A DNA stretch of 57,514 nucleotides, from positions 1-57,514 of the forward strand of contig JADFYO010000017.1 of NCBI GenBank assembly GCA_015233015.1, given 5' to 3'. Source of the stretch: Nitrospirota bacterium (GTDB lineage: Bacteria > Nitrospirota > Thermodesulfovibrionia > Thermodesulfovibrionales > Magnetobacteriaceae). A program made the translations under genes and the position numbers. This document shows positions 1 through 57,514 of the stretch, piece by piece; within the stretch, counting starts at the first letter, position 1; the number at the start of each line of letters is the position of its first letter. The notes under the pieces were generated by a model. The model was not told the origin of the DNA. It saw only the letters and a list, made by a program, of their open reading frames with translations, and did no database searches.

Positions 1-1
1 T

Positions 2-109
2 GCCGGAACATGCAAAATTAGAAAAATTAGTACGTGGAACTACCTTGCTGCGGTTGTTGAAGCATATCGTAAAGGCATTGCTATACCAATGATTCCACAA
101 GCATTATAA
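2..109 (+). pseudogene. C-terminal fragment, IS66-like transposase (tentative)
   Basis: The window opens inside a reading frame that gives about 35 residues and stops at tandem TAA TAG. It contains TCKIRK, then NYLAAVVEAYRKG and a terminal IPMIP. This resembles the tail of some IS66-type transposases, where a Cys-Arg-rich helix is followed by a short Ala/Tyr helix and a Pro-rich end. The match is from memory of the family and is weak. The gene body lies to the left, so it may be intact outside the window. No inverted repeat was identified just after the stop. Confidence 0.35.
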
Positions 110-303
110 TAGCGGGTGAACGGTTACCACTTTATTGATATTTATTGGTTATATATTATTAATTAAATTCTCTTGCTCTTCTTCTCATTTTTGTAACCTT
201 ACCCGGCTTTACCGACATAAATAGCTTTAACGTTTCCTCTGGCTTTAAAGGGCATAAGGATAGACGTTTAAGTCGTTCTTACTCCTTCTATTGTTTTGGC
301 ATT

Positions 304-1305
304 TTAGCCTCCTCTATTGATTAAAGGTGTACTCGAAATACTATTTAATAACCTATGATAAAACGAATGGAAGTGATTTTTTGTATCTATAGGTATTTTT
401 ATTGGAATTAAAATATCTTTTAGAGTTTTGTTAGCCTGTCTTCCATAGTTGTATTTATATTTATTTGCTCTAATATATTGAGCATAAAAAAGCATTTCAA
501 CGACACTCATTTCATGCTTTGGTGTTAGTACCAATACATGAAACCCTGTATAATAAGGCAACGGTTGATAAAATGTTGACAAAACAGAACCACCTACCGC
601 AACCGACAATGTATGCACAGGGTTTACGTCTATATCCAGTTCTTTTTCTACATAAGCAGAAACACCATTGTTTTTTTCAGTACGGGAAATAAATGGAATC
701 GCATTATTGTCTGTACTCTTGCATTGTATTAAATTAATAAGTTCTAAACTATTACCATATTCAACGGTAAACAACTCAATTAGTGGAGTTGTTTTTGTTT
801 CAGCAATTTGGAATGATTGATAATCGCCAGAATTTAATGTACTGTGATCTTGAAGTAATCTTTTATTCGTAAGTGAAATATTTTGAAATCCCATTGGCAT
901 TTCAGCTGGAATGAGGATATCTTTTAATGTTTTATTTGCTGCTCTTCCATAGTTGTATTTATATTTATTTAATTTGATACAATAAGCATAAAAAAGCATC
1001 TCTTCTTTGCGCATTGTTCTTTCCGGATAAAGGTAATATAAATCTCTTCCACTATAATATTCGTCATCTTGATAAAAAGAAGCTAAAACAGAACCACTAA
1101 CAGCAACAGAAATCGTGTTTGCAGGGTTGGGTACAATATCATCTACTTTTTTTACATAAGCAGAAATGCCATTATTTTGTTCTGTCCTTGAAATGAACCT
1201 GACACTATTTAAGTCATTTTTTTTACATTCCTCAAGATGTACCAACTCAAGATTAACTCCATAAACAGGAGTAAACAATTGTTTTATAGGGACAAGATTA
1301 ATCAT
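304..1305 (-). CDS. Specificity (S-type) subunit of BcgI-like restriction-modification system
   Basis: The 333-residue protein is two copies of one domain. Residues about 1-135 and 170-315 share the same blocks: PVYGVNLELV / VEYGNSLELI, FISRTEQNNGISAYV / FISRTEKNNGVSAYV, SVAVSGSVL / SVAVGGSVL, and NKYKYNYGRAANKTLKDILIP in both. Duplicated target-recognition domains are typical of S subunits that read a bipartite site. The length is close to the B (specificity) subunit of BcgI-type type IIB enzymes. The start overlaps the end of the methylase/nuclease gene by 8 bp, so both are translated from one minus-strand message. The gene is AT-rich relative to the housekeeping genes nearby, which fits horizontal acquisition. 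An ordinary type I HsdS is the alternative, but no hsdR is present here. Confidence 0.8.
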   Translation of the reverse strand: MINLVPIKQLFTPVYGVNLELVHLEECKKNDLNSVRFISRTEQNNGISAYVKKVDDIVPNPANTISVAVSGSVLASFYQDDEYYSGRDLYYLYPERTMRKEEMLFYAYCIKLNKYKYNYGRAANKTLKDILIPAEMPMGFQNISLTNKRLLQDHSTLNSGDYQSFQIAETKTTPLIELFTVEYGNSLELINLIQCKSTDNNAIPFISRTEKNNGVSAYVEKELDIDVNPVHTLSVAVGGSVLSTFYQPLPYYTGFHVLVLTPKHEMSVVEMLFYAQYIRANKYKYNYGRQANKTLKDILIPIKIPIDTKNHFHSFYHRLLNSISSTPLINRGG

Positions 1306-3106
1306 TTTTTAAAAATAATTCATTAAATAAAACATACATTTTTATGCTTTTATAAAAATCATCCATTGTCAGTTTTGAATAATCTGTTTCCATGTATGCT
1401 TCTGCACACCATTCATCTTTGGCCGTAACAACTTTATTTACGCTAAACCCTATCTTTGCTTTTCTATTAATATAAGATTCTACCCATTCAGCTTTAATGT
1501 TTTCCCATTTACCAAAAGCATCAACTCTACCTTGATTCTTTCGTTTTACAAAACCATCATCTTTGTAATAACCAAAATAAGTTTCTTTATTTAAAGGGTG
1601 CGGTTTATGTGCAGTAAATATCATTACACAAGTTACTACGCCAACATCTGTATTATAAAACAGTTCATCAGGCATTGAAAGCACTGCTTCTAATGTATGT
1701 TTTTGCAAAAGATACTTTTTAAGTTCATAAATTTTTCCTTTTTGTGATAGTGCGGCTTGCATAGGTACTATTGCGATGCAAGTACCACCAGTCTCTAATA
1801 CCTCTAAATTGTTTATTACAAATTCTAGTTCTTCGGGGTCTTTCTTTTTGTCTGCTTTATATGGAGGATTTAAAAACCCAACAATCGGTTTGTTCATTTT
1901 TGCTTGTTCCATGATTGCTTTATCAAAACAATTCCCTTTGATAATATTTGTTTTCCCATCTTTATGAATATACATATTGGAACAAGCCAGTGCAAATATT
2001 CTTGCTCGATATTCTACACCTATTAATTGTGTACTTTTTATTTGTCTTTCTTTAATGATGTCCCCTTTTGCATCCTTCATCATTTTGCTCAAGGCTGCAA
2101 TTAAAAAACCACATGTGCCTGCACAATTATCATAAATAACACTATCTTTGTTAACCATCGCTAAATCACTAAACAATTCTGTTATATGTGAAGGAGTAAG
2201 TACAATCCCCGATTCTTTATCACGGTTTGCATAGCGCAAAAATTCAACATATAATTGCCCTAAGACGTCATAATATTCATGTGTTTTTATAAAAGAGTTT
2301 ATATTTTTATCAATACTATCTATTAAGTTTCGTAATACTCCTTGTTCTGTTGACAATGCTGTATCAGTTCGTATAAAGCTAAATTGAATATTTAGATTAT
2401 CTAAATATTCACTCCTTAAATTTGCATCTCGTAAAACATTTGAAACTGTATTCACTAAATAATTTGCCAAGTCTTCTGGTTTATCATATTCTTTATATGC
2501 CTTACAAAAAGCCTTGTCGGTCAAAGCAATAAGTACACTACTAATTAATAAACTTCTATCACCCGCTGTTGTTTTATAGTGATGTAAATTATTATTTAAC
2601 TCACTTGAGTATTGACGAAGTGCAAATAAATCCTGTCTAACTTTCTCTTCACTCTTAATATATCCACTTAAATAACTATCAATATTTAATAATTTATCTC
2701 CAAATTTCGGCACCGCTTTTTTTTCGTTTTTTAAATGTAAATAGTGAGAAACTATTAATTCTTTTTGATTTTCTCCGCTTACCGCAATAGCTAAAACATC
2801 AAATTCTTTTGCAAGATAGGAAGAATAAAGTAATACTCCATCAACAGCATAGTCAGAATATTTATCTTTATTCGCGCTTTCATGCTTGGTTATATCCGCC
2901 TTACATTCAATAACTATAAGAAAATCGTAATTTTCTTTTAATGTAATTAGAAATTCAGGAAATCCCTTACCAATCCCTTTTTTTGAAGCCAAACTTAATA
3001 ATTTATCTATTTTGGGATTATCTGAGTGTTGTTCCTCAATTTCAATTTGGTCTTTGAACTTCTCAAAATGAGAACGCACAATCCTTTCAGTTTTTCTTTC
3101 ATTCAT
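1298..3106 (-). CDS. Fused nuclease-DNA methyltransferase subunit, BcgI A-like
   Basis: The 602-residue protein joins an N-terminal nuclease-like region to a gamma-class N6-adenine methylase. Residues about 49-69 carry FPEFL followed by VIECK, a PD-(D/E)xK-like pattern (E51, E67, K69). A helical region follows, then the AdoMet-binding motif YDNCAGTCGFL near residue 325 and the catalytic NPPY near residue 413. Nuclease and methylase in one chain next to a separate two-TRD subunit is the layout of BcgI-type type IIB systems, which cut on both sides of their site. BcgI A is similar in length. The motif I sequence has Cys where DPAGGTG is usual, as seen in other members. An initiating ATG sits at 3106 and no other RM gene lies upstream. 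Confidence 0.8.
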   Translation of the reverse strand: MNERKTERIVRSHFEKFKDQIEIEEQHSDNPKIDKLLSLASKKGIGKGFPEFLITLKENYDFLIVIECKADITKHESANKDKYSDYAVDGVLLYSSYLAKEFDVLAIAVSGENQKELIVSHYLHLKNEKKAVPKFGDKLLNIDSYLSGYIKSEEKVRQDLFALRQYSSELNNNLHHYKTTAGDRSLLISSVLIALTDKAFCKAYKEYDKPEDLANYLVNTVSNVLRDANLRSEYLDNLNIQFSFIRTDTALSTEQGVLRNLIDSIDKNINSFIKTHEYYDVLGQLYVEFLRYANRDKESGIVLTPSHITELFSDLAMVNKDSVIYDNCAGTCGFLIAALSKMMKDAKGDIIKERQIKSTQLIGVEYRARIFALACSNMYIHKDGKTNIIKGNCFDKAIMEQAKMNKPIVGFLNPPYKADKKKDPEELEFVINNLEVLETGGTCIAIVPMQAALSQKGKIYELKKYLLQKHTLEAVLSMPDELFYNTDVGVVTCVMIFTAHKPHPLNKETYFGYYKDDGFVKRKNQGRVDAFGKWENIKAEWVESYINRKAKIGFSVNKVVTAKDEWCAEAYMETDYSKLTMDDFYKSIKMYVLFNELFLKND

Positions 3107-3550
3107 ATCAATCCTGATTCCCTTTAACCAATCTTTTATAACTTAACCGCTTTCCAAATATCCCCTTATAAATCCGTTCCTTGCTATTACAGTTCTAAGT
3201 TTGGTAGCACAATCACCATCACAATGAGGACACTTATCAATAAGTACATAAGTAAGATGACTGACAACCCGCATGGTTAAAGCAGTTTAGCGGCAATAAT
3301 GCCTTCATACATAGGTACTCCTCAGTAATACCATCATGCTAATCTCCCCTTATTAAATCACAGGTGGTTTAACCTTGTCAAGTGGATAATTTCACCCAAG
3401 CTCCGATATAGGAATTTGCACGTGCCCTCTGTGTCAATATACATGAGACACTTCCCATCTGTTAAATTAGAGTAGAAGGGCGGGAAGGAGGAAAGGGAAT
3501 GCTGATCTCGTCTTATCTCTTTAGCAAAAATCGTCACGCTGCTAAACTAC
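3107..3550. other. Gene-poor intergenic region
   Basis: No convincing gene. The minus strand holds a 43-codon frame at 3143-3274 with a CPHCDGDC cluster that could be a zinc-ribbon remnant, but it has no clear ribosome site and no partner. The rest looks like eroded sequence between the restriction system and the ABC ATPase genes. Confidence 0.4.
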
Positions 3551-4552
3551 TCAATCGTTCGCGTACAAATGGCATGAAATCAATCTGCCGTTGCGCTGTT
3601 GCGGCTCCGGCACTATGGTCGTGCAGGGGGTAAATCTCTTGCCGCACCTGGGGTGGAATGGGCAGCCCTCCGGTATCTCTGACGGGCTTGGCGTGTCTGC
3701 CGCAGGGTCTTCGGCCCGATGTGGGGTCTGGCCTGCCTTTGCCGCGCCGATTATTCTTGGGACGGATTCTATCAGCATTTGCGTGTATGGGTGCATCGGG
3801 TTGTCGAATAACTCCTCCGTCTCCCCAGTCTCCACAATTTTGCCAAGGTACATCACCGCTATCTTGTCACTAAAATACTGCACTACGCTTAAATCGTGGC
3901 TTATAAATAAAAAAGACAGCCCGATGTCCTCTTTTATGTGTATCAGGAGATTCAATATCTGCGCCTGTATCGATACGTCAAGCGATGACAGAGGCTCATC
4001 CGCCACGACCAGCTCCGGCCCCAGCATCAGCGCCCTTGCTATACATATCCTCTGCCTCTGCCCACCGCTGAATTCATGCGGGTAACGCTCCATCACATCC
4101 GAATCCAGCCCTACCCTCTGCAGCATCCCCCTCACACGCTCCCTGTACTCTGATTTCGGCACCGTCCTGTGTATCTTCAACGGCTCCGACAAGGCGCCAT
4201 ATATCTTCATTCTTGGATTTAACGACGCAAACGGGTCCTGAAATATTATCTGGACCGAGCGCCTGTATGCCTTCAGAGAATCCCCTTTGAGCGTCAGGAC
4301 ATCTGTCCCCTTAAACAGCACATCGCCCTCCTGCGGCTCAATAAGCCTCAAAAGCAGACGCGCTACCGTTGATTTGCCAGACCCGCTCTCCCCTACTATC
4401 GCAAATACCTTGTTCTCATCAATCGTAAAATCCACGCCGTCAACCGCCCTCACCTGATGTGGTTTCGACAACAAACCACTCCTCATCTGAAAATATTTCT
4501 TTAGTCCACGAACTTCCATCAGGTTCATCTCGTGTCCATCCTTATGAAACAA
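3551..4552 (-). CDS. Oligopeptide/dipeptide ABC transporter ATPase, OppF/DppF type
   Basis: This is the second ATPase of a peptide or nickel importer, which hydrolyses ATP at the inner membrane to drive uptake. The Walker A GESGSGKST is near residues 54-62. The signature FSGGQRQR and Walker B LVVADEPLSSLD follow, with the switch His in LFISHDLSV. The C-terminal tail HPRCGKRFTPC is the oligopeptide/dipeptide C-terminal domain of the family. The 333-residue length is usual. It overlaps the start of the OppD-type gene by 11 bp, so the pair is co-translated. An internal Met at residue 9 is an alternative start. No permease or binding-protein genes are in the window, so the substrate cannot be assigned. 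Confidence 0.92.
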   Translation of the reverse strand: MFHKDGHEMNLMEVRGLKKYFQMRSGLLSKPHQVRAVDGVDFTIDENKVFAIVGESGSGKSTVARLLLRLIEPQEGDVLFKGTDVLTLKGDSLKAYRRSVQIIFQDPFASLNPRMKIYGALSEPLKIHRTVPKSEYRERVRGMLQRVGLDSDVMERYPHEFSGGQRQRICIARALMLGPELVVADEPLSSLDVSIQAQILNLLIHIKEDIGLSFLFISHDLSVVQYFSDKIAVMYLGKIVETGETEELFDNPMHPYTQMLIESVPRIIGAAKAGQTPHRAEDPAADTPSPSEIPEGCPFHPRCGKRFTPCTTIVPEPQQRNGRLISCHLYAND

Positions 4553-5504
4553 CCTTATCGTTTAAGATGCACCGGTTTAAGTGGCCTTTTTCTATTTCTA
4601 TAAGGGCCGGTTCGGCCTCTTTACACCGCTTTTCGACATAGCCGCATCTGTCTGAAAACTTGCACCCCTCAGGCAGACTGTCCGGCCTTGGAACGAACCC
4701 CGGTATGGGAACCAGCGGGATGTGTCTTCCCTTGGGGATGGAGTTCAACAGTCCAATCGTGTAAGGATGAACCGGGTGCTTAAACAGTGTTGCCGTATCG
4801 GCACTCTCCATAATCCTGCCCGCGTACATTATTGCAACACGTCCGGCATTTTCAGACACCAGCCCCAAATCATGGGTTATCAGCACCACCGACATGTTAA
4901 ACTTTTCCTGAATCCCCCTAAGGAGTCTTAGTACCTGGGCTTGAATTGTAACATCTAGGGCAGTGGTAGGCTCATCGGCCAGCACAAGGGCCGGATTGCA
5001 GGCTATGGCCATCGCTATCATAACGCGCTGTCTCATGCCGCCTGACATCTGATGGGGATAGTCTCTTACTCTTAGCGCGGGAGATGGTATTTTTACATCA
5101 CCAAGCAGCTCCGCGGCCCTTGCCATAGCGTCGTTTTTTGACATCCCACGATGCGCCATCAACACCTCGGCTATCTGATAACCCACCGTAAGCACGGGAT
5201 TAAGCGATGTCATCGGCTCCTGAAATATCATCGATATCCTGTTCCCACGAAGACCTCGCCGTTGCTCAGCCGTCAGTGCAGAGAGCCGTTTTCCCTCAAA
5301 ATAAATTTCCCCTTCATAGTGTGCATTTTGCGGTAGTATCCCCATGACAGCCGCCGCCGTTACACTCTTGCCGCAGCCGCTTTCTCCAACGACGCCAAAT
5401 ATCTCCCCTTTATCGACATCGAAGGAAATTGAGTTCACTACCTTGAGGTTCCTGTTAAAATATATGCTCACGTTATCGACGCTGAGAAGCGTTCCGTCCC
5501 TCAT
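4542..5504 (-). CDS. Oligopeptide/dipeptide ABC transporter ATPase, OppD/DppD type
   Basis: This 320-residue ATPase partners with the OppF-type protein just downstream. Walker A GESGCGKS is near residue 40. The signature [15 protein letters not shown] and Walker [13 protein letters not shown] are intact, followed by ITHDLGLV. The C-terminal [14 protein letters not shown] is the oligopeptide-type extension, which in some relatives binds an iron-sulfur cluster. It overlaps yraN upstream by 4 bp in an ATGA arrangement. The two-ATPase pair without permeases suggests that the transporter genes were separated from it or lie elsewhere. Confidence 0.92.
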
Positions 5505-5857
5505 AGCTCAAATATATCCTTCATATGCTCGACTTTTTTGCCTGTGCCCCCAAGTGTTATGCCTATGAGGTCAAATCGCACACTCGGCATACGGCCATGT
5601 CTCTTCAGGTATAATCTCGCGGTATTGATTATCTTCTTTCTCTTTTTATAATCGACTGCCTCGCAAGGCTCCCCGAACTCATCGGAGGTCCTTGTCTTGA
5701 CCTCTATGAAAACCAATTGCTCACCATCCATCGCGATTATATCTATTTCCCCAATAGGGTTTTTATAGTTTCTTTCTAATATGGTATAGCCGCCTTTTTT
5801 CAGATAGCGCGCGGCCAGCCATTCTCCGTACTTACCAGTGACCAGTGTTTTTATCAT
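5501..5857 (-). CDS. yraN: YraN/UPF0102 family putative endonuclease
   Basis: A 118-residue member of the UPF0102 family, which has a Holliday-junction-resolvase-like fold. The core GEIDIIAMDGEQLVFIEVKTR supplies the GE-x-D and E-V-K residues of a PD-(D/E)xK site. The N-terminal GEWLAARYLKKGGYTILERNY helix is the usual family signature. The length is typical. It is the first gene of a tight run with the two ABC ATPases. About 125 bp without a gene separates it from comEC. The cellular role of the family is not settled. Confidence 0.9.
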   Translation of the reverse strand: MIKTLVTGKYGEWLAARYLKKGGYTILERNYKNPIGEIDIIAMDGEQLVFIEVKTRTSDEFGEPCEAVDYKKRKKIINTARLYLKRHGRMPSVRFDLIGITLGGTGKKVEHMKDIFEL

Positions 5858-5982
5858 ACAGCCAATCCGGATTTAATGTAAAGGGCAGTTGTCGTCTTCA
5901 TATTTGGATTATAAAGATTTATAAAAAAAACTTCAATACATACATGACGACAACGATACTTTCGTTATGGAAATTGGCCTCA

Positions 5983-8427
5983 TTACCACACCGAAAAAAT
6001 TCTCTTTATGTTTTTCAGCTCTTCTTCGAACCTCGAGGTCTTTATCAGTTCATAGTCAAATTGAGTTTTTACCTTAAATCCCCGCGGGGTTTCTCGTACG
6101 GCAATGGCCCCTTGCTGGTCTGTTCGATATGTAGGAACGTCTCTCAGATTGTACAATACCTCTTTGGTAGGGTGGCCGAAGTAATTGTTTCTGCCAACGC
6201 TTATTACCGCAGCCGATGGGTGCAGCCAGGCTATAAATTCCTCCGACGTTGCCCGTCTGCTGCCGTGATGCGATACCTTCAGGACATCCGCCCGTAGTTT
6301 TTCTTTCAGCCCTACGAGAATATCTTCACCCTCTGTCTCCAAATCCCCGGTGAACAGAAACGATGTATGCGCCCCTGTTACTTTAACCACGAGGGATGTG
6401 TTGTTGTTGGTCTTTTTAGTTGACAAGCCAAGTCCCTCGAGATCGTCGGGCGGGTGAAGGACTAGGAGCGTTACGTTGTCAATGTTTAAGATATCGCCGC
6501 GCTTGAGAACTACGTGTCTTCCACTCAGGAATTGCATGTCTGCTTTATTATGGACAATCATGCCGTTGTCAATCAGGTATTTTATATCAAATTTTCTAAG
6601 GATATTCGGCAGCCCGCCAATGTGGTCGCTGTCGCCGGGGCTTAGTATCATGGCGTCGAGGGTATTTTTTCCCCTGTAGCGCAGGTATCCCTCCAGCTGT
6701 CTGCCGTTGCTGCCGGTGTCTATTGCGATGGCCTTCCCGTTTGGCGTCTCTATAAGGGCTGAGTCGCCTTGCCCGACATCGATAAACGTTACAATAAGCG
6801 CATGGGGTGAGGCAGTAAAATAATAAATAAGAATCAGACATGCGGCAGCAACAGAGGCGGCGGCAAATAATCTCCTCTTCCTCATGAAAAAAAACAGCAA
6901 TACCGCATATGCGGCTATGACAAATATAAACGGGAATGCCTTCACGTTTATGGACGAATATGGAATATGGGCAAACCACTCTATTACGTCGAGCATATTT
7001 TTTGTGAAGAGGCCGATGCTTCCGGTAAATGGAAAATATCCGCTTATAAGATATATAAAAGAGCTGAACAGTGCAATAGGCGTTATTATCAGGCACACAT
7101 ACGGCACAAGTATTATGTTGGCCGGCAGCGTAACGGTCGCCCCACTGTGGAAGGCATAGAGGATTATGGGCATCGTTCCAAGCGTGGCAGACAGGGATAC
7201 TATTATCGTATCCCTGAAATATGCAACGACATGCGTTATGTATGTTTTCATTTTAGAATCTGATTTTTTGATAGAGGAGAAAAATCTGTCTATGAAATAG
7301 AACGATGGAATCTTCATACCGTCTGGTTTTTCGTCCTTTGTGAAGTGATAACCGTAGTGGTCGGACGCCAGTCCTATAAACAGACAGGCAAAGAAGGAAA
7401 GCTGGTAAGATGCCGTAAATATCGACGTCGGGTCAATAAGCTCTATGATACACGCTGCAAATGCCAGTGTGTTTTTCCAATATCCCTTTCTGCAGAGAAT
7501 CAGGCCGGTAAGAAAGAACACGCTTATTATAAACGACCTCAGTGCAGGAACATGCATCCCGGAGATTAATAAATACATGGTAACTATGGGGAGTGTCAAT
7601 ATCGCCGACAACTGTTTCGTGCTTATCCTGATTGTCATTCTGAGTAAGAAATTATAAGGCAAGCGGCAGACGATGAGATTGCAAATCCAAAAAATCAGGA
7701 CAATCAGCGTTCCGAAATGTATCCCTGAGATGCACAACAGGTATGTTTGGCCGGTTGCCCTAAAATCCTCTCTTACCTTGTCGCTTATGCCGGACATATC
7801 CCCTATGGTGACGGCTTTCAGGACACTTGGGACGTCGCCCGAGAATGCCGCGTCAAAGCGCTGTGCCAGCAGTAACCTCTGTCTCTCAAAAAACCAGACG
7901 ATGGAGTCTGAGTTCTTCACTGTTAAGAACTTTTTGACGGTACCGCTTAGCCTTGTATCGAAGGAATAGCTGCCGGGTATCTGAGGAGGTCTGTATAACT
8001 GCATACGCATTAACAGCTTGACCTCAGTCCCTGGCATAAAACCTTGGGGACGGCAATAGAACAGGGTGACGGGGTTTTTGAATAAACCCGCAGTAGACGG
8101 GGTTCTTACCTCAAAATCCTGTTGAAACGATGGATTTACATTAGTTATAAAGGAATGATGCTCGACTTTTTCAGGCAGGGAGGTAAATATTCCAGTTACG
8201 ATTAAGCCATCGGGAGGTGGTTTGTAGTTCAGCTCAATTGGCTCATACCGGCTCCATGCGTAGAAAAATCCGGCAAACAAAATAATAAGCAGTTTAAACG
8301 GTAGTAAGCCCTTCTTCAGCAGAAATAAACCCAGAATGCAAATGCTTACAATGGCAGCGCATACGGGAAAATACAGCTTGCCGTAAAAGAGCATTACCCC
8401 GGCGATGAAAGAGAGAAATAGCCACAT
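5983..8427 (-). CDS. comEC: DNA internalization protein ComEC/Rec2
   Basis: An 814-residue polytopic inner-membrane protein that forms the channel for single-stranded DNA during natural transformation. The first 40 residues are two membrane helices. The middle carries the competence domain with LLCISGIHFGTLI and ISGMHVPALRSFI. The last 260 residues are a metallo-beta-lactamase-like domain: FIDVGQGDSALIETP, SPGDSDHIGG, VSHHGSRRATSEEF and GHPTKEVL. The first His of the usual SH-x-x-x-DH pattern is Pro here, so metal binding may differ. Only one base separates its start from the end of glmM, so the two are probably co-transcribed. The window shows no comEA or type IV pilus genes. Confidence 0.93.
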   Translation of the reverse strand: MWLFLSFIAGVMLFYGKLYFPVCAAIVSICILGLFLLKKGLLPFKLLIILFAGFFYAWSRYEPIELNYKPPPDGLIVTGIFTSLPEKVEHHSFITNVNPSFQQDFEVRTPSTAGLFKNPVTLFYCRPQGFMPGTEVKLLMRMQLYRPPQIPGSYSFDTRLSGTVKKFLTVKNSDSIVWFFERQRLLLAQRFDAAFSGDVPSVLKAVTIGDMSGISDKVREDFRATGQTYLLCISGIHFGTLIVLIFWICNLIVCRLPYNFLLRMTIRISTKQLSAILTLPIVTMYLLISGMHVPALRSFIISVFFLTGLILCRKGYWKNTLAFAACIIELIDPTSIFTASYQLSFFACLFIGLASDHYGYHFTKDEKPDGMKIPSFYFIDRFFSSIKKSDSKMKTYITHVVAYFRDTIIVSLSATLGTMPIILYAFHSGATVTLPANIILVPYVCLIITPIALFSSFIYLISGYFPFTGSIGLFTKNMLDVIEWFAHIPYSSINVKAFPFIFVIAAYAVLLFFFMRKRRLFAAASVAAACLILIYYFTASPHALIVTFIDVGQGDSALIETPNGKAIAIDTGSNGRQLEGYLRYRGKNTLDAMILSPGDSDHIGGLPNILRKFDIKYLIDNGMIVHNKADMQFLSGRHVVLKRGDILNIDNVTLLVLHPPDDLEGLGLSTKKTNNNTSLVVKVTGAHTSFLFTGDLETEGEDILVGLKEKLRADVLKVSHHGSRRATSEEFIAWLHPSAAVISVGRNNYFGHPTKEVLYNLRDVPTYRTDQQGAIAVRETPRGFKVKTQFDYELIKTSRFEEELKNIKRIFSVW

Positions 8428-8428
8428 C

Positions 8429-9775
8429 TCAGGACATGGCTCTACTGACCGCCTGCGCTATGTTTTCGCCTAATTGCTCTATTTGCGCCAAATCATTGCC
8501 TTCGAGCATGACCCTTATTTTGGGTTCTGTTCCGGATGGCCGTACCAGTACCCTGCCGATGCCTTCGAGTTGTTTTTCCGCAGCGGCAATGGCTGCCAGC
8601 ACATCCAGGCATTCTTTAATCGGTTTTTTGACCGCGGTTTTTACGTTTATCAGTATCTGCGGGTAGAGCGTAACGTCTGAGACCAGCTCGGACAGGGGCT
8701 TACCTGTTTTATTTACGATGTTAAGCACCTGGACGGCCGAGATAGGCCCGTCTCCCGTGGTGTTAAGCTGCAGCATGATTATGTGTCCCGATTGCTCACC
8801 GCCGAAGATGCAGCCGGTTTCAAGCATTTTTTCCACAACGAACCGGTCTCCTACCTGAGTGCGCAGGAATTTAATGCCGTGTTTCTGCAGATAGTGCTCA
8901 AGCCCCAGGTTGCTCATGATGGTTGACACTACGGTGTCATTTCTTAATCTCCCCGCTGCCTTTAGTTCCTTTGCCCATAGGGCCATTATCAGGTCGCCGT
9001 CGACGATTTTACCTAGTTCATCACAAAACAGGGTTCTGTCGGCATCTCCGTCGTGGGCAACGCCTATATGGGCGTGGTGTTTTACGACATACTCGGCAAG
9101 TCTGTCTATGTGCAGGGAGCCGCACTTTGCATTAATGTTCTTGCCGTCGGGTTTATCGTTTATGCTGATGACCTGAGCGCCAAGTTCGGCAAGCAGGGTG
9201 GGGGTAACCTTATAGGCCGCGCCGTTTGCGGAGTCGACAACTACCTTGAGGCCGTCGAAAATTGCGTCTCTGGGGATGGTCGATTTCACGTACTCTATGT
9301 ATCTGGCCGTTGCGTCTTCGAGTCTGTATGCCTTTCCTATATTATTGCCGGGGCGGTTAGCCATAGTGAATTTCTCACTCAATACAAGTCCTTCGATCTC
9401 CTCCTCTATCGCGTCCTGGAGTTTAAATCCCTCGGCGTTGAATATCTTAATGCCGTTGTCCTGATATGGGTTATGAGATGCGGAGATGACTATGCCCGTG
9501 TCAAACCTGAGAGACTTAGTTAAATACGCGATACCTGGGGTTGGCAGCGGTCCTACCAGCGTCACATTCATGCCCATCGAGCATATGCCAGAAGTCAGAG
9601 CGCTCTCTAATATATATCCTGAGAGCCTGGTGTCCTTTCCTATTAGTATCATATTTTTACCGCGTTTTTTATGTAGTATCTTGCCTATGGCCATCCCTAC
9701 TCTGACAACCATCTCAGGTGTGATGGGATACGTATTTACAGCCCCTCTTATGCCGTCTGTGCCGAAAAGTTTCAT
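8429..9775 (-). CDS. glmM: Phosphoglucosamine mutase
   Basis: Converts glucosamine-6-phosphate to glucosamine-1-phosphate, feeding UDP-GlcNAc for peptidoglycan and lipopolysaccharide. The phosphoserine loop is SASHNPYQDNGIK with Ser about residue 100. The metal loop is DGDADR, and the phosphate-binding loop RPSGTEPKIRVM is near the C terminus. The length of 448 residues is standard. It overlaps the YbbR-domain gene by 4 bp, giving cdaA-ybbR-glmM, the order in which c-di-AMP synthesis and GlmM are linked in Firmicutes. Confidence 0.97.
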   Translation of the reverse strand: MKLFGTDGIRGAVNTYPITPEMVVRVGMAIGKILHKKRGKNMILIGKDTRLSGYILESALTSGICSMGMNVTLVGPLPTPGIAYLTKSLRFDTGIVISASHNPYQDNGIKIFNAEGFKLQDAIEEEIEGLVLSEKFTMANRPGNNIGKAYRLEDATARYIEYVKSTIPRDAIFDGLKVVVDSANGAAYKVTPTLLAELGAQVISINDKPDGKNINAKCGSLHIDRLAEYVVKHHAHIGVAHDGDADRTLFCDELGKIVDGDLIMALWAKELKAAGRLRNDTVVSTIMSNLGLEHYLQKHGIKFLRTQVGDRFVVEKMLETGCIFGGEQSGHIIMLQLNTTGDGPISAVQVLNIVNKTGKPLSELVSDVTLYPQILINVKTAVKKPIKECLDVLAAIAAAEKQLEGIGRVLVRPSGTEPKIRVMLEGNDLAQIEQLGENIAQAVSRAMS

Positions 9776-10434
9776 TTCTTTGCCCCCGTTATTTTATCTG
9801 CCGCTATTGTTATTTTAACCTTCACGACATCATTTTGATAGATTAAGCTCCTGTCTCTGAGAACAAGGCGGACAGTTTTCTCGAAGGAGGCGTCCGCGTC
9901 CTTTACATTAACTGGTTCGGTTTCGATATATTCTAATTTATTGAGTGCCTGGCGTGAGCCTGTGGCTGAGATCTCTTCCGGTATGACCATTACCTCATCG
10001 ACGATAAAACCATTTTTAGGTGTGCCCTTCAGGACGGGCTTTATTGGCAGCGACATGGTAAAGACCTCCTCGGTTTGCACTATAACATTGGAGGGATTAA
10101 ACTTGGCCAGCGTTAATGACGGCGGCAATTTAATATTTTCCTTCGTGAAGTAAAACATTGTCTCACCTTGTTTTACTTTTGACAAATCAACAAACACATT
10201 AATGTCTTTGGGGAGGAGATTCTTTACGATTCTCTCCTGCCCTTTTATGGAGACACTGACGAACTTGGCGCTGGTCTTGGTTATTTCGACGCTTTTGGGG
10301 ATGTTTTTATATTCGATGGGAAGCTCCATTATCACCTCTGTTTGCCCCCTGAGCGTGACAATAAACCACAGAATAAGGGAAAGCACGAGGGTAATCAGTT
10401 TTAGCTCCGTATTTTCTGTAAAAAATTTCTTCAT
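9772..10434 (-). CDS. YbbR-domain protein, CdaR-like
   Basis: A 220-residue protein with one N-terminal membrane helix (about residues 11-29, LKLITLVLSLILWFIVTL) followed by tandem YbbR domains exposed outside the membrane. The repeats show the family pattern of a Val-rich strand, then GTPKNGFIVDEVMVIPEEI and ATGSRQALNKLEYIETEPV. In Gram-positive bacteria CdaR binds and modulates the cyclase CdaA, and the 4-bp overlaps on both sides (cdaA upstream, glmM downstream) argue for the same partnership here. It has fewer YbbR repeats than the Bacillus protein. Confidence 0.88.
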   Translation of the reverse strand: MKKFFTENTELKLITLVLSLILWFIVTLRGQTEVIMELPIEYKNIPKSVEITKTSAKFVSVSIKGQERIVKNLLPKDINVFVDLSKVKQGETMFYFTKENIKLPPSLTLAKFNPSNVIVQTEEVFTMSLPIKPVLKGTPKNGFIVDEVMVIPEEISATGSRQALNKLEYIETEPVNVKDADASFEKTVRLVLRDRSLIYQNDVVKVKITIAADKITGAKK

Positions 10435-11195
10435 TTGCGTTTTTTACCATAGTCTGCAAATAAGTCAGTCAACAAGCCACGCAAATTGGCCATATCGGGT
10501 CTCTTTTCTATCTCCCCGGCAATAGCGGTCGATATGGTTCCCGTCTCTTCGGATACGATTACCACTACGGCGTCCGTCTCTTCGGTTATGGCAAGGGCTG
10601 CCCTGTGTCTGGTGCCGAGCAGTCTGTCTATGTCCGGCCTGAACGTAATCGGCAGAAAACACCCCGCGGCAACTATCTTATTTCCACTAATAACAACCGC
10701 GCCGTCGTGAATTGGCGATGTTGGGTGAAATATGCTGAGCAGCAGTTCCCTCGTAACACGTGCCTCGAGATACGTCCCGATTTCGATATAGTCTTTAAGA
10801 CTCGTATCCCGCTCGAGGATTATCAGGGCGCCGATTTTTCTGGCCGAAAGGGACGCGGCCGATTTTACTATTTCATCGAGGGATTTCAGTTCCTCTGCCG
10901 ATGTTGGCCGGAAAAAAGGAGACTTTCCCATCTGCGCCAGCGCACGCCTTATCTCCGGCTGGAACAATACTATGACCGCTATCACTATGTATGCCCAAAA
11001 GCTCTGTATCAGCCAATCTACCGTGTATATCTTTAGGTACCCCGCTATCAGCGACATCACAAGAAGCACACCTATCCCTATGAGCATCTCAACGGCGCGC
11101 GTCCCTCGTATCAGCAAGAGCACCCTGTAGAGGACCAGCCACACAAGAAGGATGTCCAGTATGTCCTGCCACCTAAGCTGTTCGATTATATACAT
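10431..11195 (-). CDS. cdaA: Diadenylate cyclase CdaA
   Basis: Makes cyclic di-AMP from two ATP. Three N-terminal membrane helices occupy about residues 12-85. The DAC domain follows, with the DGA motif at residues 164-166 and RHR at 196-198, both needed for catalysis. The length of 254 residues is close to that of characterised CdaA proteins. It is the first gene of cdaA-ybbR-glmM with ATGA overlaps. No c-di-AMP phosphodiesterase or receptor gene is visible in the window. Confidence 0.95.
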   Translation of the reverse strand: MYIIEQLRWQDILDILLVWLVLYRVLLLIRGTRAVEMLIGIGVLLVMSLIAGYLKIYTVDWLIQSFWAYIVIAVIVLFQPEIRRALAQMGKSPFFRPTSAEELKSLDEIVKSAASLSARKIGALIILERDTSLKDYIEIGTYLEARVTRELLLSIFHPTSPIHDGAVVISGNKIVAAGCFLPITFRPDIDRLLGTRHRAALAITEETDAVVVIVSEETGTISTAIAGEIEKRPDMANLRGLLTDLFADYGKKRK

Positions 11196-11235
11196 TTATC
11201 TGATTTTCCCACTAGCTGATTACAGTTTCTCCCGT

Positions 11236-11430
11236 TTATTTCCTTGTAAGCACGATTTTGTGCTTGATAAGGGAGATCTCTTTTATCTGCCCGTCGAAGA
11301 ACTTTTGCTCGCCGAACAGGTTTTTGATAAACAGCTTGCCGTCTTCCGGGCGTATAACGTCAACGTTTTCCAGATAAAGGACTTCACCTTTGCCGTCATG
11401 TTCGTCTATATATACGTTTGCTTCACACAT
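11236..11430 (-). CDS. CooT-like small protein
   Basis: A 64-residue protein beginning MCEANVYI with LENVDVIRPE, LFGEQK and a terminal KHKIVLTRK. This matches the CooT family, whose characterised member is a dimeric nickel chaperone that binds metal through the Cys next to the start. That Cys is present at position 2. It overlaps the DUF3842 gene by 8 bp, so they form a unit. In anaerobes this gene often travels with Ni enzymes such as CO dehydrogenase, but none is in the window, so the client is unknown. Confidence 0.8.
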   Translation of the reverse strand: MCEANVYIDEHDGKGEVLYLENVDVIRPEDGKLFIKNLFGEQKFFDGQIKEISLIKHKIVLTRK

Positions 11431-11851
11431 TTCTTACCTCCTCGCATAATAATTTAATCCTCCCGATAAGGCTGTCAACCATGTGAGGCAGCGGCTCCTT
11501 ACTCACGCCAATGACCTCCACACCCTCCTGATTAAGCGGCAGGAGGAGTTTTTTTGCCTTCGCTCCGGCAATAGCGCCTGCCATGGGGGGCGTCAACTCG
11601 CCCATCATAGAGTTGGCCATAACGATACTTATCGGGCCAAGTATAATGTCCACCTTGTTGACGTTTACCGCTATGGCGTTTTCTCCGGTTGCACCCTTGT
11701 TGGCCTTTGCCTTGAGCATAGAGGCGGTAGCCGCCGAGTTTGTTCCGAGGGCGACTATCTCGATCTCGTCGCCGAAATCGTCGCGCAGGCGTCTTACTAT
11801 CACACTTCCTATTCCTCCGCCCTGCCCGTCCACAACCGCTATTCTAAGCAT
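11423..11851 (-). CDS. DUF3842 family protein
   Basis: A 142-residue protein of unknown function. It starts with a nucleotide-binding-like strand and glycine loop, AVVDGQGGGIGSVIVRRL, and contains VALGTNSAATASMLKAKANKGATGENA and MVDSLIGRIKLL. These are conserved in the DUF3842 family, which is common in anaerobes. The Gly-rich start suggests a Rossmann-like fold. The downstream CooT-like gene begins inside its 3-prime end. Confidence 0.8.
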   Translation of the reverse strand: MLRIAVVDGQGGGIGSVIVRRLRDDFGDEIEIVALGTNSAATASMLKAKANKGATGENAIAVNVNKVDIILGPISIVMANSMMGELTPPMAGAIAGAKAKKLLLPLNQEGVEVIGVSKEPLPHMVDSLIGRIKLLCEEVRNV

Positions 11852-11952
11852 CGATACACACAGATGTATAATATACGTTTTCCACCACTTTTTTAGTATA
11901 AATTATTATAGTAAGCGTGTCAAATATTGAAGTCAACAGTAACTTTTTTTTC

Positions 11953-11982
11953 TTTACTAAGATGGGGTTTAAAGGATACAAT
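11953..11982 (+). promoter_or_regulatory. Possible promoter of the AbiJ-like gene
   Basis: TTTACT and TACAAT are separated by 18 bp, and the second ends 5 bases before the ATG at 11988. If used, the transcript would be nearly leaderless. No strong Shine-Dalgarno precedes the start. The match to the -35 consensus is only partial. Confidence 0.35.
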
Positions 11983-11987
11983 TTACA

Positions 11988-12890
11988 ATGAACGGAAGAG
12001 ACATTGACAAGGATAATCGGCTGAGCTTTTCAGAACGATATGGATATACGAAAGTACGCGACATCATTCAGATAGAATCGGTGGATGACCCTTTAAAAAA
12101 TGGTCTGTGGAGCGTGTTGGATATTTGTATCTGGCGCAACATAACACCGTGGAGTAATCCTGATTTAAACGCCTACATCTACAGTTCCTCACCCCTTCCG
12201 AATAGAATACCCGACAGCTTGTATGATAGACTATGGCGTTACTACTTCGATAAACCAGTAGATGAGATACATAACGACTGGATGAATGCTAAAGAATATC
12301 TCAAGAGATATTTCTTTAGCTGTAAATGGTACGAAGTTTATAACTTTATGGAGTTTGTAGCAAAGAACTATACGGACATTAGAAAATCGATGTTTCTTTA
12401 TAAATGCAACGAAGAGTTGAAGAGGAATAACTCTGCCTATCAATTCATTGGTGATACTATCTCTCGGGTTACTGAACCACAAGAGGTGGAGGAGATTGAA
12501 CTTGCACTTGATAGTCAAGACAAGAATGGTCCAGTTTCCAAATATATCCTTCAAGCACTGGAAAAGCTATCTAATCGCGAAAAACCCGATTACCGCAATT
12601 CGATAAAGGACTCAATTCATGCGATTCAGACATTAGCCGCAAATACCGTCGGCGATGAGAAAGGAGACTTTAGCGTTTTGCTTAGGAAACTACAAGACAA
12701 AATGGAGTTGCATCCTGCCCTCACTGAAGCATTTATAAAGCTTTATGGATATACGTCAGATCAAAAAAACGATATAAGGCATCCAAATGGGAAACCCAAC
12801 CCTGTGAATCTTGAGGAAGCCCGGTTCTTTTTAGTAGTTTGTTCTGCATTTATAAACTATGTCAAGGTGAAAGTTGACGCAAATTGCTGA
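11988..12890 (+). CDS. AbiJ-like abortive-infection protein (AbiJ N-terminal domain plus HEPN-like end)
   Basis: The 300-residue protein opens with SFSERYGYTKV, IIQIESVDDPLKNGLWSVL, the hallmark of the AbiJ-NTD4 domain. The central part is helical. The C terminus has SDQKNDIRHPNGKPNP, which resembles the RNase-type Arg-x4-6-His motif region of HEPN domains. Such proteins act as phage-triggered abortive-infection effectors in Lactococcus and elsewhere. It stands alone on the plus strand between the minus-strand DUF3842 gene and pbpC, and is more AT-rich than the housekeeping genes. No antitoxin-like neighbour is seen. Domain naming is by recall. Confidence 0.72.
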   Translation: MNGRDIDKDNRLSFSERYGYTKVRDIIQIESVDDPLKNGLWSVLDICIWRNITPWSNPDLNAYIYSSSPLPNRIPDSLYDRLWRYYFDKPVDEIHNDWMNAKEYLKRYFFSCKWYEVYNFMEFVAKNYTDIRKSMFLYKCNEELKRNNSAYQFIGDTISRVTEPQEVEEIELALDSQDKNGPVSKYILQALEKLSNREKPDYRNSIKDSIHAIQTLAANTVGDEKGDFSVLLRKLQDKMELHPALTEAFIKLYGYTSDQKNDIRHPNGKPNPVNLEEARFFLVVCSAFINYVKVKVDANC

Positions 12891-12962
12891 CCATCCAGTC
12901 ACTGACCAGAGAGTATGCTTCTACCAAGTTGCGTTCATAGAAGTAACAAGATTTTCCAGGTC

Positions 12963-13044
12963 TGTCATTCCAGCCTACGAGCTGGAATCCAGTCCTTAAC
13001 GGTGTTTTCTGAAAGACTGGATTCCTGCTTTCGCAGGAATGACA
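12963..13044. repeat. Palindromic intergenic repeat (82 bp)
   Basis: TGTCATTCC...GGAATCCAGTC at the left end is matched by the inverted GACTGGATTCC...GGAATGACA at the right end. Smaller hairpins lie within each arm. This type of GTCATTCC-ended palindrome is a common dispersed repeat in bacteria. A partial copy of the outer arm appears near 44048. Confidence 0.75.
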
Positions 13045-13115
13045 AAATTACTCATATGTTTGCAACTTGGTATTAAACCAATATTAGACATTTTGTCTGA
13101 TAATATGCGCTGAAC

Positions 13116-15278
13116 ATGAAAAGAAGTAAAATCAACATCACGCTGATCATCACAGTACAGGCACTCGCGTTGGCGCTCCTGGGTGCGGCTTATCTCCTTT
13201 TTTTCTCCGGCGGCGGCAAACAGAAATCATTTCAGGAAGTGAAAGACGCATACAGACCCTCAGAGGCCGTCCTCCTTGACAGAAACATGGAGGTAATTCA
13301 TGAACTCCGCGTTGACGCAAAGGGGCGGCGCCTTGCTTGGCAATCTCTTAAAGACATATCGCCGTCTCTCATTCAGGCAGTAATACACATAGAGGACAAA
13401 AGGTTCTACGCCCATCGCGGTGTGGATTGGTTTGCCACTGCCTCGATAGCGATAAAGAAACTCACGTCGCACACGAGACGCGGCGGCAGCACTATAACCA
13501 TGCAGCTTGCCTCGCTTCTTAACGAGGGGTTTTCTAAACCAAAAAAGGGAAGGCGCACATTCGCCCAGAAGATAAGCCAGATTAAGGCCGCCCTCGCCCT
13601 TGAGCGCCGCTGGACAAAGGACGAAATAATGGAGGCATACCTTAACCTGGTCACCTTTAGGGGAGAACTCACCGGCATTGGGGCGGCATCGAGGGGGCTT
13701 TTCGATAAAGACCCGTCGGGGCTTACGCAGCCGCAGTCCCTGATTTTAGCCGCACTCGTAGGGGCGCCGAATGCCTCATATCAGGCCATTGGGACACGCG
13801 GCTGTTTGTATCTGTTTATAAAGGGGCTGAGATGGGAAGACACCTGTGAGCAGATTAAGACGCTGGCATATGAGACCCTCTCAGTTCCCTATCAAATCAG
13901 GCCGCGCACGGCCATTGCCCCTCATGCGGCACGCCTTTTGCTCAAGGACGGTCAAGCCGTCTCGACATTAGACGGCGAACTTCAGCGTGTCGTGCTGGAG
14001 AGGCTTGACAGACACCTGGCTGCCCTGAAAGAAAGCAATGTATCTGACGGGGCAGTCCTCGTCGTAGAAAACAGGACGGGCGAGATACTGGCCTACGTGG
14101 GAAATGGAGGCGGGGCATTTTCAAGCGCCTCTAAGGTTGACGGCATCAGGGCGGTGAGACAGGCAGGGTCAACCCTGAAACCATTTCTTTATGAGTTGGC
14201 GCTTGAGCGCGGGTATCTGACGGCGGCATCGATTTTGGATGACTCCCCGCTGAGGATTCAAACTCCTTCGGGGCTGTTCATCCCACAAAACTATGAAAAG
14301 GATTTTAAGGGACAGGTAAGCGTGAGGACGGCCCTGTCGTCGTCTCTGAACGTACCAGCTGTCAGGGTACTGGAGATTGCGGGGCTTGATGCGTTTACCG
14401 GCAGGCTTAAAGCATTAGGCTTTAAGGGTCTGAAGGAAGACGCGGAGTTCTACGGCTATGCTATTGCACTTGGCTCTTTGGACGTAACCCTGTATGAGCT
14501 GGTAAATGCCTATCGTACGCTTGCCAATGGAGGCATAATGGGGGAGATGACCCTAACGCCAGAGGCAAAGCAAACAGAGCCGATGCAAATACTCGATAGC
14601 AGGGCTGTCTATATAATATCGAACATACTGTCTGACAGAGGGGCAAGGAGCCTGACCTTTGGTTTTGAGAATCCCCTTTCGACGAGATTCTGGACGGCGG
14701 TTAAGACCGGCACAAGCAAGGACATGCGTGACAACTGGTGCGTGGGATACTCTGAGCGCTATACGGTTGGTGTGTGGGTTGGGAATTTCTCAGGCGCACC
14801 GATGAGAGACGTAAGCGGCGTAACCGGTGCTGCGCCGTTATGGACGGAGATAATGAATTACCTTCACAGCACATCTACGTCAACGGCGCCCAGTCTCATG
14901 GATGGTATTACATCCAAGGTCGTCAGATTTGAAGGTGCCATTGAGCCGGAGCGCCGCGAGCTGTTTATAAAAGGCACTGAACCCATCAGTACCGCCCCCT
15001 CAACAGTAAGGCTCAACAGGGAATATGAGACCCCCCATATAACGTATCCACCTTCTGAGACAATAATAGGCCTTGACCCCGACATCGGCGAGGCAAATCA
15101 AATGGTAGTATTTCAATACAGCCCACGATATGACAGGCTCACATGGACACTAAACGGCAAAAGGCTTGGCACACACGGCTCGCCGCTGTTGTGGAAACCC
15201 AAAAAGGGAAGATACGCGCTTTCGATAATTAATAAGGAAGAGAAAATCCTCGACACAGTATCCTTTGAAGTGCGCTGA
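13116..15278 (+). CDS. pbpC: Penicillin-binding protein 1C
   Basis: A bifunctional class A enzyme with one N-terminal membrane anchor (about residues 8-30). The GT51 glycosyltransferase domain has EDKRFYAHRGVDW and RRGGSTITMQLA. The transpeptidase domain has the SxxK serine in AGSTLKPF, SxN in SSSLNVP and KTGTS. The last 90 residues form the PBP1C C-terminal domain. The 720-residue length is a little under the E. coli enzyme. It lacks the alpha-2-macroglobulin partner gene often found next to pbpC. It is a stand-alone plus-strand gene. Confidence 0.95.
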   Translation: MKRSKINITLIITVQALALALLGAAYLLFFSGGGKQKSFQEVKDAYRPSEAVLLDRNMEVIHELRVDAKGRRLAWQSLKDISPSLIQAVIHIEDKRFYAHRGVDWFATASIAIKKLTSHTRRGGSTITMQLASLLNEGFSKPKKGRRTFAQKISQIKAALALERRWTKDEIMEAYLNLVTFRGELTGIGAASRGLFDKDPSGLTQPQSLILAALVGAPNASYQAIGTRGCLYLFIKGLRWEDTCEQIKTLAYETLSVPYQIRPRTAIAPHAARLLLKDGQAVSTLDGELQRVVLERLDRHLAALKESNVSDGAVLVVENRTGEILAYVGNGGGAFSSASKVDGIRAVRQAGSTLKPFLYELALERGYLTAASILDDSPLRIQTPSGLFIPQNYEKDFKGQVSVRTALSSSLNVPAVRVLEIAGLDAFTGRLKALGFKGLKEDAEFYGYAIALGSLDVTLYELVNAYRTLANGGIMGEMTLTPEAKQTEPMQILDSRAVYIISNILSDRGARSLTFGFENPLSTRFWTAVKTGTSKDMRDNWCVGYSERYTVGVWVGNFSGAPMRDVSGVTGAAPLWTEIMNYLHSTSTSTAPSLMDGITSKVVRFEGAIEPERRELFIKGTEPISTAPSTVRLNREYETPHITYPPSETIIGLDPDIGEANQMVVFQYSPRYDRLTWTLNGKRLGTHGSPLLWKPKKGRYALSIINKEEKILDTVSFEVR

Positions 15279-15285
15279 CATGGTA

Positions 15286-15315
15286 CTGACACCAGATTCG
15301 CTAAAATGTTATACT
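15286..15315 (+). promoter_or_regulatory. Promoter giving a probably leaderless transcript
   Basis: CTGACA and TATACT are separated by 18 bp. The -10 box ends only 7 bases before the ATG at 15323, and no Shine-Dalgarno is present, so transcription would begin at or next to the start codon. Confidence 0.55.
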
Positions 15316-15322
15316 TTGTATC

Positions 15323-16060
15323 ATGGATAGAAGCACCAATAATATGGCAATGGTAGCCGTCGCAGATATTTTGGGGTTTAGTTCTCTGATTGAACAAGAA
15401 CCCCTCAGTAAGATTGTCGACTATTATATAGAAAATTTTCATAACCACCTCTATTCATCGATTCCCGACTATCTGAATCTGCCTGAATCACCGACACATG
15501 AACAGATTGTACTTAAAGGGCTTGTCGGACATGCACATTTTTCCGATACGGTTATTCTCTATTCACTAGAAGATACAAGCTGGGGTCATAGAGCAGTTAT
15601 TCTCGCTGCATTAAGGATTCTGGCGCAGCAATTAAATGACCCTGCGCTCAGATTCAGAATCGGCATTTCTTATGGTGAATTTTATTGTGACCCGAAGAAA
15701 AACATTTATGTTGGCAAGGCGCTTATCGAGGCTCACAAACTGGAAAAAAAACAAAACTGGTGTGGCGCTGCATTGACCGAGATTGCTGATACAAAAATTA
15801 TCGACAATGACAGACAGTTATTAGTTTCTTATGATGTACCAATAAAAAATGGAAAAACAGAAACACATACCGTCATCAACTGGACATGTGGTAAGCATGA
15901 CAAAATAGACAAAGACAACGAATGGCTGTTTAGAAAATATATTGATTACAGAGATGAAGCTGAAGCTAAAGCCGCAGAGGAGAAACTCCATAATACTGAG
16001 CAATTTCACGCTGAGGTATGTAAAGCATATAATTGTCATGGAAAGAAGCTAAAAAAATAA
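15323..16060 (+). CDS. Small class III nucleotide cyclase-like protein
   Basis: The 245-residue protein keeps the pattern of a class III cyclase catalytic domain with no added sensor. The first metal-site Asp lies in VAVADILGFSSL (D15). The second lies in HFSDTVILYS. They are followed by RFRIGISYGEF and a segment GKALIEAHKLEKKQNW that fits the adenylyl/guanylyl cyclase turn. The last 50 residues are a charged helical tail. Stand-alone cyclases of this kind occur in signalling and in Pycsar antiphage systems. No membrane or TIR effector is adjacent, only an XRE regulator 220 bp downstream, so a defence role is a guess. Confidence 0.6.
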   Translation: MDRSTNNMAMVAVADILGFSSLIEQEPLSKIVDYYIENFHNHLYSSIPDYLNLPESPTHEQIVLKGLVGHAHFSDTVILYSLEDTSWGHRAVILAALRILAQQLNDPALRFRIGISYGEFYCDPKKNIYVGKALIEAHKLEKKQNWCGAALTEIADTKIIDNDRQLLVSYDVPIKNGKTETHTVINWTCGKHDKIDKDNEWLFRKYIDYRDEAEAKAAEEKLHNTEQFHAEVCKAYNCHGKKLKK

Positions 16061-16283
16061 TTATAGACAGGCGGAATTGCTCCACTTTATAGATGCTCTT
16101 TGGGGTATAGCGGCTGATTAAGGGGACAGATAAAGGATGTATCATTCTGTCTGATACATCTCTTGTGGCGGCATGTAAACCAGTATTTTTCCTAAAGGTG
16201 GATGAGACCATAAAATTATGAAGATGTGCTGTTTTCTTAAAAAAACGCTTGCAAATTGGTGACAAATATGTCAGCATATAGAA

Positions 16284-16607
16284 ATGATGGAAGACGATTT
16301 TGAATTGATACTCGGTAGCGGTAACGTGTTCCGCGACTTTGGCCGTCCCGACGCCAGCGCCGAACAGGTTCGCGCCATCATGGCGGCAAAAATCATTGGC
16401 GTTCTCGACGAACGCAAGCTCACAACACGCGAAGCCGAAAGATTGACAGGTGTGTCACATTCGGAGTTTTCTCGCATCCGAAATGCGCGGCTTCGGCGCT
16501 TTACGATTGATCGGATGATTACGATTCTTGAAAAACTTGACGAAGATATTGAAGTGGATATTACCTTCAAATCGCGTCATTCTTTGCAGAAAGAAGTACA
16601 CGCCTAA
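16284..16607 (+). CDS. XRE-family helix-turn-helix protein, HigA/antitoxin-like
   Basis: A 107-residue protein with a central HTH: KLTTREAERLTGVSHSEFSRIRNARLRRFTIDRMITILEKL. A short C-terminal strand VDITF follows, as in XRE antitoxins paired with RelE/HigB-type toxins. In that family the toxin gene usually lies directly upstream, but the 220 bp upstream contain only short frames, so this is an orphan or a remnant of a toxin-antitoxin pair. An in-frame ATG at 16284 is followed directly by a second one. Confidence 0.75.
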   Translation: MMEDDFELILGSGNVFRDFGRPDASAEQVRAIMAAKIIGVLDERKLTTREAERLTGVSHSEFSRIRNARLRRFTIDRMITILEKLDEDIEVDITFKSRHSLQKEVHA

Positions 16608-16653
16608 GCGCGATAAAAGAGTGCAAAAAAAATCAGAACGATAGATAATAAGT

Positions 16654-16758
16654 ATTAAAGACGAAGGGGGATAATCCCCCTTCACCCCTGTTCTCGCACA
16701 CGCTTTATCTATTGAATTTGGGCTGCCGCTCGTTGGCGGCTTCGGTACTCCGGCTAAA
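16654..16758 (+). repeat. 105-bp dispersed repeat, copy 1
   Basis: This segment recurs in inverse orientation at 47812-47916 with the same length, no gaps and about ten mismatches by eye. It contains two hairpins: a G-run/C-run stem around GGGGGATAATCCCCC and a GCCGC/GCGGC stem around TCGTT. Both are invariant between copies. Both copies lie between convergent genes. Confidence 0.88.
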
Positions 16759-16791
16759 TGCGTTCTTTACTTTCTTAACCGCATTTTGGCA

Positions 16792-17424
16792 TTAAGTATT
16801 AACCAGTGTCAGGATAACCCTCTCTATGTCCGTAAATGGTATCGTAAACTGTGATACGTTAACAGATGGTAAGCCTGTGAGTTCCTTTTTATAATCCCTG
16901 CCCTTTCCAAGCAATATCAGGCCGCCGGGTTTAACCATTGGGGACGCCTTAGATATAAACTCACCGGCGCTGAAGAGCGCCCTTACAACTGCGGCATCAT
17001 ATAGGTGTGGTGGTCGAAACGACTCAAGCCTGTCTTCACAGACTATAACATCCTTACCGAGATTCAATTTATGTACGATATGCCTCAAGAACGCGGCCTT
17101 CTTGCCCTTTGGCTCAAGCAGGGTAAGTCTGAGTTCAGGCCTGACTATTTTCATTGGAATTCCCGGGAATCCCGCGCCACTTCCCACGTCCAATATCTCG
17201 CTGTCACTATCTCTCAATGGAACACTATCTCTCAATGGAATTGTAAACAGCACCGAGTCCAGAAAATGTTTTACCGCTATCCCCTCTTCATCTGTAACAG
17301 AGGTGAGGTTGTGAACCTTTGTCCATTTCTGAAGCTCAGAGGCATACGCTGCAAACGCGGCAAGTATCTCATCGGTTGGGTTTATAGAAAGGGCAGAAAG
17401 GCCCCTTTTAAGTATAGAAACCAT
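16792..17424 (-). CDS. rsmG: 16S rRNA 7-methylguanosine methyltransferase RsmG
   Basis: Methylates N7 of G527 in 16S rRNA using AdoMet. The binding loop is EILDVGSGAGFPGIPMKI, with LLEPKGKKAAFLRHIV after it. The 210-residue length is normal. Its first 17 bp overlap the end of mnmG, the classic gidA-gidB order. A tandem 18-bp duplication at 17205-17240 adds a repeated LRDSVP in front of the AdoMet loop. Confidence 0.95.
   Translation of the reverse strand: MVSILKRGLSALSINPTDEILAAFAAYASELQKWTKVHNLTSVTDEEGIAVKHFLDSVLFTIPLRDSVPLRDSDSEILDVGSGAGFPGIPMKIVRPELRLTLLEPKGKKAAFLRHIVHKLNLGKDVIVCEDRLESFRPPHLYDAAVVRALFSAGEFISKASPMVKPGGLILLGKGRDYKKELTGLPSVNVSQFTIPFTDIERVILTLVNT
17205..17240. repeat. Two exact tandem copies of an 18-bp unit inside rsmG
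   Basis: CACTATCTCTCAATGGAA occurs twice head to tail and inserts six extra residues in frame just before the AdoMet-binding motif of RsmG. Confidence 0.9.
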
Positions 17425-19303
17425 CGGATTTTATTCTTTTCATCTTTTCAATAACGACCATTAACAGCGCTACCGCCGCTGGTGTAACCCCTGGAATTCT
17501 CCCCGCCTGACCCACAGTCTCCGGGCGAACCTCCTCCAGCTTGCCTAAGACCTCGCGCGAGAGGCCGCTTATGGCGCGATAATCGAAATCAGGCGGGATT
17601 TGCTTGAATTCGAGTTTCTTCATCCTCTCAACAACCCTCTCCTGCTGCCTTACATAGCCCTCATACTTGATTTCGGTCTCGATGAACTGCCTCGCGTCAA
17701 GAGGAAGCCCGTGAAGCGAGGGCGCAGGAAATAACTTCTCAATAAAATCGTAGGTCACTTCCGGGCGCTTAAGGAGCTGCTCAAGCGTGGTCTTTTCCCC
17801 GATAGGGGCTGTGTTAAGCGCGGTGAGGGCATCATTAATATCGTCTGGATTTGCTTTTTGTGTCTTGAGACGGCTCATTTCCTCTTCGATGAGGGTGCGC
17901 TTAGCGGCAAAACGCCCATAGTCCTCAGCGCTGACAAGCCCTGCGCGCCGCCCAATGTCTCTTAATCTCATTTCGGCGTTATCATTTCTCAGGAGAAGCC
18001 TGTATTCAGCCCTCGATGTAAACATCCTGTACGGCTCTTTCGTGCCGAGTGTAACGAGGTCGTCTATTAGTACACCAATATAGGCGTCGTGTCTTTGAAG
18101 TATTAATGGCGGCTGTTCATTAATCTTAAGCACAGCATTTATACCGGCCATAAGTCCCTGAGCGGCGGCCTCTTCATAGCCCGATGTGCCATTTATCTGG
18201 CCGGCCAGGTATAGGCCGTCAATTGCCTTCGTCTCGAGGGTATGCCTAAGCTGTGTGGGATAAACACAATCATACTCGATAGCATAGCCCGGACGTACGA
18301 TTTCAGCGCCGGCAAGGCCGTCAATGCTTCGTACAAGTTGTAATTGCAAGTCAACGGGAAGGCTGGTCGAAATGCCGTTTAAATAGTATTCTTTCGAGTG
18401 AAGCCCCTCAGGCTCAAGAAACACCTGATGACGCGGCTTGTCTGAAAACCTGACCACCTTGTCTTCTATCGAAGGGCAGTAGCGCGCCCCTACGCCTTTT
18501 ATCACGCCGCTGTAGAGGGGTGAGCGCTCAAGCGACGCCCTGATAAACTCATGTGTGGTCTCATTCGTATAGGTGATGTAACACGGCAGCTGGGGGTTTG
18601 TTATCTCTCGTGTTGAAAATGAAAACGGTTCAGGCGGGTCATCGCCCCATTGGGGGGTAGTCTTAGAAAAATCGATAGTCCTCGCGTCAATTCGCGGAGG
18701 CGTGCCGGTCTTAAGCCGGCCCATTTTAAATCCAAGACGCATGAGAGAATCCGAGAGCTTGATTGAAGGGAACTCCCCTGCCCTGCCCGATGGATAATTC
18801 GTAAGTCCAACGTGAATAAGCCCATTCAGAAAAGTACCCGTAGTAATGATTACCGCCCGCGCCTCATATGTCTCGCCTGAGGCGGTTATAACGCCGGTTA
18901 TTTTATTATCGTCAACAAGTAATTCTTCTATCGCGGCCTGTTTGATGCCAAGATTTGGAGCGTTGTCGAGGGCATCTTTCATATAAAATTTGTATAACGA
19001 CCTGTCGGCCTGCGCCCTCATAGACCAGACGGCCGGACCTTTAGAGCGGTTGAGTATGCGAAACTGAATACCGGCGAGGTCTGTAATCATGGCCATTTGT
19101 CCGCCAAGTGCGTCAATTTCCCTGACCAAATGGCCCTTTGCAAGCCCCCCTATGGCGGGATTACACGAAAGCTGCGCGATTGAATCCACATTCATCGTAA
19201 ACAGGCATGTCTTCATGCCCATTCGGCCAGAGGCCAGAGCGGCTTCACATCCGGCATGTCCTCCCCCAATAACTATTACGTCATAGGAGCCTATGGACGG
19301 CAC
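17408..19303 (-). CDS. mnmG: tRNA uridine-5-carboxymethylaminomethyl modification enzyme MnmG
   Basis: An FAD enzyme that, with MnmE, modifies U34 of certain tRNAs. The N-terminal DVIVIGGGHAGCEAA binds FAD. The family signature GPAVWSMRAQADRSLY and the GTFLNGLIHVG block are intact. The C-terminal part holds the helical tRNA/MnmE-binding domain. The length of 631 residues is standard. rsmG begins within its last codons, and the SspB-like gene ends next to its start. Confidence 0.97.
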   Translation of the reverse strand: MPSIGSYDVIVIGGGHAGCEAALASGRMGMKTCLFTMNVDSIAQLSCNPAIGGLAKGHLVREIDALGGQMAMITDLAGIQFRILNRSKGPAVWSMRAQADRSLYKFYMKDALDNAPNLGIKQAAIEELLVDDNKITGVITASGETYEARAVIITTGTFLNGLIHVGLTNYPSGRAGEFPSIKLSDSLMRLGFKMGRLKTGTPPRIDARTIDFSKTTPQWGDDPPEPFSFSTREITNPQLPCYITYTNETTHEFIRASLERSPLYSGVIKGVGARYCPSIEDKVVRFSDKPRHQVFLEPEGLHSKEYYLNGISTSLPVDLQLQLVRSIDGLAGAEIVRPGYAIEYDCVYPTQLRHTLETKAIDGLYLAGQINGTSGYEEAAAQGLMAGINAVLKINEQPPLILQRHDAYIGVLIDDLVTLGTKEPYRMFTSRAEYRLLLRNDNAEMRLRDIGRRAGLVSAEDYGRFAAKRTLIEEEMSRLKTQKANPDDINDALTALNTAPIGEKTTLEQLLKRPEVTYDFIEKLFPAPSLHGLPLDARQFIETEIKYEGYVRQQERVVERMKKLEFKQIPPDFDYRAISGLSREVLGKLEEVRPETVGQAGRIPGVTPAAVALLMVVIEKMKRIKSDGFYT

Positions 19304-19780
19304 TTACTTTTTCTTCTTTTTGCTGAAATCAACTTTCAACACTTTATTGTCCGGTTCGGCTGCCGCCGAGCCGTCGTCTTCTTTTTCTTCCGGTTCTTCC
19401 GGAACTGGCGCGGCTATTGTCGAAGGCGCTGAAGCGTTCTGAACTTCAGTCATATATGTTGTAACGAACTGCGTCTGCAGCTCTGGAGAATATACGGCTA
19501 TGATATGCGAAACAGGGATAATACAGTCCTCCGGCTTCGTGCCAAAGACGAGTTTTACCTCTATTATACCGTCCTCATTCCATATGAAATTCATTCTGGC
19601 ATTAAACACCAGCACCAGGCCGTTTTCCTTTTCGGGTTGGAGAAATCCCCTCGTGCCGATTTGCACGTCTTCCGAGTATCTGACTATTACAAACACCCTG
19701 CCCATGAGATTTAATAAATCGTAAAATATCTTTTTCTTAAGTTCGTTCAATATAGACATTGCATCTTTGTCATCGTTCAC
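19304..19780 (-). CDS. SspB-like protein, possible ClpXP adaptor
   Basis: A 158-residue protein. The core NARMNFIWNEDGIIEVKLVFG, CIIPVSHIIAVYSPE resembles SspB, where FNARFGG-type strands precede a VPLAAVLAIYA strand. A low-complexity linker (PVPEEPEEKEDDGSAAAEPD) leads to a basic tail VLKVDFSKKKKK. SspB proteins use a flexible linker and a short C-terminal peptide to dock on ClpX, so this tail is consistent with an adaptor for tagged substrates. The identity is by pattern only. It ends next to the mnmG start, which suggests co-transcription with mnmG-rsmG. Confidence 0.62.
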   Translation of the reverse strand: MNDDKDAMSILNELKKKIFYDLLNLMGRVFVIVRYSEDVQIGTRGFLQPEKENGLVLVFNARMNFIWNEDGIIEVKLVFGTKPEDCIIPVSHIIAVYSPELQTQFVTTYMTEVQNASAPSTIAAPVPEEPEEKEDDGSAAAEPDNKVLKVDFSKKKKK

Positions 19781-19798
19781 CTTTGTTTATCCTCCGGT

Positions 19799-20353
19799 TT
19801 ATTTTATCCTGTTCGACATTATTTTAAATTCATCTGTGCCGGCCTTAGCAAGCAGCTGGAATATGACCGTCTCCGTAGAGGTGACAACCCCCCCTGCCTG
19901 GCGCATCTGCCTAAGCCCGACATCCTTATTGTCCTGAGTCCTCGATGACGTACAATCGCTTATCACATGGACTTGATAGTCAGCGCCAATCAGATCAAGG
20001 CAAGTCTGTAATACACAAATATGCGTCTCTAATCCGCATAGTATTATTTTATTTTTACCTAATTCAGCGAGTTTCCCGATAAATCCCTCTTCGACGCAGG
20101 CGCTGAATGATATTTTTTCGAAAGGGTTATACTCAGGAAGCGCGTCTCTGATTTCAACTATCGTCCGGCCAAGTCCCTTTGGGTACTGCTCAGTCAGGAC
20201 GATGGGGATTTTTAGCAGCTTAGCCAGTTCGATAACATGCAGGGTATTGGATATCAGCTTGTCTTTGTCCGGCATAACCGCGGCAAGCCGCTCCTGTATG
20301 TCAACAATCAGAATGACCGAATCCAGCGCCGTTAATCTATGTTTGTCATACAT
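19799..20353 (-). CDS. Isochorismatase-family cysteine hydrolase
   Basis: A 184-residue hydrolase of the isochorismatase-like fold. The catalytic Asp is in ILIVDIQERL. The nucleophile Cys is in CGLETHICVLQTCLDL with the preceding cis-peptide region. A Lys-containing strand and VISDCTSSRTQDNKDVGLRQM complete the pattern. The sequence is closest in type to the human ISOC and YcaC-like group, whose substrates are unknown. It lies 18 bp upstream of the SspB-like gene and in the same orientation. Confidence 0.88.
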   Translation of the reverse strand: MYDKHRLTALDSVILIVDIQERLAAVMPDKDKLISNTLHVIELAKLLKIPIVLTEQYPKGLGRTIVEIRDALPEYNPFEKISFSACVEEGFIGKLAELGKNKIILCGLETHICVLQTCLDLIGADYQVHVISDCTSSRTQDNKDVGLRQMRQAGGVVTSTETVIFQLLAKAGTDEFKIMSNRIK

Positions 20354-20658
20354 GAATTAATTTACTAAAACCGATGGAAATAACACAAGGGACAGCGGTC
20401 GTTTTGTCTCATTTTTTCCATCTTCAGCAACGGCCTTAAAGCGTGCCGGGTATTTTGGGGTAACCGGAGGGTGCCGCTTTTAACATTGGACTGTAAGAAG
20501 TCTTCTCAAGATTTTCACGATTATTTTACTTATAGCAGTTTTCCTAAAATATTTTAGCATGATAAATTATAATTATTGACATTACAAAACATGATGTATT
20601 ACCATTATGAGCCTTTTGAATAACGAAACAAATCATAATCCGGGGAGGATTAGTTATT
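20354..20658. other. Divergent intergenic region
   Basis: AT-rich spacer between the minus-strand hydrolase and the plus-strand patatin gene. A TTGACA at 20576-20581 has no good -10 at 17 bp. A GGGGAGGA ribosome site precedes the ATG at 20659. No gene is seen. Confidence 0.5.
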
Positions 20659-23382
20659 ATGGCTGAGACAAAAATAATAAATTTAGCGTTAGCTTTTTAT
20701 GGTGGTGTGTCGCTTGCCGTGTATGAGGCAGGAGTTGCAGATGAGTTACTGAGGTTTTTGCAGTTTTGCCGAGAACAACAAAAAGAACATAATACTAACA
20801 TTCCGGATATAAAACTAAAGGTTATTGCCGGTTCTTCGGCAGGAGGATTGGCCGGAGTAATGCTTGCGGCTGCGTATATAAACTCCACTGACCCTACTGA
20901 ACATATCAATGAGATGAGAAATATATGGTTTGACGTTGCTGATTTCTCAACGCTTCAGTACAAACCAAGCGAGAATATCCTTTCACTTCTAAACAATAAT
21001 ATTCTTGAAGACAAACTTGATGAATATCTGCAAATTGATCAAGAAAATGCTGAAAACAGAAAAGATGACGTAAAAGATATAATTCTTAAAATTACAGGAA
21101 CAAACATGCAGGGATTGTTTGACGCTATTCCTGTTGAGGATGATTTTGTAAAAATTGATAACTATGCTAAAAAGACTATTCCCACTACGCGCTATACAGA
21201 GGCATTCACGTTTAGTCACGTTGACATATCTGATGCTGTTACGATAGGAGACATACGTAAAAAGATTGCCCATGCATCAAGGGTAACATCATCTTTTCCT
21301 GTTGCGTTTCCGCCTCAAAATGCCCTAAGCCCAACTTTATCCAGCGGGACGATTGAGGATGAAAATGATAAATCAATCCATTTCTGGTATTGTGATGGAG
21401 GAGTACTGGATAATAAACCTCTGGGGTATGCCATCGATGAGATTGAGACCAGCCCTGCGAATGGGGAATGGTTGTTTATATTTATCGATCCCCAGCCAGA
21501 GGAAGACCAAAAAGACAAAAAAGAAGAAGCCGACAAGTGGAATAAGGACGATATAGACCCTGCCGAGACTCTTGATACCGTCTTATCAATCAAATCGTCT
21601 GAAACGATTTATTATGATCTCGGGCGTATTCAACAGATCAACAATCAGGTCATGCAGATAAGAGGTGTTGTCAGCAGTATTTGGCCAGTTCTATGCAACA
21701 GCAGCGAATCAACACTTGCTGCAATAGGGAATCTAAGAGAAGATGTAGCGGCGTCTCGTATGTACCGATTTCTCATAGACTATATTAAATGTGTTACTAC
21801 TATTCGCAGATATTCAGGAAAACAACCTCCAAGTGAACCGCTCAATAGTCTTGACAGCGTTCAACAGGAAATATCAAATCTCATTGAACCGCTAAATCTA
21901 ATTGAGACAATCGATTCTTTCATATCGGAAATTCCTGCTGATGAGACAGAGTTAAAAGGAATCCTGAGCGAGCTTAAGATTGATGTCAGCACGGAAGATG
22001 TATCTAAAATTATTGAAGAGTATAATCAGCTAAATGATAGCAATGCAGCGGACAATCCTTTTAATGATTATACAGAAACCGTAAAAAAGATAAAAAAGGC
22101 ACAACTATGCTTTCGTCGGATAACATTTTGGGTTGAAGACGATTGCAATAGTGCCACGAAGGTTATATCCGACGAAACATGGTCAGCATATATCGAGGCG
22201 ATAGATACGCTTAGTGAGTTAGTAAAAAAGCTGAGCCGCGAATATAATGATATAAATAAGAAACTACTGGAGTTATTCGGAAAGATACATAATTCTCCCG
22301 ATGAACTCTGCACTAAGTTCGTGAGTTATTTGCTGCTGAGTGAAGCCATTCATGCTGCATCACGCGTGGAGACGCGGCAATTAATCGACATAGTTAGAAT
22401 TTTCCATGATAACAAAAAAGATGAAAGGCTTGCGGGTGCGTTACTTGCTCACTTTTCTGCTTTTCTTGATAAAGGTTGGCGTAAAAATGATTACTTATGG
22501 GGGAAACTCGATGCCAGAAAGACTTTAAAAGATAAATTGAGATTTGATGTATCCAAATCGGGAGATATTATATATCCTTGTTTCAATGTTGAGTTTTGGA
22601 AAGAATATGAATCACGTTGCAAAGAGTATGAACAGAGTATTAAAGAACAATATCAACTTGATGAAGAGGAGAATAAGCTATCTAACGATTACCTGCAGCT
22701 TGAAGCACTGCCTTCCTCAAATATTGTTACGCCTGTGAACGGTGTTCTGAAGACATTTGGAAAACTCATAAATAAATATAAAGAGAGGCCATTTTTTAAT
22801 GTTATGGACCGGCTGAAAGTGAAGTCATTATTAATCCCATTACGTTTTATCTTATGGTTGGTTTTACAGGCCACTGCTCAACCGAAAGGTAATCAATCAG
22901 AAGGCAAAGTTGCGGCAAGGTTCCGCGATTTTAAGTATGGCTTTAAACATTATATGGGTTTTTTTGCAATTGGAATTGTGACCGGCATATTTTTGACATA
23001 TTTTGGCCCGAACTTTATTCCAAAGGTTTTGGATTTTATAAAGGGTAACTTCATTGACAAATCCAGCGAATATATCATTAACCCATCCAGTGAATGGATT
23101 ACTCGACTATTGATGCCGCTTCTTAAACTTATAATTCCATCTTTAATAAATGATCAACCTAAAATAGAATTAATACAAGATTTTATCACTTTCCTCTCTA
23201 AACCTTTCTTGTGGATCATATTAATAGCCTCAACTGGAAAGATAATACACTATGTAACCACTCTAATAAAACTGATAGATAGATCTCTCGACAAGGTGTT
23301 TAAATTTCTTAAAATGGCTCCTACAATGATAAGAAGAATGGTAAAAAAGCTTAAACTATGGTATCGACATAAGCCCCAATAA
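20659..23382 (+). CDS. Patatin-like phospholipase, long form with C-terminal membrane segments
   Basis: A 907-residue protein. The patatin domain occupies the first 350 residues: the oxyanion loop LAFYGGVSLAVYEAG, nucleophile AGSSAGG, and catalytic DGGV in WYCDGGVLDNKP. The middle is long, helical and charged. The last 150 residues contain two clear hydrophobic segments, YMGFFAIGIVTGIFLTYF and FLWIILIASTG, so the enzyme is probably membrane-tethered. It resembles the large patatin-related family with DUF3376-type extension. It is AT-rich relative to the flanking operons. Patatins of the CapV type are antiphage effectors, but no cyclic-nucleotide cyclase is adjacent, so lipid turnover is equally possible. 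Confidence 0.83.
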   Translation: MAETKIINLALAFYGGVSLAVYEAGVADELLRFLQFCREQQKEHNTNIPDIKLKVIAGSSAGGLAGVMLAAAYINSTDPTEHINEMRNIWFDVADFSTLQYKPSENILSLLNNNILEDKLDEYLQIDQENAENRKDDVKDIILKITGTNMQGLFDAIPVEDDFVKIDNYAKKTIPTTRYTEAFTFSHVDISDAVTIGDIRKKIAHASRVTSSFPVAFPPQNALSPTLSSGTIEDENDKSIHFWYCDGGVLDNKPLGYAIDEIETSPANGEWLFIFIDPQPEEDQKDKKEEADKWNKDDIDPAETLDTVLSIKSSETIYYDLGRIQQINNQVMQIRGVVSSIWPVLCNSSESTLAAIGNLREDVAASRMYRFLIDYIKCVTTIRRYSGKQPPSEPLNSLDSVQQEISNLIEPLNLIETIDSFISEIPADETELKGILSELKIDVSTEDVSKIIEEYNQLNDSNAADNPFNDYTETVKKIKKAQLCFRRITFWVEDDCNSATKVISDETWSAYIEAIDTLSELVKKLSREYNDINKKLLELFGKIHNSPDELCTKFVSYLLLSEAIHAASRVETRQLIDIVRIFHDNKKDERLAGALLAHFSAFLDKGWRKNDYLWGKLDARKTLKDKLRFDVSKSGDIIYPCFNVEFWKEYESRCKEYEQSIKEQYQLDEEENKLSNDYLQLEALPSSNIVTPVNGVLKTFGKLINKYKERPFFNVMDRLKVKSLLIPLRFILWLVLQATAQPKGNQSEGKVAARFRDFKYGFKHYMGFFAIGIVTGIFLTYFGPNFIPKVLDFIKGNFIDKSSEYIINPSSEWITRLLMPLLKLIIPSLINDQPKIELIQDFITFLSKPFLWIILIASTGKIIHYVTTLIKLIDRSLDKVFKFLKMAPTMIRRMVKKLKLWYRHKPQ

Positions 23383-23425
23383 TGTGTTTATATCTTTGAA
23401 AATGCGCGAGATACATTTACGGCAA

Positions 23426-23451
23426 CCCGCCCATTGATGCTATTGGGCGGG
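23426..23451. terminator. Bidirectional hairpin between convergent genes
   Basis: CCCGCCCA and TGGGCGGG form an 8-bp stem with a 10-base loop between the patatin gene and the threonine synthase gene that read toward each other. There is no clear T-run. Confidence 0.6.
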
Positions 23452-23460
23452 ACGGGTGTC

Positions 23461-24552
23461 TTAAAGCAAATTCTTTATATACTCTTCAACTGCGTTTAAA
23501 TCAGACCAAACTTTAAGTGGTTCCTTTGTTACCTTAAATACTGAGTCGGGGTCTTTGAGGCCCGCGCCGGTAAGTGTGCATACTATGGTGCTGTCGCCTG
23601 GGAAATATCCCGTGTTGTTTAACTTAATCACCCCGGCTATGGAGGCCGCCGAGGCCGGTTCACAAAAGATGCCCTCTGTTGTGGCCAGCATGGCATAGGC
23701 CGAGAGTATCTCCTCATCTGTAACCGAATCTATTACGCCGCCTGACTGCGTCTGCGCCTCTACGGCAAGGGTCCAGCTAGCGGGGTTGCCTATTCTTATG
23801 GCCGAGGCTATCGTCTCAGGTTTTTCTACTGGATGGCCCAGCACTATAGGGGCCGCACCGGCGGCCTGAAATCCAACCATCTTTGGCAGTGTTTCAATCT
23901 TCCCCGCCGCTTTATATTCCTTATAGCCTTTCCAGTACGCAGTGATATTGCCCGCGTTTCCAACCGGCAGGACATGATAGTCCGGGGCCGTGCCCAACTG
24001 GTCGCAGACCTCAAACGCAGCTGTCTTCTGTCCTTCTATTCTGAATGGATTTATTGAGTTTACAAGGGTGATGGGATAGCGTTCGACAATTTTTCTTACT
24101 AATGAGAGCGCCTCATCGAAATTACCCTCTATCTGAAGTACAGAGGCGCCGTGAATGATGGCCTGGGCAAGTTTGCCGAGGGCTATTTTACCTTCGGGGA
24201 TGATTACCACAGAGCGAATACCTGCCCGCGCGGCATAAGCGGCCGCCGAGGCAGAGGTGTTCCCTGTCGAAGCGCATATCACCGCCCGCGCCCCAGCCTC
24301 CACTGCCTTGGATATCGCCATTGTCATCCCTCTGTCTTTAAATGAACCGGTCGGGTTCAACCCGTCGAATTTAAAATAAATCCGGCCATTAAACCTGAGC
24401 TGCCTACACAGATTTCCAGCCGCTATCAGGGGTGTATTGCCTTCGTTAAGAGTTATCACCGGGGCTGCGTCCGCAACCGGTAAAAAATCCCTGTAACGGG
24501 CTATTATTCCCTGCCAGGCACTGCCACTATATTGGTACCCATCGCTTGCCAT
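23461..24552 (-). CDS. thrC: Threonine synthase, first paralogue
   Basis: A PLP enzyme that turns O-phosphohomoserine into threonine. The PLP lysine is K72 in [13 protein letters not shown]. The phosphate-binding loop [14 protein letters not shown] follows. The length of 363 residues fits the shorter bacterial type without an N-terminal zinc ribbon. It is the last gene of a four-gene minus-strand cluster with a NIL-domain protein, a MoaD-like carrier and a second ThrC-like enzyme. One of the two could act on another nucleophile, such as sulfide. Confidence 0.93.
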
Positions 24553-24589
24553 TTACCCTCCGGCGGTTGGCCGCCCTCTCTGCCTGAAT

Positions 24590-24826
24590 TTATTGGATTA
24601 TGTCTCCTTCGACTAGTTCTACCTCGACGCCTGCCTCTCTGAGGGCGTCTATGCTCAGGTTCAAATTATCCTCTTGTCCATCGAGTTCCAGAACCATCTC
24701 TCCTACGCTCTCAGTTACCCGCGCGCGTCGAATGTTCGGTATAATATCATATTTTCTGGCAATCGTGTATATTACCGGCTCTTTTATTAAATCCTGTGGA
24801 AAAGTTAACCTTATACGCTTTTTCAT
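24590..24826 (-). CDS. NIL-domain protein
   Basis: A 78-residue protein consisting of one NIL domain (ferredoxin-like fold): LTFPQDLIKEPVIYTIARKYD at the start, then NIRRARV, GEMVLELDGQEDNLNLSIDALREAGVEVE. NIL domains occur at the C terminus of methionine transporters and in proteins of homocysteine synthesis in anaerobes. It sits between thrC and the MoaD-like gene, which links it to sulfur amino acid metabolism. It may sense or transfer a sulfur species, but there are no Cys residues, so direct sulfur transfer by this protein is unlikely. Confidence 0.85.
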   Translation of the reverse strand: MKKRIRLTFPQDLIKEPVIYTIARKYDIIPNIRRARVTESVGEMVLELDGQEDNLNLSIDALREAGVEVELVEGDIIQ

Positions 24827-24850
24827 CTATATCCTCCAGTACTACCGGCA

Positions 24851-25129
24851 TTACAGGCATCCACCGGCTATTGCCGGCACTATCGACACGATATCTCCAT
24901 CATTCACTGTGGTCTGCTCTGCCTTTAAGAATCTTATATCCTCTTCGTTTACGTAGATATTTACAAAACGCCTGATCTTCCCGCCATCAGATATTCTCTC
25001 AGCAATGCCGGCGTAACGGCCGTCGAGGTCCTTCACTATATCTATAACTGTCCCGGCAGCTGATTCCACCTCTTCCTTGCCCTCCGTAAGTTTCTGTAAT
25101 GGGGTCGGTATTCTCACTTTTACAGCCAT
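24851..25129 (-). CDS. MoaD/ThiS-family sulfur carrier protein ending GG-Cys-Leu
   Basis: A 92-residue ubiquitin-like protein. The fold markers are VRIPTPLQKLT, VNIYVNEEDIRFL and NDGDIVSIVPAIAGG. The chain ends GGCL instead of GG, so two residues must be removed before the Gly-Gly can be thiocarboxylated. QbsE of Pseudomonas has the same need and is trimmed by a JAMM protease. It is flanked by NIL and threonine synthase genes. No E1-like activator or JAMM protease is in the window. Confidence 0.88.
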   Translation of the reverse strand: MAVKVRIPTPLQKLTEGKEEVESAAGTVIDIVKDLDGRYAGIAERISDGGKIRRFVNIYVNEEDIRFLKAEQTTVNDGDIVSIVPAIAGGCL

Positions 25130-25169
25130 ACACCCTCCTTCGTTAATATGATTGTCGTTAATATGATTG

Positions 25170-26402
25170 TTATTTTATTTTTAGTAAAACCTCTTCAAAA
25201 GCATCCATTTTCGGCGGTATATAGTGCGCCTTCAGCATGTTGCCGGTAAGGGCCTCCTGCGTCTTTAATCCATTGCCAGTTACGCAGATGACAGTGGTGT
25301 CGTTTTTCCCTATGCTGCCATTTTCTATAAGTTTTTTTGTGACAGCTACGGTAACGCCCCCGGCAGTCTCAGCGAATATCCCCTCAGTCCTGGCGAGGAG
25401 TTTTATCCCGTCGATAATCTCCTGGTCTGTTACTTCCCCGCCGCAGCCACCTGTTTCCTGAACCACTTTGACCGCATAATAACCGTCGGCAGGATTGCCT
25501 ATCGCGAGGGATTTCGCTATTGTGTGTGGCTTCATCGGCCTTATGACATCGGTGTGGCTTTTGAGCGCTGCCGCTATTGGGTTACATCCCTGCGCCTGCG
25601 CGGCAAAGACCTTTGTCTCTAATTTCTTTATAATGCCTATCTCGTGAAACTCCTTAAAACTCTTCCAAACCTTGGTCAGAAGAGATCCGCTTGCGCACGG
25701 GACTACTACGTTGTCAGGGGCGTTCCAGCCCAGCTGCTCAATTATCTCAAAGCCAAGTGTCTTTGACCCCTCGGCATAGAATGGCCGAATGTTGATATTG
25801 ACAAATGCCCACTTGTACTTATTAGCTATTTCGCTGCACAGGCGGTTCACATCGTCATAGTTGCCGTCAACGGCTATAAGGTTTGGCTCGTATATGAGAG
25901 CAGCTGTAATCTTGCTAGCCTCGAGGGTCGCTGGAATGAAAATAAACCTCTTAAGACCGGCCTTAGCGCCGTGAGCAGAGACGGAGTGTGCAAGGTTGCC
26001 GGTCGAAGCACAGGCAACCGTGTCGAATCCGAACTCCTTTGCCTTAGTAAGGGCAACGGCCACCACCCTGTCTTTAAATGAAAGCGTTGGATGCACAACC
26101 GTATCATCCTTTACGAAGAGCGACTTTACGCCCAGTTCCCGCGCAAGGTTCTTCGTCTCAACCAATGGGGTAAACCCTGAGTTAAGCCCAACCTGCGGCT
26201 CGCCGTCTATTGGGAGGAGTTCTTTGTAGCGCCAGAGATTTTTTTCACGCTGCAGGATTTTCTTTCGATTAAGAGATTTTTTTATTTTTTTATAATCATA
26301 AACGGCCTCAAGCGGACCAAAGCAAAACTCGCACACATAAATCGGGGCAATCTTGTATTCCCGTCCACATTCACGGCACTTCAAACCCTCAACAAAACCC
26401 AT
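25170..26402 (-). CDS. Threonine synthase, second paralogue with zinc ribbon
   Basis: A 410-residue PLP enzyme. An N-terminal zinc ribbon has C9, C12, C24 and C27. The PLP lysine is K110 in HPTLSFKDR, and the phosphate-binding loop is PCASGSLLTKVWK. The substitution of Thr-Leu for Thr-Gly in the lysine motif and the different substrate loop set it apart from the first paralogue. It heads a cluster with the MoaD-like carrier. It may be an ordinary threonine synthase or an enzyme using the same O-phosphohomoserine with sulfur from the carrier to make homocysteine. The latter is inference from context. Confidence 0.88.
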   Translation of the reverse strand: MGFVEGLKCRECGREYKIAPIYVCEFCFGPLEAVYDYKKIKKSLNRKKILQREKNLWRYKELLPIDGEPQVGLNSGFTPLVETKNLARELGVKSLFVKDDTVVHPTLSFKDRVVAVALTKAKEFGFDTVACASTGNLAHSVSAHGAKAGLKRFIFIPATLEASKITAALIYEPNLIAVDGNYDDVNRLCSEIANKYKWAFVNINIRPFYAEGSKTLGFEIIEQLGWNAPDNVVVPCASGSLLTKVWKSFKEFHEIGIIKKLETKVFAAQAQGCNPIAAALKSHTDVIRPMKPHTIAKSLAIGNPADGYYAVKVVQETGGCGGEVTDQEIIDGIKLLARTEGIFAETAGGVTVAVTKKLIENGSIGKNDTTVICVTGNGLKTQEALTGNMLKAHYIPPKMDAFEEVLLKIK

Positions 26403-26429
26403 TCCTGAATCCTCCTATAAGTCCTTGTA

Positions 26430-26594
26430 TTAAAGACACTTCTCACGGCTCTGAAACCAGCCGTTGTTTACAACCGGCACCGGCTGCCGCGTTTGACCAG
26501 TAATCTCTTCCGGCAACTTAAGCTGTTTCGAAGACAGCGTCATACTAAAACATAACAAAAAACCCGAAAATAAAACAATAGCTCTAAATTTCAC
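26430..26594 (-). CDS. Small possible secreted peptide, 54 residues
   Basis: A short frame starting with GTG after a GGGGAAA site. The first 20 residues (KFRAIVLFSGFLLCFSMTL) look like a signal peptide. The remainder is KQLKLPEEITGQTRQPVPVV and a terminal Cys-Leu. It ends 27 bp before the zinc-ribbon threonine synthase in the same orientation. Its start overlaps the dispersed repeat at 26591, so it may be a degraded gene. No family is recognised. Confidence 0.35.
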   Translation of the reverse strand: MKFRAIVLFSGFLLCFSMTLSSKQLKLPEEITGQTRQPVPVVNNGWFQSREKCL

Positions 26595-26641
26595 ATTTCC
26601 CCACAAATCGGTAATCCTTCGACAGGCTCAGGATGATTCTT
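26591..26641 (+). repeat. Dispersed repeat with ATCCTTCGACAGGCTCAGGAT core, copy 1
   Basis: About 50 bp containing CCTTCGACAGGCTCAGGATG. The same block, including the preceding ATTT-CC-ACAAATCGG part, is found inverted near 28391-28453 and the core again near 28470. This motif is common between genes in many environmental bacteria. Confidence 0.8.
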
Positions 26642-26872
26642 CTAACAGGATGATTGCTACCCCCTATAGTTGCTACTTGGTATAAGTGTAGTTCAGTACA
26701 GATTATTAACCGGATAGGACATTTCTACTTTGCTGTGACAAGGGGCCACGCACAGATTGACATTGAACACACTCATATGCTAATATTGGGAAGTACAATA
26801 AAACTGATTTTAATGTCGGCACGTTTGGCCGGCGCGTTCCTGTAAGGCTGACTCATATTGTTAATGACATGT

Positions 26873-26947
26873 GGTGAGCATAGCTCAACTGGTTAGAGCA
26901 CTGGACTGTGGCTCCAGTGGCTGGGGGTTCAAGTCCCCTTGCTCACC
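26873..26947 (+). tRNA. tRNA-His (GTG)
   Basis: The acceptor pair is GTGAGCA/TGCTCAC, with an extra 5-prime G (26873) facing C73, as required for tRNA-His. The anticodon loop carries GTG between CTGGA and TCCAG. The T loop is TTCAAGT. CCA is not encoded. Confidence 0.96.
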
Positions 26948-26978
26948 CCTTCCAAATCCGGTTATGAATTGCGCGTAT

Positions 26979-27051
26979 GCGCCTGTAGCTCAGGGGATAG
27001 AGCGGAGGTCTCCGGAACCTCAGGCCGGAGGTTCGAATCCTCTCAGGCGCG
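26979..27051 (+). tRNA. tRNA-Arg (CCG)
   Basis: The acceptor pair is GCGCCTG/CAGGCGC. The anticodon stem GAGGT/ACCTC encloses CTCCGGA, giving anticodon CCG for the codon CGG. The T loop is TTCGAAT and the discriminator is G. CCA is not encoded. It lies 31 bp after tRNA-His and is probably co-transcribed. Confidence 0.96.
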
Positions 27052-27186
27052 ATGACTTATCATGCTGAAAACTAACCTCATGGGGTTTCTGTTTGGGTAT
27101 GGCAGAAAGTGAGGTAAACTGAATAAAGGTGGACTGGAAATCTCTGCACTTCATTAACTGTATCTTAGTATGATTGTTTTTCCTAT

Positions 27187-27720
27187 ATGACAACAGATAA
27201 GAAAAATAAGAAGATCCTGGCACGTTTTATCATAATCTATATCGTGCTCATGTTTATTTTCTTTAATCTTGCGGCTCTGGACTTCTTTGAGCACCATTTG
27301 GACGTAAACGGTGTCTATTCAAAGTCGATAGTTGTTTTCCTGACTGAAGTCCTTAATATATTTGGGATTAACACAACATATGAGCAGCTTGAATATGGTA
27401 CGGTGATAAATCTGCCCACAATGTCACTTAATATAAAGTTTGGCTGTAATGGACTTGAGGCGGTCATCATGTATGTATTTGCCGTTGTGGCTTTCCCGGC
27501 GGCATGGACAAATAAACTCAAGGCAATAGCGGCAGGTTTTATCGTTATACAAATACTAAACATCATCAGGCTGTTGGCGATTGTGTTTGTCGCTATCCAT
27601 TATAAAGATTGGTTCGATTACTTCCACACGTATTTTTCCCAGAGCATTATGATAGTGGTATCGCTTGCCATGTTCATTATTTATGTCAACAGATATGCGG
27701 GAGAAGAGAAATCGGCATAA
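27187..27720 (+). CDS. Exosortase, XrtH-like
   Basis: A 177-residue polytopic transpeptidase that cleaves C-terminal sorting signals at the outer leaflet of the inner membrane. The catalytic Cys is C87 in KFGCNGLEAV, Arg is R128 in LNIIRLLAI and His is H147 in DYFHTYFSQ. The size, with about five membrane helices, matches the small exosortases such as XrtH, whose targets end in an IPTLxxWG-type signal. No such target is in the window. The next gene, an integral membrane protein starting at its end, is the partner usually seen with this type. It starts about 135 bp after tRNA-Arg. Confidence 0.85.
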   Translation: MTTDKKNKKILARFIIIYIVLMFIFFNLAALDFFEHHLDVNGVYSKSIVVFLTEVLNIFGINTTYEQLEYGTVINLPTMSLNIKFGCNGLEAVIMYVFAVVAFPAAWTNKLKAIAAGFIVIQILNIIRLLAIVFVAIHYKDWFDYFHTYFSQSIMIVVSLAMFIIYVNRYAGEEKSA

Positions 27721-28250
27721 AGCGGGCAGCAGCTGTTTTTATTGTTTCTTATCTGGTATTTTTTGCCATATGGTTACAAGTAAAGGATTACTACGCCGCC
27801 GCTCTGGTGTATATAACCGCGCCGGTGGCGGCCATAACAAAGGGCGCGTATGTTGACAGCATAGAGCGCCTCAGCGACGCCTTCCAGCTTAAACTCATGC
27901 TGAAAAAATACATGGAACCGTGTACTGTTAAAATAACAACTTCTCGATATACCTATAATTTCCCGCTTAGTCTGGCGATAACCGCCGTGTTTATCTCCCG
28001 TATTCACAAGAAAAAGCAGGCAATCATCGCCGTGATAGCCATGCTGACAGGCGTTCATTTCTTATACCTATACAGCCTCGAGACGCTTGCCCTGACGCGC
28101 GCCATATATGACAAGAACCTGCGCGATGTCGGGTGGATAGAGATGAATGTCCACCTTTCATTATTTCTTTTTACCGACGGCTTCCTGATAAGGTTAGAGC
28201 CGTTTATCGCGGGGTTCGTGCTGTATTTCAAATTTATGAGAAAAAATTAA
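27609..28250 (+). CDS. Exosortase-H-associated membrane protein-like
   Basis: The open frame gives a membrane protein with helices VFIVSYLVFFAIWL, ALVYITAPVAAI, FPLSLAITAVFIS, AIIAVIAMLTGVHFLYLY and FIAGFVLYFKF. The only standard start in frame is TTG at 27609, inside the exosortase gene, but the first 36 residues from there look non-native. The conserved protein probably starts near 27714, close to the exosortase stop, which would need an unusual start codon or translational coupling. It is the expected second member of the sorting locus. Its substrate and role are unknown. Confidence 0.7.
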   Translation: MVRLLPHVFFPEHYDSGIACHVHYLCQQICGRREIGIKRAAAVFIVSYLVFFAIWLQVKDYYAAALVYITAPVAAITKGAYVDSIERLSDAFQLKLMLKKYMEPCTVKITTSRYTYNFPLSLAITAVFISRIHKKKQAIIAVIAMLTGVHFLYLYSLETLALTRAIYDKNLRDVGWIEMNVHLSLFLFTDGFLIRLEPFIAGFVLYFKFMRKN

Positions 28251-28290
28251 AGTGGGCAGCCTTAATTCACCATCAAAGAAAAGAAGGAAC

Positions 28291-28358
28291 CCTCGTTGTT
28301 ACCCGTGGAAACGGGATGTTAGAATAAGTCGCAAGACAAAAAACTAACACCAACGAGG
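28291..28358 (+). ncRNA. Structured RNA leader element, copy 1
   Basis: P1 pairs CCTCGTTG (28291-28298) with CAACGAGG (28351-28358). Inside it, CCCGT-GGAA-ACGGG (28302-28315) is a hairpin with a GNRA loop, TGTTAG (28317-28322) pairs with CTAACA (28344-28349), and GTC-GCAA-GAC (28328-28337) caps that arm with another GNRA loop. The GAGG of P1 is the likely Shine-Dalgarno for the ATG at 28366, so P1 would hide it. A second copy at 57418-57486 keeps every stem. The conserved block also includes the 5-prime flank ATTCACCATCAAA from 28265. Confidence 0.75.
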
Positions 28359-28365
28359 TGAAACT

Positions 28366-28410
28366 ATGAGTAAAAATAATCCTGTTAATAGAATCATCCT
28401 GAGCCTATAG
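28366..28410 (+). pseudogene. Truncated ORF behind the RNA element
   Basis: After GAGGTGAAACT the frame reads MSKNNPVN and then runs into the dispersed repeat at 28391, stopping after 14 codons. The repeat seems to have replaced the gene that followed the RNA element in this copy. Confidence 0.5.
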
Positions 28411-28496
28411 AATCATCCTGAGCCTGTCGAAGGATTTCCGATTTATGGAGAAATGAGACTTAAAGGAGCATCCTTCGACAGGCTCAGGATGATTCA
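28391..28496. repeat. Dispersed repeats flanking in inverted orientation
   Basis: GAATCATCCTGAGCCT occurs twice at 28391-28425, continuing to GTCGAAGGATTTCCG. The inverted core CCTTCGACAGGCTCAGGATG lies at 28472-28491. Together they form a long imperfect palindrome related to the copy at 26591. Confidence 0.8.
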
Positions 28497-28603
28497 AGTC
28501 TTCTTACTTCTATGAACGCATTTTGGTGTAACTCTATGGAAATGACTTGTAAATATCCTTAATAGATTTGGTATAATCACAACGGCGGGCAAACGAGGCA
28601 GAT

Positions 28604-30217
28604 ATGGAACAAACACCGGCGAATGAAATTGAAAAGAAACCTATCGATCCTGCCGTCGAGGCAGAGGCTAAGGCACAGGCGGAGGCAATTGAAAAGAAAT
28701 TAAAGAAATCTCTCGATAAATCATCATCTTATAACAGAAACATGCTCACAATATTCCTCGGTATCCTCGTCTATGTTTTTGTCACCGCCGCTACTACAAC
28801 GGATATGATGCTCCTCATTGGCAGCAGTATGATTAAACTTCCCATTATCGGATATGAAGTGCCTCTTCTTTACTTTTGTAAATATACCCCTGTTATTATC
28901 TTAATAATTCACCTTAATCTGCTTATCAATCTTTCTCTGCACGCCGAAAACTACATCCTTTGGCTTAAGATTGGAAATAACAAACCGTCATATTTAGTTC
29001 CATTTGTCTTTAATTATTCCTATAAATATGAACAATCTAAATTGTTTGACAGGGTTATTAAATATTTTGTTGTAGGATTATATTATATATTACCCATTTA
29101 TATACTAGTATGGACGGCGTATAAGTTTTTACCTTACCACGATAGAGGAATTTCTATATATCAAAATAGCATAGCTACAATAGACGGCATGATGTCTTTT
29201 TTGTTTTATCTGCAAATAGCTAAATTAAATAATAATATACGGTTAAAACAATTATATATTTCTTTCACTGTAGCACTTATTATGACATTATTGTCATGGC
29301 TTATTTTTTGTAGTGTTTTTGTGTTTTCAAATAGCAGAGAGGATTGGTTAGGACTATTTCATAGAAATATATCTCTACCACGAAAAACCATCGTGTCAAA
29401 GGAAATCAGCGACGTAATGATTATACATTATTTACATGACAATAAAACTAAAAACGATGCCTTGAGAGAGCAGGTAGAAATGCTTGATTTACGTGGCAGA
29501 GATTTAAGCTATTCTAATTTCCTTGTATCAACATTCATAAATGCTAATTTAAATAATGCAAACCTTCAAGGGGCTAATTTACATGATGTAAACCTTCCAG
29601 AGGCTAATTTACAATATGCAAAACTTCAAGGAGCTAATTTATCTGGTGCAAGCCTTCAAGGGGCTAATTTAATTAGTGCAAACCTTCAAGGAGTTTCCTT
29701 GTTTGGTGCAAACCTTCAGGGGGTTTCTTTATTTGGTGCAAAACTTCAACGGGTTAATTTATCTGGTGCAAGCCTTCAAGGAGTTGATTTATCTTGGGCA
29801 AGGATAAACTGTTCCACTATCGATGATACGACAAATCTTAATGGTATATATTATGACAACATTGATAATTTATTTAAATGGAATGAAATCTCAAAAATCG
29901 ATAATGAGACCGCAGAACGATGTGAAAAATCTGATGCTGTGCTTCGGGAACAATTAGAGAAAAACAAGGATACAAAACTGTTTCTTGATATAAACAAGAA
30001 ATTGGCATGTGATAATGCTGCAATGGCAAAAAGTATTTCAAGAAGAGATTTTATTCTCACATATGACAATGGCACTAAAGTATCTTTTATAAAAGAGATT
30101 ACAAGGCATATTAAGGAGAACTGTCCAAAATTTCTTAAATCTGTGGAAGGACGCGATGTTCGCACACCACTACAAAAGAGGCTCGATACGATAAGAATAG
30201 ATTTATCAGTGGACTGA
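28604..30217 (+). CDS. Membrane pentapeptide-repeat protein, copy 1
   Basis: A 537-residue protein. Residues about 45-245 contain several membrane helices (MLTIFLGILVYVFVTAATTT, TPVIILIIHLNLLINL, and others). Residues 295-400 are pentapeptide repeats of the A(N/S)L(Q/x)G type, forming a right-handed beta-helix. About 130 charged residues follow. The repeats are almost identical at DNA level with a 30-bp period (CTTCAAGG-GCTAATTTA). The same protein type, with matching membrane and linker blocks (SSSYNRxxL, NKPSYL, LDLRxRxLSY), is encoded at 55894. Function is unknown. Confidence 0.88.
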   Translation: MEQTPANEIEKKPIDPAVEAEAKAQAEAIEKKLKKSLDKSSSYNRNMLTIFLGILVYVFVTAATTTDMMLLIGSSMIKLPIIGYEVPLLYFCKYTPVIILIIHLNLLINLSLHAENYILWLKIGNNKPSYLVPFVFNYSYKYEQSKLFDRVIKYFVVGLYYILPIYILVWTAYKFLPYHDRGISIYQNSIATIDGMMSFLFYLQIAKLNNNIRLKQLYISFTVALIMTLLSWLIFCSVFVFSNSREDWLGLFHRNISLPRKTIVSKEISDVMIIHYLHDNKTKNDALREQVEMLDLRGRDLSYSNFLVSTFINANLNNANLQGANLHDVNLPEANLQYAKLQGANLSGASLQGANLISANLQGVSLFGANLQGVSLFGAKLQRVNLSGASLQGVDLSWARINCSTIDDTTNLNGIYYDNIDNLFKWNEISKIDNETAERCEKSDAVLREQLEKNKDTKLFLDINKKLACDNAAMAKSISRRDFILTYDNGTKVSFIKEITRHIKENCPKFLKSVEGRDVRTPLQKRLDTIRIDLSVD

Positions 30218-30279
30218 GAATTTACACAGCATATATTTTTATGCTATAAATAAAAATCAAAACAAAGGAGGACTTTCTC

Positions 30280-30654
30280 ATGGCAGACAAGAAATTCGTA
30301 TTCATCATTACCCGTTCATTCGATAACCCGGACATCGCAGCGGGGGCATTGCAGCTTGCCGTAAACATGAAGGCATTTGATACTCAGCTGGACTTTTTCC
30401 TCATGGACAAGGGGGTTTTGTTAGCAAAGAAAGGCTTCGCCGAGACCCTTGTCTGGCAGAACAAGGATCAATTCTCACCGGTTTCAAGCCTGCTGAAGAC
30501 ACTTACCGAGGACTTTGACGCAAAATTCTACATATGTGCCTCATGCGTTAAACACTATGAACTTGACAAGGCGGAGTTGATAGCCAACGCCGAGATTAAA
30601 CCCGGGACATTCCTCGGTGAAATGCTCCTTGAGCGGCAGGGACTGACGTTTTAG
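30280..30654 (+). CDS. DsrE-family protein
   Basis: A 124-residue protein of the DsrE/DsrF-like fold, which handles sulfur as persulfide in related proteins. It starts FVFIITRSFDNPDIAAGALQLAVNMKAF and has FFLMDKGVLLAKKGFAE, with CASCVKHYEL at about residue 86, placing two Cys at the usual active-site strand. A GGAGG site precedes the start. It is a single plus-strand gene, facing the Hsp20 cluster. Confidence 0.85.
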   Translation: MADKKFVFIITRSFDNPDIAAGALQLAVNMKAFDTQLDFFLMDKGVLLAKKGFAETLVWQNKDQFSPVSSLLKTLTEDFDAKFYICASCVKHYELDKAELIANAEIKPGTFLGEMLLERQGLTF

Positions 30655-30682
30655 ATAACTGCATCAGAGAGGCCGAACTTAC

Positions 30683-30707
30683 CCGGGGAAGGGGCTGCCT
30701 TCCCCGG
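30683..30707. terminator. Strong hairpin between convergent dsrE-like and hsp20 genes
   Basis: CCGGGGAAGG and CCTTCCCCGG form a perfect 10-bp stem with a 5-base loop. The flanking genes converge, so it likely ends both transcripts. No T-run is present. Confidence 0.65.
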
Positions 30708-30724
30708 TTGGAGATGCGGGACGC

Positions 30725-31234
30725 TTATTCTGATTTAATTGTCACTTTCTTCGTATCTTTTACCGCTTCGGGCGTTTTAGGCAGCCTTATCGTCAGGATA
30801 CCTTTCTTGAACTCCGCCTCCACCATGGCGTCGTCTATGGCACACATCAGCGGTATTGTCCTCACAAAAGACCCGTAGGAACGCTCCATGTGATAGTAGT
30901 TCGTTCCCTTGTCCTCTTTCTCCTCTTTCTTTTGTCCCTTCAGCGTCAGCGTGTCCTTTGTAAGGGAGACATCGATGTCATGCTCGTCCATGCCGGGAAG
31001 CTCTGCCGTTACCTTTATCTCCGCGTCGGTCTCCAGCACATTGACACTGGGATTAAACCCCATGCCGCCCCCAAAAAAGGGATCCATGTCAAAACCTCTG
31101 AAAAACCCATTAAAGACATCGTTTACCTGCCGCTGTAAGGCGGTAAAGGGATTGTTCGCATCTTCACGTCTTACCGGCACATTGCCACTGCCAGTTCTCC
31201 ATGGAACAAGGTCTTTCAATTTCATAGTGAACAC
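30725..31234 (-). CDS. Small heat-shock protein Hsp20, third of cluster
   Basis: An ATP-independent holdase of 169 residues. The alpha-crystallin domain runs from NVLETDAEIKVTAELPGM to KGILTIRLPKT, with ERSYGSFVRTIPL in the middle. The N-terminal arm contains FFRGFDMDPFFGGGMGFNPS. It is 17 bp after the second hsp20, so the three genes form one transcript running from the sigma-54 promoter at 32222. Confidence 0.94.
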   Translation of the reverse strand: MFTMKLKDLVPWRTGSGNVPVRREDANNPFTALQRQVNDVFNGFFRGFDMDPFFGGGMGFNPSVNVLETDAEIKVTAELPGMDEHDIDVSLTKDTLTLKGQKKEEKEDKGTNYYHMERSYGSFVRTIPLMCAIDDAMVEAEFKKGILTIRLPKTPEAVKDTKKVTIKSE

Positions 31235-31251
31235 CTCCCTGCTTATTTAAT

Positions 31252-31647
31252 TTATGCCGCCCTGACTTCTATCTTTTTCGTCTTAGCGGCTTCGGCCTTT
31301 GGTAATACCAGCCTTAAAACCCCGTTTTTCACTGTCGCCTCTATGTGCTCCCTGTCGATTTCGTTTGAGAGCGTAAAGCTCCTCCGGTAATCGCCTATTC
31401 CATATTCAACATACGAGGCCCGGTATTTCTCCGGCACATCCACATCTACCTTGCCGTATATCGTCAGGACATTTTTCTCGAGCGTGATGTCGATAGATTT
31501 ATCATCCACGCCCGGCATGTCCGCTGTCACAAGGATCTCCTTTGCCTTTTCGACTATATCAACGGCCGGGGTGTAAACCTTGACCGCCCTTGTGTGCTCC
31601 ACACCTTCTGTTACCTCAGCCTCTTTCTTTTCTAAAGTATCTGCCAT
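31252..31647 (-). CDS. Small heat-shock protein Hsp20, second of cluster
   Basis: A short 131-residue member. The alpha-crystallin domain is DIVEKAKEILVTADMPGVDDKSIDITLEKNVLTIYG to NGVLRLVLPKAEAAKTKKIEV. Its N-terminal arm is nearly missing, so it probably acts in mixed oligomers with the neighbours. It lies 21 bp downstream of the first hsp20. Confidence 0.94.
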   Translation of the reverse strand: MADTLEKKEAEVTEGVEHTRAVKVYTPAVDIVEKAKEILVTADMPGVDDKSIDITLEKNVLTIYGKVDVDVPEKYRASYVEYGIGDYRRSFTLSNEIDREHIEATVKNGVLRLVLPKAEAAKTKKIEVRAA

Positions 31648-31668
31648 AATTAAAGTACCTCCTTATGT

Positions 31669-32148
31669 TTAGTTTGATGATATCTTGATTTTCTTAGGTA
31701 TGTCGGCCTCTGCCCTCGGAAGTGTTACCGATAGGACGCCCTTGTCGAGCTTCGCGCTCACCTTCTCGCCTTCCACTTCATACGGCAGCTCAATTGCCCT
31801 GACGAAATTCCCGTACCGGCGCTCAGTGCGATGGCAGCATTCGTCCTCTTTGACCTCTTCAGCCTTGCGCGTACCCTTTAACGTCAGCGTCCTGCCCACT
31901 ACCGTTATATCGAGGTCTTCGGCATTGACCCCCGGCAGTTCAGCCGTTACGATGACTTCCTCTTCGTTTGTCCAGAGGTTAATAGCAGGATACTCCCCCG
32001 CCGGACGCTCCGCAACACCGGAGGAAAAAAGCCTCTGCATCTCGTCCTGCATCTGTTGCAGCCTGTTTTGTATCGCACCATAACCGTACCGATGACGGCC
32101 TCCTGCTAAGACATTCCTTGTAATTCCTGTCAGATCTGAAAGTAACAT
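31669..32148 (-). CDS. Small heat-shock protein Hsp20, first of cluster
   Basis: A 159-residue holdase. The alpha-crystallin domain extends from NEEEVIVTAELPGVNAEDLDITV to KGVLSVTLPRAEADIPKKIKI. The N-terminal arm is RHRYGYGAIQNRLQQMQDEMQRLF. It is first after the sigma-54 promoter and has an AGGGAGGT ribosome site. The gene order points to a stress regulon controlled by the regulator directly upstream. Confidence 0.94.
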   Translation of the reverse strand: MLLSDLTGITRNVLAGGRHRYGYGAIQNRLQQMQDEMQRLFSSGVAERPAGEYPAINLWTNEEEVIVTAELPGVNAEDLDITVVGRTLTLKGTRKAEEVKEDECCHRTERRYGNFVRAIELPYEVEGEKVSAKLDKGVLSVTLPRAEADIPKKIKISSN

Positions 32149-32221
32149 ATTAATCGACCTCCCTCATAATATTAATAGAGTGGGGTTCAGAACCCCTTAT
32201 TTACTCATTTAATTATATAAT

Positions 32222-32237
32222 TGCATATATCGTGCCA
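32222..32237 (-). promoter_or_regulatory. Sigma-54 (-24/-12) promoter of the hsp20 cluster
   Basis: Read on the minus strand this is TGGCAC-GATAT-ATGCA. It has GG and GC at the -24/-12 spacing and differs from the TGGCAC-N5-TTGCA consensus at one base. It lies 74 bp before the first hsp20 start, facing it. The neighbouring regulator carries GAFTGA, the sigma-54 contact loop. Confidence 0.85.
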
Positions 32238-32298
32238 GCGCATAATTCCTTTATTTACAAGGGTTTACTGGAATTACAAAAAGTATCGGCTGAACTAT

Positions 32299-32317
32299 AT
32301 AGGCCAAAATGGCCTAT
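32299..32317. promoter_or_regulatory. Palindromic upstream activator site 1
   Basis: ATAGGCCAAAATGGCCTAT is a 19-bp dyad with 8-bp arms, about 60 bp upstream of the sigma-54 promoter. A half-site TTGGCCTA follows at 32320. Confidence 0.8.
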
Positions 32318-32355
32318 CGTTGGCCTAAGACATAGCAGAATAAAGGAATAGACAG

Positions 32356-32374
32356 ATAGGCCATTATGGCCTAT
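32356..32374. promoter_or_regulatory. Palindromic upstream activator site 2
   Basis: ATAGGCCATTATGGCCTAT has the same 8-bp arms as site 1 and lies 57 bp further upstream, overlapping the stop codon of the regulator gene. Two dyads of one sequence spaced in this way are typical enhancers for NtrC-type activators. Confidence 0.8.
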
Positions 32375-33771
32375 GGGTCAATTTGGCCGCTTTCGCTTAA
32401 CTTGCGGCGCAGGGTTCGTATCCCTATTTTTAATATTTTCGCCGTTTGCGTTCGGTTGTTGCCGGTGTGTTTCAGTGTTTCTTTGATTATTTGACCTTCT
32501 GCTTCATCGAGAGGGGTTCCTATGGGGATAAATATCCCATTGCCGCTTTCTTCATGTTTTTGAAGGCAATGGGGCTGAGGCTCTGTGTCTTCGAGGTGTG
32601 GTGACACATGTATAGGCAGAACTTGTTTGATGCCGTGCGGGAGCACTGTGGCCACTCTGGTCATAACGTTTCTCAGTTCGCGGACATTGCCTTTCCACTG
32701 CAGGCCCTCGATTAGGTCAATGGAGGCAGGCGACAGCGGTGGATATGGAGGCTCTACGCCCATTTCTGCTAATGCCCTTCCGAGGAAGTGAAACGCAAGA
32801 TACGGGATATCCTCTATACGCTCCCTGAGAGGGGGCAGGTGTATTCGGAGAATATTCAGGCGATAGTACAGGTCATCGCGGAACAGGCCGTCAGCAACGG
32901 CCTGTTTCAGGCCGACCCTCGAAGCGGTAATAACGCGCACATTTATAGGGATTGGGCGCTCACCGCCGACGCGGTAGATATGGCGCTCTTCGAGGACGCG
33001 CAAGAGGCGCACCTGTAAGAGAAGCGGCATGTCGCCTATTTCATCCAAAAACAGCGTACCGTTATTTGTGGCCTCGAATTTCCCTTTTCTCGTCTTTGAA
33101 GCCCCCGTGAATGCCCCTTTTTCGTGTCCAAAGAGTTCGCCCTCGATAAGCCCCTCCGGGATAGCGCCGCAGTTGACGGCCATAAATGGGCCGCTCTGAC
33201 GTTTGCTCAATACATGAATAGCGCGCGCGACTATTTCTTTCCCCGTGCCGGTCTCACCGGAAATCAGCACCGTTTGATTTGACGCGGCTATGGAGGGGAG
33301 GCTTAAAAGGGCCTGGCGCATTGCCGGAGAGCGAAATAAAAAGTAAGGTCTGAGTTTACTTATCAGCGGGTCTGTTACAGTCAGGGCAGTGCTGCCGCCA
33401 TGCTGCCTTACGAGGCGTGTTACGACCATTTGGATAAAACGGCGTGGGTCTATTTGTTTATGGATATAGTCCTCTACGCCGGGGGTAAAGAATTCGGCGG
33501 CGTCTCCTGCCGAACCGTCTGTGGCGAGGTAAACGACTGAATTAGCGGTTAACGAATCTATCAGTTCTACCGTTGTTCTATCAAAAAGGGCGGCATCGGC
33601 AAGGACTACATCAACCGCCCTGCGGGCGGCGAACTCTATGGCGTCCCCAAGGACACTTATACGGAATACCACCCCGCCGTATTCCTGGAAGGCGTCTTCG
33701 ACGGCGGCGAAGGCGTCCGGGCCTCCTCCGGCTATGAGTAAGGAAAGTCCACTGAGGTCTGGGCGCGCCAC
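32371..33771 (-). CDS. Sigma-54-dependent NtrC-type activator
   Basis: A 466-residue regulator. The first 120 residues have a receiver-like fold (DVVLADAALFDRT, FFTPGVEDYIHKQIDP), but the canonical acidic pocket is incomplete, so phosphorylation is doubtful. The AAA+ domain has GETGTGKE, GAFTGASKTRKG and LFLDEIGDMPLL. The C-terminal Fis-type HTH ends NRTQTAKILKIGIRTLRRKL. It is placed directly upstream of the hsp20 genes with the two dyads between, so it is the probable activator of that cluster. The stimulus is unknown. Confidence 0.92.
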   Translation of the reverse strand: MARPDLSGLSLLIAGGGPDAFAAVEDAFQEYGGVVFRISVLGDAIEFAARRAVDVVLADAALFDRTTVELIDSLTANSVVYLATDGSAGDAAEFFTPGVEDYIHKQIDPRRFIQMVVTRLVRQHGGSTALTVTDPLISKLRPYFLFRSPAMRQALLSLPSIAASNQTVLISGETGTGKEIVARAIHVLSKRQSGPFMAVNCGAIPEGLIEGELFGHEKGAFTGASKTRKGKFEATNNGTLFLDEIGDMPLLLQVRLLRVLEERHIYRVGGERPIPINVRVITASRVGLKQAVADGLFRDDLYYRLNILRIHLPPLRERIEDIPYLAFHFLGRALAEMGVEPPYPPLSPASIDLIEGLQWKGNVRELRNVMTRVATVLPHGIKQVLPIHVSPHLEDTEPQPHCLQKHEESGNGIFIPIGTPLDEAEGQIIKETLKHTGNNRTQTAKILKIGIRTLRRKLSESGQIDP

Positions 33772-33828
33772 TTAACTAACCCGTATCAACTTTCTCTATT
33801 GCCTCCACTGGCTCTTGTCATTTGACAT

Positions 33829-34623
33829 TCATTTATCCTGAGACGGTGAAAGAAACGGCCTGATAAGCTCCAGAGGCAGCGGGAATATAATCGTCGAGTT
33901 TTTCTCTACGGATATGTCAGACAGGGTTTGAAGGTACCTTAACTGCAAGGCAGAGGGCACGGCAGAGAGCGTTCTGGCAGCTTCGGTAAGTTTTTCTGAT
34001 GCCTGCAGCTCGCCTTCGGCGTGAATTACTTTTGCCCGCCTTTCTCTTTCGGCCTCGGCCTGCTTTGCGATGGCCCTTTGCATTTCAGCCGGCAAATCGA
34101 CGTTTTTTGTCTCTACGGCGGTAACCTTAATGCCCCACGGTTCGGTCTGGGCGTCTATTATGCGCTGAAGGTCGGCGTTTATCTGGTCTCTCTTTGATAA
34201 GAGGTCGTCAAGATGGCCTTGTCCAAGGACACTTCTCAGCGTGGTCTGGGCAATCTGGCTTGTGGCAAAATAATAATCCTCGATTTCAGTTACTGCCTTT
34301 ATAGGGTCCATTACCTTGAAATACACTACGGCATTTACTTTAACCGATACGTTGTCGCGTGTTATTACGTCTTGTGACGGCACATCCATTGTTATTGTTC
34401 TCAGACTTATCCTGACGAGCTTGTCAATTCCCGGCAGGATTAACACAATGCCAGGCCCTTTAACGGGTATTACCCTTCCAAGCCTGAACACAACGCCCCT
34501 TTCGTATTCGTTCAGTATTTTAATAGCGCTCCATAAGAAAAACACTACCAACATAAGCACAAATAAACCCGATGACCCTGGTATCATAGCAATAACCTCC
34601 AGTAAGCTGCCTTTAAACCACAT
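33829..34623 (-). CDS. Slipin/stomatin-family SPFH protein
   Basis: A 264-residue membrane-associated scaffold. One N-terminal hydrophobic segment (about residues 18-34) is followed by the SPFH/band 7 domain with [23 protein letters not shown] and [36 protein letters not shown]. It starts 25 bp after the NfeD gene, the usual pairing, in which the NfeD protease partner cleaves the slipin and both are thought to act in membrane quality control. Confidence 0.93.
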
Positions 34624-34648
34624 TTATAATGATGCCCTCGTTTGATAA

Positions 34649-35962
34649 TTAAGAGGGCACTACCTTAAGCCTTAATCTGGAGATCCCTACGACTATGACC
34701 TCCTTTCCCTTGTCGATTTTCGCATCGCTTCTGCACTGCCACAGCGCCCCATTAACCATGGCCATTCCGCTGCCTTTGTCTATGGCTTCCACTGCCGTAC
34801 CAGTCGCACCTATGATACCCTCCACGCCTGTAATCGGTTTCCTCTTCCATGCCTTATACGAAAGCCCCACAACCACACCAAAAAACACTACCGTTACTAC
34901 AACCGATATGGCGATTATATACAAGGACAGTTTGAAAAACGGCGACGACTCCTCAAACAGCATTAACGAGCCAATGGTCATGGAAATTATCCCTCCTACA
35001 GTCAACGCCCCGTGTGAGGCAACCTTAAGTTCCAAAATAAACATGACAATGGCAAGCACAATCAGAAACAACCCCGCATAATTTACCGGCAGCGTCTGAA
35101 AGGCGTAAAGCGCGAGAATCAATGAAATCCCTCCGGCGACACCTGGAAACATTGCCCCCGGGTTTGCCAATTCAAAAAACAGGCCGTACATCCCTATTAA
35201 CATCAGGACGTACGCGACGTTTGGGTCGGAGATTACGCTTAACAGGCTCAGACGCCATCCCATCTCGTCCCTTACGACTGTCGCCTTTGATGTGTTGAGG
35301 ATAATGGTCGTATTATCTATTTTTACTTGCTTGCCATCGATTTTTTTTAACAGATCGCTGAGGTCGTCTGCAATCAGATCTATGACGCCCTGCCTGAGGG
35401 CCTCGGAGGCCGTCAGAGAAACGCTTTTTCTTACGGCATCCTCTGCCCATTCCGAATTTCTTCCCCTTGTCCGGGCAATTGACTTTATATAGGCAACGGA
35501 GTCGTTCTCTGCCTTTTCGGATGTAATCTTGTCCATCTGCCCGCCGATTGTAACCGGATGTGCCGCCCCGATGTTTGTGCCCGGCGACATAGCGGCTATG
35601 TTGGCCGCCATTGTGATGAACACGCCGGCGGATGCCGCACGTGCCCCTGAAGGCGAAACATAGACAATAACCGGCGTTTTGCTCCCGTTTATCTCCTTTA
35701 TTATCGTCCTCATGGATGTGTCCAGCCCGCCCGGTGTGTCCATCTCAATTATCAATGCCTCTGCGGCTGTCTTATTGGCCTTCTCGATTGACCTGGAGAT
35801 ATACTCCGACGACACAGGGCTGATGGCGCTGCTTATCTTAATAACACTGACGATTTTACCCTCGTTGCCGAGGGCGCTGAACACGAATATCAGCGATGCT
35901 GCCAGACAAGCAATCAGGTATCGCCCCCCGGTTGCCGACATGTTAGCTGTATTCAGTTTCAA
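34649..35962 (-). CDS. NfeD-family membrane serine protease, long form
   Basis: A 437-residue protein. After a signal-type helix, a ClpP-class protease domain runs to about residue 230: PVIVYVSPSGARAASAGVFITMAA carries the nucleophile Ser, with GAAHPV following. Four membrane helices and a C-terminal NfeD OB-fold (GATGTAVEAIDKGSGMAMVNGALW) complete it. The gene precedes its slipin partner. The long form with both domains is typical where slipin is adjacent. Confidence 0.93.
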   Translation of the reverse strand: MKLNTANMSATGGRYLIACLAASLIFVFSALGNEGKIVSVIKISSAISPVSSEYISRSIEKANKTAAEALIIEMDTPGGLDTSMRTIIKEINGSKTPVIVYVSPSGARAASAGVFITMAANIAAMSPGTNIGAAHPVTIGGQMDKITSEKAENDSVAYIKSIARTRGRNSEWAEDAVRKSVSLTASEALRQGVIDLIADDLSDLLKKIDGKQVKIDNTTIILNTSKATVVRDEMGWRLSLLSVISDPNVAYVLMLIGMYGLFFELANPGAMFPGVAGGISLILALYAFQTLPVNYAGLFLIVLAIVMFILELKVASHGALTVGGIISMTIGSLMLFEESSPFFKLSLYIIAISVVVTVVFFGVVVGLSYKAWKRKPITGVEGIIGATGTAVEAIDKGSGMAMVNGALWQCRSDAKIDKGKEVIVVGISRLRLKVVPS

Positions 35963-36381
35963 GCTCTACCCCTATTGTGAAGTGTCCATCTGATGACTAA
36001 TTTACACTAACATAGTAGTAATCCATTATTCAACCGGGCAGAACACGGTTTTTAATGTAAAGCAGCTTAGGTACTAAATAAGTGCATGAGTAAGCAGTCA
36101 TTGTTATGCCGCCCTGCGGAAAGAATCCCAGGTACCGCGAAGGGTAAAATTATTTTTCAGGAAGATTTCACCGCTTCGTTACCCGACGACACAATTGATT
36201 CCTTCTATAAATGAGAGCATTACTGGATACTCATACCGGTGGATAACCGGCAGCGAGTTGCTATCAAACAGTGTTGTGCGTTTTATTAGCGATGCAAGGA
36301 ACGTGCTATACCTTACCTTAGTGCTGTCAGTATGTTGGAGATAGTAACGGATGTTGCCCATCCCTTTTTGTTTGACTTCAA
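35963..36381. other. Gene-poor region
   Basis: No clear gene. A 60-codon minus-strand frame at 36179-36361 (MGNIRYYLQHTDSTKVRYST...) has no recognised domain or good ribosome site and ends short of the SIR2-like pseudogene. The stretch before it is A+T-rich and without obvious structure. Confidence 0.4.
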
Positions 36382-37602
36382 TTACCAGATAATTTCTATA
36401 TCCTTCATAAAATCACGTGCATCCATGCATCTAAATTCTAAGTTATAACCGTTAAGCAAATTCTCATAACGCTCCATTGTTTTCTCTCTTTCCCATAGGA
36501 GGCTATCACCATAAGGCTTTCCATTAGGAGACAGTCCATCAGGAGGAAATAGAATTACCATAATTTTTTGCTTTTTCTTATTTTTTGAACTTGAAAGTGC
36601 TCTTAATAGCATATAGCGAAATTCATAATCCGATAATGGCAAAGAATACCCTACAAAAAATATTCTTTTTGCTTCTCGCAAATCCAAAGAAGCATTATGC
36701 CAAACCATTTTAAGATGTGTGTTATTTATATCTTTGAGAAATGTAGGGGTAACCATTAACCTTTTAAGTATCTTACCTTTTTCCTCATCTTTACAATCAT
36801 TACATGTATGGTTCTTATTTTGATAGATAAAAGGAAATCTATTATAGCTCAATAAACGATAAAGCCTCCCACAACTCGAACAATATCCCCAATTAATTGA
36901 ACCGTGTAGTTTTTAAAGCTTTATATTGCATATTCCTTTTGCTTTTAAAAAAATAGACGGTATTTTATAGATTTTCTTATTATCACTTATTTTGCATTCA
37001 TCATTATTTGCGATATAAATAGGATAATCATAACAATTATAGTCAATTCTGGCGTTAATTATTGATGATTTATTGATATCGTGTATTATTTTAGTAATAT
37101 AATAATCAGGAATGGTATCCCAATTCATAGTAATTATTGAGAAACAATCCTTTTCTTTACAAGTTAGACGTTTATCAACTAAATATTTAAAGAAATTGTA
37201 ATAAATATCACCGATGTCTTTATTCTTTTTTGATAATTTCTTTTGCAGTAATTTATTTTGTATATGGTTAATTTTATATGAAATAATATACTTAAACGCT
37301 CCAAGTGTGTCTTCAATTTTATTTAAAGATGCATGAACAGGCGCTTCCCTCGAAATTAATATCTTATCTAAATAAGTAAAAATATCTTCGAGAGGAACTT
37401 TATAATAATCATTTATTTCAGTTATATTAAAAACATCCTTATATAAAGCATCTATAGATATTTTGCTCTCAGAAGACTTGCTTCTAACATCTTTTATTCC
37501 TAAGATCTTTAAACGACCTATGTTTTTTAAAATTTCTATCTGATTTGGTACTTTTGCAGCTGAAGAAAATCCAGCACCAAAAATGAATACATTATCGCTC
37601 AT
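36382..37602 (-). pseudogene. SIR2-like domain gene interrupted by one in-frame TAA
   Basis: One frame of about 406 codons is broken only by a TAA at 36913-36915. The N-terminal part has VFIFGAGFSSAAKVP (NAD-binding loop) and IITMNWDT. Directly after the stop the same frame continues KLHGSINWGYCSSCGRLYRL, the expected SIR2-type segment plus a zinc ribbon (CSSC then CNDC). It goes on to AKRIFFVGYSLPLSDYEFRYMLL. The break is therefore a nonsense change and not two genes. The gene is strikingly AT-rich. SIR2-like proteins of this kind are NAD-depleting antiphage effectors. An internal TTG could start a short C-terminal product. Confidence 0.85.
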
Positions 37603-37696
37603 ATTTTAGCTCCAGAACAACAAATTAAACTGCCAAAATATACTCTCTATCCAAAACATACTCTCTATCATAGTGAGATAAAAACATTACTGTTTT

Positions 37697-40396
37697 TTAC
37701 TCCCCACGCCCACAGCATTTCTTAAATTTCTTGCCGCTTCCACAGGTGCAGGGGTCGTTTCTGCCGGTCTTTTTGCCTCTTCGCACCACCTGTGCGCTCT
37801 CAGTGTCGCTTCTGTTGAAGATTAACTGCTGCTGTTTCTTAGGGGCCGCCACTGCTGCCGCTGCCGCCTCGCCCTCCCCGTGTATCTGTATATGAAACAT
37901 GCGGCTCAGGAACTCCGACGTTATCCTGTATGTCATGTCGGCAAACATGTCAAACGCCTCTTTCTTGTATTCAACCAACGGGTCCTTTTGACCATATCCC
38001 CTCAGACCTATGCCTTCTTTTAAATGATCCATCGCCAGCAGGTGGTCTTTCCACTGCGTATCGAGTATTTGCAGCAGCGTCACCTTCTCAAGATAGCGGA
38101 TTACGTCGGGCGATGAGTTTTTCTCTTTCTCTTCATAGTGATATATGGCTATCTCAAGTAATTTTTCCCTTATTATATTTAAATTGGCGGCCTCGCCCAG
38201 GGTTTCTTTCAGGAAGCTGCGCGGTATCTCAAATACGCCATATGCCGTGTCCCAGAGGGCGTTCATGTCCCATTCCTCAGCATATGTATCCTCGGGGCAG
38301 TGCGCCGAGATGACGTCTTCCACCGTGTCCTTTATCATGTCTGTTACCTTTTCTTTCAGAGACACCGAACTCAGGATCTCCTTTCTGAACGAGTATATCT
38401 CAGTACGCTGCTTGTTCATAACGTCGTCGTACTCAAGCAGGTGTTTTCTTATGTCAAAATTGTGCGCCTCGACCTTTTTCTGGGCGTTGGCTATCGCCTT
38501 GGAGACCATCTTGTTTTCAATCGGCACGTCTTCTTCCATTCCCAGTCGACTCATCAGCCCGGCTATCTTGTCAGAGCCGAATATCCTCATCAGGTCGTCC
38601 TCTAATGACAAATAGAACTTCGACGCTCCAGGGTCGCCCTGTCTTCCTGAACGTCCCCTCAACTGGTTGTCTATTCGTCTGGCCTCATGCCGCTCCGTTC
38701 CGAGTATATACAACCCGCCCGCCCCAAGAACCTGCTCTTTTTCTTCGGCGCAGAGCTGCTCTGCCCTTGCAAGGGCGTCTTTAAATTGCTCCGGCGTATA
38801 GTCCTTTGTATCGCGCAGCATGTCCTGGGCTATTCCTTTGGGGTTGCCGCCCAGTACGATGTCAGTGCCTCGTCCTGCCATGTTTGTCGCTATCGTTACG
38901 GCGCTCTTTCTACCGGCCTGGGCAATTATCTCCGCCTCTTTTTCGTGATATTTTGCGTTTAACACGTTGTGAGGGATTTTTGCCTTCTTTAGCTCCCTCG
39001 ATAAAACCTCAGACTTCTCAATGGAAATTGTTCCCACCAGAACGGGCTGGCCTTTTTCGTGGCAGCCTTGTATGTCGGCCGTTACGGCGTTAAACTTGGC
39101 CTGCTCGGTCTTGTAAATAGAGTCGGGCATGTCAGCCCTCATCATGGGTTGATTCGTTGGGATGACCATCACGTCAAGGTTATAGATCTTCCCGAATTCC
39201 TCCGCCTCTGTGTCGGCAGTGCCGGTCATGCCGGCAAGTTTGTTGTACATCCTGAAGTAGTTCTGAAAGGTTATCGTGGCAAGCGTCTGGTTTTCGCTTT
39301 CTATCTTCACACCTTCTTTTGCCTCTATCGCCTGGTGAAGTCCGTCAGACCAGCGCCGCCCCGGCATTAGACGCCCCGTGAACTCATCTACGATTAATAC
39401 CTCGCCGTCTGATATAACGTAGTCAACATCCCTTCTATACAAATGATGCGCCTTCAGTCCCTGCAGGACGTGATGCACAAGTTCTATGTTTATCGGGTCA
39501 AAGAGGTTATCTACTCCAAGCAGTTTCTCCGCACGCAATCCACCATCTTCGGTAAGAATAGCGTTTTTTGTCTTTTCATCTATCGTAAAATCAACATTTA
39601 TCGTTAACTTTGGGATTATCCTGTTTATATTGTAATACTTGTCAGTGGATTCCTCTGACGGGCCTGAGATTATCAAAGGCGTTCGCGCCTCGTCAATCAG
39701 AATACTGTCAACCTCGTCAACAATGGCGAAGTTCAGCTCCCGCTGGACGTATTCCTCCAATTCATACTTCATATTATCTCTTAAATAATCAAAGCCAAAT
39801 TCGTTGTTTGTCCCGTATGTGATGTCGGCACGATAGGCCTCCTGGCGCGTACACGGCCTAAGGTAATCGTTCTTGTCGTAGTCGGACTTAAACGCCGGGT
39901 CATAAAGAAACGAGCTGTCATGCTGAATTACCCCTACGGAAAGTCCAAGAAAGTGATATATCGGCCCCATCCACTGCGTGTCCCTTCGGGCCAGATAATC
40001 GTTTACCGTTACCACGTGAACACCGCGGCCGCCGATGGCGTTAAGGTACACGGGCAGCGTGCCAACAAGTGTCTTGCCCTCCCCTGTCTTCATCTCGGCA
40101 ATCGTCCCGTGGTGCAGCACCATGCCGCCAATAAGCTGTACGTCGAAATGCCTCATCGCAACCGTTCGCCTTGAAACCTCTCTCACAACGGCAAAGGCCT
40201 CTTTTAACATGTCATCCAGCGTCTCGCCTTTATCGAGGCGGCTGTTAAACTCCGCAGTCTTAGCCCTAAGTTCATCGTCTGTCTTTGCGGCAATGCCTGC
40301 CTCGAGGGCGTTGATTTCATCCACCAAGGGAAAGAGTTTTTTCAGTTCCCGCTCGTTCTTTGTGCCAAATATCTTACTTAAAATAGCGTTTAGCAT
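37697..40396 (-). CDS. secA: Preprotein translocase ATPase SecA
   Basis: The motor that pushes unfolded preproteins through SecYEG. It has MKTGEGKTL (Walker A), [20 protein letters not shown] (DEVD box), [13 protein letters not shown]-like preprotein crosslinking region and [11 protein letters not shown]. The tail ends with a SEC-C zinc motif, [14 protein letters not shown], which contacts SecB and ribosomes. The length of 899 residues is standard. It is a single minus-strand gene between the SIR2-like pseudogene and bioD. Confidence 0.98.
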
Positions 40397-40422
40397 TTAT
40401 TTTTTTCCTCTTCAGAAATACC

Positions 40423-41133
40423 TTATTTTAGAAAACTCCTGATTATACCATAATCCACAGTTTTAATGGCGGCCGCTAATACATTATAATTTATTGAGCC
40501 AAGAAAAGGCAGGGAGGCAATTACCGGCACATCGGTTAATTGGCGTATTTGTTCAATATTCGTGTTCACAGAGATATCCTGCTCACCTGTCGTATGGGTG
40601 TTGTTGAAGACTATACCGGCAACGGCAACTGCCTTGTTTTTCATATGTTCCAGCGAAAGAAGCGTATGGTTAATCGTCCCAAGCCTGTTCGATGAGACGA
40701 GTATCACCGGAAGGCTCAACTCCCTTATCAAATCAGAAACGAAGAAGCCCTTCGTAATCGGAACGAGCAGCCCACCCACGCCCTCGACGATTACAACAGA
40801 GGAACTGTCGATACTTTTGAAGGAGTTAATTATTTCGGCAATGTCTATCGTCGTGCCTTCATAAGCGGCCGCCGCCATTGGGGCAAGAGGATGAGAAAAT
40901 CGAACCGGCGTTATTATGTCAAGAGATTCGTCTGAACCTGTAATCGTTTTCAATAAATGACCGTCCCCGGGAACTAGCTCGTTATTAACAATGGCACAAC
41001 CTGTCTCGATCGGCTTTCTTACTATTACATCGGGGAAAAAACCCTTTTCTTTGAGCAGGACGGCAATAAGGGCGCTGACAACGGTCTTTCCCACTCCGGT
41101 GTCCGTACCTGTTATAAAAAAACCTTTCATCAC
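40423..41133 (-). CDS. bioD: Dethiobiotin synthetase
   Basis: Closes the ureido ring of dethiobiotin from diaminopelargonate, CO2 and ATP. The P-loop is GTDTGVGKTVVSA. VVEGVGGLLVPITKGF and VILVSSNRLGTINHTLL are intact. The length of 236 residues is normal. It overlaps the SDR gene by 4 bp and is last in bioF-SDR-bioD. bioA, bioB and bioC are not in the window. Confidence 0.95.
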   Translation of the reverse strand: MMKGFFITGTDTGVGKTVVSALIAVLLKEKGFFPDVIVRKPIETGCAIVNNELVPGDGHLLKTITGSDESLDIITPVRFSHPLAPMAAAAYEGTTIDIAEIINSFKSIDSSSVVIVEGVGGLLVPITKGFFVSDLIRELSLPVILVSSNRLGTINHTLLSLEHMKNKAVAVAGIVFNNTHTTGEQDISVNTNIEQIRQLTDVPVIASLPFLGSINYNVLAAAIKTVDYGIIRSFLK

Positions 41134-41831
41134 AACCTGCTGTCCAGCGTAAATAGCTGTCCCGTAACGGTCTTTGTATTAATGATAAAGAAGATCAAAT
41201 CAGCCGCCTCCTCTGCGTCAGACAGGGTGTTAAGTACACTGCTTGATTTGGCGCGCTCAAGGGCCTTTAAATTAGCCAGCCCCATCGATGTTTCGATATA
41301 GCCCGGCATGACGGCGTTTACCCTGATGTTGTTCGGCGCCAACTCCTTTGCCAGCGAGTATGTAAGTCCAAGCAGGGCGGCCTTCGAGGCACTATAGGCA
41401 CACTGTCCGGGGGTGCCTGTGACGCCAGAGCGCGACGATATGTTTATTATATGTCCACCGCGCGCAACCAACGGCAGCATCGATTTAATAACCCTGAAAC
41501 AACCGCTCAGATTTACGTCTATCACCTCATCCCATAGCCTCTCAGGATATCTTACTAACAGTTCATCGGCTGAAACTCCGGCGGCATTGATAACGTTGTC
41601 GATATGTCCGTATCGGTTTTCTATCTGTTTAAAGAGATTCTCTATATCGCCTTTTTCCTTTAAATCAGCCTTTACGGCAAATACTCGTGAGGAATGTCCA
41701 GCGAAATAGTCCGTGAATTTCTCGTCTGCGCTGTTATAATGGGCGATGACGCTTAATTCATTTTGCAGGAGCTTTAGACAAACGGCCCTGCCAATGCCTC
41801 CGGATGCCCCGGTAACCAGAGACACGCTCAT
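41130..41831 (-). CDS. Short-chain dehydrogenase, FabG-like, in biotin operon
   Basis: A 233-residue NAD(P)-dependent reductase. It has TGASGGIGRAV (cofactor loop), NAAGVS and the catalytic SSRSG...YSASKAA set. The sequence type is that of 3-oxoacyl-ACP reductase. It overlaps bioF and bioD by 4 bp each, so it is committed to the same transcript and may reduce the ketoacyl intermediate while pimeloyl-ACP is assembled. That role is inferred from position only. A general FabG moved into the operon is possible. Confidence 0.88.
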   Translation of the reverse strand: MSVSLVTGASGGIGRAVCLKLLQNELSVIAHYNSADEKFTDYFAGHSSRVFAVKADLKEKGDIENLFKQIENRYGHIDNVINAAGVSADELLVRYPERLWDEVIDVNLSGCFRVIKSMLPLVARGGHIINISSRSGVTGTPGQCAYSASKAALLGLTYSLAKELAPNNIRVNAVMPGYIETSMGLANLKALERAKSSSVLNTLSDAEEAADLIFFIINTKTVTGQLFTLDSRL

Positions 41832-42973
41832 CTGATTGCCTCAGTCAGGGCATTAACCAGATGCTCTATGTCATCTTTTTCGTGAAAGGCCGACATGGAA
41901 ATCCTTATGCGCGGCGTTTTCACAGTCGGCGGCCTGATGGCGGGGGCATAGAAGCCCCTATCAAGCAAGCACCCCGATATATGTAAGACCTCAGAAGCCG
42001 AGTTAAACACAATAGGTATAATCGGAGTTTCATCATTCGTGACAGAAAATCCTTTCGACAAGAGCAACCGGCGGCAGGTGACAATATTCTCCCTGAGTTT
42101 AACAACTAACTCTGGATGAGCCTCAATGTATTCGATTGCCGCATTCGACGACGCTGCCGCTGTTGCTGGCAACGCTGTTGAGTATATGAGAGGACGCGCA
42201 GTATTAAATAAATAATCGATTACCGCCTCTGAGGCGGCTATGTAACCTCCGATTGAGCCAAGTGCCTTTGAGTATGTCCCCATTTGAATTATATTATTGC
42301 CCGGTGTTACGTTGAAGTGCGCGAGCGCGCCTTTTCCATTTCCCAGGACACCGGTTGCGTGGGCGTCATCTATGTAAAGAACTGCATTATATTTATCGCA
42401 CAACATATTGATATTACTAATATCAGCGACATCGCCGTCCATGCTGAAGACCGTTTCGGTAATGACAAGTTTATTTGGGGCGCTCAGGGATTTGCTAAGC
42501 AGCGTTTCAAGATGGTCAAGGTCGCAGTGTTTATATATATACCTTTTAGAGGTGGCAGAGAGCCTGCAGCCGTCAACGATACTGGCATGGTTAAGTTCGT
42601 CGCTGAAGATGGCGGAGTGCTCATCTGTTAACGCGGCGATTGCCCCGGTGTTCGCGGCATAGCCTGAGTTAAACATGACCGCTTTTTCAGCACCTTTGAA
42701 TGAGGCGGTCTTCTCTTCCAGCAGGGCATGAATGGAGGTGCCTCCGCTGAGGAGCCTCGATGCCCCGGCACCGTGCCCATAATCCATGAGGGCATCCTGA
42801 GCTGCTTTTATTATCGCGGAGTTTGAGGCAAGACCGAGATAGTCATTGGAGGAGAAATTAAGAAACTCGCGCCCTCCTGTCTTAATCGTCCTGCCGCAAC
42901 GGCAGTCTTTGTCTTTGACCGTCCTAAGGAGGTCAAGTCTTTTGAGTTCTTCTAATTTATTTTTGTAGTCCAT
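41828..42973 (-). CDS. bioF: 8-amino-7-oxononanoate synthase
   Basis: A PLP enzyme joining pimeloyl-thioester and alanine. NFSSNDYLGLA at the start, DDAHATGVLG, and the PLP lysine in MGTYSKALGSIGG are all present. The length of 381 residues is usual. It is first in the three-gene operon with ATGA overlaps and starts 42 bp after the end of the Mrr-like gene, on the same strand. Confidence 0.95.
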   Translation of the reverse strand: MDYKNKLEELKRLDLLRTVKDKDCRCGRTIKTGGREFLNFSSNDYLGLASNSAIIKAAQDALMDYGHGAGASRLLSGGTSIHALLEEKTASFKGAEKAVMFNSGYAANTGAIAALTDEHSAIFSDELNHASIVDGCRLSATSKRYIYKHCDLDHLETLLSKSLSAPNKLVITETVFSMDGDVADISNINMLCDKYNAVLYIDDAHATGVLGNGKGALAHFNVTPGNNIIQMGTYSKALGSIGGYIAASEAVIDYLFNTARPLIYSTALPATAAASSNAAIEYIEAHPELVVKLRENIVTCRRLLLSKGFSVTNDETPIIPIVFNSASEVLHISGCLLDRGFYAPAIRPPTVKTPRIRISMSAFHEKDDIEHLVNALTEAIR

Positions 42974-43014
42974 CGGCCATTACGATTTGGAACATAACAT
43001 GAATTTATGCAATA

Positions 43015-43923
43015 CTAATCTTCGGAAAAATAATCATTATCTATTTTCTTTATTTTGTAAACTGATTGAACTGATACACCGACATTATGCTCGATCATTA
43101 ATTCTGCCAGCATGTTACCATCAATGAGCACAACCTTATTTTCTAGTCCAGTTACATCATTGTAAGCAGTTTTAGGAAACGTTGATGTTGTTATAAATAC
43201 TCCTTTTTTTGCCTTTTTAATTGTCAACGCTCCAAGAAAATCTCTAAATGCACTTGCAGGTACTTGGCTATCCCATCTTTTCGCCTGAACATAAATAACG
43301 TCTAATCCTAACTTATCTTCTTTTATGATTCCGTCAATGCCCCCATCCCCCGTCCTACCTATAGATTGACCCGCATCTTTTCTCGAACCACCATATCCCA
43401 TGTTTAGCAGCAAATCAATAACTAAGCGTTCAAAAAAATCAGGGGAACATGTCTTTACCGTTTCAATTATTTCTTGTGCTAAATTATCTGTAATTTCCTT
43501 ATATGAGTTTTCAAGAAGTTCTACAGGTGTACGTTCATCTTCGGGACTTACTTCTTTTGGGAATACCTCTCTCTCATTTGAATGTTTCACAAAAGTCCTG
43601 AATTCAGCAAATTGCGATAAAAACTTTTTATCAATTATAGGTGGATTTTGAATTAAAACATCCTTTCCTCTCGGTGTTATTTGATAACTTCCCCTTTGTG
43701 GAGACTTCATCAACACAGCCATCTTTAAATATGTTCCTGCCCAACCCACCCTACTATCAAAAAGACCTTGTTTCCTACTTGGAAGTAGTTCTTTCCGTTC
43801 TTCCTCTGTTATTTTGAATACAACGGCAAGTTTATCTACTACATCTTTTTTGCGATATAAATGCCCATCTTCTATTGCTTTCAAAAAAGGAAGCATCAGC
43901 TGATGATATTTGGGTATTGCCAT
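43015..43923 (-). CDS. Mrr-like type IV restriction endonuclease
   Basis: A 302-residue protein with an N-terminal winged-helix (PKYHQLMLPFLKAIEDG) and a C-terminal Mrr catalytic domain: FFERLVIDLLLNMGYGG, GRTGDGGIDGIIKEDKLGLDVIYVQAKRW. The D-x(n)-QAK pattern is that of Mrr nucleases, which cut methylated DNA. The start ATG is preceded by a promoter with almost no leader. It is AT-rich compared with bioF. Confidence 0.9.
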   Translation of the reverse strand: MAIPKYHQLMLPFLKAIEDGHLYRKKDVVDKLAVVFKITEEERKELLPSRKQGLFDSRVGWAGTYLKMAVLMKSPQRGSYQITPRGKDVLIQNPPIIDKKFLSQFAEFRTFVKHSNEREVFPKEVSPEDERTPVELLENSYKEITDNLAQEIIETVKTCSPDFFERLVIDLLLNMGYGGSRKDAGQSIGRTGDGGIDGIIKEDKLGLDVIYVQAKRWDSQVPASAFRDFLGALTIKKAKKGVFITTSTFPKTAYNDVTGLENKVVLIDGNMLAELMIEHNVGVSVQSVYKIKKIDNDYFSED

Positions 43924-43931
43924 AATGGTAG

Positions 43932-43961
43932 AATATACAAAATATTTTTATTGAATGTCAA
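43932..43961 (-). promoter_or_regulatory. Promoter of the Mrr-like gene
   Basis: On the minus strand TTGACA and TATATT are separated by 18 bp. The -10 box ends 8 bases before the ATG at 43923, and no Shine-Dalgarno is present, so a leaderless transcript is likely. Confidence 0.65.
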
Positions 43962-44110
43962 TGAATTTAATTATCTACCAAGTGCAAACGAACTATAGGT
44001 GTATTGCTCATATAAAGTCTAAATCAGATGAACAAAATATAAAATTTGTCATTCCTGCTTTCCTGACTGTGTCATAACAGGAGAGACAACTTTAAAAGGA
44101 AGGTGGTAAG

Positions 44111-44794
44111 ATGGCGATAAGAGAAGGGAATCGGCATCAGTTAAAATTATTACCGGCGGCAATAGAAGATTATGTAGGTGCGGAGGATCCGGTCAGGGTA
44201 TATGACGAGTTTATAGAGATATTAGATATGCGGGAATTAGGCATAATAGTGATGAGAGATAAGACAGGCAATCCGCAATATGATCCAAAAACGATGTTGA
44301 AGTTAATAGTGTATGCGTATTCGTATGGGTGGAGGAGTTCAAGGAAAATAGAGAGGGCGCTATATAATAATTTATCATTCATATGGTTAATGGGAGGGTT
44401 GAGGCCGGATCATAAGACGATATCGAGGTTTAGGAGTGATAATAAGGAAGCCTTAAAGAAAGTATTAAAGCAGTGTGTAAGAATATGTATGGAGTTAAAG
44501 TTAATAGAAGGCAATACGCTGTTATCGATGGCAGCAAGATAAGGGCGAACGAGGCACTTGGCAGCAATTGTGAGACAGTATGTGCAGATTCGGGATATAG
44601 TGATACAGAGACATTAGGAGAGTCAAGATATATATAAGAAACGGAAGGGAAAAGTGGAGCTGCCATTTGGTCATATAAAAAGGAATCTAAATGCGTGGGC
44701 GTTTTTGTTAAGAGGGTTAGAAAGAGTGAAGGCGGAAATGACGGTATTGCTATGGCCGCAGCAAGCGAGACTGGCTTCGCCCCGAAGAAGATGA
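44111..44794 (+). pseudogene. Degenerate IS1182-type transposase
   Basis: An intact frame of 143 codons gives the N-terminal IS1182/DUF772 part: LLPAAIEDYVGAEDPVRVYDEF, YDPKTMLKLIVYAYSYGWRSSRKIE, FIWLMGGLRPDHKTISRF. A frameshift near 44520 moves the reading to AVIDGSKIRANEALGSN. A deletion then joins ETVCADSGYSDTE, and the C-terminal VELPFGHIKRNLNAWAFLLRGLERVKAEM lies in yet another frame before the stop at 44792. Most of the DDE core is missing, so the element is dead. Confidence 0.88.
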
Positions 44795-44797
44795 AGC

Positions 44798-44995
44798 ATG
44801 GCAAGATTTGTAAAAGATGACGTTGTCGTGGTGCCATTTCCATTTTCTAATCTCACTCATCAGAACGTGAGCAACACATCTGCATTGCTTTCACCCTACC
44901 CTCTCACGCTCCAAAATACACACGCACCAAAATATATAGCGCTAAACTTAGACATTGTGTTATATTACAAAACAGGAGGTGTCAAATGGAAATAG
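44798..44995 (+). pseudogene. N-terminal fragment of PemK/MazF-type toxin
   Basis: The first 20 residues (MARFVKDDVVVVPFPFSNL) match the start of PemK/MazF ribonuclease toxins. After Thr-21 the sequence no longer follows the family and runs to a stop inside the next gene. It starts 3 bp after the dead transposase, so the toxin was probably truncated by the same event. No antitoxin gene is present. Confidence 0.75.
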
Positions 44996-45567
44996 AAGAT
45001 ACCACAACCACTAAAGAGACTGATGCAGAGCTTTATAATGAGATAAAGGAACTTATTCGCTCGATGCGCCAACTTAAAGAGACGAAGGCCACGCTGGAAA
45101 GTGAAGCTGCTGCCCTTCGTAATGATATGGATGCTATGGATTCTGAACTCAAAGGTATGGACATTGTTATTGCGGCCACTACCGGCGATATTCAATCCAA
45201 CGAGTACAGGTCGCAGGCATTTATGGACTCGATAGGACGCCTTTCCGGCACAAAGGAACGATTGATTGAGGACATTCACGGGCTTCAGTTCAGCATAAAG
45301 GGCATCACCGGAGACGTAAGCAACTGCCTCACACTCAAAGGACACCTTGAGGAGGAACTCACTGATATTAATAAGGAAAAGGCCCTTGTCATGAATAAAC
45401 TCAAAGGCATGGAAGACGGAGTAAGCGAAATCTCAAAGAAAAAGGCCGAAAAACTACCCCATCTTAAGACCTTTGACGTAGTTTTAAAAAGCATTCACAA
45501 CGAACTGAAAGAAATCGAAAACAGGATGGATGTATCGCTGAAGTTCGTCCAGCACGGTCAATACTGA
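44986..45567 (+). CDS. Coiled-coil protein of unknown function
   Basis: A 193-residue charged protein, nearly all heptad-type helix (ELIRSMRQLKETKATLESEAAALRND and ELTDINKEKALVMNKLKGMEDG). It has no signal peptide and a single Cys. An AGGAGGTG site precedes the ATG with good spacing. It could be a structural or scaffold protein. No family is recognised. Confidence 0.75.
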   Translation: MEIEDTTTTKETDAELYNEIKELIRSMRQLKETKATLESEAAALRNDMDAMDSELKGMDIVIAATTGDIQSNEYRSQAFMDSIGRLSGTKERLIEDIHGLQFSIKGITGDVSNCLTLKGHLEEELTDINKEKALVMNKLKGMEDGVSEISKKKAEKLPHLKTFDVVLKSIHNELKEIENRMDVSLKFVQHGQY

Positions 45568-45697
45568 ACAGCCGGCTCCCATTGGCTAATACGCTGAAAC
45601 CAATAACTGCGAAACGGTTTCGCGCTGCTTGGCTGTTGCGGCGTGGGGTGTTGAATTCGCCCTTGAAATCATGAGATTGCCCGTGTTATCATACAAC

Positions 45698-45737
45698 CAT
45701 AACCTATGATGGAATTTCATAACCAATGATGGAATTT
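45698..45737 (+). repeat. Tandem 20-bp duplication at the start of the membrane-protein gene
   Basis: CATAACC(T/A)ATGATGGAATTT occurs twice head to tail with one mismatch. The first copy opens an 8-codon frame (ATG at 45706) whose TGA overlaps the ATG at 45726. Confidence 0.85.
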
Positions 45738-46430
45738 GGAGTAATTTTCACTGAAAGCCTCGCCGCCATCAAAAAGAATATCATCATCATAGCGCCCACA
45801 GTTATTGCGTCTCTGATTATGCTCATCGTAACAAGCATCGTACTAGGCAGCGACCTTGCCACTATTGACGAAAAGAATTTCGATAAGACCATTCTGGCAA
45901 TTGCCCCCCGCCTGTTTGCTATTAGCGCCTTCAATTATTTTTTACAGGTATTCTCGCACTGCACAACCATTGCAATGGCAATAGACATTGTAAACAAGGG
46001 AACGTGTAACTTTTTTGACAGCTGCCTGACCGTACTAACTAAAATCAACACTATTGTACCAGCCTCATTCCTGATCCTGATTCTTCTGACATTCGGCCTG
46101 ATACTCCTAATCCTCCCGGCCCTGATCGTATGTTTTGTCTTTATCCTGACCTTCATCATTATTATGAACGAGGACATCAACCCACTTTGGGCGATGCAGA
46201 AAAGCTACCGTACCATGAAAGACAACTTCAGCAGTTCTGTCGTCATGTTTTTCTTCCTCCTATCTGTTGGAATAACCGTAAATATTATAAACTTACTATT
46301 TGGCCAGATGCACTACATAGGGGTTGTGTTCTCGCTGTTTTTATCCGGGGTATTTATGGCCTTTGCCGCTCTCACCCTCCTGAAATACTACATGACTATC
46401 GAGGCAAGGAGGCAGCCTGTTGAGCTATAA
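45726..46430 (+). CDS. Polytopic membrane protein of unknown function
   Basis: A 234-residue protein with about five or six membrane helices: IIIIAPTVIASLIMLIVTSI, LFAISAFNYFLQVF, VPASFLILILLTFGLILLILPALIVCFVFIL, VVMFFFLLSVGITVNII, GVVFSLFLSGVFMAFAALTLL. The arrangement resembles YciC/DUF975-like proteins. It ends in an ATG overlap with the TatD-radical SAM gene (TAATG), so both are translated together. Function is unknown. Confidence 0.85.
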   Translation: MMEFGVIFTESLAAIKKNIIIIAPTVIASLIMLIVTSIVLGSDLATIDEKNFDKTILAIAPRLFAISAFNYFLQVFSHCTTIAMAIDIVNKGTCNFFDSCLTVLTKINTIVPASFLILILLTFGLILLILPALIVCFVFILTFIIIMNEDINPLWAMQKSYRTMKDNFSSSVVMFFFLLSVGITVNIINLLFGQMHYIGVVFSLFLSGVFMAFAALTLLKYYMTIEARRQPVEL

Positions 46431-47791
46431 TGATTGATACACACTGCCATCTGGAGATGTCCCCGTTTGACGGCGAGACAGATGCGGTCATAGAACGGGC
46501 ACACAGCGCCGGCGTGCAGAAGATGATCACCATATGTTCGTCCCCGGAGAGTATTGAAAAGGCAGCCGCCCTAACGGAGCGCTATCCCTCAGTCTATGCC
46601 GCCCTTGGCATCCACCCCCATGACGCAAGGCTGTTTACCCCAGAGATATACCGCCAGATTAGAGACCTATCATCAAACATAAAAATCGTCGGCATTGGCG
46701 AGACCGGCCTCGATTACCATTACAAACACAGTCCCGCTGACATTCAAAAGGAAATCTTCATCAGACATATAGAGTTATCGAAGGAGTTGAACCTACCGGT
46801 AATTATACACAGCCGCGAGGCATCAGACGATGTAGTATCGATAATCAGGAACGAGAACCTTTCAAACGGCGTCCTGCACTGTTTTTCGGGTGATGAGAAA
46901 ATGGCGGAGGCGGTCATTGCCGCAGGTCTTTATATCTCGATATCCGGCACGGTAACTTTCAAAAACGCTGGGGCGCTGAGGGCAGTTGTCAGCACAATCC
47001 CCGACGATTACCTGCTCGTAGAGACAGATGCCCCATACCTTACCCCCCATCCACACCGCGGCAAGCGCAACGAACCGGCATACGTAACCCTCACAGCGAG
47101 GACTGTGGCAGAGATAAGAGGCGTCTCCTATGAGGACATAGACAGGATCACCACATTAAACGCCAACCGTTTGTTTGGCCTTGAACCCGCACGCTCAGCA
47201 ACGGGGCAAATCACATATAAAATCAGGAATTCCCTGTATCTGAATATCACAAACCGCTGCACCAACGCGTGTACATTTTGCGTACGCTATCAAACAGATT
47301 TCGTAAAAGGACATAACCTGAGATTGAGCCGCGAACCATCGGACGCCGAGATAATCGAATCAATAGGCAATCCATCCGTTTTTGAGGGGGTAGTATTTTG
47401 CGGTTACGGCGAGCCGCTAATGCGTCTTGATTCAGTAATAAATGTCTCCCGTTATATTAAGGCTCACGGCGGCAAGGTCAGAATAAACACAAACGGCCTA
47501 GCCGCTCTAATTCACAAGCGAGACATACTGCCTGAGCTTGCGGGCCTCGTGGACGTCATATCAATAAGCCTCAACGCTCAGGACGCAAGCACCTATCAGA
47601 GGCTTTCGCATCCCCCGTTTGACGACGCATATGAGGCGGTGAAGAAATTCATCGCCGATGCAAAGGCATTTATCCCGGAAGTTACGGCAACGGTAGTTGA
47701 CGCCCCGGGCGTGGATATAGAAAAATGCCGGGAGATTGCCCTGTCACTTGGGGCCAAGTTTCGGCTCAGACACCTGGATGTAGTAGGTTAA
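46430..47791 (+). CDS. TatD-family nuclease fused to radical SAM domain
   Basis: Residues 1-255 form a TatD-type metal-dependent DNase: MIDTHCHLEM, GIGETGLDYHY, VIIHSREA, LVETDAPYL. Residues 265-453 form a radical SAM domain with the cluster motif CTNACTFC and GYGEPLMRLD. The fusion is known in anaerobic lineages as a TatD nuclease-associated radical SAM protein. Its reaction is unknown. It could act on a nucleic acid or a metabolite. The C-terminal part is short and lacks an extra iron-sulfur domain. Confidence 0.9.
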   Translation: MIDTHCHLEMSPFDGETDAVIERAHSAGVQKMITICSSPESIEKAAALTERYPSVYAALGIHPHDARLFTPEIYRQIRDLSSNIKIVGIGETGLDYHYKHSPADIQKEIFIRHIELSKELNLPVIIHSREASDDVVSIIRNENLSNGVLHCFSGDEKMAEAVIAAGLYISISGTVTFKNAGALRAVVSTIPDDYLLVETDAPYLTPHPHRGKRNEPAYVTLTARTVAEIRGVSYEDIDRITTLNANRLFGLEPARSATGQITYKIRNSLYLNITNRCTNACTFCVRYQTDFVKGHNLRLSREPSDAEIIESIGNPSVFEGVVFCGYGEPLMRLDSVINVSRYIKAHGGKVRINTNGLAALIHKRDILPELAGLVDVISISLNAQDASTYQRLSHPPFDDAYEAVKKFIADAKAFIPEVTATVVDAPGVDIEKCREIALSLGAKFRLRHLDVVG

Positions 47792-47811
47792 AGCTACCTG
47801 TTATAATAGCT

Positions 47812-47916
47812 TTTAGCCGAAGTTCCGAAGCCGCCAACGAGCGGCAGCTGGAATTCAATCGACAGAACATGTGCGAGAACAGGGGTGAAGGGGGATTATC
47901 CCCCTTCGTCTTTAAT
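47812..47916 (-). repeat. 105-bp dispersed repeat, copy 2
   Basis: Inverse of 16654-16758 and equal in length. Both hairpins are conserved exactly, and mismatches fall only between or beside them. It lies between the convergent TatD-radical SAM and EF-G-like genes. Confidence 0.88.
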
Positions 47917-47928
47917 CATTTTGTAGTG

Positions 47929-50016
47929 TTATTCCTCTTCTTCCTCTTTCTTAGCCATAGCGATTATCTTTTGCGCTGTAACATGAGGCACATCTTCGTA
48001 ATGTGAAAACTCCATCGAATATAATCCCCTGCCGCTGGTAATGCTGTGGAGCTGATTGGCATAGGTGAGCATCTCGGACATAGGAACGGTTGCCGCAATC
48101 TTCTGATTTCCCCCGGTCTGCGACTCCATGCCCTGTACCTTGCCGCGCCTTGAATTAAGGTCACCTATTACGGCTCCAAGATAATCGTCGGGCACAAATA
48201 CCTCTACCTTCATAACCGGCTCAAGCAGGACGGGATTGGCGGCAAGAACCGCCTTTTTGATAGCCATCGAACCCGCTATTTTAAACGCCATTTCAGAGGA
48301 ATCAACGGCATGATATGAGCCGTCATAAAGTGAAACCTTTACGTCAACCAGCGGGTAACCGGCAATAATCCCGCCTTTCATCTTATCCACAATGCCCTTT
48401 TCAACTGCCGGTATGTAATTGCGCGGGATTGAGCCGCCAACTATCTTATCATGAAACTCAAAGCCGCCGCCTGTTTCCAGAGGCTCTACGGTTATCCAGC
48501 AGTCGCCGTACTGGCCCTTGCCGCCGGATTGTTTCTTATACTTGCCCTGCACGCTGGTAGTGCCGCGAATGGTCTCTCTGTATGGGATTTTCGGGATCTT
48601 CATATCGACATCGACGCCGAATTTTCTCTTTAATTTATGCAGCGTAACCTCTATATGCACCTGCCCCATGCCGGAGATTATCATCTCATTTGTCTCAGGG
48701 TCGCGGTGGAATTTAATAGTAGGGTCTTCGTCGAGAATCCTATGAAGACCGGTGCTGACCTTCTCCTCATCTCCCTTGGTTTTTGGCTCAATGGCATAGG
48801 ATATTATAGGTTCCGCAAATTTGACAGATGAAAACACCACAGGATGCGCCTCGTCTGTAAGGGTATCTCCGGTCAGGGTCTCTTTTAGTTTTGCCACAAC
48901 GCCGATTTCACCGGGGCCTATGGACTTAACCGGGATTTGTTTCTTGCCAAGCATGTGAAATATCTGCCCTACACGTTCTTTTGTCCCTCGTGTGGTGTTT
49001 AAAAGCGTGGCATCCGGCCTTAGCGTTCCTGAAAATACCCTGAATATCGTCAACCGCCCCGCATATGGGTCGGCAATTGTCTTAAATACATAAATCGCCA
49101 GCTGTGCATTCTCTTCTGGAGGGAGTTTTACATCTGAACCGTCCTTTGTATTTTTGGCGGTAATCGATACCGTGTTAAATCTGTCTATGGGCGAGGACAG
49201 ATACAAGGTTACGGCCTCAAGGAGCTGGGGGATGGCCATATTTTTCTCGGCCGAGCCGCAGGCAACAGTAACAAAATCCCTGTTACAAACCCCGTGGCGA
49301 ATTCCAGTGGAGATCTCCTCCTGTGTAAGCTCGCCGGTTTCGAGGTATTTCTCAAGAAGCATGTCATCGAGTTCAGCGACCTTTTCTACCAGTTTTTTTC
49401 TGTACTTCTCATAATCGTCCAACATTTCTGCCGGGATTTCCTGCTCTTCGGACTTGCCACCCTTGATAACATACGCCTTTGAATGTAAGATATCCACAAC
49501 GCCGGTAAATTGCAGACCCTCGCCAATAGGAATAAAGAGGGGAATGGCGTCGATGGAAAACATCTTTTCCACCTGCTCGATGGTCTGCTGGAAATTGGCG
49601 TTTTCCTTGTCCATTTCGTTGACGAAGACGATACGCGGCACCAGGAACTCGTCGGCGTATTTCCAGAGTTTTTGTGTTTCTGCGCGCGCCCCGTCAATGG
49701 CGCTTACGACAACAATTGCGCCGTCGGCAATTCTGAGGCAGCCTCTTGTGTCTTCCATGAAATTAATAAAGCCGGGGGTATCAATCAGATTAAGCCTGTA
49801 GCCTGACCATTCGCAGGTGGCGACCGCTGCGTTGATTGTTACTTTTCTTTCAATCTCCTCGGGGTCAAAGTCCGTTACAGTGTTGCCGTCCGTAACGCTG
49901 CCCATACGTGTAACAGCTCCGGCGTTAAAGAGAATCGCCTCTGTGAGAGTGGTTTTACCACAGCCGCTGTGGCCTAAAATAGCTACATTACGAACTTTTT
50001 CAACACTACTGTCCAT
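47929..50016 (-). CDS. Elongation factor G-like GTPase (EF-G2 type)
   Basis: A 695-residue five-domain translational GTPase. G1 is GHSGCGKTT. The G3 motif is DTPGF where canonical EF-G has DTPGH, so the GTPase His is replaced by Phe. The G4 motif is NEMD where NKxD is usual. The domain II-V blocks KQSGGKGQYGDCWITVEPL and LGAVIGDLNSRRGKVQGME are normal. These changes match the EF-G-like FusA2 group, whose role is separate from standard translocation. The canonical fusA should be elsewhere. The gene ends in a poly-Glu tail. Confidence 0.85.
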   Translation of the reverse strand: MDSSVEKVRNVAILGHSGCGKTTLTEAILFNAGAVTRMGSVTDGNTVTDFDPEEIERKVTINAAVATCEWSGYRLNLIDTPGFINFMEDTRGCLRIADGAIVVVSAIDGARAETQKLWKYADEFLVPRIVFVNEMDKENANFQQTIEQVEKMFSIDAIPLFIPIGEGLQFTGVVDILHSKAYVIKGGKSEEQEIPAEMLDDYEKYRKKLVEKVAELDDMLLEKYLETGELTQEEISTGIRHGVCNRDFVTVACGSAEKNMAIPQLLEAVTLYLSSPIDRFNTVSITAKNTKDGSDVKLPPEENAQLAIYVFKTIADPYAGRLTIFRVFSGTLRPDATLLNTTRGTKERVGQIFHMLGKKQIPVKSIGPGEIGVVAKLKETLTGDTLTDEAHPVVFSSVKFAEPIISYAIEPKTKGDEEKVSTGLHRILDEDPTIKFHRDPETNEMIISGMGQVHIEVTLHKLKRKFGVDVDMKIPKIPYRETIRGTTSVQGKYKKQSGGKGQYGDCWITVEPLETGGGFEFHDKIVGGSIPRNYIPAVEKGIVDKMKGGIIAGYPLVDVKVSLYDGSYHAVDSSEMAFKIAGSMAIKKAVLAANPVLLEPVMKVEVFVPDDYLGAVIGDLNSRRGKVQGMESQTGGNQKIAATVPMSEMLTYANQLHSITSGRGLYSMEFSHYEDVPHVTAQKIIAMAKKEEEEE

Positions 50017-50044
50017 AGTTCCCCCTTTAAGTTTATATTAGAGT

Positions 50045-50494
50045 TCATTGTTCAATAATATGTTCGATTATAGGCGTATTTTCGGTTTTTTTTTCAAGAT
50101 TTCTGGAAATAATTTTTAGTATAATAAAGGAGATGACAAACGCTGAAAACCCAGCTAATGCGGAGAGAGTCTCAGGGTTTGACGTCTTAAAAAATATACC
50201 AGCAAGCAGATACTTACCAAACACAGCCCCAAGAAGCAGGGCAACAGCCGGAAGGCCATAGACCAGCAGTGTTCCCTTGACATAAGTGAACGATTTTGCA
50301 GTAACTTTGACCATCTGCCCTACCTGAGCGCCGGCGATATTGAGGGCTGAGATTTCGATGGTTTGATTATCGTTGCCGTCGCTGTTGATGCCGCAAGACT
50401 GGTTTTCCTTACAGCCCTCGCAACTAAGCCTCTTTTCGACAATGACGGTGGCGGTAACCCCGTCAATGCTCCTGACGACACCGATCTCATCCAT
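50045..50494 (-). CDS. RseC-family SoxR-reducing-type membrane protein
   Basis: A protein of 149 residues from the preferred ATG at 50494, which fits the family start MDEIGVV better than the longer frame beginning at 50533. It has a cysteine cluster CEGCKENQSC in a small soluble domain, then two membrane helices (GLPAVALLLGAVFGKYL and LSALAGFSAFVISFIILK). RseC works with Rnf-type electron flow to reduce SoxR. Rnf genes are not present here. Confidence 0.85.
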   Translation of the reverse strand: MDEIGVVRSIDGVTATVIVEKRLSCEGCKENQSCGINSDGNDNQTIEISALNIAGAQVGQMVKVTAKSFTYVKGTLLVYGLPAVALLLGAVFGKYLLAGIFFKTSNPETLSALAGFSAFVISFIILKIISRNLEKKTENTPIIEHIIEQ

Positions 50495-50714
50495 AACGAA
50501 TGGATTGTAACATAGCACACACGCCGCCCGCAACTAACATTTCCACCGCGTTAACAAATATTCACGCGTTACACTGGCATAATATTTTATTGTTATATAT
50601 CGGCAATTTACATCATTGAATAACGACAGACGTTACCTTCGCTTAACATTACAAATAAATTCGCCGTATGTATTTCGCAATATTAATATATTGTGACATG
50701 ATTAAAAATATTTC

Positions 50715-50743
50715 TTGACAAATGGTTTTTCATTTTATATAAT
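50715..50743 (+). promoter_or_regulatory. Perfect consensus sigma-70 promoter
   Basis: TTGACA and TATAAT are separated by exactly 17 bp. It faces the small ORF and the PLD-like gene. An AGGAG site at 50782-50786 lies about 40 bp downstream of the expected start of transcription. Confidence 0.85.
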
Positions 50744-50794
50744 ACAACTGTCATATCGACGAGTGTAGATTTATAGCGGGAAGGAGCTATTAAA

Positions 50795-51064
50795 ACGGGC
50801 GGATGTGAAGGCGCACATGTTTACGAAGGCATAACCAGAGAGAAGGTAGATTTCATCCTTCAAAAGTTAAAAGACGGCAACGCCGATGTGAATGGAGACC
50901 CAGACGGCCCATGGGCAATAGACACGCACGATTCTGGTGTAAAGTTAAGTGCCGAATGGAACGAAGCAAATTCGAAAATGTCCATCACGGTGACAAGTAA
51001 GAATTTCCTCGTGCCATGCGCGCTGATATGGCAGCAGATAGATCATTTGATGGGGAAGGTGTGA
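50795..51064 (+). CDS. Small protein of unknown function, non-ATG start
   Basis: An 89-residue frame starting with ACG, 8 bases after AGGAG. An ATT six bases earlier is the other in-frame candidate, and no ATG or GTG gives a full-length product. The sequence has EGITREKVDFILQKLKDGNAD, GPWAIDTHDSGVKLSAEW and SKNFLVPCALIWQQIDHLM, with the look of a compact folded domain. Its stop overlaps a GTG of the PLD-like gene (GTGA). The family is not recognised. The start may be a mutated ATG. Confidence 0.6.
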   Translation, partial: TGGCEGAHVYEGITREKVDFILQKLKDGNADVNGDPDGPWAIDTHDSGVKLSAEWNEANSKMSITVTSKNFLVPCALIWQQIDHLMGKV

Positions 51065-52335
51065 AATATTTTATGAAACTTTTCACTAACACAAACGATA
51101 AGCACGATTTCTTACTCAATTTATTTGAAAAATATGGTGAAGGCTGCGATGTTTATATCGCTTCAGCTTTTTTTACACATGAACGTATGATATCTAATCT
51201 TGTACAAAGAGGATGTAGAGTCTACTTGGTGGTGAGATTGGGGTATCCTACTTCATATGAGGCATTGAATGCTTTGTTATCAATACAAGAAGTTCAGGTG
51301 AGATTCTATACAAGCAGAGCCTACCATCCAAAGATTTATATTTTGGGCAGCCAAATAGCTTCTGTAGGTTCTTCTAACCTCACGGATGCTGGTCTAGTGT
51401 CAAATCAGGAAGTCAACGTGGCTATACCTGCTGATAATCCGGTTTTTAGTGACATACTAGACTTATTCTCAAATTATTGGGAACAGGCAAGAGTTTTGGA
51501 TCCGGCAATTCTTTGAGATTATGGAAGGATTGAGAACGAGTATATGGACATGTTCAGGCGGGAAAATCAATATGATAAGCACATCAAGGAGAAAATCGGT
51601 GAAGTAATATTCAGTAATATTAGAAGAGAAACAAAGAAACCTCCAGCGTCTGAGATTTTCCTTGATGACTACAAGAAACGCTACCAAACTTTCTTTGCTG
51701 CGTATTCATCTATACTAAAGGTATATAAGAAAACAGGTAAGCGCAAAATAGCCGAGGCACAATTACCTTTAAGACTAGAAATTGACCAGTTTTTTAATTG
51801 GATAAGAGAAGTTAAGGCTCCAAAAGATAGCCCTGAAAAAGCTCCCTATAGAGTTGGGGAAGAGCTTGATAGATTCATCAAATCTAATACAGAAGAATAC
51901 ATTATATCGGAATGGGAATATTTAACTAAAATCGCTGAATATAACTATCCTGTGATTATCAAGACACTGGGTTCGGCGGACTCAATCAAGAACGCTACAC
52001 CAGATAAGATTGTGAATGCCCTGATGGTTGTACATGCTTTTTACAGTACACTCCGCTTTCATGAAGGTGGAGAAGAACAATTGAAAGCTGATTTCTTGAG
52101 GGAGAATGATATAGAAAAAATAAAATCAACGCTTACATACTTACTACACAATGAAGATGATGATCATGTTACAAGAATGGGTCATTGTATTTATAATCCT
52201 GAACGCAAGCTGACATATTTCGCTGATAGCTGTGTGCAAGAGACCTTGGGATGGGTCAATCATGAAAATATCCCGATATGTAATGATAGAACTTTAAAAT
52301 CTATAAGGTGGTTAGGTTTTAAGATAAGACTATAG
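51061..52335 (+). pseudogene. PLD-like domain gene interrupted by one in-frame TGA
   Basis: One frame holds 425 codons, broken only by TGA at 51514-51516. Before it: CDVYIASAFFTHERMI, YHPKIYILGSQIASVGSSNLTDAG (the H-x-K and N of a PLD-like site). After it the frame continues DYGRIENEYMDMFRRENQYDK and 263 residues with no recognised domain. The GTG at 51061 overlaps the stop of the small ORF. An ATG at 51073 is the alternative start. The stop probably inactivates the gene. Translation could restart at 51544. Confidence 0.75.
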
Positions 52336-52694
52336 ACTGTAAAAAGCGAAAGGTGTCAGGTCTTGACATGTGCTATAATTCTGTACTGAATTGTACTTAA
52401 TCGTACAGTCTGCCTTTCAACAACCTCAACTGCTCATATCCCGCCGTGACGTCGCCATCCCGAAATTTCGTGTGCAACCGCACACCTCTTTCGTGCCAAT
52501 ATTTAACGGCTGGTATGTCTTCTCTCCTTCATAGCTGTAAAGGCTCTCCTTCTTCGATGTCTCTGATGTAGAAATGTCCGATTCTTTTCTTGACTTATCG
52601 CGGCTGAATAATTTATCATTCAGAGGCTAGGGCTGCCTTTTATAAGCGGCAAGGCTTTTAGTAAGTAAATAACTGTGAACAATAAGGAGTGAAT
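52336..52694. other. Intergenic region with a gene fragment
   Basis: No intact gene. The minus strand at 52397-52504 encodes VKYWHERGVRLHTKF and VTAGYEQLRLLKGRLYD before a stop, apparently the tail of a lost gene of unknown family. AGGTGTCAGGTCTTGACA at 52351 resembles ends of small mobile repeats. AAGGAG at 52684-52689 is the ribosome site of tpiA. Confidence 0.45.
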
Positions 52695-53435
52695 ATGCGT
52701 AAGCCATTTATAGCTGCAAACTGGAAGATGTATAAGACCACCGGCGAGACAAAGGATTTTATTACGAACTTTCTGCCGGCTGTTAAATCTGTAAAAAATG
52801 TGGACATAGTGCTTGCCCCGCCGTTTATATCTCTACCGTTAGCCGGGGAGCTGTTAAAAGGGAGCAACGTGATGTTAAGTGCCCAGGACATGTACTTTGA
52901 AGCAGAGGGCGCATATACGGGCGAGGTCTCGGCGAAGATGGTTCTCGATGTTGGCTGCAAGTGGGTCATCGTCGGTCACTCGGAAAGAAGGCAGTATTTT
53001 AACGAGACAGATGATTTTCTGAACAAAAAGGCGAAGGCTGTGAAGGCGGCAGGACTGGGCTTAATATTCTGCATAGGTGAGTCATTAGAGGAGCGCAACT
53101 CCGGCAAGATGTTCGACGTAATCAAGCGTGAAATCGAAGGCGGCCTCAAGGGCATCGACACAGACAATCTGGTAGTTGCATACGAACCTATCTGGGCAAT
53201 CGGGACGGGCGTAACGGCAACCCCTGACCAGGCGCAGGAGGCACACGCATTTGTCAGAGATAGATTAAGGGATATGTATGCCGCGAAGTCAGACGATATA
53301 AGGATACTCTACGGCGGCAGCGTTAAGCCGGACAATGTTACCGAGATCATGTCAAAGCCCGATGTTGACGGCGCACTGGTAGGAGGGGCAAGTCTGAAGG
53401 CCGATAGTTTTGAAAAAATAGTGAAGTTCGGATAA
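52695..53435 (+). CDS. tpiA: Triosephosphate isomerase
   Basis: Interconverts dihydroxyacetone phosphate and glyceraldehyde-3-phosphate. It has AANWKMYK, VGHSERRQYFNETD (catalytic His), the catalytic Glu in AYEPIWAIGTG and YGGSVKPDN at the phosphate site. The ATG at 52695 follows AAGGAG with correct spacing, so the GTG six bases earlier is not the start. The length of 246 residues is standard. secG follows after 5 bp, a common pairing. Confidence 0.97.
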   Translation: MRKPFIAANWKMYKTTGETKDFITNFLPAVKSVKNVDIVLAPPFISLPLAGELLKGSNVMLSAQDMYFEAEGAYTGEVSAKMVLDVGCKWVIVGHSERRQYFNETDDFLNKKAKAVKAAGLGLIFCIGESLEERNSGKMFDVIKREIEGGLKGIDTDNLVVAYEPIWAIGTGVTATPDQAQEAHAFVRDRLRDMYAAKSDDIRILYGGSVKPDNVTEIMSKPDVDGALVGGASLKADSFEKIVKFG

Positions 53436-53440
53436 TAAAA

Positions 53441-53881
53441 ATGCAGACATTTTTATTGATAATTCATGTATCAGTGTGTATGTTTCTGGTGCTGGTAGTG
53501 CTGGTGCAAAGCTCCAAGGGTTCTCAGATGGGTGCGGCGTTTGGCGGGTCAAGCCAAACAGTCTTTGGAGCGCGCGGAGGGCAGACGTTCCTTGCCAAGA
53601 TGACAACAATAGGGGCGATAGTGTTCATGGTATCATCGCTGTTGCTTGCGATTGTCGAGTCGAAGAAGACGTCTATAATTGAAGGTCCTAAGTCAGTGCC
53701 ACAGCAGACGCAGCAGGCACCGGGGACAGGACTTCCATTTGAAGGCGGCGGAGTTAAGCCAGAGGCCGGCAAACCAGAGGCAGGAGTTAAGCCGGAAGCC
53801 GGGACTAAACCAGAGGAAGCGAAAAAAGCAGCGCCAGCGCATAAGCCGGCTGCATCTCAAGCACCGAAAGCCAAAAAATAG
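53441..53881 (+). CDS. secG: Protein translocase subunit SecG with long C-terminal tail
   Basis: Two membrane helices (FLLIIHVSVCMFLVLVVLVQ and IGAIVFMVSSLLLAIVES) enclose the family loop SSKGSQMGAAFGGSSQTVFGARG. The conserved part ends near residue 70, and a Pro/Ala/Lys tail with repeated KPEAG units extends the chain to 146 residues. The tail is low complexity and probably not part of the channel. Co-transcribed with tpiA. Confidence 0.95.
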   Translation: MQTFLLIIHVSVCMFLVLVVLVQSSKGSQMGAAFGGSSQTVFGARGGQTFLAKMTTIGAIVFMVSSLLLAIVESKKTSIIEGPKSVPQQTQQAPGTGLPFEGGGVKPEAGKPEAGVKPEAGTKPEEAKKAAPAHKPAASQAPKAKK

Positions 53882-53940
53882 CGGCTGCGTATAAGCCGGA
53901 CAGATTATTAAGGAGTTGCTTAAAGGGGAGGAACTCTATA

Positions 53941-55875
53941 ATGATGCCTTATTTCTTTTCTAAACAAAGCGCCGTCCTATTGTCTCTGGCTATCTTATGC
54001 TGTCTTTCTGTCTTTGTTACAAATGCTGCAAATGCCGCTGCTTCGAGCGCGTGGCCGATGTTTCATCATGACGCTCAGCACACCGGGCAGAGTTCTAATA
54101 ACGGCCCTCAAACCAATACGTTAAAATGGAGTTATAGCGCCAGTTCAGGTAATGCAAGTAACGGCAACACCCCCCCCGACACCCCCAGTATCAGCAACGA
54201 TGGCCTGACATTATATACTAATGTCTCTGGACTGAATGGTGTTGCCGGCACTCACTATCTGGTCGCGCTGAGTACGGCGAATGGTCAGGTAATGTGGAGC
54301 CAATCGTTAAGTGGAGGCGGGGCAACTGCCGTTGGCGCTGACGGCACGGTTTACGCCGTTGGTGGAACTATCCTCTACGCCTACACATCGGCCGGAACTT
54401 TAAAATGGACTTATTCAGGCGCAACTGACAGTATCCACGGCGAACCATGTATAGGAAGCGACGGCACAATTTACATGGGGTCATGGGATACATACGTCTA
54501 TGCCGTGAACTCTGACGGCACTCTTAAATGGAAATATAAGACCGCCGGCGCAATCGCCCCCCTCGCCTCCCCTACGCTGAGCACCGACGGCCTGACCTTG
54601 TACGTGGGAAGCGGAGACCCTCACAAGCAGACTGACGGGACTTTGTATGCTATCCTGACATCCAGCGGCACTCTCAAGTGGAGTAAAAAGATAGACAACT
54701 CAAGGTCAAGCGGCGCAGTTGTAGGACAGGACGGTACAGTCTATGCAGCTGGGACCGGTAGGATCAACGCATTTACTCTGGATGGGACGCAGTTGTGGCA
54801 ATCGGCTTCCGGCACTGCGGAGTCTTTAACTCCAGCCCTTTCTTCATCGGGCATTATTTACACCGGCACAGGCTCAACAGGCAAGATTTACGCCCTCAAC
54901 GCCACTACAGGGGCGACCCTATGGTCATACCAAACGGGGGTTAATCCCAACTACCCTAACGGCCCCCAGTATGGAGTTCTGACAGCACCGGTTATAGGTG
55001 CAGACTCAACTGTTTACGTGGGTTCAGTGGATGGAAAGATGTATGCCATGAAATCAGATGGAACGCTTCTGTGGACTTACTCAACCTCATCAACTATCGA
55101 GGAAGATTGCCCGGCAATAGGCGCTGACGGCACACTATATTTCAGTTCTTCTAATACATATCTTTATGCGGTAAAAGATAACACTACGACATATACGCTG
55201 AGCGTATCGAAATCCGGCACGGGCACGGGCACCATTACAAGCAGCCCGTCGGGGATAAGCTGCGGCTCAACCTGCTCGGCGTCATATACGTCAGGCACAT
55301 CCGTATTGCTGACAGCAGCGGCAGCAAGCGGCTCTAATTTTTCAAGCTGGACTGGATGTGATAACACAAGCGGCTCTCAATGCACAGTTACTATATCGTC
55401 CAATAAGTCAGTAACGGCTGCATTTACAGCGGGCATGTTGGACAATGACTCTGCCTCCGCGGCCTTTGATGCAATCTACATTCAATATGCCTCATGGTTT
55501 GGGACAAAATCAGGGGGAGTATATACATATACATCCGGCTCAACCCCATATTATGTCCAGTGGTATAGCAACGGCGCTGGCCTTGTAGCGGGGACAGATG
55601 GCAATCTTTATACGTATTATAATGGCCAGTGGTACAGTTTAGGGATAACATGGAGAACATTCGGTGCGGCGGCCTCGAAAATCAGCTCAATTTACTCTCA
55701 ATATACCTCATGGTTTGGGACGAGATCTGGTGGAATAGTTTCGGGGACATCCGGTTCTGCCACATACTATCTCCAATGGTTTTCCAACGGAGCTGCCCTC
55801 GTAGCGTGGACAGACGGCTATATGTACACTTATTATAACGGGACTTCGTACGCTTGGGGGGTAAGCTGGCGGTAA
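53941..55875 (+). CDS. Secreted PQQ-type beta-propeller with C-terminal repeats
   Basis: A signal peptide spans about residues 1-34. Residues 35-410 are a PQQ-like propeller with repeated DGTLKWxY, DGTVYA and GSDGTIYMGSWDTY. Residues 420-490 form an InlB-type B-repeat-like domain: GTGTITSSPSGISCGSTCSASY, with four Cys. Two copies of a 65-residue unit end the chain (YASWFGTKSGGV...WYSNGAGLVAGTDGNLYTYYNG and YTSWFGTRSGGI...WFSNGAALVAWTDGYMYTYYNG). Probably an exported adhesin or surface protein. Ligand unknown. Confidence 0.85.
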   Translation: MMPYFFSKQSAVLLSLAILCCLSVFVTNAANAAASSAWPMFHHDAQHTGQSSNNGPQTNTLKWSYSASSGNASNGNTPPDTPSISNDGLTLYTNVSGLNGVAGTHYLVALSTANGQVMWSQSLSGGGATAVGADGTVYAVGGTILYAYTSAGTLKWTYSGATDSIHGEPCIGSDGTIYMGSWDTYVYAVNSDGTLKWKYKTAGAIAPLASPTLSTDGLTLYVGSGDPHKQTDGTLYAILTSSGTLKWSKKIDNSRSSGAVVGQDGTVYAAGTGRINAFTLDGTQLWQSASGTAESLTPALSSSGIIYTGTGSTGKIYALNATTGATLWSYQTGVNPNYPNGPQYGVLTAPVIGADSTVYVGSVDGKMYAMKSDGTLLWTYSTSSTIEEDCPAIGADGTLYFSSSNTYLYAVKDNTTTYTLSVSKSGTGTGTITSSPSGISCGSTCSASYTSGTSVLLTAAAASGSNFSSWTGCDNTSGSQCTVTISSNKSVTAAFTAGMLDNDSASAAFDAIYIQYASWFGTKSGGVYTYTSGSTPYYVQWYSNGAGLVAGTDGNLYTYYNGQWYSLGITWRTFGAAASKISSIYSQYTSWFGTRSGGIVSGTSGSATYYLQWFSNGAALVAWTDGYMYTYYNGTSYAWGVSWR

Positions 55876-55893
55876 GTTTATCGATAATGAATC

Positions 55894-57393
55894 ATGAAAT
55901 TTAAGCGGCTGTTTTATCTTACCGGCGCAAAGTCAGGAGCGTTACGCAAAGGCACCTCTGTGGTGGACCCAAAGACAATAAAGGAATCGCTTGACGAATC
56001 GTCGTCATACAACCGAAAACAGCTTATTTTTTTTCTCCTGCTTCTTGCTTATGTTTTTACTGTTGCTGCTGCCACTACCGATATACAGCTCCTGCTTACC
56101 GACACCAGAAAGATAACCCTACCCTTCCTGAGCGCCGAAATACCTATCCTTTTCTTCTATAGATTTACGCCCATTATCATCTTCCTGTTTCATATTAATT
56201 TATTTATCAATCTCTATTTATATGCAAGGGAATATATTCCCTGGCTTGAAGATGAAAAGAATAAACCGTCATATTTAACTACTCTTTTCTTTAATTATTC
56301 TTTTATTAATAATAATGGAAAACTTGGATTTTCAGGGTATTTTCTACTTACTATAATACTATATTCTTTCTTACCATTTGTTACTCTTGCATGGATTACA
56401 TTAATGTTTTTACCTTATCGTAGTGAAGGACTTACACTATATCACGAGATTATAATTATATTAGACGCCTTAGTGTCAGCTATCTTTTTTTGGATAATAA
56501 ACAAATTATTATTACAGAAGCGGCAACCAGAAATATTACTCATTAATATTAACATACTAATTATTACAACATTATATTTCATATTTATATTATGTTTGTA
56601 TCCAATTAATCTATTTCCATATCAAAGAACAGAACATAGTTGGTTCGACAATAAAATATTTAACAGAAATCTTAAAGTAGCCAACAAAACCATCGTAGAA
56701 AAGGAAAGTCGCGACGCAAGTATTAACTATAATCTATCAAAAGGTACGAATAGAGAAGAAGCTTTGGCTAACTTATCCGAAAGACTTGACTTAAGAAAAA
56801 GGAACTTGAGTTATGCGGATTTCAGCAACTCTAAATTCATAAATGCCAATTTAGATAATGCAATCCTTACAGGGGCTTTATTAGATAATGCTACCTTTCA
56901 AAGGGCAAGTCTTCGATCTGCGAATTTAGATAATGCAAGCCTTAGAGATGTTTTATTAGATAATGCAAGCCTTCAAAAGGCAAGCCTTCAAGGAGCTGAT
57001 TTATATGGGGCAAGCCTTCAAGGGACTGATTTATCTTGGGCAAGCCTTCAAGGGGCTGATTTATGGAATGCAAAACTTCAAGGGGCTAATTTACTTGAGG
57101 CAAGTCTTCAAGGGGCTGATTTATCTTGGGCAAGCCTTCAAGGGGCTTCTTTATATGTAGCAAGCCTTCAAAGGGTTTCTTTACATGAGGCAACCCTTCA
57201 AGGCGCTTTTTTATATTGGGCAAACCTTCAAGGGGCTGATTTATCTAGAGCAAACCTTCAAGGAGCTGATTTATCTGGAGCGAACCTTCAAGGAGCTGAT
57301 TTATTTGCGGCAAACCTTCAAGGAGCTGATTTATTTGCGGCAAACCTTCAAGGAGCTTTTTTATATAGGGCAAATTTATATTGTACCCCCTGA
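55894..57393 (+). CDS. Membrane pentapeptide-repeat protein, copy 2
   Basis: A 499-residue paralogue of the 28604 gene. The membrane region (residues about 50-250) and the linker LDLRKRNLSYADF are alike. The pentapeptide run from residue about 300 to the end is longer, with about 20 almost identical 30-bp DNA units (GGGGCTGATTTA-CTTCAA). It lacks the charged C-terminal domain of copy 1, because the frame ends ANLYCTP directly at the conserved flank of the RNA element. This suggests the element truncated the gene. Confidence 0.88.
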   Translation: MKFKRLFYLTGAKSGALRKGTSVVDPKTIKESLDESSSYNRKQLIFFLLLLAYVFTVAAATTDIQLLLTDTRKITLPFLSAEIPILFFYRFTPIIIFLFHINLFINLYLYAREYIPWLEDEKNKPSYLTTLFFNYSFINNNGKLGFSGYFLLTIILYSFLPFVTLAWITLMFLPYRSEGLTLYHEIIIILDALVSAIFFWIINKLLLQKRQPEILLININILIITTLYFIFILCLYPINLFPYQRTEHSWFDNKIFNRNLKVANKTIVEKESRDASINYNLSKGTNREEALANLSERLDLRKRNLSYADFSNSKFINANLDNAILTGALLDNATFQRASLRSANLDNASLRDVLLDNASLQKASLQGADLYGASLQGTDLSWASLQGADLWNAKLQGANLLEASLQGADLSWASLQGASLYVASLQRVSLHEATLQGAFLYWANLQGADLSRANLQGADLSGANLQGADLFAANLQGADLFAANLQGAFLYRANLYCTP

Positions 57394-57417
57394 TTCACCA
57401 TCAAAAAAAGAAGGGAA

Positions 57418-57486
57418 CCTCGTTGTTACCCGTGGGAACGGGATGTTAGAATAAGTTTGTGGAACAAAAAACTAACACCAACGAGG
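57418..57486 (+). ncRNA. Structured RNA leader element, copy 2
   Basis: The same fold as 28291-28358: P1 CCTCGTTG/CAACGAGG, hairpin CCCGT-GGGA-ACGGG (GNRA loop changed from GGAA to GGGA), TGTTAG/CTAACA, and a cap GTT-TGTGG-AAC. The cap stem changed from GTC/GAC to GTT/AAC, a compensatory pair. GAGG of P1 is the likely Shine-Dalgarno of the ATG at 57497. Conserved flank ATTCACCATCAAA starts at 57393. Confidence 0.75.
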
Positions 57487-57496
57487 TGAATATATT

Positions 57497-57514
57497 ATGG
57501 CACAAGGGACGCTA
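57497..57514 (+). CDS. Start of ORF behind RNA element, cut by window end
   Basis: ATG with GAGGTGAA 9 bases upstream. The first residues are MAQGTL. Nothing more can be read. It is the intact counterpart of the truncated frame at 28366. Confidence 0.5.

What the first reader, a model, noticed from the sequence alone, without database searches (positions are those of the whole stretch)
28265..28366. Duplicated structured RNA whose outer stem hides a Shine-Dalgarno
Copy 1 (28291-28358) and copy 2 (57418-57486) share one fold: an 8-bp outer stem, a GNRA-capped hairpin, and a second arm with its own cap. The variable positions support structure. GGAA changes to GGGA (both GNRA), and the cap stem GTC/GAC changes to GTT/AAC, keeping pairing. 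The 3-prime strand of the outer stem contains GAGG just before an ATG in both copies. This looks like a cis-regulatory RNA or the RNA part of a mobile element. I cannot name the class.
Basis: partly seen in the sequence, partly recalled or inferred. Interest (0 to 1): 0.78.

Follow-up and report, generated by a model that had tools for sequence, protein, structure and literature searches.

The report
Transposon leader RNA hiding start signal
The two RNA copies are the front end of a jumping gene (an IS1380-type insertion sequence) whose own promoter sits inside an RNA fold that is predicted to hide the ribosome-binding site only when transcription comes in from a neighbouring gene, and the same elements turn out to sit at a fixed distance in front of host gene promoters.

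Summary
The fold is the left end and 5' leader of an IS1380-family insertion sequence. Copy 2 is one of 14 identical left ends in this genome, nearly all at contig breaks; copy 1 is a remnant without transposase. The structure (outer stem, hairpin, second arm) shows compensatory changes across 34 leaders from several phyla, and a covariance model found it before transposases only 23-25% identical. It is not in Rfam. The 'GNRA cap' is not conserved (7 of 34).

A sigma70-like promoter (TTGNNN, 16-18 nt, TAGAAT) runs through the 5' strands of the stems. RNA started there lacks those strands; read-through RNA folds and hides the Shine-Dalgarno (SD), like IS10/IS50 fold-back. Predicted SD opening cost: 8.8 kcal/mol with leader, 4.6 shuffled, 4.1 for internal-start RNA. 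Of 28 diverse IS1380 members, 54% have an SD-complementary arm, against 4-6% of controls.

Beyond the question: the right end lies 13-14 bp upstream of a host -35 box (TTG) in 14 of 17 insertions here, with a -10 box at normal spacing; relatives in other phyla repeat this. Promoter-targeted insertion is the more surprising result. Both mechanisms are computational and untested at the bench.

The parts
57388..57514 (+). Copy 2: left end of a multicopy IS1380-family insertion sequence; cut by the end of the contig
   Evidence: 14 identical left ends in the genome, contigs end 122-127 bases into the repeat
57388..57405 (+). Terminal inverted repeat CCCTGATTCACCATCAAA
   Evidence: right end TTTGATGGTGGATTTAGG on other contigs; 4-5 bp duplications
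57417..57425 (+). Outer stem, 5' strand ACCTCGTTG
   Evidence: pairs with 57479-57487; 96.7% of cells paired over 34 leaders
57423..57428 (+). Putative -35 box TTGTTA
   Evidence: 18 nt before TAGAAT; TTG and spacer of 16-18 nt conserved
57429..57442 (+). Hairpin 1 CCCGT-GGGA-ACGGG, lies in the promoter spacer
   Evidence: all 6 pairs of this helix covary
57444..57449 (+). Second arm, 5' strand TGTTAG
   Evidence: pairs with 57472-57477; T-A/A-T exchange at its third pair
57447..57452 (+). Putative -10 box TAGAAT, preceded by TGT (extended -10)
   Evidence: T, A and T at positions 1, 2, 6 kept in 33 of 34 leaders
57457..57461 (+). Expected transcription start of the element's own mRNA (inferred, 6-8 nt after the -10 box)
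   Evidence: inference from the promoter position; not measured
57472..57477 (+). Second arm, 3' strand CTAACA
57479..57487 (+). Outer stem, 3' strand CAACGAGGT; contains the Shine-Dalgarno GAGG 57483-57486
   Evidence: SD opening cost 8.4 kcal/mol with the leader, 4.7 shuffled, 3.9 internal start
57497..57514 (+). Start of the IS1380-family transposase gene (MAQGTL...), cut by the contig end
   Evidence: same start in C27 and C139 copies; PF13701 / NF033539
28260..28368 (+). Copy 1: remnant left end and leader; its ATG (28366) opens a 14-codon frame, no transposase behind it
   Evidence: covariance model 76.6 bits; sequence
28291..28298 (+). Copy 1 outer stem, 5' strand CCTCGTTG
   Evidence: pairs with 28351-28358
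28351..28358 (+). Copy 1 outer stem, 3' strand CAACGAGG with the Shine-Dalgarno GAGG

Best explanation
The feature is a read-through-proof leader at the left end of an IS1380-family insertion sequence. The transposase promoter is threaded through the 5' strands of the RNA structure: the -35 box is the end of the outer stem's 5' strand, hairpin 1 is the promoter spacer, and the -10 box begins in the second arm's 5' strand and runs into its loop. RNA started there lacks both 5' strands and has a short A-rich leader with a freer Shine-Dalgarno (SD), so transposase is made at the level set by the element's own promoter. RNA that enters from a neighbouring gene carries the whole leader, folds into the three-way junction and hides the SD, so host transcription does not switch on transposition. 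Shown by computation: conserved structure with compensatory changes, its place before the transposase gene, promoter-like boxes at constant spacing, predicted rise in SD opening cost. Inferred: the transcription start, the effect on translation, and the purpose.
For: Covariation over 34 leaders: 91.6% of cells paired against 83.4% shuffled, 70 both-side changes against 25, 0 of 500 shuffles reach these, slid versions 22-52% paired. A model built from the leaders hit, without protein information, directly before transposases 25% and 23.5% identical. TTG, 16-18 nt, TAGAAT with 32 distinct spacer sequences; T1, A2, T6 of the -10 box kept in 33 of 34 although its last three bases are unpaired; this site is first or second in 31 of 34 upstream regions. 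SD opening cost 8.8 kcal/mol with leader, 4.6 with the 5' part shuffled, 4.1 internal start, 3.8 with the outer 5' arm changed. SD-complementary upstream arm in 15 of 28 diverse IS1380 members, against 6% of host genes and 4% of IS3 genes. A co-directional gene often ends just upstream or runs in.
Against: No transcript data. Individual promoter scores are mostly not significant against shuffles; only constancy across homologues is. A weak local CACC/GGTG hairpin still covers the SD in the internal-start RNA. Four of 34 leaders (L017, L099, L107, L108) do not close the SD more than shuffles do. Variant leaders (L152-L154) lack hairpin 1 and a clear promoter match. ISEcp1, the best known family member, shows no such arm.
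Confidence: 0.72

Rival explanations
1. The whole leader is part of the transposase's own mRNA (promoter at or beyond the terminal repeat) and works as a brake or switch opened by a small RNA, protein, temperature or ligand, as described for ISPpu9.
For: ISPpu9 transposase translation depends on 5' UTR structure and two small RNAs (PMC8450116). The leader is strongly structured.
Against: Loops are variable, so no conserved ligand pocket. The promoter boxes inside the fold are conserved while no comparable site lies upstream in most leaders. No conserved minus-strand promoter for an antisense RNA.
Confidence: 0.13
2. The palindromes are DNA features: transposase binding sites or cruciforms at the left end, conserved for transposition rather than as RNA.
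For: They lie next to the terminal repeat of a DDE transposon.
Against: G-U pairs are used (8 leaders at pair 14-30), the right end has no comparable fold reported here, the 3' strand is the SD of the gene, and hairpin 1 changes sequence completely while keeping pairing, which a sequence-specific protein site would not allow.
Confidence: 0.08
3. A guide-type RNA for the transposase (like IS110 bridge RNA or omegaRNA).
For: Structured RNA at one end of a mobile element.
Against: The enzyme is a DDE transposase of the IS1380 family; the fold ends in the SD of the gene and no conserved guide-like loops exist.
Confidence: 0.02

Closest known systems
Fold-back protection from read-through transcription in IS10 and IS50 (own knowledge of work by the Kleckner and Reznikoff groups in the 1980s; those papers are not in the held library)
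   Same: Sequences upstream of the element's own transcription start pair with the ribosome-binding region, so only RNA entering from outside hides it.
   Different: Different transposase family (IS1380 against IS4-type); a three-way junction with a separate covarying hairpin in the promoter spacer; conserved across phyla as an RNA that a covariance model can find; promoter boxes written into the stem strands.
ISPpu9 5' UTR regulation (PMC8450116)
   Same: Structured 5' UTR controls transposase translation.
   Different: There two small RNAs act on the mRNA; here no antisense promoter is conserved and the internal-start RNA is predicted to lack the structure.
IS1380-family elements such as ISEcp1 and IS1678
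   Same: Same transposase family, CC-ended terminal repeats, 4-5 bp duplications; IS1678 has an SD-complementary arm.
   Different: No description of a leader fold found; ISEcp1 showed no arm.
Site-targeted IS elements, e.g. ISAjo2-related IS at dif/pdif sites (PMC10132070, abstract)
   Same: Insertion at a fixed distance and orientation from a short conserved motif.
   Different: Here the motif is a sigma70-like promoter (-35 and -10), not dif.

Membership tests
IS1380 family insertion sequence | IS1380-type DDE transposase | tested here: met
   Close relative P0001: NF033539 213 bits, cut-off 180; PF13701 124 bits, cut-off 34.7. The internally deleted C27 copy is above PF13701's cut-off but below NF033539's (168.7).
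IS1380 family insertion sequence | Terminal inverted repeats and short target duplication (4-5 bp, own knowledge) | tested here: met
   C27 copy: CCTTGATTCACC... / ...GGTGGATTTGGG with TTTGT on both sides; 12 of 14 left ends match a right-end contig by 4-5 bp, two of them the same one.
IS10/IS50-type fold-back leader | Read-through RNA can pair an upstream arm with the Shine-Dalgarno | tested here: met
   (prediction and covariation)
IS10/IS50-type fold-back leader | Own promoter starts RNA between the two arms | tested here: inconclusive
   Promoter-like boxes at constant spacing; start not mapped
IS10/IS50-type fold-back leader | Read-through RNA is poorly translated in cells | not testable with these tools
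   Needs reporter fusions
IS110 bridge RNA | IS110/IS1111-type DEDD recombinase next to the RNA | tested here: not met
   Neighbouring enzyme is an IS1380 DDE transposase
omegaRNA (IscB/TnpB) | IscB or TnpB gene next to the RNA | tested here: not met
   Transposase behind the leader is IS1380; a TnpB-like gene occurs only as an insert in one broken copy
Rfam family (riboswitch, group II intron, other) | Match to a curated covariance model | tested here: not met
   Window at gathering thresholds: only two tRNAs; L098, L110, L157 at E<=0.1: none

The most novel reading that the evidence does not exclude
This branch of the IS1380 family uses sigma70-type promoters as landing pads, probably through RNA polymerase or sigma bound there rather than by reading DNA alone: the 4-5 bp duplication ends about 9 bp upstream of the -35 box, and the -10 box, some 40 bp from the joint, is also in place. 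Together with the read-through-proof leader this makes a 'good neighbour' element that enters beside active genes without breaking them and stays silent when they read into it.
Probability: 0.5. Interest if true: 0.85.

Novelty: new variant of a known kind. Interest (0 to 1): 0.68.

Why it matters
It gives a transposon family a conserved RNA leader that can be searched for and is not in Rfam, and shows a promoter and an anti-read-through RNA written in the same bases. It suggests that SD-hiding leaders are common among IS1380 elements. The fixed placement in front of host promoters, if confirmed, would be a bacterial counterpart of transposons that home to transcription machinery; it would explain how such insertions accumulate with little harm, and the rule is directly testable.

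Tried and rejected
Rfam: no family. GNRA-capped hairpin as a conserved receptor or tetraloop motif: loop not conserved. RNAalifold's own consensus left the second arm unpaired, although the named arm is kept in 86.8% of cells; the named structure was used. Bridge RNA, omegaRNA and group II intron: wrong neighbouring gene. Antisense-RNA control: no conserved strong minus-strand promoter. A fully free SD in the internal-start RNA: dropped, a local hairpin remains. Model hits in G332 and G101 at E 2.6e-4 to 8.4e-4: G332 looks like a distant relative (TGTTATAAT), G101 looks like chance; neither is used as evidence. Phages: no related transposase. Paper searches found nothing on IS1380 leader folding or insertion upstream of promoters; ISfinder and most subscription papers could not be searched, so prior description cannot be excluded.

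Full report
WHAT IS THERE. Searching the window's own genome with copy 2 returned 20 places. Fourteen, copy 2 included, are identical left ends, nearly all on contigs that begin or end 122-127 bases into the repeat (one, C64, runs about 330 bases further): the mark of a multicopy repeat that the assembler could not pass. About as many right ends lie at the ends of other contigs. Twelve of the 14 left ends match a right-end contig by a 4-5 bp duplication, two of them pointing to the same one. So the window ends inside an insertion sequence. A copy assembled from end to end but internally deleted, on contig C27 (L021:913-2387), shows the rest: terminal repeats CCTTGATTCACCATCAAA and TTTGATGGTGGATTTGGG, TTTGT on both sides, and a transposase gene starting MAQ right behind the leader. 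The protein matches PF13701 and the NCBIfam IS1380 model; a full-length relative (P0001) is above both cut-offs. Copy 1 keeps a left end and leader but no transposase.

STRUCTURE. Relatives of the transposase, mostly 53-65% identical, were found in genomes labelled Deltaproteobacteria, Desulfobacterales, Syntrophales, Acidobacteria, Nitrospirae and others, and almost every intact left end carries the same leader. On a plain MAFFT alignment of 34 leaders the named structure (9-bp outer stem, hairpin 1, six-pair second arm) has 91.6% standard pairs against 83.4% when partners are shuffled, and 70 both-side changes against 25; none of 500 shuffles reached these, and slid versions fall to 22-52% paired. 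All six pairs of the hairpin-1 helix covary (CCCGT/ACGGG, CCTGT/ACAGG, CTTGA/TCAAG); the second arm switches TGTTAG/CTAACA to TGATAG/CTATCA; the outer stem has U-A to C-G exchanges in two leaders. Relatedness inflates such counts, so independent evidence matters: the model run over 396 genomes without protein information hit 15 of them, and two hits (L154, L157) lie directly before IS1380 transposases only 25% and 23.5% identical to the query. L157 is a rewritten version of the same layout, with TTGCTG, 17 nt, TATAAA. The GNRA loop is not general (7 of 34).

PROMOTER INSIDE THE FOLD. T, A and T at positions 1, 2 and 6 of TAGAAT are kept in 33 of 34 leaders, although its last three bases are unpaired. 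The TTG that closes the outer stem's 5' strand lies 17 (25 leaders), 18 (8) or 16 (1) bases before it, although 32 spacer sequences differ. Scored as a sigma70 site, this pair is the best plus-strand site of the leader in 28 of 34 and first or second in 31 of 34 upstream regions. Single scores are mostly not significant against shuffles; constancy across homologues is the argument. In 22 of 34 a TG precedes it (TGnTAGAAT), and the covarying base of the second arm is the free n.

PREDICTED EFFECT. RNA from outside holds the whole leader; RNA from the internal promoter would start in the second arm's loop. The mean cost of opening the Shine-Dalgarno is 8.8 kcal/mol with the leader, 4.6 with its 5' part shuffled, 4.1 for the internal-start RNA and 3.8 when only the outer 5' arm is changed. 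Four of 34 leaders do not exceed their shuffles, and a weak local hairpin remains in the internal-start RNA. In this window the pentapeptide-repeat gene 55894-57393 runs straight into the element: its frame stops at TGA 57391-57393, inside the terminal repeat. At least eight of 15 left ends have a co-directional frame ending within 150 nt upstream or running in. A published survey found IS1380 over-represented between co-oriented genes (PMC9208149).

HOW WIDE. For 28 diverse IS1380 members the stretch 38-115 nt upstream of the start was tested for pairing with the SD: 15 (54%) beat shuffles at p<0.05, against 6% of 35 host genes of the window (Mann-Whitney p 0.0007) and 4% of 24 IS3 OrfA genes. 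The arms differ in sequence (for example CCTCCTTT/AAAGGAGG, CCCCTCTT/AAGAGGGG, ACGCCTCCGG/CCGGAGGCGT), often with TATAAT-like boxes between them. Some members are related (L173 and L062 are the same element), so the effective number is smaller, and start codons were chosen by SD score. IS1678 has such an arm; ISEcp1 does not.

TARGET SITE, FOUND ON THE WAY. The flank after the right end was read in 17 insertions of this genome. TTG occurs at offset 14 or 15 in 14 of them and two more have TTTAC there. The mean -35 score is +3.8 at offset 14 and below -1.2 at every other offset of the first 45; a -10 box follows at normal spacing (z 10.7 for -35 and 7.1 for -10 against random positions). Seventeen relatives from other genomes repeat it, with offsets 12-16 allowed in cases and controls alike (z 7.2 and 7.7; 41% have both boxes, against 0.4% of random positions). 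A same-strand reading frame of at least 80 codons begins within 350 bases in 15 of 16 flanks, two of them at the first base (no control was run for this). A few more distant copies (G116, G077, L181) show TTGAC 14-18 bases from one end, mostly the left (by eye), while other IS1380 branches seem to sit at CTAG-like sites. The pattern was noticed first and scored afterwards in the own genome; the relatives are the independent set. Because the -10 box lies about 40 bp from the joint, contact with bound RNA polymerase is a better guess than direct reading by the transposase; that is inference. Survival bias (only harmless insertions persist) could favour upstream regions but not one fixed offset.

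VERDICT. The leader works like IS10/IS50 fold-back protection (own knowledge; the primary papers were not available here), in a family where I found no description of it: a new variant of a known kind, with a conserved RNA not in Rfam. The promoter-facing insertion rule is the more surprising result and deserves its own test.

Noticed in passing
Right-end flanks in L207-L225 (own genome) and in L098-L139, L123, L124 (relatives): The element's right end lies 13-14 bp upstream of a -35 box, with a -10 box at normal spacing, in nearly all insertions.
   Followed up: yes
window 55894-57393: A pentapeptide-repeat protein gene is cut short by the insertion sequence; its stop codon lies in the terminal repeat.
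   Followed up: partly
window 28395-28495: Behind copy 1 lies an inverted repeat GAATCATCCTGAGCCTGTCGAAGGAT / ATCCTTCGACAGGCTCAGGATGATTC about 40 bases apart, a separate mobile-looking repeat.
   Followed up: no
window 52412-52585, minus strand: A short remnant of an IS1380-type transposase, 52% identical over 54 residues, with a stop inside.
   Followed up: no
L022 (contig C139): A diverged copy of the element is interrupted by an insertion carrying genes that look like TnpB and a TnpA-type (Y1) transposase.
   Followed up: no
L113 about 92-115 and L115 about 111-130: Right end and left end of two elements abut with 4-5 bases between them, as in tandem copies or a circle junction.
   Followed up: no
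L152, L153, L154 leaders: Variant leaders lack hairpin 1 but keep the outer stem with the Shine-Dalgarno; no good promoter match at the usual place.
   Followed up: partly
L173-L176, L206 left ends: Other IS1380 branches have CTAG or CTAA before the terminal repeat CCCGGATAATTCA, suggesting a different target rule.
   Followed up: no
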